A DNA stretch of 45,056 nucleotides from Hutsoniella sourekii ATCC 700629 (GTDB lineage Bacteria; Bacillota; Bacilli; Lactobacillales; Aerococcaceae), in assembly GCF_000518205.1 (NCBI RefSeq), contig NZ_JADD01000020.1, positions 1 to 45,056 on the forward strand. The letters are read 5' to 3'. The notes under the pieces are model-generated. The model saw only the letters and a program-made list of their open reading frames with translations. It was not told where the DNA came from and did no database searches. Of the stretch, positions 1 to 45,056 are shown piece by piece; the first letter of the stretch is position 1, and every line of letters starts with the position of its first letter. The translations under genes and the position numbers were made by a program.

Positions 1-162
1 CATGGAAAAATCATACTCTCTCGGTCGACCAAAGAGATAGGGGTGATGAATTTCTAAGTCTTCAACAAATTCGTGAATGGTCCAGACAATATGATTGGAT
101 TCTGGAGAATATTGAGTTGAGAGTTCTAAAGTGAGTTGGTTTATGTTATAATGGTTACACAT
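1..162 (-). CDS. transposase, N-terminal part (IS1182/DUF772-like), cut by window edge
   Basis: The minus strand reads an open frame of 54 codons from an ATG at 160-162 to the window edge, starting MCNHYNINQLTLELSTQY and reaching HHPYLFGRPREYDFSM. The style, an NQLTL start followed by an IHEFVEDL stretch and a GRP motif, resembles the N-terminus of IS1182-family (DUF772) transposases common in Lactobacillales. A purine-rich AAAGGA lies about 12 nt upstream of the ATG. Only the N-terminus is visible, so the catalytic residues, the full length and whether the element is intact cannot be judged. The family is a recollection of motif style, not a search result; the coding call itself is firmer than the family name. 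Confidence 0.6.
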   Translation of the reverse strand, partial: MCNHYNINQLTLELSTQYSPESNHIVWTIHEFVEDLEIHHPYLFGRPREYDFSM

Positions 163-192
163 TGGAGGTAGTCCTTTCTGGATTATCTTTAA

Positions 193-218
193 ACAGAGGG
201 TCCGATCCTCTGTTTTTT
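193..218 (+). terminator. hairpin with T-tract
   Basis: ACAGAGG (193-199) pairs with CCTCTGT (207-213) across a 7-nt loop and is followed by a run of T. It looks like a rho-independent terminator on the plus strand. On the minus strand the same hairpin would lie in the leader of the partial transposase gene. Confidence 0.6.
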
Positions 219-247
219 AATTTTACTAACTTAATTATACCATAAAG

Positions 248-285
248 CCCACCAAGAATGTTGATATATCAACACTCTTGGTGGG
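248..285. repeat. 38-bp near-perfect inverted repeat
   Basis: CCCACCAAGA (248-257) is inverted at 276-285 (TCTTGGTGGG), and the centre is itself the palindrome GTTGATATATCAAC (260-273). Only two bases on each side (258-259, 274-275) separate the arms. A short TTTT follows on the plus strand. It could be a bidirectional terminator or an end structure of the neighbouring insertion sequence; the window does not decide. Confidence 0.6.
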
Positions 286-323
286 TTTTAGATTGACTTA
301 TCTTACAGCCTCTTGATTATTAA

Positions 324-337
324 TGATAGCGCTTACT
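324..337 (+). promoter_or_regulatory. cre-like site (CcpA)
   Basis: TGATAGCGCTTACT matches the catabolite-responsive element consensus TGWNANCGNTNWCA at all but the last position. It lies just before the ribosome binding site (AAAGGGAG, about 339-346) of the kinase gene, a position typical of repression by CcpA when preferred sugars are present. Binding is inferred from sequence only. Confidence 0.5.
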
Positions 338-353
338 GAAAGGGAGTTTTTCT

Positions 354-1865
354 ATGAAACATATAATAGCTGTTGATGTAGGTACAATGAGTATGCGAGC
401 AGGTATCTATGATGAAAAAGGCGACAATTTAAGCTCTTCAACATACGAATATAGTTCAATTTATCTACCTGAAGGTCATGTTGAACAAGATCCTAATGAT
501 TGGAAAAAAGCACTAGAATTTGTGCTTTCTGAGGTTGGAATTTATGCACATAATAATAATATTGATATTGACGCTATTTCAGTTACATCACAGAGAGCAT
601 CAGTTATTCCAATAGATAAGTATGGTAATACTCTTTATAATGCCGTAACCTGGCAGGATAAGAGAAGTATTCCAATTAATGACAGAATACTTTCAGAATA
701 TTCATTACAAGATCTCTATCATAAAACTGGTTTAAGATCTAATCCATATTTTTCTATGCCAAAAATGATGTGGTTTAAAGAAGAGGCACCACTAATCTAT
801 CAGAAAACATATAAATTAATTGGCGTTCAAGACTATGTTATTTATCTTTTAACAGGAGAATTCAAGACTGATACTTCTCAAGCTGCTCGAACAATGTTAA
901 TGAATATTAAAACCTTTGAGTGGGATGAAGAAATGCTTAATATTTCTGGAATTGAAAGAAGACTCCTTCCAGATTTGATGCCGGTAGGCTCTATTGCGGG
1001 AGGTCTTCAAGATCATGTATCTGATTACTCGAAACTAGCTGAAGGAATTCCAATTATAATGGCTGGAGGAGACCAACAAAATGCAGCCCTTGCCCTCAAC
1101 GTTTTATCTGAAGGTAAGGCAGAGGCAAATACGGGTACAGGTTCATTCATTATTGCCCACACTGACAAACCAGTTTTTGATGATGAGGCAAGGGTTCTAT
1201 GTAGTGCATCGGCGATGCCAGGAAAATGGATAATTGAAGCTAGTATTTTTAACACTGGATCAATTTATAGATGGTTTAGAAACCAGTTTTATGGAGAAGA
1301 TACTAGTTTTCTAACATTAAATGATGAGGCAGCTAGTTCGCCTGTAGGCTCGAATGGCGTAATGCTTATTCCTCACTTCGAAGGAAGCGCGGCTCCTTTC
1401 TGGAATGCTTATGCTAAAGGTTTATTCTTTAATCTTTCATTGGGAACGACAAGAGCTGATATGACAAGAGCTATTCTAGAGGGAATAAGCTTAGAGATCG
1501 CAAGTAATATAGCTCTCATTGAAAATATTTCTGGACAAATAAAAGAAATAAGTGTTGCTGGGGGCCTTACTAAATCCGATCTATTCAATCAAATGCAATC
1601 TGATATATCATATAAAAATGTTGTTAGATATAAAGATAGTGAAGCCTCATCGCTTGGAGCGACAATGTCAGCCTTTGTGACATTAGGCGTTTATAGTAAT
1701 TATGAAGAGGCATTTGAGGGAGTCATCGGGCATGGTGATAAGAAGGAGTACTTGCCAAATGCACAAGCCCATTTGACATATAATCACGTACAAGCTAGAA
1801 AATTAGAATTATATGATGCTTTAAATGAAAATCAAGTTTACAATAAATTCATGGGTCAATTATAA
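354..1865 (+). CDS. FGGY-family carbohydrate kinase
   Basis: This is a sugar or polyol kinase of the FGGY family, 503 aa, the usual family length (about 490-520). The N-terminal actin-like domain opens with IIAVDVGTMSMRAGIY, the phosphate-binding loop; VTSQRAS and WQDKR follow. The second domain carries GGDQQNAAL (about residues 240-248) and GTGSF, then GGLTKSDLFNQMQSDI near 400. The substrate cannot be read off: parts look like glycerol kinase (SQR, GDQQ), while the following GntP-type permease points to gluconate or another sugar acid. The start is the ATG after AAAGGGAGTTTTTCT. The gene is first in a three-gene cassette with 14 bp to the permease, and a cre-like site precedes it. Gluconokinase is the favoured guess, but no symbol is assigned. 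Confidence 0.8.
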   Translation: MKHIIAVDVGTMSMRAGIYDEKGDNLSSSTYEYSSIYLPEGHVEQDPNDWKKALEFVLSEVGIYAHNNNIDIDAISVTSQRASVIPIDKYGNTLYNAVTWQDKRSIPINDRILSEYSLQDLYHKTGLRSNPYFSMPKMMWFKEEAPLIYQKTYKLIGVQDYVIYLLTGEFKTDTSQAARTMLMNIKTFEWDEEMLNISGIERRLLPDLMPVGSIAGGLQDHVSDYSKLAEGIPIIMAGGDQQNAALALNVLSEGKAEANTGTGSFIIAHTDKPVFDDEARVLCSASAMPGKWIIEASIFNTGSIYRWFRNQFYGEDTSFLTLNDEAASSPVGSNGVMLIPHFEGSAAPFWNAYAKGLFFNLSLGTTRADMTRAILEGISLEIASNIALIENISGQIKEISVAGGLTKSDLFNQMQSDISYKNVVRYKDSEASSLGATMSAFVTLGVYSNYEEAFEGVIGHGDKKEYLPNAQAHLTYNHVQARKLELYDALNENQVYNKFMGQL

Positions 1866-1879
1866 GAAGGAGGAAAAAT

Positions 1880-3202
1880 ATGTCACCACAAATTCAAATG
1901 ATTTTTGGACTAATTATTGCTATTTTGCTGTTTGTTTGGATGCTTCTAAAATCAAAAGTACACGTATTTTTAGCTTTACTAATTACAGCTGCTGTTGCTG
2001 GAGTTATTGGAGGGATGGACCCCATTGCGGTTGTTGGGGCCATGAAAACCGGGTTTGGGAACACTCTAGGTAACCTTGGTATCCTAATTATGTTCGGAGT
2101 AATGTTAGGGAAAATTCTAGAGATTTCTGGAGCTACCGAGCAAATTGCTAACTTTTTAATTGATCTCTTTGGCGAGGGGCGGGAACATATTGCTTTAATA
2201 GTGACCGGATTTATTACCTCACTAGCGATATTCTGTGTGCCGGCTTTAGTTATGTTATTTCCTATTGCAAAAAATATCGCTGTGAAAAAACAATTGCCAC
2301 TAAGTAAAATGGTCTTCTCACTTGCAGCTGGACTGTTATTGAGCCATACTTTTGTTCCACCAGCCTCTGGTCCTATCGGAGCGGCTGGAATATTCGGTGC
2401 TAATATAGCTAGTGTTATGCTTTGGGGCTCATTGCTAAGTTTAATTTTATTTTTTGTCTTGGTAATGTATGCAAATTATATAGGGAAGAAATTTAATGAT
2501 ATACCAAGTGCAGATGAATTGGATATTGAGGTGGATACAGAACATGATTTACCATCAACCTTCAGTTCTTTTTTCCCGATTATTTTGCCTATCATATTAA
2601 TTATTGTAGGAAATGTGCTAGACACAAATTCTGGTGGCTTTTTAATGACCACTATTGCCTTTCTCGGTCAGCCAGTAATTGCCCTAGGTGTAAGTGTTTT
2701 AGTAGCAGTGCTTCTTCTTACTGCAAGAATGGAAAGAGGACAAGTGTTGTCAGCTTTTGATCATGGATTAGAAGGTGGCGTTAAAATTTTACTAATGGTA
2801 GGTGCAGGAGGTGCTTTAGGTAATGTCGTTAATGAGTCTGGGGTAGGAACTTTTATTGCAGAGTCTATTGCAGCAACCAATATTCCTGTAATCTTATTAC
2901 CATTTATTATTGCAACGATTTTACGTTTGATTCAAGGATCCGGAAGCGTTGCAACCGTTACAGCAGCATCTATTTCAGCTCCAATAATGGCTACATTGGG
3001 GGTTGATCCAGTTTTAGGGACTCTAGCTGCTTCAGCAGGATCAGTATTCTTTTCATATTTCAATGATTCCTATTTCTGGACTATCCAGGAATCAATTGGT
3101 AATGAGGACGTAAAAGATCAAATCATCACTTGGTCAGTACCTACAACTATAGTTTGGGGTATCGCCTTGATCTATGTTCTGATTTTAGGATCATTTTTAT
3201 AA
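1880..3202 (+). CDS. GntP-family permease (gluconate/sugar acid:H+ symporter)
   Basis: A hydrophobic protein of 440 aa with about 12 predicted membrane segments, matching the GntP family (usually 430-450 aa). Features seen include the NLGILIMFGVMLGKILEISGA segment, LLLSHTFVPPASGPIGAAG near residue 160, and RLIQGSGSVATVTAASI near 355, all characteristic of the family. Known members take up gluconate, idonate, glycerate, fructuronate or D-serine by proton symport across the cytoplasmic membrane. The strong AGAAGGAGG site before the ATG and tight spacing show co-transcription with the kinase at 354-1865, which would phosphorylate the imported substrate. The exact substrate is not resolvable from sequence alone. 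Confidence 0.85.
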   Translation: MSPQIQMIFGLIIAILLFVWMLLKSKVHVFLALLITAAVAGVIGGMDPIAVVGAMKTGFGNTLGNLGILIMFGVMLGKILEISGATEQIANFLIDLFGEGREHIALIVTGFITSLAIFCVPALVMLFPIAKNIAVKKQLPLSKMVFSLAAGLLLSHTFVPPASGPIGAAGIFGANIASVMLWGSLLSLILFFVLVMYANYIGKKFNDIPSADELDIEVDTEHDLPSTFSSFFPIILPIILIIVGNVLDTNSGGFLMTTIAFLGQPVIALGVSVLVAVLLLTARMERGQVLSAFDHGLEGGVKILLMVGAGGALGNVVNESGVGTFIAESIAATNIPVILLPFIIATILRLIQGSGSVATVTAASISAPIMATLGVDPVLGTLAASAGSVFFSYFNDSYFWTIQESIGNEDVKDQIITWSVPTTIVWGIALIYVLILGSFL

Positions 3203-3206
3203 GCTT

Positions 3207-3515
3207 ATGAAGATCATATTAGTTTGTAACGCAGGTGTTTCAACAACATTTTTAGCTCAAAAAATGAAGGGGAAAATTGAAAAAGAAAATTTATCTATAT
3301 CTTTAGAAGTAGTTCCCTATTCGCTAATTGATGATTATTTTAAGACGTGTAATGCTGATTTAATTCTCGTAACACCGCATTTAAAACTTTTTTATAACTC
3401 ATTATTAAAAAAATATAAAGACTTATCTCGCGTAGAGATGATTGATTATAATGATTTTACGAATTTAGACGGAGATCAAATTTTAAAAAAATCGCTTGAT
3501 CTACTTCATGGATAA
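3207..3515 (+). CDS. orphan PTS EIIB-like protein (lactose/cellobiose type)
   Basis: A small protein of 102 aa opening with MKIILVCNAGVSTTFLAQKM, the phosphocysteine loop (C-x-x-G-x-S-T) of lactose/cellobiose-family PTS IIB proteins; Cys8 would carry the phosphate. The length matches stand-alone IIB proteins (about 100 aa). It begins 4 bp after the permease stop without a clear ribosome binding site of its own, so translation is probably coupled. No EIIA or EIIC gene lies nearby in the window. It may be phosphorylated by a IIA encoded elsewhere, or act as a phosphorylation-state sensor for the cassette. The function is unproven; the family call is firm. Confidence 0.8.
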   Translation: MKIILVCNAGVSTTFLAQKMKGKIEKENLSISLEVVPYSLIDDYFKTCNADLILVTPHLKLFYNSLLKKYKDLSRVEMIDYNDFTNLDGDQILKKSLDLLHG

Positions 3516-3532
3516 CCTTTTAAATTATTTGA

Positions 3533-3556
3533 GAACAGCCGAGGCTGTTCTTTTTT
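3533..3556 (+). terminator. rho-independent terminator after the sugar cassette
   Basis: GAACAGC (3533-3539), loop CGAG, GCTGTTC (3544-3550), then six T. It ends the three-gene carbohydrate cassette before mutS. Confidence 0.85.
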
Positions 3557-3628
3557 ATGCCTTTCTTTATTTTTCAAGGTATAATTGATATGATTGTTAG
3601 TATGTTTAGATCGGAGAGGATGGATTCG

Positions 3629-6217
3629 TTGACAAAGAAAAAACAAACGCCAATGATGGAACAATATTATGAAATAAAGGCCAAGTCGCCGGGTGCTATC
3701 TTGTTCTTTCGACTAGGTGATTTTTATGAGATGTTTGATGAAGATGCTCGTTTAGCAGCTGAGATCTTAGAGATAACCTTAACTACTCGGAATAAAAATG
3801 CGGATAACCCCATACCGATGGCCGGGGTTCCCTATCATTCTGCTAGTGATTATATCCGGCGTCTAGTTGAAGCGGGCTATAAGGTGGCCATTTGTGAACA
3901 GATGGAAGATCCTAAATTAACTAAAGGAATGGTTCGACGCGATATTGTAAAAATTATTACACCTGGAACAATTATGGAAGCTGATGCGCTTGAAAATAAA
4001 AAACATAACTATTTAGCAGCGCTCAGAAAAGGAAGCTCTGGACAGCTTTTTCTAACTTATATTGATGTTTCAACGGGTGATATTTCAATGACGTCCTCCA
4101 GTGATGCGCGGCAAATTTATTCAGAGCTTCAAACAATCTCTCCCAGTGAATTATTACTAGATCCAGATAAGATTGACGACTTTGATATTCTGCAATCTAT
4201 CCTCCCTCAAGTCTATATTAGTAAGCGAGCTGAAGAGAATTTTTCAGGTTCCAAGTCATTTACTTGGCAATTAGCGGCTGCTAGTCGAGACGAAGCAGAG
4301 CTATTGAATTATTTGTTTTCATATTTAGAATCGGTTCAAAAACAAGCTATTAACTATGTCAAGCCCGTTATCCGTTATGAATTGGATCAATATTTGCAAA
4401 TGAACCATTATACGAAGGCCCAACTTGAACTAACTCAATCTTTAAGAACGCAAAGAAAAAAAGGAAGTCTTTTATGGTTTATCGATAAAACTCGAACTGC
4501 TATGGGTGGACGGCTTCTAAACCAGTGGTTAGACAAACCCCTACTTTTGGAAGAGCCTCTTAATGACCGCCACCAAAAAGTAGCGGCATTGATGGATTGT
4601 TATTTTGAACGCCAAGAACTAGTTGATAATTTGCGTAATATTTATGATTTAGAGCGATTAGTCTCTAAGATTAGTTTAGGCTCAGCTAACGCCAGGGAGC
4701 TGGACCAACTTCGCCTATCCTTATCCTATTTACCTCGGATTAATCAAATACTTACCTCTATTAATGAAGCCATAGCAATTGACTATTTTCAAACATTACC
4801 TTCCTTCGAGAAATTGTATCATTTGATTGATCAGGCACTTTTGGATGAATTACCAATATCGATCACTGAAGGAGGGCTGATTCGATCGGGATATAATGAA
4901 GATTTGGACCGCTATCAAGACGCTTTAAATAATGGAGAGAATTGGTTAGCTGAATTACAAGTCCGGGAAAGAGAGAAGACGGGCTTAAAAAAGTTAAAAA
5001 TTGGTTTCAACAAAGTCTTCGGCTACTATATTGAGGTTAGTCGATTACAAGCCCAACAGCTAGATGACCAACGATATCAAAGAAAGCAAACTCTAGCTAA
5101 TAGTGAAAGATTCATAACAGAAGAACTAAAAGAAATGGAAGCCGTCATTCTTGAGGCTTCTGAAAAGTCAGTGGACTTGGAGTATCAGCTATTTGTTGAA
5201 CTACGCCAAAAAGTTTCTAACTTTAGCTCATCTTTGCAACAATTAGCTGAATCGATAGCAGAGCTAGATGTTTTAGCTAGTTTTGCTAGTCTCAGTGAAG
5301 AAGAAAATTATGTTAGAGCAGAAATTAGTCAACATCCGCATGACTTTAGCCTAGAGGCAAGTCGCCATCCAGTGATTGAGTCGTTAATTGGCCAGGCTAA
5401 TTTTGTAGCTAACGATGTCGACTTTTCAGCTGAACACTATATCCTATTGTTGACCGGACCCAATATGTCGGGTAAAAGTACCTACATGAGACAAGTGGCC
5501 TACTGTGTTATTTTAAATCAAATTGGCTGTTTTGTTCCTGCTAAGAAAGCTCGCCTCCCTTTAGTAGATCAAATATTTACTCGTATTGGAAGTTCAGATG
5601 ATATTTCAAGCGGTCAATCAACCTTTATGGTAGAGATGATGGAGACTAATACCGCCTTAAAACAAGCCACTTCTAGATCTTTGCTCTTGTTTGATGAGAT
5701 TGGACGAGGAACGGCCACCTTTGACGGAATGGCTTTGGCAGAAGGAATTATTCATTATTTAGCGACTCAAGTGAAAGCAATTACGATTTTTTCCACACAT
5801 TACCATGAATTAACTGATTTGGAGTCACAAATTCCTAGCTTAAAGAATATTCATGTCGGTGCTGAAGAAGTAGAGGGGCATTTGGTCTTTCTTTATAAAA
5901 TCATTTCTGGACCAGCCGATAAGTCATATGGCTTACATGTGGCGAAATTAGCTGGCTTACCGGATTCTCTTATTAATTATTCAGCACAAGTATTGGAGGA
6001 ATTGGAATCAAACGCTACGTATCTCAGACATATACCAGATTTGGAGCAGGATCAGTCAGATAGGGATCAAGAACAACTGAGCCTGTTCACTGTGTCTGAA
6101 ACGAATTGTTCAGAGGCGGAGTTGCTAGATGAAATTAAAAAGATAAACCTTAATCGGTTAACACCAATAGAAGCCTTGAATTTAATGTATAAATGGCAAG
6201 ATAAAATACTAGATTAG
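3629..6217 (+). CDS. mutS: DNA mismatch repair protein MutS
   Basis: Mismatch recognition ATPase of the MutS1 type, 862 aa from the TTG start chosen here. The mismatch-reading motif GDFYEMF contains F32 and E34. The ATPase carries GPNMSGKST at about 610-618, FDEIGRGT near 690 and the STHYHEL histidine motif. Near the C-terminus QLSLF resembles a sliding-clamp-binding motif. The open frame extends upstream to 3557, but GGAGAGGA (3613-3620) sits 8 nt before TTG 3629, giving MTKKKQTPMMEQYYEIK, which fits family N-termini; an ATG at 3620 would overlap that site. A possible -10 (TATAAT, 3580-3585) lies upstream with a weak -35. mutL follows after 11 bp, forming the usual pair. Confidence 0.97.
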   Translation: MTKKKQTPMMEQYYEIKAKSPGAILFFRLGDFYEMFDEDARLAAEILEITLTTRNKNADNPIPMAGVPYHSASDYIRRLVEAGYKVAICEQMEDPKLTKGMVRRDIVKIITPGTIMEADALENKKHNYLAALRKGSSGQLFLTYIDVSTGDISMTSSSDARQIYSELQTISPSELLLDPDKIDDFDILQSILPQVYISKRAEENFSGSKSFTWQLAAASRDEAELLNYLFSYLESVQKQAINYVKPVIRYELDQYLQMNHYTKAQLELTQSLRTQRKKGSLLWFIDKTRTAMGGRLLNQWLDKPLLLEEPLNDRHQKVAALMDCYFERQELVDNLRNIYDLERLVSKISLGSANARELDQLRLSLSYLPRINQILTSINEAIAIDYFQTLPSFEKLYHLIDQALLDELPISITEGGLIRSGYNEDLDRYQDALNNGENWLAELQVREREKTGLKKLKIGFNKVFGYYIEVSRLQAQQLDDQRYQRKQTLANSERFITEELKEMEAVILEASEKSVDLEYQLFVELRQKVSNFSSSLQQLAESIAELDVLASFASLSEEENYVRAEISQHPHDFSLEASRHPVIESLIGQANFVANDVDFSAEHYILLLTGPNMSGKSTYMRQVAYCVILNQIGCFVPAKKARLPLVDQIFTRIGSSDDISSGQSTFMVEMMETNTALKQATSRSLLLFDEIGRGTATFDGMALAEGIIHYLATQVKAITIFSTHYHELTDLESQIPSLKNIHVGAEEVEGHLVFLYKIISGPADKSYGLHVAKLAGLPDSLINYSAQVLEELESNATYLRHIPDLEQDQSDRDQEQLSLFTVSETNCSEAELLDEIKKINLNRLTPIEALNLMYKWQDKILD

Positions 6218-6228
6218 GAGGGGCGTCG

Positions 6229-8070
6229 ATGGCTAAAATTCAAGTCATGTCAGATCAATTGGCCAACCAAATCGCAGCTGGTGAAGTTGTTGAACGTCCT
6301 GCTTCAGTTATCAAAGAATTAGTAGAGAATTCGATTGATGCGGGTGCGAGTCAGATATTGGTTGAGGTTCAAGAAGCAGGTATTCAATCGATCCAAGTAA
6401 CAGATAATGGGATAGGGATGGAAGTGGATGACTTAGCGGCGGCTTTTTTACCCCACGCCACGAGTAAAATTTTTAACGTTCAGGACCTCTTTAATATTCA
6501 ATCGCTAGGCTTTAGGGGGGAAGCATTAGCGAGTATTGCTTCTGTTAGTCGAGTCTATCTTCAATCAATGGTTGAGGGGCAGAATAAGGGACATTTCATA
6601 CAAGTAGCCGGCTCAAAGATTAAAGACCAGGGAGTAGCACAAGCCAAACCTGGTACCTTAATTAGGGTAGAGGACTTGTTTTATAATACACCCGCTCGTC
6701 TCAAGCATTTAAAGTCTTTGAGAACTGAAATGCGTCATATCTTAAATTTTATGCAGGATATTGCTTTATCTTACCCCCATATTCGCTTTGTTTTGGAATC
6801 TCAAGGGCAAGTCGTGTTTCGAACGGTCGGTAATGGAGATCTCCAGCAAGCGATTGCTAGCGTTTACCAGCCGGCCATTGCTCGAGAGTTACTTCCCATT
6901 GAAGCGCAGGATATGGATTTTGAAATAAAGGGTTATTTATCGAAACCCACTTTGACAAGGACCAGTAAGGATTTTATCCATTGGATTATTAATGGTCGCG
7001 CGGTTAGAAGTATTAGTTTGGATCGTGTATTAATTCAAGCGTATGGCCGGCAGCTGATGATTGGTCGCTATCCGATAGCTGTGATTCATATCCACTTGGA
7101 TCCTCAATTGGTGGACGTCAATGTTCACCCTACCAAGCAAACGGTACGCCTGAGCAAGGAAGAGGAACTGGCCCACTTGTTGCAAGCAGCCATCCAAAAA
7201 TTTTTGAGTGAAATCAACCCAATTCCAGAAGCAGATGTTGAGCTTATTAGTAAGAACTCTAATATGGAGAGTGGTCAGGTAAAGGTTGATCCACTGCCTT
7301 TAAATCTACAATCTCAACCGGTCGTTATGGAAACGGAAGCTAGCTATCAGAGCCAAAAACCACTATTTACTGAATCAAGTTTAAATGATGGACCAACGAA
7401 TGAGTTGAATTCAGGGGATGAAAATTTTAAAAAAAAGCCAACTTCAAACAAGCCTTTAATAGATTTTGCTAATTTACGTTATGTGGGGCAAATTCATGGT
7501 ACCTACTTGATCGCTGAATCTGAGAATGGCTTTTACTTGATTGATCAACACGCCGCTCAAGAGAAGATCCGCTATGAAGCTTTTATGGCTGACGATCAGA
7601 CAGAATTCGTGCAGCAGACTTTACTTCTGCCTATTGTTTTTCAAATGTCCGCTAGCGAGTTTCAAGCGGTTCAGGAATCTCGAAAAGATCTTGAACGCTT
7701 AGGTATCCACCTTACACCATTCGGACCGCAAAGTTTTCAACTAGAGTCTTATCCTAATTGGATAGAAGAATCAGCGATCGAAAAGACCGTAAGGGATACC
7801 CTGCAATTGGTCATTGATCAACCTAACCTAACCATTCCCCAGATCAAGGAAAAGAGTATTATCATGAAGTCTTGTAGGGGAGCTATCAAAGCTAACCATC
7901 GATTAAGCCCTGATCAAGCGCAAAGTTTAATTCAAGATATGGCTGAATTAGCAGATCCATATCATTGCCCACATGGAAGACCCGTATTTGTTGAATTTAC
8001 GACGCAAACATTAGAAAAATTATTCAAACGAATTCAAGATGCCCATCAAGCTGGAGCTCGTGCTTATTAA
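6229..8070 (+). CDS. mutL: DNA mismatch repair protein MutL (endonuclease type)
   Basis: GHKL-ATPase of mismatch repair, 613 aa, a normal Firmicutes length. The N-terminal ATPase has [15 protein letters not shown], the metal-binding VENSIDAGA helix, TDNGIGM and [13 protein letters not shown] variable linker covers about 335-415. The C-terminal endonuclease domain retains [12 protein letters not shown] (the DQHAx2Ex4E motif) together with the later [12 protein letters not shown] and CPHGRP metal motifs, so strand-nicking activity is expected, as in Bacillus. QTLLLP resembles the clamp-binding motif of Bacillus MutL. The start ATG follows AGGAGGGG at good distance. It acts with MutS, encoded just upstream. 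Confidence 0.97.
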
Positions 8071-8080
8071 GAGTCAAATG

Positions 8081-8109
8081 TTTTCAAGGTTAAGCATATC
8101 TGCTATAAT
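8081..8109 (+). promoter_or_regulatory. promoter before msrB
   Basis: TTTTCA (8081-8086), a 17-nt spacer, and TATAAT (8104-8109) with an extended TGC in front of the -10. It lies just after the mutL stop, giving the msrB-ruvA-ruvB-queA cluster its own start site. Confidence 0.6.
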
Positions 8110-8143
8110 AAAAGGCGAACAAATGTACGAAAGGATGGTCTCA

Positions 8144-8581
8144 ATGACTTCAAATAAATACCAACAGGATATTGATCAATTAAATGACCTTCAATATAAA
8201 GTAACCCAGGAATCTGCCACTGAAAGACCTTTTACAGGTGAATATGACGACTTTTACCAAAAGGGGATTTATGTTGATATTGTAGGAGGCGAACCTTTAT
8301 TTTCAAGTGCTAATAAATTTAATGCCGGTTGCGGTTGGCCTTCATTTAGTCAACCGATTCCGAATACTCAGCTAGTAGAATTGGCTGATACCAGTTTAGG
8401 TCATGTTCGCACTGAGGTTCGAAGTCAAGATGCAGATTCGCACTTAGGTCACGTCTTCACTGATGGACCCGAGGAATTAGGTGGATTACGATACTGCATT
8501 AATTCAGCTTCTCTGAAATTCATTCCCTTGGGAGAGATGGACGAAGCTGGTTATGGCGCTTATAAAAAATATGTGGAGTAA
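8144..8581 (+). CDS. msrB: peptide-methionine (R)-S-oxide reductase MsrB
   Basis: Repairs methionine-R-sulfoxide in proteins, in the cytoplasm. With the ATG at 8144 the protein has 145 aa, the family norm. GCGWPSF (C63 a candidate resolving Cys), [17 protein letters not shown] and RYCINSASL with catalytic C118 are present; the two CxxC zinc motifs of some MsrB proteins are absent. An open frame extends upstream to 8039, but it would overlap mutL; AAAGGA before MTSNKYQQ supports the shorter form, and the promoter at 8081-8109 lies inside the longer one. ruvA starts 6 bp after its stop. Confidence 0.95.
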
Positions 8582-8587
8582 TTATCG

Positions 8588-9178
8588 ATGTATGATTATC
8601 TTGAAGGAAGCCTAGTAGGCATTCATCCCACCTATGTTGTGATTGATGTAAATGGGATTGGATATCGTATTTACACGGCTAACCCTTACAGCTTTCAAGC
8701 TTATTTAGAACAAAAAGTTAGATGTTATATTGAACAAGTGATACGTGATGATGCTCATTTATTGTATGGCTTTCTAACGGAAGATGAAAGACAGCTTTTT
8801 CTTATGCTGAATCGTGTGTCAGGTATTGGACCTAAAAGTGCCTTATCTATCTTAGCCGCCAATGATCATCAAGGACTTGTAGATGCAGTTGAATCTGGCG
8901 ATAGTAAGTATTTAACTAAGTTTCCAGGTGTCGGAAAGAAAACGGCATCACAAATAATATTAGACCTACAAGGAAAATTAGCCCTCATTGAACCAGAAGA
9001 ACAAGCTGCTAGCAAGTTGGATCATGATAATGACTTGTTTGATACTGTTTATGAGGCTTTGTTAGGATTAGGTTATTCTAAACGTGAAATCAATCGGATC
9101 AAAAAACCATTGGAAGCCGAGCAATTTCAAACGACTCAGGAGGCCTTATCTTATGCCTTCAAATTGTTAATTAAATAA
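8588..9178 (+). CDS. ruvA: Holliday junction branch migration protein RuvA
   Basis: The 196-aa RuvA subunit forms a tetramer on four-way junctions and loads the RuvB motor. The N-terminal OB domain starts MYDYLEGSLVGIHPTYVVIDVNG; the helix-hairpin-helix region carries VSGIGPKSALSIL and FPGVGKKTASQIILDL; the C-terminal domain III that contacts RuvB (about 150-196) ends in EALSYAFKLLIK. The start ATG is preceded by GGAG at about 9 nt. ruvB follows after 21 bp. No ruvC-like gene is seen, as expected for Firmicutes, which use RecU. Confidence 0.97.
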   Translation: MYDYLEGSLVGIHPTYVVIDVNGIGYRIYTANPYSFQAYLEQKVRCYIEQVIRDDAHLLYGFLTEDERQLFLMLNRVSGIGPKSALSILAANDHQGLVDAVESGDSKYLTKFPGVGKKTASQIILDLQGKLALIEPEEQAASKLDHDNDLFDTVYEALLGLGYSKREINRIKKPLEAEQFQTTQEALSYAFKLLIK

Positions 9179-9199
9179 ATCTGAAAGGAGGGAAGTCGA

Positions 9200-10210
9200 A
9201 TGGAAGATCGTCTGATGTCTAATCATGAATTGGCTGGCGAAGAAGCAGATGGTGATTTACTTAGTTTACGTCCCCAATATTTAAGAGAATATATTGGCCA
9301 AGAACCTCTCAAAAAGGAGTTAGCGATTTATATTGAAGCCACTAAGTCTAGACAGGAAGCATTGGATCATGTTTTAATATTTGGTCCCCCAGGTTTGGGA
9401 AAGACAACATTAGCTATGATTATCGCGAATGAGCTGTCAGTGAATATTCAAACAACCAGTGGCCCTGCCATCGAGAGACCGGGTGATCTTTTGGCTTTAT
9501 TAAATGAGTTGAAGCCGGGCGATATTTTATTTATTGATGAAATTCATCGTTTACCTCGAGTTGTAGAGGAGGTTCTTTATTCAGCGATGGAAGATTTCTT
9601 TGTGGATATAATTATCGGTCAAGGTCCTAGCAGCCAACCCATTCATTTTGAATTACCTCCTTTTACATTAATAGGAGCTACCACTCGAGCAGGGAGCTTA
9701 ACTCAGCCACTTAGAGATCGCTTTGGTATCGTCTCAAGAATGGAGTATTATACGCCGGAAGAGTTGAAATTAATTGTAGAGCGGAGTGCAGCTATCTTTG
9801 ACGCGGTGATTGATCCAGCAGCCGCTGGGGAGATTTCTTTGCGTAGCCGGGGGACACCACGGATAGCCAATCGAATCTTGAGGAGAGTTCGTGATTACGC
9901 TCAAGTGATCGGTGAGGGAACCATCACACAGAAGCTAGCTCAAGATTCACTCAATTTATTAAAGATCGACCAATACGGCTTAGATCAAACGGATCGGCGT
10001 ATTTTGGAGAGTTTAATTGAAGACTATCAGGGTGGGCCAGTCGGCTTGAACGCTTTGGCTGTTAATATTAGCGAAGATTTAGAGACTGTTAGCGATATGT
10101 ATGAGCCCTATTTGATTCAAACAGGCTTTATGAAGCGGACACCAAGAGGACGCATTGCCACCCGGTTAGCTTATGACCACTTACAATACCCTTATGAGAT
10201 TGGAGACTAG
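9200..10210 (+). CDS. ruvB: Holliday junction branch migration ATPase RuvB
   Basis: AAA+ motor of branch migration, 336 aa, the usual length. Visible motifs are Walker A GPPGLGKT (62-69), Walker B IDEIH (112-116), sensor-1 region LIGATTRAG and the arginine-finger segment LRDRFG. The C-terminal winged helix has [15 protein letters not shown]. The start ATG follows AAAGGAGGGAAG, a very strong ribosome binding site. It works with RuvA, encoded immediately upstream; the downstream queA gene starts 5 nt after its stop. Confidence 0.98.
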
Positions 10211-10214
10211 ATTA

Positions 10215-11252
10215 ATGACTTTAACTAGTAGTGATTTTGACTTTAATTTACCTGAAGAATTGATTGCCCAAACACCTCTGATTGATCGGAGTGCATCTAA
10301 ATTGCTGGTTTTAGACCGAGAGATGGGTAGGATGAGGGACACTCATTTTAATCATATTCTTGACTATTTGGAACCAGGAGATGGGCTGGTTGTCAATGAA
10401 TCTCGCGTGATTCCAGCCCGTATTTTTGGGGTGAAACCTGACACAGGTGGGCATTTAGAGGTCTTACTTCTTCATAATACATCGGGTAACTGTTGGGAGA
10501 CTTTAGTTAAGCCTGCTAGAAGAGCGCGAGTAGGAACTGAGATCGTTTTTGGCGATGAAGGTCAGTTGAAAGCTCAAGTTGTTGAGGAGTTGGATCATGG
10601 TGGACGTATCATTGAATTTCAATATGAAGGTGTTTTCTTGGAGCATTTGGAGCGTCTGGGACAAATGCCTCTTCCACCCTATATCAAAGAAAAACTAGAA
10701 GATCCTGAACGATATCAGACTGTCTATGCTAAAGAAAATGGATCAGCTGCGGCTCCCACAGCAGGCTTACATTTTACCAAGGAATTGTTAGCCCAGGCTC
10801 AAGAGAAAGGCGTAGAAATAATTCCTTTAACCCTTCATGTTGGATTAGGAACCTTTAGACCTGTGTCTGTTGATCAGATTGAGGATCATCAAATGCATGC
10901 TGAGTTTTATCATTTGAGTCCAGAAAGTGCGGCTAGCATCAATCGAATCAAACAGTCAGGTGGTAGTATTACAGCTGTTGGGACCACTAGTGTCAGAACG
11001 CTGGAAACAATTGCCAGGGACAACAAAGGGCAAATTGTTCCTAGCTCTGGCTGGACGGATATTTTTATTACGCCGGGATTTGAGTTTAAGGCAGTGGATC
11101 ATTTAATTACTAATTTTCATCTACCTCAATCAACCCTGGTGATGCTAGTGAGTGCTTTTTATGAACGAAGTAAAATATTACAAGCCTATGAACATGCTGT
11201 AGAAGCTCGCTATCGCTTTTTTAGTTTTGGCGATGCCATGCTAATTATTTAA
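10215..11252 (+). CDS. queA: S-adenosylmethionine:tRNA ribosyltransferase-isomerase QueA
   Basis: Converts preQ1 at the wobble position of certain tRNAs to epoxyqueuosine, using the ribosyl part of SAM. With the ATG at 10215 the protein has 345 aa, as usual. Typical segments are [50 protein letters not shown] and [18 protein letters not shown]. An open frame extends back to 10173 inside ruvB, but [10 protein letters not shown] fits the family start and GGAG lies upstream inside the end of ruvB. The ruvA-ruvB-queA order is common in Firmicutes. Confidence 0.97.
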
Positions 11253-11262
11253 TTTTTATTAG

Positions 11263-11296
11263 CCGTAGAATTTCCAGTAAATTTTACGGTTTTTTT
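11263..11296 (+). terminator. rho-independent terminator after queA
   Basis: CCGTAGAATT (11263-11272) pairs with AATTTTACGG (11280-11289) with one G-T pair, followed by seven T. The last T run abuts the dnaE ribosome binding site GGAGGGAG. Confidence 0.8.
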
Positions 11297-11307
11297 GGAG
11301 GGAGTTT

Positions 11308-14300
11308 ATGTTACTTAATACCCAAACTGTTTACTCCTTATTAGCAAGCACCGTAACCCTTGAAGAATATATCAAAAAAGCCAAGGAATTGGGTTATTTA
11401 TCCCTAGGAATTGCTGATAAGGAAGTCTTGCATGGAGCCTTGGAATTTTACCGACTCTGTCAAAAATACGGTATGCATGCTTTGATTGGTATGCGCTTGG
11501 AACTTGCGGGTCTTGTTAAACAAGACCAGTCTTATTCTTTCCTTCTTTATGCTCGGTCTTATTCTGGTTACCAGGCCTTGATGCAAATTTCATATTTGCT
11601 GAATAGTAGTAATAGAAGCAGTCATCAAATATGGCAACTTATTCAGCGATCTCATGGAGATTTGGTATATGTTTCTCTGGGTAAAGAAAGTGAATTGGAG
11701 CAAGCCTTGATTAGACAAGATATCCAGCTGGCTCATCAAATTGAAGAAGCATTAGTGAATCTTTTTGGCCAGGATGAAACTTACCTTGGTATTACTGCTT
11801 ATCCTGCAAATAACTTAGAATTAAGTCATATCAGTGACTATTTAAAGCAATCTGACTTAACACCGGTGATGGCCCAACCTTTAAATACTTTGTCTAGCGA
11901 CCAGCAAACCAGCCTGAATGTTTTACAAGCAATACGGGATAATCGAACGCTTGATTGGTCGGCTATGGCTATGAGAGGTCCTTACACACTCTATTCACCC
12001 GATGAATTAAGAGCACTTTATGGTCAAATTAACTTCTCACAAGCTTGGGATAATACCCTTAAATTGTCTAAATCATTGGTGATTGACTTACCACTTGATA
12101 GGGAGCTGTTGCCTAAATTTCCAGTTCCAAGTGGCTATGATTCTAAGACTTATTTAGCTCATTTAACTTACCAAACCATGGAAGATCTGGGGCTAGATTC
12201 TCAAGATAAGTATGTCCAGCAACTGGAACATGAATTAGCTGTTATTGATCAGATGGGTTTTAATGATTATTTTTTAATTGTTTGGGAAATTATTGATTAT
12301 TGCCATCAAAATAATATCCGGATTGGACCAGGAAGAGGATCAGCCGCTGGTTCATTGGTGAGTTATCTGCTAAAAATTACTGGCGTTGATCCTATTCAAT
12401 ATGACCTCTTATTTGAACGCTTCTTGAATCCTGAGCGTTACTCCATGCCGGATATTGATATCGATATTCCTGATAACCGTAGAGATCAGGTCATTAATTA
12501 TGTGGTTAGGCGGTACGGCTATCAACAAGTTGCCCAGATTGCAACATTCGGTACATTCGGAGCCAAGCAGGCTGTAAGAGATAGTTTACGAGTTTTAGGT
12601 GCTGATAATCAAACCCTCAAAGCATGGTCTTCAAGCATACCATCTGATGCCAACCAAGTAATGACTTTGGATCGAGCTTACCGTGAATCCACTGCTTTAA
12701 GGCAAATTGTAACAGCTAATTCTGAAAATCAAGAAATATTTAAAATTGCGCAAACCATTGAAGGACTGCCCAGACATATTTCCACCCATGCGGCTGCTGT
12801 TGTGATTTATGACCAACCCTTGGTTGAGACCATTCCTGTCATGGAACGTAAAGATGGTGGAGACCAAGCCTTGATGACTCAATTTTCAATGTATGATGTC
12901 GAGGCAGTAGGTCTTTTAAAAATGGACTTTTTAGGTCTGCGTAATTTAACCATTTTGGATGAGACCTTGACCACAATAAAAAAGCAAACAGGTCAAGAAA
13001 TAGCGATTGAATCAATTAACAAAAATGATTCATCTGTTCTTGAATTATTCCAAAAAGGGGACACAATTGGTGTCTTTCAATTCGAATCAGATGGGATCCG
13101 TCGAGTGCTAAGAAAGTTAAAACCAGAAAGTTTTGAGGACATTGTAGCAGTCAACGCTCTTTATCGTCCAGGCCCTATGCAACAAATTGATCATTTTATT
13201 GATAGAAAACATGGGCGAGAAAAAATAACTTATGTTCATTCAAGTTTAGAGCCTATCTTAAAGAACACCTATGGTATCATTGTTTATCAAGAACAAGTCA
13301 TGCAGATTCTTGTAAGAATGGGAGGCTTCAGCTTGGGTGAAGCAGATTTGGTTAGGCGAGCCATGTCTAAGAAGCAAGCCGACGTTATGGAAGCCCAGCG
13401 CGATCATTTTATTCAAGGCGCATTAGCAAGGGGCTATAGTCAGTCAGAAGCGGAAGAAGTTTTTGACTACATTTATGCCTTTAGTAATTATGGCTTTAAC
13501 CGAGCTCATGCTGTCGTTTATTCTACCTTAGCTTACCAACTTGCACACTTGAAGGTATACTATCCAGCTTTTTTCTTTAAAAGTTTATTGAACAATACAG
13601 ACGGTCGATCCAGTAAATTTCAAGCGAATGTCCAACAAGCCAAACGTTGGGTCAAGCAATTATTGCCAGTTGATATTAATCGAAGTTTGATGACTTTTAG
13701 TATTGATGGTCAGGGACTGAGAATTGGTTTAGAATCTGTCAGAGGATTGAGACGAGAATTGATCGGTCATATTGTTGATGACCGTCATCTCATTGGACCC
13801 TATAAAGATTTTATAGAGTTTTTGCGACGATTACCCGATAAATTTCAAAAAACAGAAATGATCCAACCTCTGATTCATGCGGGAGCCTTTGACAGCTTTG
13901 GTTATAATCGACGGACACTTGATTTTAACCTAGATACACTCGTTCAAAGTATTCAATTTGCTGGTAATAGTATGAGTCTCTTTGAAGAGATGGAACCGAA
14001 AATTGAGCTTGTCGCTGAATACTCCAATGACGAATTATTGCAACTTGAAGAAGAGGCCTTAGGTTTTTCCTTGGCTCCAGATGTGATGGAGGCATTTGAG
14101 CCTATCTTTGATCAAGATCACTCAATTCTAAGGTTGAATGATGTCTTAGAGCAAAGGGTGGGAGCTCGCATTAAAACTATCGCCAAAATAAAAGATGTTC
14201 GTGTGATTCAAACTAAAAAAGAGGAGTTAATGGCCTTTTTGACCTTGGCTTATCAAGGTCAAGAAGTCTCCATTGTTGTCTTTCCTAAAATCTATAGACA

Positions 14301-14670
14301 GGTCCAACAGCTACTATCACTGGGAGAAGTTATAGGCCTTGAAGGAAAAATTGACCTCGATCGACGTCAGCAAAAACAAGTCATTGCTTTAAAAATCCAA
14401 GAAGCTGAGACAGTCATAAAAGCCAAGTCCTCTTCAACAGAATTAGTTCCTAACTGCTTTATACGAATTCAGGACTTTACTCAGGATCAGCTTTTGATTG
14501 AAAAAGTAAAAAGAATAATTTTAGCTCATCCTGGCCCAAGTCCGGTAATTATTGTCGATCAAGCCAAAAATACAATTCAACTGGATCATCCTTACAAGGT
14601 AAGCTATAGTGACCGCACCAAGTCTGAATTGTATGATTTGCTTGGGCGTTCTAATGTCATTTACCACTGA
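11308..14670 (+). CDS. dnaE: DNA polymerase III alpha subunit DnaE
   Basis: Replicative polymerase of the DnaE class, 1120 aa, in Firmicutes used with PolC mainly in lagging-strand start-up. The palm carries PDIDIDIPD with D382/D384/D386 and a third candidate Asp in KMDFLGL (D540); GRGSAAGSLVSY and the helix-hairpin-helix region follow, with a C-terminal OB fold near 960-1040. NSMSLFEE resembles a sliding-clamp motif. The N-terminal PHP domain is recognisable (TVYSLLAS, IADKEVLHGALEFY) but both His of the usual HxH are replaced by LNTQT, so the PHP metal site appears lost, as in other Lactobacillales. The start follows GGAGGGAGTTT. Confidence 0.97.
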   Translation: MLLNTQTVYSLLASTVTLEEYIKKAKELGYLSLGIADKEVLHGALEFYRLCQKYGMHALIGMRLELAGLVKQDQSYSFLLYARSYSGYQALMQISYLLNSSNRSSHQIWQLIQRSHGDLVYVSLGKESELEQALIRQDIQLAHQIEEALVNLFGQDETYLGITAYPANNLELSHISDYLKQSDLTPVMAQPLNTLSSDQQTSLNVLQAIRDNRTLDWSAMAMRGPYTLYSPDELRALYGQINFSQAWDNTLKLSKSLVIDLPLDRELLPKFPVPSGYDSKTYLAHLTYQTMEDLGLDSQDKYVQQLEHELAVIDQMGFNDYFLIVWEIIDYCHQNNIRIGPGRGSAAGSLVSYLLKITGVDPIQYDLLFERFLNPERYSMPDIDIDIPDNRRDQVINYVVRRYGYQQVAQIATFGTFGAKQAVRDSLRVLGADNQTLKAWSSSIPSDANQVMTLDRAYRESTALRQIVTANSENQEIFKIAQTIEGLPRHISTHAAAVVIYDQPLVETIPVMERKDGGDQALMTQFSMYDVEAVGLLKMDFLGLRNLTILDETLTTIKKQTGQEIAIESINKNDSSVLELFQKGDTIGVFQFESDGIRRVLRKLKPESFEDIVAVNALYRPGPMQQIDHFIDRKHGREKITYVHSSLEPILKNTYGIIVYQEQVMQILVRMGGFSLGEADLVRRAMSKKQADVMEAQRDHFIQGALARGYSQSEAEEVFDYIYAFSNYGFNRAHAVVYSTLAYQLAHLKVYYPAFFFKSLLNNTDGRSSKFQANVQQAKRWVKQLLPVDINRSLMTFSIDGQGLRIGLESVRGLRRELIGHIVDDRHLIGPYKDFIEFLRRLPDKFQKTEMIQPLIHAGAFDSFGYNRRTLDFNLDTLVQSIQFAGNSMSLFEEMEPKIELVAEYSNDELLQLEEEALGFSLAPDVMEAFEPIFDQDHSILRLNDVLEQRVGARIKTIAKIKDVRVIQTKKEELMAFLTLAYQGQEVSIVVFPKIYRQVQQLLSLGEVIGLEGKIDLDRRQQKQVIALKIQEAETVIKAKSSSTELVPNCFIRIQDFTQDQLLIEKVKRIILAHPGPSPVIIVDQAKNTIQLDHPYKVSYSDRTKSELYDLLGRSNVIYH

Positions 14671-14687
14671 TAATTTGTAAAAAGCGA

Positions 14688-14701
14688 ATAGAACGTTTTC
14701 A
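14688..14701 (+). promoter_or_regulatory. cre-like site upstream of pfkA
   Basis: Read on the minus strand, TGAAAACGTTCTAT agrees with 12 of 14 positions of the CcpA consensus; the last two positions differ. It sits about 22 nt upstream of the proposed -35, a position where CcpA activates glycolytic operons in lactic acid bacteria. Direction of control is inferred. Confidence 0.4.
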
Positions 14702-14723
14702 TTTAATTTACAGCGAATTTTAT

Positions 14724-14752
14724 ATGACTTAGCCTATCTTTAATGCTAGAAT
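14724..14752 (+). promoter_or_regulatory. promoter for pfkA-pyk
   Basis: ATGACT (14724-14729), a 17-nt spacer, and TAGAAT (14747-14752) preceded by TGC as an extended -10. It leaves a leader of about 50 nt before pfkA. Confidence 0.5.
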
Positions 14753-14811
14753 AGGGCTACGGGTACAAACTTTTAGTTACTAATAAAATCACCTAAAGAG
14801 GGGAGTAATAT

Positions 14812-15786
14812 ATGAAACGTATTGCTGTCTTAACTAGTGGTGGAGATGCTCAAGGTATGAACGCAGCCATTCGTGCTGTTGTAGAGCAAGGGCTTCACCA
14901 TGGGTTAGAAGTTTATGGTGTAAATGACGGTTATCGTGGCCTGGTTGAAGGCGATTTCCGATTACTTACCGTTAGCGACGTACACCATCGAATTAAGACT
15001 GGAGGAACACTCCTTCATTCGGCACGTTTTCCTGAATTCAAGGAACGTATCCAGCAAGAAAGAGCAATTGATCAACTAAGTAAACAAAATATTGAAGGAT
15101 TAGTTGTTATAGGCGGGGACGGTTCATTTGGTGGCGCTTTAGCCTTAACTAAATTAGGTTTTCCTGCCATAGGTATTCCTGGAACCATCGATAATGATAT
15201 TCCGGGTACGGAATATACGATCGGTTTTGATTCTGCTGTGACGGTAGCCCTAGATGCTATTGATAAGATTTCAGATACGGCTTCCTCCCATGAACGCACA
15301 TTTGTTGTAGAAGTAATGGGACGACATGCAGGAGATATTGCCATCTGGGCTGGTGTAGCAGCTGGGGCAGATGCAATCATTATTCCAGAAGAGCCTTACG
15401 ATATGGATGAAGTTGTTCATCGTGTTCGGGTGGGTCGCCGATCAGGTAAGGATTACTCACTGATTATTCTGGCTGAGGGAGTAGACAGTGTAGAAGACTT
15501 TGTCGAAAAATATAAAGAAAAAGCCCCAGAGCAAGACGTTAGAGGTGTAGCTCTGTCTCATATTCAACGAGGAGGTAGCCCAACCGCTCGAGATCGTGTG
15601 TTTGCAACTTTAATGGGTGCTAAATCCGTCGATTTATTAATGGAAGGCCAGCAGGGAATTTATTTAGGAATTGTTCAAGAACAATTAGCAATCTTTGATA
15701 TTGTTGAAACGCTCGAGAAGAGAGAGCATCGTGTTCGTGAAGATTTATTTAACTTAAACCAGGCCTTAACTGACAGAGAACTATAA
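14812..15786 (+). CDS. pfkA: ATP-dependent 6-phosphofructokinase
   Basis: Catalyses phosphorylation of fructose 6-phosphate in glycolysis; 324 aa, close to the 319-320 aa of typical bacterial PfkA. ATP site TSGGDAQGMNAA (8-19), GGDGS, the catalytic PGTIDNDI, MGRHAGDIA and HIQRGGSPTARDR are all present. The bacterial consensus has GGDAPG where this has GGDAQG; the Q variant is also found in other PFK branches, so activity is expected. The start follows GAGGGGAG. pyk is 42 bp downstream, and no terminator separates the two, so they form one glycolytic operon with a cre-like site upstream. Confidence 0.97.
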   Translation: MKRIAVLTSGGDAQGMNAAIRAVVEQGLHHGLEVYGVNDGYRGLVEGDFRLLTVSDVHHRIKTGGTLLHSARFPEFKERIQQERAIDQLSKQNIEGLVVIGGDGSFGGALALTKLGFPAIGIPGTIDNDIPGTEYTIGFDSAVTVALDAIDKISDTASSHERTFVVEVMGRHAGDIAIWAGVAAGADAIIIPEEPYDMDEVVHRVRVGRRSGKDYSLIILAEGVDSVEDFVEKYKEKAPEQDVRGVALSHIQRGGSPTARDRVFATLMGAKSVDLLMEGQQGIYLGIVQEQLAIFDIVETLEKREHRVREDLFNLNQALTDREL

Positions 15787-15828
15787 GCCTAAACGTTTTA
15801 TTGTTCACAAAAGGAGAAATTTTATATT

Positions 15829-17586
15829 ATGAAAAAAACTAAGATTGTATGTACTTTAGGACCAGCAACAGATACTCAAGAAATCATGGAGCAATTGATC
15901 AATGCGGGAATGAACGTGGCGCGCTTTAACTTTTCGCACGGTAATCATGAAGAGCAAAAAGCACGCCTTGATAAATTAAAGGCCGCTCGTCAAGCAACCG
16001 GTAGAACGGTCGGTGCTCTCCTTGATACTAAAGGACCTGAGATTAGAACGCATAAGATGGCTGAACCTGTCATTCAATTAGAAAAAGGTAATACTGTTCG
16101 TATCGCTATGAGCGAAGTGGCTGGAACACCTGAAAAAATCTCAGTCACTTATGACAAATTAATTGAAGATGTAGCTATCGGTGGACACATCTTATTAGAT
16201 GATGGTTTAATTGATTTATTAATTACTGATATTGACCATGATTTAAATGAAATTGTTACACAAGTTCAAAATACAGGTGTACTGAAATCAAATAAGGGTG
16301 TCAACGTTCCAAACGTATCACTTCAACTTCCAGGTATCACAGAAAAAGATGAAGCTGATATCCGCTTTGGTGTACGTGAAGGCATGGACTTTATTGCTGC
16401 TTCATTTGTTCGTCGTGCTCAAGATGTCATGGAAATTCGTGAAGTCCTAGAGCAAGAAGGTCGTACGGATGTTCAAATTATTTCTAAGATTGAAAACCAA
16501 GAAGGTGTGGACAATCTAGAAGAAATTATTGCGGTTTCAGATGGAATTATGGTTGCTCGGGGTGACTTAGGGGTAGAAATCCCAACCAACGAAGTGCCAA
16601 TTATCCAAAAAGACCTAATTCGTCGTTGTAATCAAGCGGGCAAACCGGTTATTACGGCTACTCAAATGCTTGATTCTATGCAAGTTAACCCTCGTCCAAC
16701 TCGTGCAGAAGCTAACGACGTTGCCAATGCTATTTTCGATGGAACAGATGCGGTGATGTTATCGGGTGAGACAGCGTCTGGAGATTATCCGGTTGAAGCT
16801 GTACAGACGATGGCAAGTATTTGTCTAAGAACTGAAGAAGCCTTGATCGGTCAAGATGCTATGGCTCTTAAAGCATACGACAAAGGTGATTTAACTGAAG
16901 CTGTTGGACAAGCTGTTGGACATACTGCTCGCAACTTAGGAATTGAAACCATTGTTGCAGCTACTTCTTCTGGCCACACAGCTTACATGATCTCTAAGTA
17001 CCGTCCTAAAGCAAATATTATTGCGGCTACTTTTGATGAAGAAACAAACCGCCGTCTAACTTTAGCATGGGGTGTTCAAGGATTTACCATTGAACGTCCA
17101 GCTTCTACCGATGAGATGTTAGATGCAGCAACGGCTCTAGCTCAAGAAAAGGGATTTGCTCACGAAGGTGACCTGATTATAATTACAGCAGGTGTTCCAG
17201 TTGGTGAATCAGGAACAACCAATATTATGAAAATTCAACAAATTGGCACCCTGCTCGCTAAAGGTGAAGGTGTTGGTACAGGTACCTTCATTGGTAAAGC
17301 AGTTGTGGCTACTTCTTCTCAAGAAGCAATTGACAAAATGCATGACGGTGCAGTGTTAGTAACAATGACTACAGACGCTAGCTACCAGCCAGCTCTTGAA
17401 AAAGCCGGAGCATTAGTTGTTGAACAAGGAGGAATGACTTCTCACGCAGCAATTATTGGTCTAGAATTAGGTATTCCAATTATTGTAGCAGCAGACGGGG
17501 CTACTCAAGCTATTCAACAAGATGAACTGGTTACAGTAGATGCTAGACGTGGACGCATTTACCGTGGGGCAACTGTTTCAATCTAA
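15829..17586 (+). CDS. pyk: pyruvate kinase with C-terminal PEP-utiliser domain
   Basis: Last step of glycolysis, PEP + ADP to pyruvate + ATP; 585 aa, the long Firmicutes form. The barrel domain has MNVARFNFSHG, LLDTKGPEIRT, the metal/catalytic ISKIENQEGVDN and MVARGDLGVEIP, followed by TATQMLDSM and AEANDVANA. The allosteric C domain runs to about 475. The extra C-terminal domain (about 490-585) carries GGMTSHAAI, the phosphohistidine-type motif of PEP-utilising enzymes, as in Bacillus and Lactobacillus enzymes. AAAGGAG lies before the ATG. A strong terminator follows. Confidence 0.97.
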   Translation: MKKTKIVCTLGPATDTQEIMEQLINAGMNVARFNFSHGNHEEQKARLDKLKAARQATGRTVGALLDTKGPEIRTHKMAEPVIQLEKGNTVRIAMSEVAGTPEKISVTYDKLIEDVAIGGHILLDDGLIDLLITDIDHDLNEIVTQVQNTGVLKSNKGVNVPNVSLQLPGITEKDEADIRFGVREGMDFIAASFVRRAQDVMEIREVLEQEGRTDVQIISKIENQEGVDNLEEIIAVSDGIMVARGDLGVEIPTNEVPIIQKDLIRRCNQAGKPVITATQMLDSMQVNPRPTRAEANDVANAIFDGTDAVMLSGETASGDYPVEAVQTMASICLRTEEALIGQDAMALKAYDKGDLTEAVGQAVGHTARNLGIETIVAATSSGHTAYMISKYRPKANIIAATFDEETNRRLTLAWGVQGFTIERPASTDEMLDAATALAQEKGFAHEGDLIIITAGVPVGESGTTNIMKIQQIGTLLAKGEGVGTGTFIGKAVVATSSQEAIDKMHDGAVLVTMTTDASYQPALEKAGALVVEQGGMTSHAAIIGLELGIPIIVAADGATQAIQQDELVTVDARRGRIYRGATVSI

Positions 17587-17598
17587 TAACAAGTGCTT

Positions 17599-17629
17599 AA
17601 GCTCTAAGCTGTGCTTAGAGCTTTTTTGT
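17599..17629 (+). terminator. rho-independent terminator after pyk
   Basis: AAGCTCTAAG (17599-17608), loop CTGTG, CTTAGAGCTT (17614-17623), then a T run: a perfect 10-bp stem. Confidence 0.92.
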
Positions 17630-17635
17630 ATTTTT

Positions 17636-17663
17636 TTGAAAGAATGATCTAGTATGGTAAAAT
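17636..17663 (+). promoter_or_regulatory. promoter for cvfB-xerD-deoB
   Basis: TTGAAA (17636-17641), a 16-nt spacer, TAAAAT (17658-17663), about 30 nt before the cvfB start and directly after the pyk terminator. Confidence 0.6.
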
Positions 17664-17695
17664 GTTGAGAGGTATAAAGAAATGAGGAAATAATC

Positions 17696-18565
17696 ATGGC
17701 AGGGCAACTAATGGAAACGAAAATAACAGATATAAATGAAAATGCGGTATTTACTCAACGAGAAGGTATTACTTACCAAGTAGCACTAGATCAGCTAGAA
17801 GCGACTCCCCAAATTGGTGATAATTTGAAAGGATTAGCTTACGAAGATCGAAAAGGTACAAAGAGACTACAGGTTCAATTACCTAAAATTCGACCGGGTA
17901 TTTACGATTGGGCTCCGGTAGTCTCTTTGCATACTGAAGCCGGAGCTTTTGTAGATATTGGTTTGGATCAAAAAGACATATTACTATCCAGTGATGATTT
18001 GCCACTAGAAAGTTGGGAATGGCCAAAGGTGGGTGATGAGTTGTTTGTCACCTATGAAATAGATGAACGGGAGAGGTTTTGGGCAAAGCTAGGCTACCAA
18101 GAAGAAATTAGTCGAATTAGAAAAAAAGCACCAGCTAGATTACAAAATCAAGATACTAAGGCACGGGTCTATCGTCTAATTGGTGCTGGGGCGCAAGTAT
18201 TCACCAAGGATGGTTATGATGCCTTTATTCATACCGATGAGCAATTAAATCCCTTAAGATTAGGGGAAGAGGTAGAGGCGCGGGTGATAGATGTTCATTT
18301 GGATGGACGATTAAATTTATCCACTCGTCCACGAGCACACGAATTAATCTCTGAAGATGCCCAGATGATTTTGGCTGTTTTATCACGAAGTCTAGGTGGC
18401 TTTCTTCCCCTACATGATAAATCACACCCAGATGAGATCAAAAACTTATTAGGTATTTCCAAAAAGCAATTCAAACGAGCTGTTGGGAACTTGTTGAAAG
18501 AAGGGCGAATTCGTCAGGAAGTAGGAGAAGGGATCTATTTACTTGATAAAGGGGCAGACAAGTGA
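17696..18565 (+). CDS. cvfB: S1-domain RNA-binding protein CvfB/YitL family
   Basis: A 289-aa protein with tandem S1-like domains and a C-terminal winged helix (about 225-285, KNLLGISKKQFKRAVGNLLKEGRI). The central domain has PVVSLHTEAGAFVDIG and the third GAGAQVFTKDGYDAFIHTDEQ. This arrangement matches CvfB of Staphylococcus and YitL of Bacillus, RNA-binding proteins linked to virulence-gene expression and with unclear cellular targets. The start ATG has GAGG about 8 nt upstream. Its stop overlaps the GTG start of xerD by 4 nt (GTGA), so the two are translationally coupled. Confidence 0.88.
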   Translation: MAGQLMETKITDINENAVFTQREGITYQVALDQLEATPQIGDNLKGLAYEDRKGTKRLQVQLPKIRPGIYDWAPVVSLHTEAGAFVDIGLDQKDILLSSDDLPLESWEWPKVGDELFVTYEIDERERFWAKLGYQEEISRIRKKAPARLQNQDTKARVYRLIGAGAQVFTKDGYDAFIHTDEQLNPLRLGEEVEARVIDVHLDGRLNLSTRPRAHELISEDAQMILAVLSRSLGGFLPLHDKSHPDEIKNLLGISKKQFKRAVGNLLKEGRIRQEVGEGIYLLDKGADK

Positions 18566-19473
18566 CAGGGAATTCAAGCTTTACTTCTCTGATCGATGAT
18601 TTTATTCGTTATCTTGCTATTGATTTAGGTAGGAGCGAGAATACCCAAACGAGCTACCGAAATGACTTGCATAGATTTATTAATTATTTGAAGCAAGAGG
18701 AAATCCAATCTATCCAAGAGGTCAAGGAACTAGACATTCAAGCCTATTTAATAGATTTAAAAGCTAATAATCTTAGCGCTGCCACAACTTCTCGCCATAT
18801 TACCAGTTTAAAACAATTTTTTCAGTTTTTGTTGAGAGAAAATATTATTCAAGAAAGTCCGATGTCACTCATTCAGGCACCTAAAAACAAAAAGCATCTA
18901 CCCACGATCTTAAATACGGATGAGATAGACTGTTTATTAGAAGCGCCAGATACAACTACTAACAACGGACTTAGAGACCGGTCCATTTTCGAGTTGATGT
19001 ATGCGAGTGGTTTGCGTGTCAGTGAATTAATTAGTCTGACCATGGATGAGTTACATTTGCAGATGGGATTTATTCAAACTGTTGGAAAAGGTAACAAAGA
19101 GCGACTCGTTCCAATTGGTGGTGAGGCAGAATATTGGTTGAAACGATACTTAGATGAGGTACGTCCCATCTATGCTAACAAGTCAGCCAACTCTAATGAC
19201 TCAATTTATTTGACTCAACGAGGCAATACTTTCACAAGACAGGGTATCTGGAAGAACCTTAATAAGTATGTCCAAATCGCTGGCATTGACAAAAAAATTT
19301 CACCTCATATATTAAGGCACTCTTTTGCCAGTCATTTACTTGAGAATGGAGCAGATTTACGGATGGTACAAGAATTATTGGGCCATTCAGATATTTCTAC
19401 AACACAGATATACACGCATTTAACTAAAACTAGATTGCAAGAAGTTTATCGCAAGAATTTCCCTAGAGCATAA
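18562..19473 (+). CDS. xerD: site-specific tyrosine recombinase XerD
   Basis: Tyrosine recombinase of chromosome dimer resolution, 303 aa. The SAM-like N-terminal core-binding domain (about 5-95) is followed by the catalytic domain with R152 (ASGLRVSEL), K176 (GKGNKER), H249 and R252 (HILRHSF), H275 (LLGHSD) and nucleophile Y284 (IYTH). The complete set and absence of any prophage neighbour support the housekeeping recombinase rather than a phage integrase. Translation starts at a GTG overlapping the cvfB stop; an AGGAGG-like element is not obvious, consistent with coupling. deoB lies 9 bp downstream. Confidence 0.93.
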   Translation: MTGNSSFTSLIDDFIRYLAIDLGRSENTQTSYRNDLHRFINYLKQEEIQSIQEVKELDIQAYLIDLKANNLSAATTSRHITSLKQFFQFLLRENIIQESPMSLIQAPKNKKHLPTILNTDEIDCLLEAPDTTTNNGLRDRSIFELMYASGLRVSELISLTMDELHLQMGFIQTVGKGNKERLVPIGGEAEYWLKRYLDEVRPIYANKSANSNDSIYLTQRGNTFTRQGIWKNLNKYVQIAGIDKKISPHILRHSFASHLLENGADLRMVQELLGHSDISTTQIYTHLTKTRLQEVYRKNFPRA

Positions 19474-19482
19474 AAGGAGGAC

Positions 19483-20655
19483 ATGATGAATTTTAAACGA
19501 ATACATTTATTGGTGATGGATTCTGTGGGTATCGGTCAAGCACCAGATGCTGCTGAATTTAATGATGAGGGTGCTCATACACTGGGGCACATAGCCGAAA
19601 CGGTTGATTTGAAATTACCAAACATGGAAGCGATGGGATTAGGGAATATTGAAGCCTTAAAGGGTATCCAGACCCAATCAGCTCCTAAAGCCTACTGGAC
19701 TAAATTACAGGAAGTTTCAGCCGGCAAGGACACGATGACCGGTCATTGGGAAATTATGGGCTTAAAGATTGAACAACCATTTAGAGTTTTTCCTGATGGT
19801 TTCCCAGATGAGCTTATTCAACAAATTGAAGATTTTTCAGGTCGTTCGATAGTGGCAAATAAACCTGCTTCTGGAACAGCGATCATTGATGAATATGGGG
19901 CTCATCAAATGGAAACTGGAGACTTGATTGTCTATACTTCTGCAGATTCAGTGCTTCAAATTGCTGCTCATGAAGACGTTATTCCTCTTGATGAACTTTA
20001 TCGTATCTGTGAATTTGCACGCGAAATTACCTTAGAGGATCCTTATATGCTGGGCCGAATTATTGCTAGACCTTATATTGGCCAGCCAGGTAATTTTACA
20101 AGAACAAGTAATCGCCATGACTATGCCCTGAGCCCATTTGGCAAGACAACCTTAGATTTCTTAAAAGAAGCTGGGCATGAAGTGATATCGGTTGGTAAAA
20201 TTGAGGACATCTTTAATGGAGCGGGTATTACTCAGGCCAATCGAACCAAGAACAATATGGATGGGGTCGACAAGTTATTGAAGGTTATGGATCAAGATTT
20301 CACTGGATTATCCTTCACTAATTTGGTAGATTTTGATGCAGTCTATGGTCACCGTCGTAACCCCGAAGGATACGGTCAGGCGCTTGAAGAATTCGACCAA
20401 AGAATTCCAGAAGTTCTAGATAAAATGGAAGACAATGATTTGTTTATAATTACGGCTGATCATGGGAACGATCCGACTTATTCTGGAACTGACCACACGC
20501 GTGAGTATGTTCCTCTATTAGTCTACAGTCCATTGCTAACCCAAATGAAGGAGCTAGATGCCAGCTATTTTGCTGATATTGCTGCTACTATCTCAGATAA
20601 TTTTGGTGTTGCTCAAACAGAAAATGGAACTAGTTTCCTCAGTCAATTGATCTAA
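19483..20655 (+). CDS. deoB: phosphopentomutase DeoB
   Basis: Interconverts (deoxy)ribose 1-phosphate and 5-phosphate in nucleoside salvage; 390 aa, normal for the family. Alkaline-phosphatase-like metal residues are in [12 protein letters not shown], the activated Thr region is [10 protein letters not shown], and [19 protein letters not shown] carries the D/H metal ligands. Two ATG codons stand together; AAAGGAGG lies just upstream. The gene closes the cvfB-xerD-deoB unit. No pyrimidine or purine nucleoside phosphorylase gene follows in this window, so it is not part of a complete deo operon here. Confidence 0.96.
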
Positions 20656-20685
20656 ATATTGAGCTAACTTCCTACTTATTAAGAC

Positions 20686-20714
20686 TTGATTATTGCTGAT
20701 TAATTGGTTAGAAT
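20686..20714 (+). promoter_or_regulatory. promoter for ribT-scpA-scpB-rluB
   Basis: TTGATT (20686-20691), a 17-nt spacer, TAGAAT (20709-20714), 23 nt upstream of the GTG start chosen for the first gene. Confidence 0.6.
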
Positions 20715-20737
20715 TTAAACTCGAAAGGAGGGCGCTT

Positions 20738-21145
20738 GTGCTCATTTCATCAAAAAATAAAAATGACTTAATTGTCTTGGGTCTTCTATCCTATACTTGT
20801 CACGATGAACAAGTAACAACAGAAGACTTGAGAGAATTACTTGAAGAATATCGTCAGAATGATCATTATGAATTGTTCTTGTATCGTCAAGAAGACAGCG
20901 AAAATTTTATTGGATTACTAGCCATTGAAGAAAACCGTGATGAAAGCCATGAACTTAATTCTGTTACCTTGCATCGAGTGGCAGTCATCCCGTCATTTAA
21001 CAATGATCAAATTGATTTTCAGATGTACCGTGAGTTGAGAGCCATCTATGAAGGAGTTCCAATTATTGGTTCGATGGATACTGTCGACCAATTAGCCACT
21101 TGGAATCAGCAGTTGGAAGATGAACCTGTTGCTGATGAATATTAG
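20738..21145 (+). CDS. ribT: RibT-like GNAT-family protein
   Basis: A 135-aa protein beginning MLISSKNKNDLIVLGLLSYT from a GTG start preceded by AAAGGAGGGCGCTT. An upstream ATG at 20693 in the same frame lies inside the promoter and is rejected. The N-terminus lines up with Bacillus RibT (LI...GLLSF), a GNAT-fold protein of the riboflavin operon with unknown substrate. The middle FLYRQEDSENFIGLLAIEEN followed by VTLHRVAVIPSF agrees with the acetyl-CoA-binding sheet, but the pyrophosphate loop is poorly conserved. It stands before scpAB, as in several Lactobacillales. Identification rests on remembered similarity, so the symbol is moderately sure; acetyltransferase activity is not shown. Confidence 0.7.
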   Translation: MLISSKNKNDLIVLGLLSYTCHDEQVTTEDLRELLEEYRQNDHYELFLYRQEDSENFIGLLAIEENRDESHELNSVTLHRVAVIPSFNNDQIDFQMYRELRAIYEGVPIIGSMDTVDQLATWNQQLEDEPVADEY

Positions 21146-21153
21146 GTTATCTG

Positions 21154-21933
21154 ATGGCTGATTACGAATTAGAATTAGAGCTTGAAGATTTCCATGGTCC
21201 TTTAGACTTGCTATTGCATTTAATTAAAAAAATGGAAGTAGACATCAATGATATACCGATGGCTGAGATTACGCAGCAATATTTAACCTATGTTCGATCC
21301 ATGCAAGAATTGCAACTAGATAAAGTGGCCGATTACTTGGTGATGGCCGCTACTTTGATTGAAATCAAGAGTCGGCTCCTACTACCTGTTGAACCAGATC
21401 AAGACTGGGAGGATCCTTATCAAGGTGAAGACCCTCGTGCGAGCTTAGTGGAGCAATTACTTGTGTACCAACAGTTTCAGGAAGTCTCAAGCCAGTTAGA
21501 GAAACTAGAAGCGTCACGTGCCTTAAACTATGGACGCCCAGCTAGTGATCTGACCAGCTATTTAGAGACGGTTCCACTTAAAGATGGCGAGCTGACTGTT
21601 GATCATCTCGTTGAAAGTATGCAACAAGTTCTAATGGAACAATTGGAGCGAGAGCCTAGGCATAAGCAAATCCATCAAGATACTGAAACGGTTGATGATA
21701 AAATCAAGCTAATGCATGATTATTTTAGACCGCTTTCAAGAGAAGATCGAGTTTCTTTTGATACATTTGTTTCTACTGGTAATCGCCGGGAGATTATCAA
21801 TAGTTTTCTAGCCGTGCTGGAATTAGTTCGTAAACAATACTTGACCTTTTTTCAAGAGGAAATTATGGCTCCTATCTATCTAAAAAAGAATGCAAGAGGA
21901 GATGACGATAATGAGTCCTTTAGCTCGTATTAA
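21154..21933 (+). CDS. scpA: segregation and condensation protein A (kleisin)
   Basis: Kleisin subunit of the SMC condensin complex, 259 aa. The N-terminal segment ELEDFHGPLDLLLHLIKKMEVDI is the signature that contacts the SMC neck, followed by IPMAEITQQYLTY and AATLIEIKSRLLLP. The C-terminal winged helix (about 180-245) would bind the SMC cap. Its 3' end overlaps scpB by 23 nt, so the stoichiometry of the ScpAB complex is probably set by translational coupling. The start ATG is 8 nt after the ribT stop. Confidence 0.96.
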   Translation: MADYELELELEDFHGPLDLLLHLIKKMEVDINDIPMAEITQQYLTYVRSMQELQLDKVADYLVMAATLIEIKSRLLLPVEPDQDWEDPYQGEDPRASLVEQLLVYQQFQEVSSQLEKLEASRALNYGRPASDLTSYLETVPLKDGELTVDHLVESMQQVLMEQLEREPRHKQIHQDTETVDDKIKLMHDYFRPLSREDRVSFDTFVSTGNRREIINSFLAVLELVRKQYLTFFQEEIMAPIYLKKNARGDDDNESFSSY

Positions 21934-22522
21934 AGCCCTTATATTTGTAAGTGGGGAAGAAGGGATTACATTGGAGGCATTAGCCTATTCTTTAGATATG
22001 GATCAGGATCTAGTAAGAGGTCATCTACAGACCATCGAATTATCTTTTAGAGAAGATTCTGAAAATCCTTTAGAACTCGTCAAGTATAATTCGGCTTATC
22101 AATTTGTTACAAAAAAAGAATATGCGAGTGATTTGGAAGCTTTTGCACAGGCTCCCCATACTAAAACGTTGAGTCGAGCAGCCATTGAAACATTAGCGAT
22201 CGTTGCTTACCGCCAACCCATTACTCGATTAGCGGTTGATCATATTAGAGGCGTCGTATCCTCCAATATGTTGCAACGCCTTCAAGGTAGAGGTTTGATT
22301 AAAGAAGTCGGTCGTGTAGATAGTCCGGGTAGACCCCTCTTATATGGCACGACTGATTATTTTATGTCTTATTTTGGCCTACAAACCTTAGAAGATTTAC
22401 CAGAAATTGAGCCTTTGGCTCTAAATCCTCAAGAAGCAGACAATGAATTATTTGATTTCAAGGAATGGCATCCCAAACTTGAATTAGAAGAAACCGATCA
22501 AAGGATAGAAGGAGCCGAATAA
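21911..22522 (+). CDS. scpB: segregation and condensation protein B
   Basis: Dimeric winged-helix partner of ScpA in the SMC complex, 203 aa from the ATG at 21911 (MSPLARIKALIFVSGEEG). Upstream in-frame starts at 21890 and 21902 are less likely because AAGAGGAG (21894-21901) would then overlap or touch the codon. ETLAIVAYRQPITR and IRGVVSSNMLQRLQGRGLI are family hallmarks. The gene overlaps the end of scpA and is followed without a gap by rluB, the common scpA-scpB-rluB order. Confidence 0.96.
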   Translation: MSPLARIKALIFVSGEEGITLEALAYSLDMDQDLVRGHLQTIELSFREDSENPLELVKYNSAYQFVTKKEYASDLEAFAQAPHTKTLSRAAIETLAIVAYRQPITRLAVDHIRGVVSSNMLQRLQGRGLIKEVGRVDSPGRPLLYGTTDYFMSYFGLQTLEDLPEIEPLALNPQEADNELFDFKEWHPKLELEETDQRIEGAE

Positions 22523-23245
22523 ATGGAACGACTACAGAAGGTCATGGCCCACGCAGGGGTTGCTAGCCGACGCAAGTGCGAAGAGATCATTAAAGCCGGT
22601 AGAGTTAAAGTGAATGGCCAGCTTGTGGATCAACTGGGCGTTAAAGTTAGTCCCAGTGATCAAGTGGAAGTAGATGGTGTTCCGATTTACCGAGAAGAAC
22701 CCAGATACTTTTTATTCTATAAACCTAGAAATGTTCTTTCAGCTGTGAGTGATGATAAAGGCCGTCCGGTGGTCAACGATTATTTTGAAATGATTGACGA
22801 ACGGATCTATCCTGTTGGACGTCTTGACTTTGATACGACCGGGCTTTTACTAATGACTAATGACGGAGAATTTGCTAATAGAATGACCCATCCTAGTCAT
22901 CAAATTGATAAGGAATATATTGCTAAGATTGAAGGCATTCCGAGTCCAGAAGATTTGAAAAGGCTTGCCAAAGGTGTAGTGGTTGATGGTAAGAAAACTT
23001 CCAGGGCAAGAAGTCGCTTGGTCAAATCTAATCCGAATAACCAAACAGCTGTCGTGAGTTTAACGATTCATGAAGGATGGAACCACCAAGTCAAGAAAAT
23101 GTTTCAAGCGATTGGCTACCCGGTGGTTCGCCTCAAAAGAGAACGCGTTGCATTCTTAAACTTAGGACAGCTTAAACCGGGGGAGTATCGGGAGTTGACT
23201 GCCTTTGAAGTTGATAAACTCAACAAGATGGCCACGGATGAGTAA
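22523..23245 (+). CDS. rluB: 23S rRNA pseudouridine synthase RluB family
   Basis: Pseudouridine synthase of the RsuA/RluB family, 240 aa. An N-terminal S4 RNA-binding domain (MERLQKVMAHAGVASRRKCEEII) is followed by the catalytic GRLDFDTTGLLLMTNDG, where the Asp after GRL is the nucleophile, and by NHQVKKMFQAIGYPV. Modification of 23S rRNA position 2605 (E. coli numbering) is the known role of family members; the exact site here is inferred. The ATG immediately follows the scpB stop, with GAAGGAG inside the end of scpB. Confidence 0.93.
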   Translation: MERLQKVMAHAGVASRRKCEEIIKAGRVKVNGQLVDQLGVKVSPSDQVEVDGVPIYREEPRYFLFYKPRNVLSAVSDDKGRPVVNDYFEMIDERIYPVGRLDFDTTGLLLMTNDGEFANRMTHPSHQIDKEYIAKIEGIPSPEDLKRLAKGVVVDGKKTSRARSRLVKSNPNNQTAVVSLTIHEGWNHQVKKMFQAIGYPVVRLKRERVAFLNLGQLKPGEYRELTAFEVDKLNKMATDE

Positions 23246-23311
23246 AAGTGATGAAAGCCCTTTACAAGTTTATATTATTGTGGTATATTGCCATTAATAG
23301 AATAGTATTAG

Positions 23312-23430
23312 TTCTTCAGGGACAGAGTGAAAATCTCGACCGGTGGTAAAAGTCCACGAGCCTAAGGTTCATACCGAGGGTTGAATCGATGTAATTTCGA
23401 TACCGACAGTATAGTCTGGAATAAAGAAGA
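23312..23430 (+). ncRNA. FMN riboswitch (RFN element)
   Basis: The core is nearly canonical: CAGGGACAGAGTGAAAATC, CGACCGGTGGTAAAAGTCC, CACGAGC and the closing CCGACAGTATAGTCTGGA followed by AAGAAGA. TCTTC at 23313-23317 pairs with GAAGA at 23426-23430 as P1. It senses FMN and should switch off ribU when flavin is abundant. A terminator-like hairpin follows at 23456-23490. Confidence 0.97.
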
Positions 23431-23455
23431 CATAAATACGTACTAATGTATTTAA

Positions 23456-23490
23456 GCGCTTTATCTTGAAGAAGTTAAAGCGTTTATTTT
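23456..23490 (+). terminator. probable riboswitch-controlled terminator
   Basis: CGCTTTA (23457-23463) pairs with TAAAGCG (23476-23482) over a 12-nt loop, followed by TTTATTTTTG. Its place directly after the FMN aptamer suggests it is the expression platform. The T run is interrupted. Confidence 0.6.
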
Positions 23491-23550
23491 TGTTTGGGCT
23501 CATTGCTAGCTACTGTCCACTCAGAAATAATCAGATAACTTCTAATGGGT

Positions 23551-23677
23551 GAGTGATTGAATGGTCTAATGTAGGATCACTCAATCTTAGCAAATATCTT
23601 AAATGAGTATACTGAGACCTCATTACTTTCCCTTGATTAACCTATTATTCTAATTAAAGGTAGAAAGTAGTGACATT
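23551..23677 (+). promoter_or_regulatory. ribU: structured leader of ribU, RBS possibly sequestered
   Basis: Beyond the FMN terminator there is a further structured stretch of about 190 nt. TGAGTGAT and ATCACTCA form an 8-bp stem in 23551-23584. TACTTTCCCTT (23624-23634) can pair with AAGG (23657-23660) and GAAAGTA (23663-23669) with a 2-nt bulge, which would bury the AAAGG ribosome binding site of ribU. The pairing is by eye only. The rest of 23246-23677 holds the riboswitch and no gene that I can see. Confidence 0.4.
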
Positions 23678-24265
23678 ATGAAACGTTTATCGACTCAAGA
23701 TTTAGTTATTTTATCAATATTAGGGGCTCTATCCTTGTTGGTTCGGACGATTGAATTCCCAATATTACCAGCTGCTCCATTTTTAAAAATTGATTTCAGT
23801 GATTTAGTTGCCTTAGTTGGTATGTTAATTAAGGGACCTGTCGGTTTTTTCTTGGTTGGATTTATTCGAGATTTATTGAATTTCATTTTGAAAGGTGGTC
23901 AGGCAGGGATCCCGATTGGTGCGATTATGTCTTTACTGGCTACCGTAGCCATGCTATTACCAACCCACTGGGTTCTTGCTTATGCTAAATCTTGGTCTAA
24001 AGCAATGCAATCCGTTGTTATTGTGGTATCTTCAACCTTATTATTGACCTTAGCTCTCGCTTTACTTAATTATTTTGTTACATTGCCTATCTATATTACG
24101 GTTATGAATTTTCCGATTGATGATATTTTATCTTATGTGATGGCCGTGGTAGTTCCTTTTAATTTAATTAAGGGTGTGATTATCGGTATCGGACAATTGA
24201 TAACGATCAAAGTATTTAAACCTTTGCTTGCTAAGCGAGATCGCTATTATTATAAATATAGTTAA
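23678..24265 (+). CDS. ribU: riboflavin ECF transporter S component RibU
   Basis: Membrane S component of 195 aa with about six helices, which binds riboflavin and docks on the shared EcfA-EcfT module. The hallmark FLKIDFSDLVALVGMLIKGP is present, as are a GxxxG-rich end of helix 3 and basic C-terminal residues. The FMN riboswitch directly upstream confirms flavin transport. No ECF module sits beside it; the EcfAA/EcfT genes near 38-39.7 kb look dedicated to another S component, so RibU probably shares a general module encoded elsewhere. AAAGG lies upstream of the ATG. Confidence 0.95.
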   Translation: MKRLSTQDLVILSILGALSLLVRTIEFPILPAAPFLKIDFSDLVALVGMLIKGPVGFFLVGFIRDLLNFILKGGQAGIPIGAIMSLLATVAMLLPTHWVLAYAKSWSKAMQSVVIVVSSTLLLTLALALLNYFVTLPIYITVMNFPIDDILSYVMAVVVPFNLIKGVIIGIGQLITIKVFKPLLAKRDRYYYKYS

Positions 24266-24277
24266 AATTGCTGTAAA

Positions 24278-24294
24278 TGTTACGTTTAGGTTAC
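24278..24294 (+). promoter_or_regulatory. WalR-like direct repeat upstream of LysM gene
   Basis: TGTTAC, five bases, GGTTAC fits the WalR/YycF box TGTWAH-N5-TGTWAH with one mismatch (T to G). It is about 120 nt before the LysM membrane protein start. The region to 24417 also holds AAAGCGCTTT (24325-24334 area) and a short hairpin AGATC/GATCT at 24381-24397. Confidence 0.35.
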
Positions 24295-24417
24295 AATTTA
24301 GTGTCATTTAGCCTCAAAAGCCTAAAAGCGCTTTATCTAATTGTAAATTTGGCGTATTATTGTGGTAAACTTATTAGGTAAGATCGCTTGGTGATCTATC
24401 TTATTAGGAGGTATTTT

Positions 24418-25137
24418 ATGACAAAAGATAATGAAAAGGATTATCGCGAGAATATTAATCCTTCAACTGAAGAGTTGGATCAAGAGGTGACCCATGAGGA
24501 AGCGGAAGTTAAGCAAGACAAGAAGCCGTGGAATCGTAAGTTCTCTCAAGATGAAAACCTAAAGACTCGCCAGTTCTCTAGAACGGCCCGTAACCAACCA
24601 CAAAAAGAAGCAACAACCTTATCAAAGGTGCTTTTGGGCGCTATTGTAGTGACTGTCATCGCTCCTTTTATAATTTGGTGGTTAATTTCATCTCAAAGAG
24701 ACAACCAGCAAGTTGCTCAAAGAACCACTGAACAAGTGACAATCTCACGCAATACCGAATCGGCCTCATCACAAGAATCAGCCAGTTCCCAGTCTTCTCA
24801 AGCGAGTCAATCAAGCCAATCATCGAGTGTTTCTTCAAGCACTATTGATAATGATGAGTCACGTTCATTAGCTCAAAATCAAGCATCATCTACTAATGAA
24901 GCAGCTAATACAACGACTGCGCCGGAACCAACAGCTCCTGTTGCGCCAGCTACTCCAGTAGCACCCGTAACCCCGGCTGAAGAGGCGGCTCCTGCTGGTG
25001 GGCATACAGTTGCTCAAGGTGAATCTTGGTATGGTATTGCTCGAGCTTATGGGATTGATGTTTATACTTTAGCGGCTGCTAATGGTGCTTCTATTGATAC
25101 GCCGATACATCCAGGTCAGCAAATTATTATTCCGTAA
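24418..25137 (+). CDS. LysM membrane-anchored protein (SAG1386/EF1546 type)
   Basis: A 239-aa protein with a charged cytoplasmic N-terminus (1-75), one membrane helix (LLGAIVVTVIAPFIIWWLIS, about 78-98), a Ser/Gln-rich and then Pro/Ala/Thr-rich outer linker (about 110-190), and a C-terminal LysM domain (HTVAQGESWYGIARAYGI to the end). LysM binds peptidoglycan, so the protein probably ties the membrane to the wall. Topology and position next to cmk match the SAG1386/EF1546 surface-associated family. The start at 24418 follows AGGAGGTATTTT; an earlier ATG in frame at 24388 is upstream of that site. A terminator separates it from cmk. Confidence 0.85.
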   Translation: MTKDNEKDYRENINPSTEELDQEVTHEEAEVKQDKKPWNRKFSQDENLKTRQFSRTARNQPQKEATTLSKVLLGAIVVTVIAPFIIWWLISSQRDNQQVAQRTTEQVTISRNTESASSQESASSQSSQASQSSQSSSVSSSTIDNDESRSLAQNQASSTNEAANTTTAPEPTAPVAPATPVAPVTPAEEAAPAGGHTVAQGESWYGIARAYGIDVYTLAAANGASIDTPIHPGQQIIIP

Positions 25138-25150
25138 TTTACAAGTTAAT

Positions 25151-25190
25151 GCAGACAAGACTTCCTTTGAAGTTTTGTCTGCTTATTTTA
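25151..25190 (+). terminator. terminator after LysM gene
   Basis: GCAGACAAGACT (25151-25162) pairs with AGTTTTGTCTGC (25171-25182) with one G-T pair, then TTATTTTA. cmk starts 16 nt later. Confidence 0.75.
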
Positions 25191-25205
25191 TGAAAGGATG
25201 AAATC

Positions 25206-25880
25206 ATGATTCCTAATATTCAAATTGCCATTGATGGTCCGGCCTCATCAGGTAAGTCTACTTTGGCCAAGCAGTTAGCACAAGACTTAGATCTAATCTA
25301 TATTGATACCGGTGCTATGTACCGTGCGATAACGCTAGCTACTATCCAATCCAACACCGACTTATCCTCCGACCGCCAAGTGGAAGAATTGTTGGAAAGT
25401 TTAAATCTGACTTTTCGAATTGATCAAGGGCAACAGAATATATTTTTGAATGGTCAAAAATTAGATCAAGAGTTAAGAAGCCCTCAAGTTAATCAAGCAG
25501 TATCAAAAGTTTCTGCCAATCCGCTTGTACGTGAATTTTTGGTTAAAACTCAACAAGACGTTGCTCAGTCCCAATCTGTAATTATGGATGGTCGTGATAT
25601 AGGGACGGTGGTTCTGCCTGAAGCGGACTTTAAGTTCTTTTTAACAGCTAGTCCGCGTGTTCGTGCCCAGAGACGTTATGATGAAAACATGGAAAAAGGG
25701 TACTCCAATCAAACACTTGAAGAAATCGAGAAAGAAATAATTAAAAGAGACCATTTAGATTCGACAAGAGAAATAAGTCCGCTTACTAAAGCCAAGGATG
25801 CTATTGAAATTGACACTAGTGACCTTTCAATCCAAGAACTAGTAGCAAAAATAAAATTAATTATTCAAGATAAAAATTAA
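25206..25880 (+). CDS. cmk: cytidylate kinase
   Basis: Phosphorylates CMP/dCMP to the diphosphate; 224 aa, the usual size. Motifs include the P-loop DGPASSGKSTLAK (9-21), YIDTGAMYRAIT, VIMDGRDIGTVVLPEADFK and the lid RAQRRYDE. GAAAGGATG precedes the ATG. The cmk-rpsA order is conserved in Firmicutes; here a 119-bp gap with its own promoter and a palindrome lies between the two. Confidence 0.97.
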   Translation: MIPNIQIAIDGPASSGKSTLAKQLAQDLDLIYIDTGAMYRAITLATIQSNTDLSSDRQVEELLESLNLTFRIDQGQQNIFLNGQKLDQELRSPQVNQAVSKVSANPLVREFLVKTQQDVAQSQSVIMDGRDIGTVVLPEADFKFFLTASPRVRAQRRYDENMEKGYSNQTLEEIEKEIIKRDHLDSTREISPLTKAKDAIEIDTSDLSIQELVAKIKLIIQDKN

Positions 25881-25908
25881 AGCGATGCGGATTTATTTGG
25901 CATAAGTC

Positions 25909-25937
25909 TAGACTTTATGAACAATATTTGGTATTAT
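25909..25937 (+). promoter_or_regulatory. candidate promoter for rpsA
   Basis: TAGACT (25909-25914), a 17-nt spacer, TATTAT (25932-25937). Other -10-like sequences (TATACT at about 25941) are nearby, so the choice is tentative. Confidence 0.4.
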
Positions 25938-25946
25938 AGGTATACT

Positions 25947-25966
25947 TGATTGATTACAATCAATCA
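25947..25966. promoter_or_regulatory. 20-bp palindrome in the rpsA leader
   Basis: TGATTGATT (25947-25955), AC, AATCAATCA (25958-25966): a perfect 9-bp inverted repeat between the proposed promoter and the rpsA ribosome binding site. It can be a DNA operator or an RNA hairpin; there is no T run, so it is not a simple terminator. Confidence 0.6.
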
Positions 25967-25999
25967 TAGATATAGGTAACGCTTAGGAGGAACTGGTAA

Positions 26000-27313
26000 A
26001 TGTCAGAGTTTGTAGAAAACAACGAATTAAACGAAGAAGAAGCAGTACAAGAAGAGGCTGTTTCAATGGAAACAATGGAAGATGCTCTTGATTCTGTTAA
26101 AGAGATTAAATTAGGAGATAGCGTAACTGTAGATGTATTGGCTTTTGATGATAGTCAAGTACGCGTTGCGATTCAAGAAAGTGGCGGATTAGAAGGTGTT
26201 ATTCCTCGTAATGAATTATCTGCTACACCATTTGAAGAATTAACTGATGTTGTTAATATTGGTGACGAGATTGAAGTTATCGTCCTTAAACCAATCAAAG
26301 ACAAAGAAAATGGTAACTATTTACTTTCTAAACGTCGTGTAGACGCTAAGAAAGTTTGGGATGAACTTCAAGAAAAAGTAGATGCCAACGAAACAATTAC
26401 TGCCCCTGTTAAGAATGTTGTTAAAGGTGGTTTAGTAGTTGATGCAGGTGTTCGTGGATTCGTGCCTGCTTCAATGGTAGAAGACTATTTTGTTGAAGAT
26501 TTTTCAACTTATGTTGGTCAAACCCTTGAATTCAAGATCATAGAAATTGAACCAAGTGAAAACCGTCTAATCCTTTCTCACAAAGAGATTGCTCGTCAAG
26601 AACGTGAAAGTAAACGTGCTGAGCGCTTAGCTGAAATTGAAGAAGGATCAATCATTGAAGGTACAGTTGCACGTCTAGTTAACTTTGGTGCCTTTGTTGA
26701 TTTAGGTGGCGTTGACGGATTAGTTCATATTAGCCGTATTGCTCATGAGCACGTTAACAAGCCAAGCGATTATTTAACACCTGGTGAAAAAGTTAATGTT
26801 AAGGTTCTATCTGTGGACCAAGAAGAAGGTCGCGTATCACTATCTATCAAAGATACTTTACCTGGACCATGGGATGACATCGAAGAAAAAGCACCTGAAG
26901 GAGCAGTTCTAGATGGAACAGTTAAACGCCTAACTAGCTTTGGTGCCTTTGTAGAAGTATTCCCTGGTGTTGAAGGACTTGTTCACATTTCTCAAATTTC
27001 TCATGAACATATTGGAACTCCTCATGAAAAATTAGAAGAAGGTCAAGAAGTTCAAGTTAAGGTTCTTAGTGTAGACCCTGAAGAAGAAAGATTATCACTT
27101 TCTATCAAGGCTTTACAAGATGCGCCTGCTCGCCAAGATGATGCACCAGCTAGACCTGCTAAGAAAGACTCTTCAAGAAGAGGATCTAGCAAGCGTGGTA
27201 ATCGTTCTAACAACAACCATCAATCATTCCAAAATGATGATGTAGAATCTTCATTTACAATGGGAGATCTTTTAGGAGACGCTTTATCTCAATTTAAATC
27301 AGATGAAGAGTAA
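26000..27313 (+). CDS. rpsA: 30S ribosomal protein S1 homologue (four S1 domains)
   Basis: A 437-aa protein with four S1 RNA-binding domains at about 36-105, 122-190, 208-275 and 293-362; the third and fourth are canonical ([25 protein letters not shown] and its near copy). An acidic N-terminus and a Ser/Arg/Asn-rich basic tail (about 370-410) ending in an acidic helix flank them. Gram-positive S1 homologues have four domains rather than six and their ribosome association is looser, so the role in translation initiation is inferred from family knowledge. TTAGGAGG stands before the ATG. Codon use is strongly biased, consistent with high expression. Confidence 0.94.
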
Positions 27314-27341
27314 TTCTTACTTTGTTTAATTCGTAATTTAG

Positions 27342-27371
27342 GACTGACTGGATTCCGGTCAGTCTTTCTTT
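27342..27371 (+). terminator. terminator after rpsA
   Basis: GACTGACTGG (27342-27351), loop ATT, CCGGTCAGTC (27355-27364), then TTTCTTT; one G-T pair in the stem. Confidence 0.85.
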
Positions 27372-27379
27372 GTTATAAT
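27371..27379 (+). promoter_or_regulatory. extended -10 promoter for der
   Basis: TGTTATAAT is a full extended -10 immediately after the rpsA terminator, 20 nt before the der ATG, so the leader is very short. No good -35 is seen. Confidence 0.5.
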
Positions 27380-27398
27380 AACTTTATGGAGGTGTAAT

Positions 27399-28715
27399 AT
27401 GACTACTATACCTACAGTAGCGATTGTTGGTAGGCCAAACGTTGGTAAGTCGACCGTATTCAATCGATTGGTCGGTGAGCGGATCTCGATTGTTGAAGAT
27501 ATGCCCGGTGTCACCCGAGATCGTATTTATGCGACGGGTAAATGGTTAGGTAGAGACTATCGCTTGATTGATACGGGCGGGATTGAAATGAACGATGAGC
27601 CACTGATGAAGCAAATTCGCTACCAGGCTGAGATTGCAATGGATGAAGCAGATGTTATTGTGATGATTACTAGTGTGAGGGAAGGCGTATTGCGTGAAGA
27701 TGAAGCGATTGCCCGTCTGCTTCATCGAAGCGATAAACCAGTTATTTTGGCAGTCAATAAGGCCGACAATCCTGAACAACGGCAAGAAATATACGAGTTT
27801 TATTCTCTAGGTTTGGGTGATCCCATTCCTATTTCTGGTTCTCATGGGCAGGGACTAGGTGATTTATTGGATGAAATTGTAGCTAATTTTCCAGAATTCA
27901 CTGATAATGACCCGGATGATGATCTGATTCGCTTCTCATTTATTGGTCGACCGAATGTGGGTAAATCCAGTTTAGTGAATGCGATCTTGGCTGAAGACCG
28001 GGTGATTGTCTCCAACATGGAGGGGACGACGCGAGACGCCATTGATACAAATTTTGTAGATCAAGAGGGTCAAGAATTTACAGTGATTGATACAGCTGGA
28101 ATTCGTAAACGTGGTAAAGTTTATGAGAATACAGAAAAATATAGTGTCATGCGAGCTATGTCTGCGATAGATCGTAGTGATATCGTTTGTTTGGTGCTTG
28201 ATGCTGAAACGGGTATTCGTGAGCAAGATAAACATATAGCTGGATATGCTGCTGATGCAAATAAGGGGATCATTATTCTAGTCAATAAGTGGGACGCTGT
28301 GGATAAGGGCAATAATAAATTTGAGGAATTCACTCAAGATATTAGAGAAGCTTTCAAGTTTATTCCTTATGCGCCAATTCTTTTTGTTTCTGCTCATACC
28401 CATCAAAGATTGAATCGATTACCAGAGCTATTAAAGACGATCTACAAGAATCGTCACCATCGGATTCAATCCTCGACTTTAAATAATGTTTTAATGGATG
28501 CTATTGCGATGAATCCTACGCCAACCGACAAGGGTAGACGTTTAAATATCTTTTATATGACTCAAGTGGCAGTTGCGCCTCCAACTTTTATCATCTTTGT
28601 TAATGATCCTGATTTGATGCATTTTTCTTATTTACGGTTCATTGAAAACCAACTCAGAGAAGCATTCTTTTTTGAGGGAACAGCCATTAAACTATTAGTT
28701 AGAGAGCGACAATAA
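27399..28715 (+). CDS. der: ribosome biogenesis GTPase Der (EngA)
   Basis: Double GTPase needed for assembly of the 50S subunit; 438 aa, exactly the family range. The first G domain starts [17 protein letters not shown] (G1, 11-19) with NKAD as G4; the second has [17 protein letters not shown] near 183 and NKWD. The C-terminal KH-like domain runs from about 350 to the end. GGAGG lies before the ATG. The gene follows its own extended -10 promoter and precedes the HU gene, the usual der-hup neighbourhood. Confidence 0.98.
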
Positions 28716-28748
28716 TTGTTAAGAAAGCGATAATAACAGTCTTTTCCG

Positions 28749-28777
28749 TTGTAATTATCTATCGTATATGATATTCT
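28749..28777 (+). promoter_or_regulatory. candidate promoter for HU gene
   Basis: TTGTAA (28749-28754), a 17-nt spacer, TATTCT (28772-28777). An overlapping TATGAT at 28767 has no good -35. The leader to 28848 contains a short stem TTGG-CTC/GAG-CCCAA near 28811-28828. Confidence 0.35.
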
Positions 28778-28848
28778 TATTAAGAAATGACCCGAGAGGT
28801 TTAATTTCAATTGGCTCGAGGAGCCCAAATATAAAGGAGGACGATATA

Positions 28849-29127
28849 ATGGCAAATAAAGCAGAATTAATTGAAAAAGTTGCGGAGAAAACAAACTTAA
28901 CTAAAAAAGATGTTACAGCAACAGTTGAAGCCTTATTCCAAACTGTTGAAGAAACACTAGCAGCTGGTGAAAAAGTTCAAGTCATCGGGTTTGGTACTTT
29001 TGAAGTACGTGAGCGTGCTGCTCGTAAGGGTCGCAACCCTCAAACAGGTGAAGAAATTGAAATCCCAGCTACTAAAGTACCTGGATTCAAAGCTGGTAAA
29101 GGTCTTAAAGATGCCGTTAAAGGTTAA
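28849..29127 (+). CDS. hup: HU-family DNA-binding protein
   Basis: Histone-like nucleoid protein of 92 aa. [19 protein letters not shown] forms the dimerisation helices; [22 protein letters not shown] is the start of the DNA-binding beta arm; the end is [16 protein letters not shown]. The ATG at 28849 follows AAAGGAGG; the open frame extends 81 nt upstream but includes the promoter region. As the only HU gene in the window and next to der, it is probably the essential housekeeping copy. Confidence 0.97.
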
Positions 29128-29143
29128 TTAATTCCTTTTTCTG

Positions 29144-29168
29144 GGACTGTCTAAGGACAGTCCTTTTT
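29144..29168 (+). terminator. terminator after HU gene
   Basis: GGACTGTC (29144-29151), loop TAAG, GACAGTCC (29156-29163), then five T. Confidence 0.9.
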
Positions 29169-29180
29169 ATTTTGGATTCC

Positions 29181-29209
29181 TTTATAGAAAGTATTAATTT
29201 TGCTATAAT
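29181..29209 (+). promoter_or_regulatory. promoter for the ypiA-dinG cluster
   Basis: TTTATA (29181-29186), a 17-nt spacer, TATAAT (29204-29209) with TGC as extended -10, 30 nt before the GTG start of the TPR gene. Confidence 0.6.
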
Positions 29210-29238
29210 AGTCAAGTATAAAGATAGGATGTGGTTTA

Positions 29239-30531
29239 GTGGAACTTTATGAAGAAATCTCTTATCATCTTGAACATGTTGCTATTGATAATGAAGAAAG
29301 TATTCTTGGTATTTTATCCGACTATATTGATCGTGCCCCAAATGAAGTGAAAGTTTTTCAAGTCTTGGAATTAATCAGTCAAGATTTAGTTGACCAAGGT
29401 CGCATCCATCATGGACTTGAATTAGCCATTAACTTATACGATATCAATGGGCATGATCATTTGGCCTATTTAATTGCAAAGTTTTATCAACAATATCTGT
29501 TGTCAAATCAAGCATTAGAATGGATTTATAAGATTCCATCCGAAAATAGGGATTACAACTGCCAGCTTTTATTAGCCGATATTTTAATTAGTCTAAATAA
29601 GGTGAATGAAGCTAGAGAAATCTTAACCAATCTGATCCAAGATTATCCTGTCCAAGTTGAAGCATATCATCAGTTGGCTGATCTATATGACAGTCATGAT
29701 ATGATTGAGAGCGCGCAAAAGTACTATCAATTAATATTTGATTATTTCTTGGAGGAGTCAGATCGGCGTCGGTCTAGATTAAAACTATTAGAATTAGCGC
29801 TCAAGCAAGAAATCATTGACCAGCAATTAATTGATCAGTTGATCCAAGTTAAAGACCTTCCACTTGAATCTAGGGATGAACTTCAGTTATCTAGCTATGC
29901 TTATTTATGGGTCAACGAGTTAACAAAAGCTAAGAAATTGGCTGGTCAACTGCTTGATTTAGATAAGGATTCGTTTGATGCTCACTTTATTTTGCTTCAG
30001 ATAGCGATCGAAGAAAGTAACAATCAAGAAGCTCAAGATCAAATAGACTGGCTCTGTTTGAGTTTGCCCCCTTATTCTCAAGAGATTATAGAAGTGGCAC
30101 GTTGTGGTTTGGCAATCAATTACTTACCCGATCGTCTGCTAGAGCGATTGGGGCAATTATTGGATCTGATTGATGATTTTGACTCTTACTATGAAGTATT
30201 ATCCTTGCTTGTCAATCATTATTTAGATGAAGAACAGCCTGATAAAGCTTTAGAATTGTTATCTCAAGCAAGTAAGGAATTAGAGGATGATCAAATTTAT
30301 TTAAGTTATTTATTTGGTAAGGCATACCAAGACAAGGGTCAATTAGAGGAAGCTGCCCTTGCTTTCAAGCAAGCACTGGACTTACAAGTCAATGAAGCAA
30401 ATTTATATGATTCTTATTATCAAGTTCTTAGTGATTTAGGTCGAGTAGAGGAAGCAGAGATTTTGAGAAGAGACTGGATGGGTAACACATTGAAGATGGA
30501 TGAAGGGGACGATCATGACTATGGTGGTTAA
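29239..30531 (+). CDS. ypiA: tetratricopeptide repeat protein (YpiA-like)
   Basis: A cytosolic 430-aa protein made of helical repeats; TPR-like units are clear in 115-160 (ADILISLNKVNEAREILTNL, HQLADLYDSHDMIESAQKYY) and 340-410 (YLFGKAYQDKGQLEEAALAF, SDLGRVEEAEILRR). No signal peptide. Translation starts at a GTG with AGGA upstream. Length, repeat pattern and the following ypiB-like gene match the Bacillus ypiA-ypiB pair, for which no firm function is known to me. It overlaps ypiB by 17 nt and leads a unit of ypiA-ypiB-cca-dinG. Confidence 0.75.
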   Translation: MELYEEISYHLEHVAIDNEESILGILSDYIDRAPNEVKVFQVLELISQDLVDQGRIHHGLELAINLYDINGHDHLAYLIAKFYQQYLLSNQALEWIYKIPSENRDYNCQLLLADILISLNKVNEAREILTNLIQDYPVQVEAYHQLADLYDSHDMIESAQKYYQLIFDYFLEESDRRRSRLKLLELALKQEIIDQQLIDQLIQVKDLPLESRDELQLSSYAYLWVNELTKAKKLAGQLLDLDKDSFDAHFILLQIAIEESNNQEAQDQIDWLCLSLPPYSQEIIEVARCGLAINYLPDRLLERLGQLLDLIDDFDSYYEVLSLLVNHYLDEEQPDKALELLSQASKELEDDQIYLSYLFGKAYQDKGQLEEAALAFKQALDLQVNEANLYDSYYQVLSDLGRVEEAEILRRDWMGNTLKMDEGDDHDYGG

Positions 30532-31075
30532 TCTGACGAAGATTGAGTTTTTTTCCTGGATCTTAGATCACTTTCCACCTTTGCAACTTCCAACGGCTTA
30601 TTTTTTTCAATTTCTCATGAAAGAACCTAAGCTTTTGGATCAAATAATTATCACAGAACACGTTCAACAATCACCAAGAGGTATTAGAATTGATTTAATG
30701 TGTCAAGATCCTGAGAATGTTGTTTATTTCAAAAATCAGATTGAATGGCAAAGCCTGGATCAGGTCTTTCATGATTTGCGGCTAAGTCGGAATAAACCCA
30801 ACGACTTTTATTGCTTGGAATTAGTTTTGCCTGATTATTATTATTGGGCGAATTACTACCAAGTATTTGAAGAAAATCCCTATCTAATCTCCCCAACCTT
30901 GAGCGATGACTTGGACCAAAGTTTAAAACTTGTGAGTTTGATAGGTAGGATGAATCAACTGACTCAGGCCTTGAATCAAGCCCTTGATGGGGGACATCCT
31001 GAAGTAAGTGCCGAATACTTGCAACAAATCAATCGTTTGAAAGAGGAATATCATGTGGCTAGATTTAAAAAATAA
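30515..31075 (+). CDS. ypiB: YpiB/UPF0302 family protein
   Basis: A 186-aa protein matching the YpiB family: the N-terminal half has FFSWILDHF, YFFQFLMKEPKLLDQI and the mid motif VFHDLRLSRNK, followed by FEENPYL; a C-terminal helix (QLTQALNQALDGGHPEVSAE) resembles the IDEAL region of the family. Function is poorly known; in Bacillus it is linked to quality control of cell-wall or phospholipid enzymes only by report. ATG 30515 is chosen because GAAGGGG lies 7 nt upstream. It overlaps ypiA before it and cca after it. Confidence 0.75.
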   Translation: MTMVVNLTKIEFFSWILDHFPPLQLPTAYFFQFLMKEPKLLDQIIITEHVQQSPRGIRIDLMCQDPENVVYFKNQIEWQSLDQVFHDLRLSRNKPNDFYCLELVLPDYYYWANYYQVFEENPYLISPTLSDDLDQSLKLVSLIGRMNQLTQALNQALDGGHPEVSAEYLQQINRLKEEYHVARFKK

Positions 31076-32276
31076 ATATTTTACACAAGCGATGCCCGTT
31101 ATGTCAGAACTAGTTGATAAGGGTTTTGAAGCCTATTTTGTGGGGGGCTGTGTTAGGGACCTGCTTCTAGATGATCCGATTCACGATATCGATATAGCCA
31201 CTAGTGCTAGGCCTGAAGAGATTCAAGCAATCTTTCCTTCGACGATTGATGTAGGAGCCGAACATGGAACTATCATTGTTCTCTATCAACAGCAACCTTA
31301 TGAAATTACAACCTTTAGAACGGAAGGAAAATATTCTGACTATCGTCGTCCGGATTCCGTTGAATTTGTCCGAGATTTAAAAGAAGATACCTTGAGAAGA
31401 GACTTCACGATTAATGCCATGGCTTGTGATCTTGATGGAAAGCTATATGATTATCATGGAGGCTTTGCTGATCTTGAGTTGGGTTTGATTCGGGCGGTAG
31501 GAGATCCGAGTGCACGATTTCAAGAAGATGCCCTTAGAATGATGCGTGCCGTTCGTTTTGCTAGTAAATTAGGTTTTAAAATTGAGCGAGCCACTTTTTC
31601 AGCTATTCAATCGCTGTCTGAATTGATAACTAAGATCGCCATAGAAAGAATCCGTATCGAAATGGATAAGTTTCTAATTGGTGATTATTTCTTTAAAACT
31701 TATTTATCCCTTCAAGAAACAGGTTTAATAGTTTATTTACCTGGGTTTTCAAATCCAGTAGCTGGGCAAGCCTTGGCTGATTTAGCCCAAGATTTAAAGC
31801 CTATGATTGAAAACGACATGGATCGTCCTTTACCTTTAGTTTGGGCTTTATTATTAGGGCACTTAGGCCTAGATACAGGCGCCTGTAAAAAAATGTTGCG
31901 TGCATGGACCCACAGTAATCAGATGATCAGTGAAACACTGGAAATCATTGAGTTTTTACAAGAAGAATCAAGAGGTCAACTGAATGCTTGGTCGATTTAT
32001 CAATACTCAGATTTAACAGTTGAACGTTGTCTGTCCTACTTGCAAGTCCATGGAGTGGATACCCATGATTATTTAACTATCTGGCAAAATCTTCCAATTA
32101 AGAATCGCCAGGAGATTGTCATGGATGGCCGTTGCTTAATGGCATACTTACAAATGGACCAAGGAGGCCCTATTATCGGTCGTTTGCTCCAGCAAGTGGA
32201 AAAAGCAATCGTCCAAGGAGAGTTAATGAATCAGGAAGAGGCTATTAAAGAATTTATTGATCAATACCAAGACTAG
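31053..32276 (+). CDS. cca: CCA tRNA nucleotidyltransferase (class II)
   Basis: Adds or repairs the 3'-CCA end of tRNAs; 407 aa, the usual length for the Bacillus-type enzyme. The head domain has YFVGGCVRDLLLDDPIHDIDIAT with catalytic D45 and D47, the FRTEGKYSDYRRPD motif, LKEDTLRRDFTINAMA and EDALRMMRAVRFASKLGF, which read the nucleotide. GAGGA lies before the ATG, inside the end of ypiB (23-nt overlap). dinG follows 14 nt after the stop, with a GGGGAGG site in between. Confidence 0.97.
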   Translation: MWLDLKNKYFTQAMPVMSELVDKGFEAYFVGGCVRDLLLDDPIHDIDIATSARPEEIQAIFPSTIDVGAEHGTIIVLYQQQPYEITTFRTEGKYSDYRRPDSVEFVRDLKEDTLRRDFTINAMACDLDGKLYDYHGGFADLELGLIRAVGDPSARFQEDALRMMRAVRFASKLGFKIERATFSAIQSLSELITKIAIERIRIEMDKFLIGDYFFKTYLSLQETGLIVYLPGFSNPVAGQALADLAQDLKPMIENDMDRPLPLVWALLLGHLGLDTGACKKMLRAWTHSNQMISETLEIIEFLQEESRGQLNAWSIYQYSDLTVERCLSYLQVHGVDTHDYLTIWQNLPIKNRQEIVMDGRCLMAYLQMDQGGPIIGRLLQQVEKAIVQGELMNQEEAIKEFIDQYQD

Positions 32277-32290
32277 GGGAGGTGAAGCAA

Positions 32291-34789
32291 TTGACTGTAA
32301 GTAAGGCTAAAATAGCTGTGGTTGACTTAGAGACCACGGGACCCAACCGAAAAGAAGGGGATCAGATCATCCAGATCGCTGCGGTAATTTATTGTGAGGG
32401 TCAAATCATTGAGCAAGTCAGTCAGTTAGTGAATCCCTTAATGGATCTGCCCTTTGAAATTAGCCAGTTAACAGGTATTAATGATGATGATTTGTTGGAA
32501 GCTCCAACATGGGATCAAATAGTTGATGAATGGTGGCTAAAATTGCAGGATTGCATCCTAGTTGCTCATAATATTAATTTTGATTACAAATTTTTACAGC
32601 AGTTTTTCAAGGAGTATGGCTATGATTATCAACCGCTTAGAATCGATACCGTTGTTCTAAGTCAAATTTTGTTGCCTCAAAGTAATGGCTTTAGTTTATC
32701 AAGTTTAAGTCGGCATCTAGCTGTCGCTTTTGAGGATGCTCATGATGCCTTATCGGATGCTAAATTTACGACCTATTTATTGGCGAATTTAGCCCAGCAA
32801 GTCGTTGAAATGGAAGCTAGTGTTAGAGACCAGTTGCTTTTAGTAATGAAACACTTAAATGATGATGAAACTTATTTTATGAGTCATGCCACTGATTTTG
32901 TATTAGGAGATCCTCAGTCCTTAATTGATGGGCAAGGACAACCGATCAGTACCAGACAATTAAAAGATGAAACGCACTTGAGTCTTCAATTAGCCAAGTG
33001 GATGGAAGAACAAGCTCGGCCACACTCCTCTATTCTTTTTGAAGACCCTGATCGACCGATCTCGCCTACAATAATGAAGGCCTACGCTTATCTGCAAAGT
33101 CAAAGAGATCCCGTTCTCTTATCCATTCCTGATCAAGAAGAATTATCTACTTGGCTGAAAAAATTTCAAGCAATGGATCCATCCTTAAAGTTTGGGCTTT
33201 TACTACCTTCTTCAAGCTTTATCCATCTTGAAGCGTTTGAATCAGTTTTAGCTTTGGTTGGTAAAGAATCCTTTAACCAATTGCAACTTATTCAATTGGC
33301 CGCTTGTTATTATTGGTTGAGTCAGTCAAATACAGGAAACTATCAAGAAATTCACTCTCATCTCCATTGTCATTCTTTAATTGATAAGTACGCAAAATCT
33401 ATTAAGGAAAATCAGCCCCACTATTTTTATCTAAAAAATAAAAAGAAGTGTCTGCTTGCTAACTTCTGCTTGGTAGACCATACTTATCTCCCTTATAGTC
33501 TACAAGTGATGCCAGTTGAATTCAGCCAGCAGCGCCGTTTGTTAGTTTATGATACTCATTCGCTCGCTCAAGAACTTCGCTATTATTATTCAAGGAAATT
33601 AAACTTGTCGCATTTGCTACTTCAGCTACGTCGTATTAACGAAGGAAGTTTAGCTGTGCTTCAAGGAGAACGGATAAGAAATCTACAAGAGATCATCAAG
33701 AAATGCCTTCAAGATTTGTCTCATTTCTTAAAGGCGCAGATTCAACAAAACAAACAATCTTCTTTGCAAGTAATCGAGAAATACTTATCATTCAATCAAC
33801 CGATCTGGGATCAGTTACAGGCTAATCTTCAATTAGCCTGTCAGGACCTAGAGCGTTTAATTCTTGAAATTAGAGAGGCTAGTGAAGAATCCTTAGCTGA
33901 TCTCAATAAGTTTTTGCTTGACCTGAAGTCAATCGCGACTTGTCAAAGAGTTGGTTGGTATCTATCAGCGCGCGCAAGTTTCTCTCATGGTCAGTTTTTT
34001 GATTTAAATTTAATTTTGACACCCCTTGTTATTAACAAAGATTACCTAGCTTTTATGGATTCTTTTAAACAGGTGTCCTTGATTAGCTTGGGAAATTATA
34101 GCAATGATCAATTGATGACCAACTATACAGGTATACAAGGGCAAAAGCTCGTCTACCTAACGCTTCCCAAACTTAATCAACAGCGGACCAAACTAAGGCT
34201 TGAAATTCCTCTTGAATTTATCAATGAACAAACTGAGGATCTGCAGTTGACAGCCCAACTGCTACTTGACCACATTAAATTGAACGACCTCCAGTCGCGC
34301 TTAGCAATTGTTGCTAGCAATCAAGAACAGCTCCACTATCTTTATCAAGTTCTGGGAGAGGATTTAGATATAATCAATCGTTATCACTTGTTGGCATGTG
34401 GAGTGACAGGTAATGCTAGCAGAATTAAGAGACGTTTACTTGAAACAGATACTTGGATTTTACTAGGGAATCGTCGCCAAATTCAATCTTTATCAGCAGA
34501 TATGGGGGCTATCGATATTTCTGTCTACATTCAACGGCTTCCCTTCCAATCATTTGACCATGTACAGTTTCAAGCAATCAAAGATCAAGTTAATCTAGAT
34601 GATTCGGGAATTTTTGAGCAATTTGTCTACCCGAGGATGGTCCAAACGCTTAAAGAATTACTGGTGACTTTAAATGCTTATCATTTTGTCAGTCCAATAT
34701 TTTTGATGGATGCTAGAGTATTTACTAAGAATTATAGTCTTCAGTTAAGACAAGATTTACAAGCCATTTGTGAGATTGAAAGTAGCTAG
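32291..34789 (+). CDS. dinG: DinG-family exonuclease with degenerate helicase part
   Basis: 832 aa from TTG 32291, chosen because GGGGAGG (32276-32282) gives good spacing; GTG 32282 would fall inside that site. The N-terminal DEDDh exonuclease (1-170) is intact: AVVDLETTG (D12, E14), AHNINFDYKF (D98), HDALSDAK (H151, D156). The rest follows the DinG frame but has lost the helicase signatures. The Walker A place (about 246-262) reads SSILFEDPDRPISPTI with no GTGKT, the DEAH place reads VYDTHSL, and the motif-VI region (about 782-800) lacks QxxGRxxR although RLPFQSFDH and MDARVFTKNY on either side survive. No iron-sulfur cysteine set is seen. It is probably a 3'-5' exonuclease only. Its place between cca and ypmB fits the Bacillus order. 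Confidence 0.88.
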   Translation: MTVSKAKIAVVDLETTGPNRKEGDQIIQIAAVIYCEGQIIEQVSQLVNPLMDLPFEISQLTGINDDDLLEAPTWDQIVDEWWLKLQDCILVAHNINFDYKFLQQFFKEYGYDYQPLRIDTVVLSQILLPQSNGFSLSSLSRHLAVAFEDAHDALSDAKFTTYLLANLAQQVVEMEASVRDQLLLVMKHLNDDETYFMSHATDFVLGDPQSLIDGQGQPISTRQLKDETHLSLQLAKWMEEQARPHSSILFEDPDRPISPTIMKAYAYLQSQRDPVLLSIPDQEELSTWLKKFQAMDPSLKFGLLLPSSSFIHLEAFESVLALVGKESFNQLQLIQLAACYYWLSQSNTGNYQEIHSHLHCHSLIDKYAKSIKENQPHYFYLKNKKKCLLANFCLVDHTYLPYSLQVMPVEFSQQRRLLVYDTHSLAQELRYYYSRKLNLSHLLLQLRRINEGSLAVLQGERIRNLQEIIKKCLQDLSHFLKAQIQQNKQSSLQVIEKYLSFNQPIWDQLQANLQLACQDLERLILEIREASEESLADLNKFLLDLKSIATCQRVGWYLSARASFSHGQFFDLNLILTPLVINKDYLAFMDSFKQVSLISLGNYSNDQLMTNYTGIQGQKLVYLTLPKLNQQRTKLRLEIPLEFINEQTEDLQLTAQLLLDHIKLNDLQSRLAIVASNQEQLHYLYQVLGEDLDIINRYHLLACGVTGNASRIKRRLLETDTWILLGNRRQIQSLSADMGAIDISVYIQRLPFQSFDHVQFQAIKDQVNLDDSGIFEQFVYPRMVQTLKELLVTLNAYHFVSPIFLMDARVFTKNYSLQLRQDLQAICEIESS

Positions 34790-34853
34790 CTTATTTATTT
34801 TGCGGCTAACTTATGTTAGAATGAATGAGCTATAAAAGAAATGAGGGAAGTCA

Positions 34854-35330
34854 TTGAGCCGTAGAACAGTTACGATTTTAACTATTATTCTTTTGATTGT
34901 ACTAGCAACTGGTTTGTGGTTGTTTTCTGAAAGTCAAGAGAGTATCGAACAAGCTGAAAAAGAAACAATCGAACTAGTCAATTACGACTATCCGATTGAT
35001 ATTGTAAATGATTTTTATTGGTTTACTCTTGATGATTCATATTTTAGTTTAGATTTTGTTGATCAAGAAGGCCAAAGACGCTATGCTATTGTTGCTCAAG
35101 ATGGCGGTGACGTAGATTATTATACTGATCAAGACTTAATTTCTGAAGATGATGCCAAGTCTTTAGCTGCTAATTATAATGAAGTGGCCTCTTTTATGAA
35201 TACGCGCTTGGGGATGGTTGAAGATGTCCCCGTTTGGGAGGTAGCCTTTAAAGGCAAGGATCAGCACTTGAATTATTACTATATCAATGCTAAATCAGGT
35301 GAGTGGCTTCAAACAATCGGAAACTTATAA
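34854..35330 (+). CDS. ypmB: YpmB-like membrane-anchored protein (DUF5590)
   Basis: A 158-aa protein with one N-terminal membrane helix (VTILTIILLIVLATGLWLF, about 5-23) and an acidic extracytoplasmic part with two PepSY-like halves (about 45-85 and 105-155, ending VWEVAFKGKDQHLNYYYINAKSGEWL). Starts at TTG 34854 after GAGGGAAG. The dinG-ypmB-dnaD order is as in Bacillus. Function is unknown. A hairpin terminator follows. Confidence 0.8.
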   Translation: MSRRTVTILTIILLIVLATGLWLFSESQESIEQAEKETIELVNYDYPIDIVNDFYWFTLDDSYFSLDFVDQEGQRRYAIVAQDGGDVDYYTDQDLISEDDAKSLAANYNEVASFMNTRLGMVEDVPVWEVAFKGKDQHLNYYYINAKSGEWLQTIGNL

Positions 35331-35337
35331 TTTAATG

Positions 35338-35364
35338 GAGCATCACTTAGGTGGTGTTCTTTTT
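35338..35364 (+). terminator. terminator after ypmB
   Basis: GAGCATCAC (35338-35346), loop TTAG, GTGGTGTTC (35351-35359), then five T; two G-T pairs. It overlaps the leader of dnaD, which may therefore be attenuated. Confidence 0.65.
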
Positions 35365-35380
35365 AATAGGAGGGGATTCA

Positions 35381-36109
35381 ATGGACTTACTCCATATGAT
35401 GCAATCTGGCTTTACATTAGTGCCGACTGTATTTATTAGCAAGTTTAACCAGCTTGATTTAACAGGAGATGAAGCTATTTTACTGATCTACTTAATCTAT
35501 GCTAGTAATCAACAAAAGGATATTCAAGATTTAGACCAAGTAGCAGCCGGCTTGGCTTGGAGTGTGGACCAACTTTATGATACTTTAGCTAGTCTGCTTG
35601 ATAAGGGATATATTCATATGGATACTATTACCAATCAAGAAGGGAAGCAAAGTGACCACTATTCCATTCAGCCTTTTTTTAATGTTCTAGAAAATTTAGC
35701 TTCTGCTGAAGATTCACCGGTCGTAGAAGCAGAATCAAGTTCTAATACTCAGTTTCAAGTGGCAACTCATTATGATGTGGGACAATTATTAGATGACTTT
35801 CAAATGGAATTTGGACGTAACCTATCGTCAATGGAGCTGGAGATGGTGAGTGCCTGGGTTGATAAGGATCAGCAGCCGCCTGATCTGATCCGTCTAGCTC
35901 TTAAAGAAGCTATCTTAAATCAAGCGCCAAATATTAAATATATTGATAAAATCTTGCTGAATTGGCAGAAGCGAAACATTAGAACAGCTGAGGAGGCTAA
36001 GGCTTATATTGAAGAAAGAAGTGGGCGCATTCTCAAAACCAAGCAAAGAAAAGAAGAAAGCCTGTATGATCAAGTTGAAATTCCTATTTATGATTGGGAC
36101 TTTAAATAA
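35381..36109 (+). CDS. dnaD: DNA replication initiation protein DnaD
   Basis: Primosome protein acting with DnaA, DnaB and DnaI at oriC and at restart; 242 aa. The N-terminal winged helix (about 10-95, with LDLTGDEAILLIYLIYA) is followed by the C-terminal DnaB_2/DnaD domain (about 130-215) containing the signature IKYIDKILLNWQKRNIRT. The ATG at 35381 has AGGAGGGG upstream; the in-frame start at 35351 lies within the terminator hairpin. No nth gene follows, unlike Bacillus; the next gene is a LysM protein. Confidence 0.94.
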   Translation: MDLLHMMQSGFTLVPTVFISKFNQLDLTGDEAILLIYLIYASNQQKDIQDLDQVAAGLAWSVDQLYDTLASLLDKGYIHMDTITNQEGKQSDHYSIQPFFNVLENLASAEDSPVVEAESSSNTQFQVATHYDVGQLLDDFQMEFGRNLSSMELEMVSAWVDKDQQPPDLIRLALKEAILNQAPNIKYIDKILLNWQKRNIRTAEEAKAYIEERSGRILKTKQRKEESLYDQVEIPIYDWDFK

Positions 36110-36113
36110 GATT

Positions 36114-36130
36114 ATTACAAAGTGAATACA
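36114..36130 (-). promoter_or_regulatory. WalR-like box upstream of secreted LysM gene
   Basis: Read on the minus strand: TGTATT, five bases, TGTAAT. This fits the WalR consensus TGTWAH-N5-TGTWAH with one mismatch. It lies about 26 nt upstream of the -35 of the LysM gene promoter. Confidence 0.4.
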
Positions 36131-36155
36131 ATTCAGTTAAGTAGCTGAAATCTGC

Positions 36156-36184
36156 TTGATGTCTATCTGATTCCTTGTTAGACT
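36156..36184 (+). promoter_or_regulatory. promoter of secreted LysM protein gene
   Basis: TTGATG (36156-36161), a 17-nt spacer, TAGACT (36179-36184) with TG as extended -10. The transcript would start near a hairpin, TTCAGG (36194-36199) with CCTGAA (36212-36217), which could stabilise the mRNA 5' end. Confidence 0.6.
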
Positions 36185-36251
36185 ATGAAATAGTTCAGGT
36201 TCGAAACAAGGCCTGAAATTATTTAATTATTAAACTAAACAAGGTGATAAA

Positions 36252-37517
36252 ATGAAATTCAAAAATAAATTAATGTTGGGAGCTTCTTTCTTAGGACTCT
36301 TAGCACCAAATGCTTTGGTACAAGCTCAAGAGACGGAAGCTATTCAAGACGATAGTCAATGGCAAGCTCGAAATGTTAACGATGTTGTCAGTGAAATTAT
36401 TCGTGATAACAATGGAAACTTAACTTATACTATTCAAGCAGGGGATACTTTATCAGTGATTGCTGAAGCTTTCTCTAGCGAACTTGAAATTTTTCAGGCT
36501 ATGGATAGACAAGTGGGCGCACAATTGATGCAAACAGGTAGCCAAATAACAGCTCATCAAGATGTCAACGACTTGACCTATGCCTTTACTGTTGAAACGG
36601 TAGCAGGAGACTCTTTCTCATTTGATACGCTAGGCAATCATCAAGCCAATCAAGTAAGTAGTGAGACCGTTCTTGCCCCCGTTCAAGAGTGGGTTGAAAC
36701 AGAATCAGAGCCAACAGTTTCCCAAGTAAATGTTTCTGATTCAGCTAACCAGTCAAAAACATTAGTTGAAGAGGTTCCAGAATGGACCGCAAACGAGCCT
36801 AGTCAACCAGCTATTGGCGGTAATGAACAAGTTGTCACTACAGATGTTGCGCCTGCCAACCAGCTAGTTACTGATTCGGCCGTATCGACTGATCAAGCAA
36901 GCTTTTTGGGTGCAGAGACAGAAGCTGACTTAGCTGGGGAAGTGACTCCGGTTAGTGAAGAATTACCAGTTAGCCAGTCTGGAGAATTGAATCCTGCTGG
37001 AGAGTCTACTCCAAGTGAAGAAAGTCACTTAGAGACAAATAATCCAGTTGAATTGGAAGTGACGAACCCAGAAGTTATCACTAGCTCTGAAGCTGAAGTG
37101 GAGACTGCTCCGGCAGAATCGACCGTTGAATCAGTATCAGAAGAAGTAGTAGCTACTCCGGCTGAAGCTATTGACCCTTATGCTAATCCAGAGAATGCTG
37201 GCCTTACTGCAGATGCAGCAGCTTACAAGGAGAAGGTAGGATCTATGTACGGCGTGGAGGATTATAGTCTATACCGTGCGGGTGATCCTGGTGATCATGG
37301 GCAAGGTAAAGCAGTAGATTTTATGGTCTATGATGATGTTGCAAAAGGTAATGCTATTGCGAATTACTCGATTGAAAATATGGCTGCTAATAATATTAGC
37401 TATGTCATTTGGCAACAGCAAATCTACGGAGACTGGAACCGTCAATGGACGCCTATGGAAGACCGTGGTTCTGTAACAGCTAATCATTATGACCATGTTC
37501 ATGTATCTTTTAACTAA
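36252..37517 (+). CDS. secreted LysM protein with LAS-metallopeptidase-like C-terminus
   Basis: A 421-aa exported protein: signal peptide 1-25 (KNKLMLGASFLGLLAPNALVQA), a LysM domain at about 55-95 (YTIQAGDTLSVIAEAF), a long acidic Ser/Glu/Pro linker (about 130-300), and a C-terminal domain (about 310-421) of the ARB_07466-like type. That domain keeps H349-x6-D356 (HGQGKAVD) and H415-V-H417, the spacing of ligands in LAS metallopeptidases, so a zinc-dependent cell-wall hydrolase is plausible; this is inference. LysM would hold it on peptidoglycan. It is monocistronic: its own promoter with a WalR-like box upstream and a terminator after. Confidence 0.8.
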   Translation: MKFKNKLMLGASFLGLLAPNALVQAQETEAIQDDSQWQARNVNDVVSEIIRDNNGNLTYTIQAGDTLSVIAEAFSSELEIFQAMDRQVGAQLMQTGSQITAHQDVNDLTYAFTVETVAGDSFSFDTLGNHQANQVSSETVLAPVQEWVETESEPTVSQVNVSDSANQSKTLVEEVPEWTANEPSQPAIGGNEQVVTTDVAPANQLVTDSAVSTDQASFLGAETEADLAGEVTPVSEELPVSQSGELNPAGESTPSEESHLETNNPVELEVTNPEVITSSEAEVETAPAESTVESVSEEVVATPAEAIDPYANPENAGLTADAAAYKEKVGSMYGVEDYSLYRAGDPGDHGQGKAVDFMVYDDVAKGNAIANYSIENMAANNISYVIWQQQIYGDWNRQWTPMEDRGSVTANHYDHVHVSFN

Positions 37518-37524
37518 TGATTAT

Positions 37525-37546
37525 GAGACCTTCGGGTCTCTTTTTT
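37525..37546 (+). terminator. terminator after LysM gene, UUCG loop
   Basis: GAGACC (37525-37530), loop TTCG, GGTCTC (37535-37540), then six T. Confidence 0.92.
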
Positions 37547-37557
37547 CATCGTAACGG

Positions 37558-37611
37558 AAAGCTCCCGCTAGTGGATTCTAATTAATTAGATCACTGGCGG
37601 GAGCTTTTTTA
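37558..37611. terminator. long convergent terminator
   Basis: AAAGCTCCCGCTAGTG (37558-37573) pairs with CACTGGCGGGAGCTTT (37592-37607) with one wobble, and the inner GATTCTAATT/AATTAGATC arms extend the stem. Six T follow on the plus strand, only three on the minus. It sits between convergent genes and can stop plus-strand readthrough; it may also end the ECF operon. Confidence 0.8.
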
Positions 37612-37613
37612 TT

Positions 37614-39014
37614 CTATTCGAATGAGGAAAAGTCAACGATGCGGTCACAATATTCACAAGCCAATTCTTCATCGTGTGTAATGACAATAACAATTTTTCC
37701 AGCTTGAGCTAGCTGCTGGAGAATTTGTCCCATGGACTGCATATTCCAATAATCTAGTCCGCTTGTCGGTTCATCAAAGATAATTATTTCTTTACCTGAC
37801 AAAACGGCTGAAGCAACGGCTACGCGTTGTTTTTGTCCTCCAGATAAAGTCATGGGATGACGATCTTCAAATTCAATTAAATGCAGTTGTTTCATCACTG
37901 AGTGATACTGGTCTGGGTACTTGGCTTGCAGTAAAACTTCTTTTTTGACCGTTTCGCTAAAGAGTTGGAAGTTAGGATCTTGCATCACTAAAAATGCTTG
38001 ATTCAAAAGTTGATGGCGAGATTGTTTTTGACCTAAATAGCGTATCTGACCTTTGAGTGGTTTGAGGAGTCCTGTCAGAGTTTGAGCGAGTGTTGTTTTT
38101 CCAACACCATTAGGGCCTATTAATCCCGTAATTTCTCCTTTGTTAAAAGAAAGATCCAAGGATTGGATGATTGGGTCTTTTTTAGAGTAACCTAGTGCTA
38201 GTTGTTGACATTGTAAGTCACCAGTTACGGATTGTTTTGCCTTTTCTTGGAGTTCTTGTCGTTGCCGGCTGAGATTGGTCGACCTCAGGCCTAGATTATG
38301 CAGGCTTTGGTCTTTAAGTTGGGTAAATTCTTCTTTGGACCATTCTCTTGTTATTTGTCCATCTTCCATATAGATGAAGCGGTCCACTAAATCCACAGCC
38401 CATTCTAACCGGTGTTCTAGAATGATTAGACTTGCGCCCTTGGCTTGAATTCTTTGGATGAGACGTCTTAGTTTTTGAATCGCTGCATGGTCTAAATTGC
38501 TCGTTACCTCATCTAATATTAACAGAGGCGGACGGGTAGTGGTAGCAGCTAGGAGAGCGACTTGTTGTTTTTCTCCGCCTGACAAGTCAAAGATGTTGCG
38601 GTCCAATAGTTGTTGACAAGAAAAAATCTCACATAAGTGGTCAATCGTCCATTGAATTTTATCTGCTGGTTTGCCAAGATTTTCTAAGGTAAAGGCAAGC
38701 TCATGGGTGGTATTTGTAGCAAAATGCTGTGTTTTAGGGTTTTGAAACACGGTAGCCACTAAGGGGACATAAGCTTCGATTGGAGCTGAACCAGCCACTA
38801 AATGGCTGGTTTTGGCTTGACCTGTCAGTTTCCCTTGCAAATAATTTGGCGCCAGGCCATTGATTATGCGAGTTAGACTTGTTTTGCCACTACCACTGGC
38901 CCCACAGATAAGGATAGTCTCTCCCTGTTTAACTGTTAGATTGATATCTTTAATACTGGCTTGGGTTTGGTGCTGATAGGTAAAGGTTAAGTCTTGACAG
39001 CTAACAAGATTCAC
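37614..39014 (-). CDS. ECF transporter fused double ATPase
   Basis: A 466-aa fusion of two ABC ATPases, as in EcfAA of ECF transporters with dedicated modules. Half one has GASGSGKTS (38-46), LSGGEKQQ and LLILDEVTSNLD; half two has GPNGVGKTT near 299, LSGGQKQR and IIFDEPTSGLD. Both sets look active. Starts at GTG with AGGAGG upstream. It is last in a three-gene minus-strand operon, 12 bp after ecfT. It powers uptake through the MptD-type S component encoded first; the substrate is unknown. Confidence 0.93.
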   Translation of the reverse strand: MNLVSCQDLTFTYQHQTQASIKDINLTVKQGETILICGASGSGKTSLTRIINGLAPNYLQGKLTGQAKTSHLVAGSAPIEAYVPLVATVFQNPKTQHFATNTTHELAFTLENLGKPADKIQWTIDHLCEIFSCQQLLDRNIFDLSGGEKQQVALLAATTTRPPLLILDEVTSNLDHAAIQKLRRLIQRIQAKGASLIILEHRLEWAVDLVDRFIYMEDGQITREWSKEEFTQLKDQSLHNLGLRSTNLSRQRQELQEKAKQSVTGDLQCQQLALGYSKKDPIIQSLDLSFNKGEITGLIGPNGVGKTTLAQTLTGLLKPLKGQIRYLGQKQSRHQLLNQAFLVMQDPNFQLFSETVKKEVLLQAKYPDQYHSVMKQLHLIEFEDRHPMTLSGGQKQRVAVASAVLSGKEIIIFDEPTSGLDYWNMQSMGQILQQLAQAGKIVIVITHDEELACEYCDRIVDFSSFE

Positions 39015-39026
39015 TGAATTCCTCCT

Positions 39027-39704
39027 TTATAAGGTTACAATTAACATGATTAGCGCCAGAACAAGGTAGATATAATCATATAAACTAAGCCTTAATTGGA
39101 TCAGGCTTGTTTGTTTATGTTTAATTCCAAGTCCTTTGGTTAGATTAGCAATTGTTAAATCTTCAGCCACTTGGCTAGCATTCATTAAGAGAGGGATCAA
39201 ACCATATTCAAGGGATTGGAGGGGGTGGCGTATAGATCCCCAAGCCCCGATGGTGATTCCCCTAAAGGCTAGAGCGTGGCGAATCTGCTGATAATCATTC
39301 TTAATGGTTGGAAAAAATCGCCCTGTAACTGCTAAGGGTATGGTGACAAATTTGGGTAGACCGTATTGTTTGCATAAGGCAATCCATTCTTCAACGGGAG
39401 TAGTCGTTAGGGCATAAGTACCCGCTATCAGACCCGGCATCATATCTCTTAAACCAATGCTTAAAAAAGACAACATATAATAGATAAAAGAGTTGCCAAT
39501 ATGGGGAAGGATCCACAGGTAGATGATAATTTGGATAAGATAGCAAGTAAAAAACACACAGGCAAGCTTTAGTCGCTTACCTACAACAAATAGTAACAAC
39601 AAAAATAAAATCCAAAGAGTCTCAGCCCATAGGAATAATGACTGAGCCATAAGAATGATGGCAATAATGAGAATTGCTAATTTGCTTCTAGGATCAAGAA
39701 TCAT
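39027..39704 (-). CDS. ECF transporter transmembrane component EcfT
   Basis: A 225-aa membrane protein with 5-6 hydrophobic segments, starting MILDPRSKLAILI. The coupling region contains IRHALAFRGITIGAWGS, related to the A-R-G signature by which EcfT contacts the ATPases. The ATG directly abuts the stop of the S-component gene. Shorter than the general EcfT (about 260 aa), as is common for dedicated modules. Confidence 0.88.
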   Translation of the reverse strand: MILDPRSKLAILIIAIILMAQSLFLWAETLWILFLLLLFVVGKRLKLACVFFTCYLIQIIIYLWILPHIGNSFIYYMLSFLSIGLRDMMPGLIAGTYALTTTPVEEWIALCKQYGLPKFVTIPLAVTGRFFPTIKNDYQQIRHALAFRGITIGAWGSIRHPLQSLEYGLIPLLMNASQVAEDLTIANLTKGLGIKHKQTSLIQLRLSLYDYIYLVLALIMLIVTL

Positions 39705-40295
39705 CTAAATAATCCCCGATTGTTCAAAGTGCTTACTAATCATTTTTTGCCCAAAAATTCCCCCAATTAAGGCAGAAATTAAAATTACTAGGACCATTAT
39801 CCCTGGTGAATCGACCAGCAAATGATTGAAAACGGACTGCACATAGGATAAGTCCCGGCCCTGGTTAAGTAGTTCCTGGGTGTAAGATTTGGTATTTAGA
39901 TAAAGCGGGATAATGGGACCACAATTGGCTAGGGAAAAGATAAGGTAACTAATGACCAGCATGGGCTTGCTACGATAGTGGCTAGGTAGGTTCACTGCAT
40001 CCGCTAATAGAGAAAATCCGACAGCCGGTATCAAGGCAAACGGAAAGCGACCGCTAATAAAAAAGAATATCCCCATAATGGAACCCATAATCGTGATGGC
40101 TCCGAACTTTTGTACCTTTGCGACACACAACATGAAAACTGTACCACTAATCAGAGCGGTAATGGCTGGAATAAAGATATAAGAATAGCCAGGAATTAAA
40201 AAGACACATATTAGGGCAGCTACAGCCACCAGGATAAAGTAAATGGTTGAATAGATCGCGATAGAAATGAGGTCTGAAATTGTTAGTTTTTGCAT
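39705..40295 (-). CDS. MptD/Trep_Strep-family ECF S component
   Basis: A 196-aa membrane protein with about six hydrophobic helices. MQKLTISDLISIAIYSTIYFI and the GRFPFALIPAVGFSLLADAV segment recall the MptD (Trep_Strep) family of putative S components. ATG 40295 is used, as AAGGAGG lies 7 nt upstream; the TTG one codon earlier is less well spaced. It is first in the operon S-T-AA and has its own promoter. Substrate unknown; the name MptD-type is by recollection. Confidence 0.78.
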   Translation of the reverse strand: MQKLTISDLISIAIYSTIYFILVAVAALICVFLIPGYSYIFIPAITALISGTVFMLCVAKVQKFGAITIMGSIMGIFFFISGRFPFALIPAVGFSLLADAVNLPSHYRSKPMLVISYLIFSLANCGPIIPLYLNTKSYTQELLNQGRDLSYVQSVFNHLLVDSPGIMVLVILISALIGGIFGQKMISKHFEQSGII

Positions 40296-40325
40296 CAAAG
40301 GGCCTCCTTAGTCATAAATACTTTC

Positions 40326-40354
40326 ATTATAAGAAAAGCCTAGAGTGATTTCAA
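40326..40354 (-). promoter_or_regulatory. promoter of the ECF operon
   Basis: On the minus strand TTGAAA (40354-40349), a 17-nt spacer, TATAAT (40331-40326): a near-consensus promoter 30 nt before the S-component start. Confidence 0.8.
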
Positions 40355-40389
40355 TCCCTTTGCGGCAGAGATGAGAAAAGAAAATCAAC

Positions 40390-40418
40390 TTGCAAAAAAG
40401 AACATATGTTCGTATAAT
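40390..40418 (+). promoter_or_regulatory. SOS promoter with LexA (DinR) box in the spacer
   Basis: TTGCAA (40390-40395), a 17-nt spacer, TATAAT (40413-40418). Within the spacer lies GAACATATGTTC (40400-40411), flanked by G on the right, matching the Gram-positive LexA consensus CGAACRNRYGTTCG at all but the first base. Bound LexA would block polymerase entry, so the polymerase gene is DNA-damage inducible. Confidence 0.88.
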
Positions 40419-40439
40419 TAAAAAGAAAGGAGGTTCAAA

Positions 40440-41861
40440 ATGGGAATTATTGATTATAGCCTAGAACCAAGGTCAGATATTGCCTTTATTGATATGAAGT
40501 CTTTTTACGCAAGTGTGGAATGCGTCGCTATGGGACGGCATCCCTTAAAGACTTCTCTTTGTGTAATGAGTCGATCGGATAACTCTAAGGGCCTAATTCT
40601 AGCTGCTTCACCTACCTTTAAAAGAGTATTTGGTCAGAATAATATTGGGCGAGCTTATGACTTACCTTTTAGGGTGGAAGATCGCCGGTTCAATTTTCAA
40701 AGAGCGCATCGTCTAGGCCTAGCTGTAACAGATGATTATGTTCACTTTATCGAAGACTGGGCCCGTAAAACAGAAATTGTTCCGCCCAGAATGTCTTATT
40801 ATATTCAAGTGAATATGCAAATTCAGGAAATACTGACCCATTATGCTCCCAAGGAGGAGATTGTTCCTTATTCAATTGATGAAGCCTTTATTGATTTAAC
40901 ACGCTCCTTAAATTATTTAGCTGGAGAATACAAGGGCCGTCAAAAACAACTCGATGTGGTTTCTCAGAGAATCCAAGAAGAAATATTAAATGAAACAGGA
41001 ATTTATTCGACGATTGGTATGAGCAATGCGAATCCACTTTTAGCTAAGTTAGCCTTAGATATTGAAGCCAAAAAGAATAAAAATATGCGGGCTAATTGGT
41101 CTTATGAAGATGTTGAAAGTAAAGTATGGCAAATCGAAAAGTTGACTGACTTTTGGGGCATTGGTAAACGAATGGCCAAACGTTTAAACCGCCTGAAAAT
41201 ATATTCCATCTATGATTTAGCCCATGCTAACCCGCAAATCTTAAAAGATGAGTTAGGGGTCATAGGCTTGCAGCTATGGTTTCATGCCAATGGAGTTGAT
41301 GAAAGTGATGTTCGCTATCCTTACCGTCCAAAATCTACTGGATTAGGTAATTCACAAATTCTACCGCGTGATTATTATCACCAAGCGGATATTGAACTTG
41401 TTTTAAGCGAAATGGCAGAACAAGTAGCAATCCGATTGAGACGATCCCACCAAAAGGCTTCTTGCGTAGCTATTTATATTGGATTTTCTAAGACTTGTTC
41501 CAAGCAACCGATCATTGCTCAAAAATCGATAGAAGCAACCCAACGAACAAAAGTCTTAAGGCAACATGTCCTAGATTTATTTAGAAGAAAGTACCAAGGA
41601 GGGCCAGTACGCAATATTGGTGTTCGCTATAGTCAAATGTCCGACGATACTTATCAGACGATTTCTTTGTTTGATGATTATGAGGCCTCGATCAAGATGG
41701 AAAAATTAGAAAATGCGATTGATGAAATTAGAAGCAAACACGGCTTTTTAGCCGTACAACCGGCTACAATACTCAAGGATCACTCACGAACCTTGGCACG
41801 TAGTCGTTTAATTGGAGGTCATGCTGCAGGTGGAGCAGGGGGGTTAGATGGACTATCATGA
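40440..41861 (+). CDS. uvrX: Y-family DNA polymerase (UvrX/UmuC-like)
   Basis: Translesion polymerase of 473 aa in the UvrX/UmuC branch. The active site has IAFIDMKSFYASVE (D18) and YSIDEAF (D147, E148); a helix-hairpin-helix follows (LTDFWGIGKRMAKRL), then the little finger (about 300-400). QTISLF near 416 resembles a sliding-clamp motif; the tail is Gly-rich. AAAGGAGG lies before the ATG. A LexA box sits in the promoter, and a YolD-like gene follows with a 4-nt overlap, the usual UvrX-YolD pair, often mobile in Firmicutes. Confidence 0.92.
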   Translation: MGIIDYSLEPRSDIAFIDMKSFYASVECVAMGRHPLKTSLCVMSRSDNSKGLILAASPTFKRVFGQNNIGRAYDLPFRVEDRRFNFQRAHRLGLAVTDDYVHFIEDWARKTEIVPPRMSYYIQVNMQIQEILTHYAPKEEIVPYSIDEAFIDLTRSLNYLAGEYKGRQKQLDVVSQRIQEEILNETGIYSTIGMSNANPLLAKLALDIEAKKNKNMRANWSYEDVESKVWQIEKLTDFWGIGKRMAKRLNRLKIYSIYDLAHANPQILKDELGVIGLQLWFHANGVDESDVRYPYRPKSTGLGNSQILPRDYYHQADIELVLSEMAEQVAIRLRRSHQKASCVAIYIGFSKTCSKQPIIAQKSIEATQRTKVLRQHVLDLFRRKYQGGPVRNIGVRYSQMSDDTYQTISLFDDYEASIKMEKLENAIDEIRSKHGFLAVQPATILKDHSRTLARSRLIGGHAAGGAGGLDGLS

Positions 41862-42226
41862 GAGTTAATCGTTCCTATTTACCTTATCGTGCGGCAAGAA
41901 ATTACCAAGACCGTCAAATGGCTAAGTGGATGGGTTTTTTCTTGTCTGAGCATACGACAGCTATGGGAAAAACAGATCCTAGTATTGATTGGGATCAAGT
42001 GATGGAGGAGGAAGTGAAGCTTGTTCTCTTAAATCAAATTTATTTTCACCATCTCTCTGCCAACTTTTGTATTCGTAAGCAAGAAAGTTATTTTTATTTT
42101 TTTGGTCAGATTGATCAATGGACTCACGACCGATTGGCCTTGGTGAACTCGGAATCCTATCTATGGGTTAATTTTGCTGATATTTTAAATGTCTATTATC
42201 TAGACAGTGATGACGATGGATTTTGA
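41858..42226 (+). CDS. YolD-like protein
   Basis: A 122-aa protein of the YolD-like family, a frequent partner of UvrX-type polymerases. RQMAKWMGFFLSEHTTAM matches the family core; the second half has FYFFGQIDQWTH and an acidic end. The family is thought to help the polymerase like UmuD, but this is not settled. The ATG overlaps the polymerase stop (ATGA), so it is translationally coupled and under the same SOS promoter. Start after the Gly-rich end of the polymerase gene. Confidence 0.83.
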   Translation: MRVNRSYLPYRAARNYQDRQMAKWMGFFLSEHTTAMGKTDPSIDWDQVMEEEVKLVLLNQIYFHHLSANFCIRKQESYFYFFGQIDQWTHDRLALVNSESYLWVNFADILNVYYLDSDDDGF

Positions 42227-42329
42227 TAGTAGGCATTAATTGGCTTAAAATTTAAAAAATAAAAATGTAAAACAGAAAAAAATGTGTATTTATATTATGA
42301 AGACATAAATTTTAAAAGGAGTCGATACT

Positions 42330-43955
42330 ATGTCCTATGTTAAATACACAAGTTTATTCTGTTTGTTAGGCTCTCTCTTCCCCCAGCCAGTTCAAGCCAT
42401 TAGCCCGGTTACACCTTATGTGTTAGCCCGAGAGATCCAAGTGGAGGAATCTAACGCCCAAGCGTGTGCTATTTATTTGCGCGGGGAGGAAGCTACACCA
42501 ACAATTGTAGACCAGAGCAATCAGCAAAGCCAAGAGCAAATTCGTTCGGCACTTGAAGAAAAGCAAGCTTTATTCGAAGCGTTGAATCAAGAGATCGTCG
42601 CTCTTGAATCTCAAGGGGAACATTCGCTAGCGAATGTAGCCGAGCAAGTAGAGCATGTGATAGAAGAAGTTTATATGCATTATTTCGACACGGATCCCGA
42701 TTTTCCTAGCTATAGCCAAGAAGCACAGTATCAGCTCGTCAGCCAGCATGAATCTGTTCAAGAATGGCAGGCTTATCATGAGGAATTGAGGCAAGAATTG
42801 GAGTCTCTCTTGGCCCAGCGCAATGAGGTTGAGGCAGAGTACAATGAGCTTAACTATCAATGGAGCCAAATACAAGAACAACAACAAGCCAATTCACAGC
42901 ACCAAGCAGCTTTGAATCAGTGTGCTTTGTATCCTTACACTAGCGACTATTTAGCAGTGGACCAGATTTTGATTGATCAAGATACTCTACCCTTGAGTGC
43001 TTATTTGATTCAGATTGATAAATACTTAGCTCAGCTAGTCCCCCCAGCCTACAGTAAAGTTAAATTTAGTGATATTGAGCGAATCTATGATAAGTATTTA
43101 CAGCAGGCGAATACCTTCCAAGTTCCTGCTGACAAGCAAAATGTTCAAGTTGATCCTCAAGCCTACCAAAAATACCAAATGGTCAAAGAATTAAATTTAA
43201 TTGAAGTTGAAACGCTAGCCATTTATCATCTGGCTCAATATCAGGCTAATTCGGATCTTCAAGCTTATACGCGGGCGTACAATCAGCTGATTGAGACCAA
43301 GGAAGCTCAGTTTCAAACATTCTACCAAATCAATGCGGAGTCCTTTCAACTCCTTAAAGAAAAACTAGCTGATTATTTGAATCAACAAGCCCTAACAGAT
43401 TCAGAAACGATTGGTCAAATTGCCAAACTCCATAATCGCTATCAAGTCAAATTAGTTCTCTATGATGAAGCTAGCGGCCAGTGGCAAATGAGCGGAGAAT
43501 CTTCAGGTTATGTTAATGATTACCGTGGACCCATTCAAGCGGACCGGGTTCAAGCTCAAGAACAAGTTCCTCAACCGGAAATACCAGCAGAGGATAATTC
43601 AGCCCACTTAAGCTCCGAGATAGAACTAGACTCTGAATTACCAGAGCGGAATCAATTGAATAATCACTTAGCTGCCATCAAAGATAGGTTAGGCAATCGA
43701 CGGTCTCCCTCCAAATCTAAGAATCTACCAAAGCCTAGCCATTCGATTAAGTCATTGGATTCTTCCAGTGAGCTTTCAAGTGATGAGACTGGCCTGTCTA
43801 ACAAGCAAAATATTGGCTTGCCTGATACAGGCGAACAGCGACGCTACTTGATGATAGCTGTGATACCATTGGTTATCGGACTGGGTTTACTTGGATATCA
43901 GCTTTGGACTAAGTACCAAAGGCGTAAGGCATGGAAAGAGATGGACCTGGATTAG
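42330..43955 (+). CDS. LPxTG surface protein with coiled coils, unrecognised
   Basis: I do not recognise the family. The 541-aa protein has a signal peptide (1-23, SLFCLLGSLFPQPVQA), helical Gln/Glu-rich segments likely to form coiled coils (about 64-115 and 130-195), another helical region (about 240-350), and a short SGESSGYVNDYRGP piece near 388-401. Then come a Ser/Pro-rich stalk (about 405-495), the sortase signal LPDTG (497-501), a membrane helix (506-525) and a basic tail KYQRRKAWKEMD. Apart from Cys11 in the signal, it has only C46 and C198, each followed by A-[IL]-Y. RBS AAAAGGAG precedes the ATG. It is probably linked to the wall by a housekeeping sortase. Confidence 0.85.
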   Translation: MSYVKYTSLFCLLGSLFPQPVQAISPVTPYVLAREIQVEESNAQACAIYLRGEEATPTIVDQSNQQSQEQIRSALEEKQALFEALNQEIVALESQGEHSLANVAEQVEHVIEEVYMHYFDTDPDFPSYSQEAQYQLVSQHESVQEWQAYHEELRQELESLLAQRNEVEAEYNELNYQWSQIQEQQQANSQHQAALNQCALYPYTSDYLAVDQILIDQDTLPLSAYLIQIDKYLAQLVPPAYSKVKFSDIERIYDKYLQQANTFQVPADKQNVQVDPQAYQKYQMVKELNLIEVETLAIYHLAQYQANSDLQAYTRAYNQLIETKEAQFQTFYQINAESFQLLKEKLADYLNQQALTDSETIGQIAKLHNRYQVKLVLYDEASGQWQMSGESSGYVNDYRGPIQADRVQAQEQVPQPEIPAEDNSAHLSSEIELDSELPERNQLNNHLAAIKDRLGNRRSPSKSKNLPKPSHSIKSLDSSSELSSDETGLSNKQNIGLPDTGEQRRYLMIAVIPLVIGLGLLGYQLWTKYQRRKAWKEMDLD

Positions 43956-43966
43956 CGGTCAAATCC

Positions 43967-43995
43967 TTGAAAGTCCTTGACTAGCTGGTTATAAT
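43967..43995 (+). promoter_or_regulatory. promoter of thioredoxin-like gene
   Basis: TTGAAA (43967-43972), a 17-nt spacer, TATAAT (43990-43995), 24 nt before the ATG. Confidence 0.8.
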
Positions 43996-44019
43996 ATGGA
44001 CTATAAAGGAGAGGATAAC

Positions 44020-44388
44020 ATGACTTATACAGCGCAAGATTTCACCAATGATGCCCGAGATTTTAAGTCGGTGACGGCAGCAGTGGCAGAAAAATTAATT
44101 GCTAGTCAAACGGGTGAAGTAGTATTTGTGGGACGGCCAACTTGTCATTTTTGTCGCAAGTTCATGCCGAAGCTACATCAAGTTGCTAAAGATCATCAAA
44201 TCGAAGTCAACTATTTATCATCTGAAGTAAGTGGCAATACAGAAGAAATTGAGGCTTTTCGTAACCATTACAAGGTTCAGACCGTTCCAGCCTTAGTCTA
44301 TTCTGATCAAGAAGGGACTAAAATAGTCTGTGACTCATCTTTAGAACCAGAAGAGATTGAGGCCTTCTTAAATTTACCTATAAAGTAA
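44020..44388 (+). CDS. thioredoxin-like protein (PedC/BrcD family)
   Basis: A 122-aa thioredoxin-fold protein without signal peptide. The redox motif is C42-H-F-C45 (VGRPTCHFCRKFMPKL) and the cis-proline is P90 (VQTVPALV). It fits the PedC/BrcD group of bacteriocin accessory proteins, which are widespread in lactic acid bacteria without bacteriocin genes; none is nearby here. The ATG at 44020 follows AAAGGAGAGG; an in-frame ATG at 43996 sits just after the -10 and is rejected. It has its own promoter, separate from the LPxTG gene before it. Confidence 0.85.
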   Translation: MTYTAQDFTNDARDFKSVTAAVAEKLIASQTGEVVFVGRPTCHFCRKFMPKLHQVAKDHQIEVNYLSSEVSGNTEEIEAFRNHYKVQTVPALVYSDQEGTKIVCDSSLEPEEIEAFLNLPIK

Positions 44389-44432
44389 TCAATTAGTTTA
44401 TTCATTAAATTCTCATTTTTGACAAATTTAAT

Positions 44433-44461
44433 TTGACTTGTTGAATGAAATCACTTAATAT
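44433..44461 (+). promoter_or_regulatory. candidate promoter for the T-box transcript
   Basis: TTGACT (44433-44438), a 17-nt spacer, TAATAT (44456-44461). A second option is TTGACA at 44419-44424 with TTGAAT at 44441. Which is used is not clear. Confidence 0.45.
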
Positions 44462-44499
44462 GGCATTAATCAGTTTACTAATACAATAAAATCAAAGAA

Positions 44500-44712
44500 T
44501 TGGCTAGTAAGTCTTTAGGTATTTCCAGCGAGATAATGTAGGTGAAAGATTATCAATAGCTAAAGACTGAATCGCACCAATGAGATGCATCTTAGGATGC
44601 CGCTTGAAGGCGTTATTTTAATGAGTGATAGTAAGGAATACTATTAATGTAGAGTGGTACCACGGATTTTGTTCGTCTCTATTTTGGTTTAACCAAAATA
44701 GAGACCTTTTTA
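44500..44712 (+). ncRNA. T-box riboswitch, specifier CGC (Arg)
   Basis: Stem I has base TTGG/CCAA (44500-44503, 44577-44580). The specifier loop is AGTA on the 5' side (44506-44509) and GAAT-CGC-A on the 3' side (44569-44576), and AGTCTTTAG pairs with CTAAAGACT above it. By analogy with well-studied T-boxes, where the triplet follows GAAN, the specifier is CGC, arginine; ATC (Ile), one frame over, is the main alternative. The antiterminator carries GAGTGGTACCACGG near 44651-44664. No aminoacyl-tRNA synthetase or arginine gene follows in the window; the next gene is the end of a minus-strand transposase. The rest of 44389-44747 shows no gene. Confidence 0.92.
44675..44712 (+). terminator. T-box terminator
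   Basis: GTCTCTATTTTGGTT (44675-44689) pairs with AACCAAAATAGAGAC (44691-44705), followed by CTTTTTA. This is the terminator that the T-box antiterminator would compete with. Confidence 0.92.
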
Positions 44713-44747
44713 TTTAAATGATAAATTGCAATAAATACTGCGACAAA

Positions 44748-45056
44748 TTAATTCATCTTTTCAAGTTCGTGCATTAGTATCTCAAACGGCGTTTTAAAAC
44801 CTAAACATTTACGAGGGCGATTGTTTAATAGCCATAAGGCCTCATATAAATCTCTTAAGTTTATCCTGGCCAAATCAGTTTTCTTGGGAAAGAATTCTCT
44901 TAATAAACCGTTTGAATTTTCATTTGACCCTCGTTGCCACGCGCTATAGGCATCAGCAAAATAGAAATCGATTCCTTTTTCCTCCACCTTTGGATAACAA
45001 GCAAACTCTTTGCCACGATCAGACGTAAACGTTTTTAAAGCTTTCAATGGAAAGGA
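44748..45056 (-). CDS. IS30-family transposase, C-terminal part
   Basis: The minus strand is open from the window edge (45056) to TAA at 44748-44750, 102 codons. TSDRGKEF carries the second catalytic Asp of the DDE domain and QRGSNENSNGLLREFFPK the Glu region of IS30 transposases; NNRPRKCLGFKTPFEIL is the classic end. The gene continues beyond the window, so whether it is intact is unknown. AT-rich sequence at about 44718-44747 (ATAAATTGCAATAAATACTG) may hold the terminal inverted repeat of the element; the other end is not visible. Confidence 0.93.
   Translation of the reverse strand, partial: SFPLKALKTFTSDRGKEFACYPKVEEKGIDFYFADAYSAWQRGSNENSNGLLREFFPKKTDLARINLRDLYEALWLLNNRPRKCLGFKTPFEILMHELEKMN

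Follow-up and report, generated by a model that had tools for sequence, protein, structure and literature searches.

A DinG orthologue of Hutsoniella sourekii with an intact exonuclease centre, no ATP site and conserved strand-contact residues: a candidate pseudohelicase-exonuclease

The dinG locus and its exonuclease domain

The window, a stretch of 45,056 nucleotides from Hutsoniella sourekii ATCC 700629, carries a dinG gene at 32282..34789 on the forward (+) strand, as are all the features described here. ORF scanning, homology and synteny with cca identify the product as an orthologue of ExoDinG, the DinG type of Bacillota that joins a DEDDh exonuclease to a DinG-type helicase part, and it is predicted to be ATPase-dead. 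The frame is open throughout, running from a GTG codon at 32282 to 34789 (835 codons). A TTG codon at 32291 would give 832 codons and is better spaced behind AGGGGAGG (32275-32282), which the GTG codon overlaps; TTG 32291 is the more likely start, and residues are numbered here from GTG 32282.

Directly upstream lies cca (tRNA nucleotidyltransferase; 31053..32276, +) and downstream a gene for a PepSY/TseB-like protein (34854..35330, +), both identified by Pfam. The wider gene order, read from Pfam domains, is der - HU - TPR protein - UPF0302 protein - cca - dinG - TseB/PepSY protein - dnaD, where der and cca are presumed names that go with those domains. The cca-dinG-TseB/PepSY order is conserved at all 22 loci of alignment A1, which holds 22 of the 29 proteins of clade A (defined below) at 23-31% identity to the window protein. 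It is because of this synteny and of homology over the whole length that we take the window protein to be the Bacillota DinG orthologue; a chromosomal position downstream of cca is also a supporting, non-defining mark of ExoDinG.

No second DinG was found in the Hutsoniella genome (2.07 Mb, 99.6% complete), and PF13307, the DinG/XPD helicase C domain, had 0 matches there in a search that was positive in 10 of 14 control genomes. An intact paralogue elsewhere in the genome was rejected on these grounds. A horizontal swap of dinG is disfavoured by the synteny at the A1 loci and also by the exonuclease-domain tree, in which clades A, B and C each form one side of a branch. In plasmids, a tblastn search hit 247 records, with no match covering more than 80% of the query, and the best 10 of the 247 matched the N-terminal part of DinG alone. 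A contig scan gave one match of 42 residues, in a Bdellovibrionales MAG.

The DEDDh 3'-5' exonuclease domain occupies residues 13-166 (32318..32779, +; Pfam RNase_T, 1.7e-26) and is the only domain that Pfam recognizes in the protein, with no helicase domain matched. In orthologue alignments of 59 and then 79 sequences, all five catalytic residues of the window protein (D15, E17, D101, H154 and D159) and the helper H96 are in place, as the original prediction had said. The catalytic residues are intact in 35 of 35 ATPase-dead and 43 of 43 motif-bearing orthologues, and no DinG that was read, in a set of 79 and a further 6, has lost any of the six DEDDh and H90 positions. Motif-bearing here means that the ATP-site motifs are present by sequence, with no implication of unwinding; this set comprises 21 proteins from the window's family and 22 from the order outside that family.

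Loss of the ATP site

In the helicase part, the orthologue alignment places the lost Walker A motif of motor domain 1 at 33020..33075 (+), where the P-loop segment is absent and the region shortened. Motif II is degenerate (33539..33565, +), with YDTH aligned with DEAH, motif V is gone, and ELLVTLNA is aligned with the QxxGRxxR of motif VI (34646..34684, +). Of the 35 dead orthologues, 0 have GxGK[ST], which is present in 43 of 43 motif-bearing proteins, and 0 have QxxGRxxR, present in 33 of 43, a contrast that goes beyond chance. Conservation among the 43 motif-bearing proteins reaches at least 95% at 28 columns of the helicase part; in the 35 dead proteins, the G, G and K columns of Walker A are retained in 0, 0 and 2, the D and E of DEAH in 12 and 1, the G of motif V in 1, and the Q, G and R of motif VI in 5, 0 and 1.

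The original prediction that Walker A, a proper DEAH box and QxxGRxxR are missing and that the nucleotide site itself is apparently gone thus holds in the alignment. A shifted Walker A, which it had named as a finding that would speak against it, is absent: no GxGK[ST] occurs anywhere in the 35 dead orthologues, and a hidden Walker A was rejected. Lacking the Walker A, DEAH and motif VI set of an active DinG/XPD SF2 helicase, the window protein, judged from its sequence, cannot be an ATP-dependent helicase of the DinG type. Its scores are also well under the curated family cut-offs, at 220 bits against 547.7 for TIGR01407 (dinG_rel; 5.4e-65, with the best stretch in the exonuclease part) and 200 bits against 789 for NF005981. 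The length was said to have been kept, and this is roughly so (734-865 amino acids in the 35 dead proteins), with some shortening: the median is 841 amino acids in clade A against 920 and 933.5 in motif-bearing proteins of the same family and of other families, respectively.

Distribution in the family and the order

DinG is present in all 76 genomes of the window's family and is predicted to be ATPase-dead in 35 of them, spread over 17 of the 21 genera; the other genera are g5, g9, g10 and g13. Sequences were read for 56 of the 76 genomes (35 dead, 21 motif-bearing), and the remaining 20 were called intact from the PF13307 score alone, which was at least 74 bits in these and at most 36.8 bits in the dead ones. 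Left out of the counts were L002 and L003 (PolC and DnaQ), L033 and L063, together with G040, which has no DinG; L025, L026 and L028-L032 were cut copies and were replaced by whole sequences, and G039 was counted apart. The window protein had been described as further along a path from helicase to nuclease; it is not isolated in this, the dead state being that of most genera of its family.

The dead proteins fall into clade A (14 genera including that of the window; support 100), clade B (g11 and g20, beside the motif-bearing g10; support 99 and 100) and clade C (g15). When motif loss in the DinG alignment was mapped on a tree, a check that had been proposed with the original prediction, the dead state required three changes on the unconstrained PolC tree (39 rows) and likewise on the PolC+RpoB+RpoC tree (26 rows, without G061, which was represented by RpoB and RpoC but not by PolC). 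In AU tests, a single loss was not rejected (p 0.333 with PolC, p 0.126 with PolC+RpoB+RpoC), nor was the joining of clades A and B (p 0.412 and 0.158) or of B and C (p 0.15, PolC+RpoB+RpoC), and with both data sets the likelihood was better when A and C were held together than in the free tree. Because these tests leave fewer than three changes unrejected, we put the number of ATP-site losses in the family at one to three, with two as the best reading.

Outside the family, a survey of 395 genomes of the order, in which a dead DinG would be missed wherever a second PF13307 protein is present, found PF13307 absent from 24, 17 of them in the window's family, and with a weak score in G266, whose DinG is apparently cut short. 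The seven others were G039, G040, G207 and four genomes presumed to be G251, G317, G377 and G386. Five belong to genus g60 (family f9), whose DinG has a Walker A remnant and is without DEAH, motif VI and the strand-contact residues of motor domain 2 described below. The DinG of G039 (family f5), of 702 amino acids, is likewise predicted to be ATPase-dead and has lost the motor-domain-2 contacts too. Within this sample, then, the ATP site has been lost in more than one family of the order and the nuclease in none.

Strand-contact residues in the dead helicase part

The profile of A1 aligned along its whole length with positions 3-874 of PDB 8zef (E 4.7e-76), which we take to be S. aureus DinG (SaDinG) because of its length of 897 and its matching residue numbers; with E. 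coli DinG (6fwr), the match (E 3.4e-5) covered motor domain 2. DinG homology thus extends over the helicase part. Beyond the exonuclease, A1 is invariant at P641, P752, F753, F776, D808, R810 and Y816 (A1 numbering), and the last six of these are P754, F755, F778, D810, R812 and Y818 of the window protein and, position by position, P803, F804, F823, D856, R858 and Y864 of SaDinG. In the crystal structure of SaDinG, F804, F823 and Y864 stack on ssDNA while K801 and R858 bond to it; unwinding was reported to be abolished by each of K801A, F804A, F823A, R858A and Y864A, and the Kd for DNA binding to rise more than 2-fold with K801A, F804A and F823A (PMC12345164).

In the window, SaDinG K801-F804 corresponds to R752-L753-P754-F755 ('RLPF'; 34535..34546, +), the stacking F823 to F778 (34613..34615, +), and D856, R858 and Y864 to D810, R812 and Y818 within 'DARVFTKNY' (34709..34735, +). 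The motor-domain-2 ssDNA contacts of SaDinG are therefore represented by R752, F755, F778, R812 and Y818. The equivalents of the contacts F804, F823, R858 and Y864 are identical in all 35 dead orthologues, as are those of their neighbours P803 and D856. A pseudo-FeS signature, W345...G352...E356 (33314..33349, +), is kept at its three positions in 31, 30 and 31 of the 35 and stands, counting along the alignment, just before the SaDinG channel lysines K385/K389. Two basic contacts are poorly kept: a K or R stands at the place of K801 in 15 of the 29 clade-A proteins (R752, a conservative change, in the window) and at that of K336 in motor domain 1, placed by eye, in 17 of 29 (the window protein has leucine), which suggests a grip weakened on one side. 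A single-sequence AlphaFold model of the window protein was unusable (pLDDT 33.5).

The original prediction held that all helicase motifs were lost, and this part of it fails, as the motor-domain-2 ssDNA residues and the W/G/E of the pseudo-FeS signature remain. The landmarks that it did recognize, RLPF and DARVFTKNY, are present and hold the strand-gripping residues themselves, so that not all helicase features are gone.

We propose that the window protein is a pseudohelicase-exonuclease, a DEDDh 3'-5' exonuclease that works without ATP and in which the former motor domain keeps its hold on the strand, and on the present sequence evidence we consider this probable. Such an ExoDinG orthologue would have lost ATP binding and hydrolysis and would trim the 3' ends of ssDNA and/or RNA without ATP. 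Former motor domain 2, probably together with the pseudo-FeS domain, would clasp the strand upstream of the point of cleavage and passively feed or position it. By analogy with DinG of B. subtilis and L. monocytogenes, the cellular substrate might be the RNA of R-loops, recessed 3' ends or unprocessed rRNA.

Another explanation, the one originally given, makes the dead helicase part an inert scaffold, or a partner for folding or solubility, with no role towards nucleic acids. Catalysis by DEDDh exonucleases does not require a helicase domain, and the ATPase-dead ExoDinGs of g60 and G039 persist without the motor-domain-2 grip, so a dead DinG need not always keep it. Only eight columns of the dead helicase parts are conserved at 90% or more (L753, P754, F755, F778, M786, D810, R812 and Y818), however, and six of these belong to the LPF run or are SaDinG ssDNA contacts. 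Among the dead DinGs sampled, the putative grip is kept in the window's family only, and that g60 and G039 do without it makes its absolute retention in this family more telling: if the grip is dispensable for persistence, folding alone explains such retention poorly. The invariance of the contacts in all 35 proteins points instead to substrate binding, and the scaffold reading is not supported, although the retained residues could be kept partly for folding or structure. We regard an inert scaffold as unlikely.

Selection on the dead helicase part

A further possibility is that the helicase part is in decay and that the gene is turning into one for a short exonuclease standing alone. There are traits that would fit decay: the median length is down by about 80-90 amino acids, evolution is faster in the helicase part than in the exonuclease part, and shorter DinGs exist elsewhere in the order, in G039 and apparently in G266. 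dN/dS was estimated for pairs within a group at more than 55% identity, which among the dead DinGs were available for clade A only. It was 0.094-0.134 for the dead helicase part (seven of eight pairs, one being saturated), 0.079-0.126 for the helicase part of motif-bearing proteins of the same family (four of seven pairs, the others saturated) and 0.036-0.204 for that of motif-bearing proteins of other families (four pairs with a value); the exonuclease part of clade A is held more tightly, at 0.022-0.086. As several pairs, both dead and motif-bearing, are near synonymous saturation, the least diverged are the safest, and these gave 0.120 (L008/L077), 0.096 (L011/L012) and 0.134 (L022/L075) for the dead against 0.092 (L064/L065) and 0.126 (L036/L070) for the motif-bearing proteins.

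These ratios indicate purifying selection on the dead helicase part in clade A, as on that of its closest intact relatives. Pseudogene decay is disfavoured by values of about 0.09-0.13, and the dead proteins have in every case kept their grip residues within a chain of more than 700 amino acids; we therefore hold decay towards a stand-alone nuclease to be very improbable. That the protein remains a helicase or translocase driven by ATP, its nucleotide site being cryptic or displaced, is scarcely credible: the motor fold is evidently kept, given the whole-length match to 8zef, and G710, between motifs IV and V, is found in 27 of 29 clade-A proteins, but the latter is also found in 28 of 43 motif-bearing ones, the helicase part of the 22-sequence A1 has no invariant G or K, and the G, G and K of Walker A, the E of DEAH and the G and R of motif VI are each retained in at most 2 of the 35 dead proteins.

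Comparison with known systems

The window protein is close to the ExoDinGs of Bacillota (S. aureus DinG, PDB 8zef/9ii8; B. subtilis; L. monocytogenes), sharing with them the DEDDh exonuclease and DinG-type helicase part, the whole-length profile match and, with S. aureus DinG, the motor-domain-2 ssDNA contacts. It differs in the absence of Walker A, DEAH, motif V and motif VI and in falling under the NCBIfam DinG cut-offs. The S. aureus enzyme had been put forward as a precedent, as a nuclease rather than a helicase, and that view is superseded: a newer study, which revises the report of a pure nuclease, describes S. aureus DinG as a 5'-3' helicase that is also a 3'-5' exonuclease, and both activities were required for crosslink resistance (PMC12345164, mBio 2025). 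This requirement weakens any easy transfer of an ATPase-free model.

Work on two other species suggests that an ATP-independent mechanism is feasible. The Walker A variant K290A of B. subtilis DinG had no ssDNA-stimulated ATPase, kept 3'-5' degradation of ssDNA and bound ssDNA at ~1.1 nM in EDTA, and degradation by the enzyme was reported to be neither stimulated nor inhibited by the ATPase (PMC12525004). Similarly, L. monocytogenes DinG with the DEAH change E465A kept its exonuclease activity (PMC12774634). The substrates proposed are R-loop RNA and stalled forks for B. subtilis DinG (PMC12525004) and unprocessed rRNA for that of Listeria (PMC12774634). Robust 5'-3' unwinding by B. subtilis DinG, whose motifs are intact, was not seen in one study (PMC12525004), so that weak helicase activity may precede loss of the motifs, a point that speaks for the original prediction.

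The closest functional analogy, as far as the sequence allows a comparison, is with AddB and RecC, whose inactivated helicase domains are without translocation motifs and form a DNA-reading surface beside a nuclease (PMC4824097). The likeness is that of a helicase-fold domain that has lost its motifs and lies beside a nuclease and that, in the window protein, retains the sequence of a putative DNA-binding surface. AddB and RecC differ in their SF1 fold, their other type of nuclease, their multi-subunit motor complex and their sequence-specific reading of Chi, and we claim no homology.

On which enzyme of DinG matters in Gram-positive bacteria, studies differ in emphasis: work on S. aureus finds both necessary for crosslink repair, and work on Listeria and Bacillus puts the weight on the exonuclease. 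It is possible, and we suggest it only tentatively, that in most genera of the window's family DinG has become a pseudohelicase-exonuclease, its dead motor acting as an ATP-independent clamp that sets the choice of substrate and the step size of the nuclease, and that the order has dispensed with the helicase more than once and, within our sample, never with the nuclease. If this is true, the conserved job of Gram-positive DinG would be the trimming of 3' ends rather than unwinding. A natural lineage with the nuclease and the putative grip, no ATP site and selection like that on intact relatives sets the two roles apart, so that the question can be tested directly. Such dinG genes should not be annotated as ATP-dependent helicases.

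In a literature search confined largely to freely accessible papers, no description of an ATPase-dead ExoDinG was found among the matches listed. Sections 3.5, 3.6 and 3.10 of a 2025 review of DinG-like proteins describe ExoDinG and pExoDinG and no ATPase-dead ExoDinG (PMC11981726). The pExoDinG of the Caulobacter type has an incomplete nuclease centre and keeps its ATPase site (PMC11981726). It and the window protein each have one enzyme that is judged dead and are mirror images of one another, the nuclease being intact and the ATPase site gone in the DinG of Hutsoniella.

A second lineage of exonuclease-bearing DinG proteins (ExoDinGs) that appears, from its motifs, to be ATPase-dead occurs in another family of the same order (L130–L134; genus g60, family f9). 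These proteins retain the exonuclease residues, the pseudo-FeS segment WLTQTKTG and a Walker A remnant (APKIGKT or similar), whereas METPxQ stands in place of DEAH and the motor-domain-2 grip, equivalent to the ssDNA contacts F804, F823, R858 and Y864 of S. aureus DinG, is gone. Additional degenerate ExoDinGs were L136 (702 aa; genome G039, family f5) and L135 (G266, f9; a 759-aa reading, apparently shortened), both with the exonuclease residues present and the grip lost or missing. Within the window's own family, the motif-bearing DinGs of genus g9 (L036 and L070) carry the atypical set GVGKS/DECH/SFQEGV, with motif VI reading IFGRMAA; their ATP site is possibly in an intermediate state.

Genome G040 (family f6, 99% complete) has no DinG; query A2 hits only PolC, a DnaQ-like protein of 228 aa and an ORF of 811 aa, the last weakly (8.7e-5).

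Elsewhere in the window, an ORF at 36252–37517 (+) encodes a 421-aa protein with zero matches in a Pfam search at 1e-3. Judged by eye, it looks secreted, its N-terminal part resembling LysM and its C-terminal domain reading GDPGDHGQGKAVDFMV...YDHVHVSFN.
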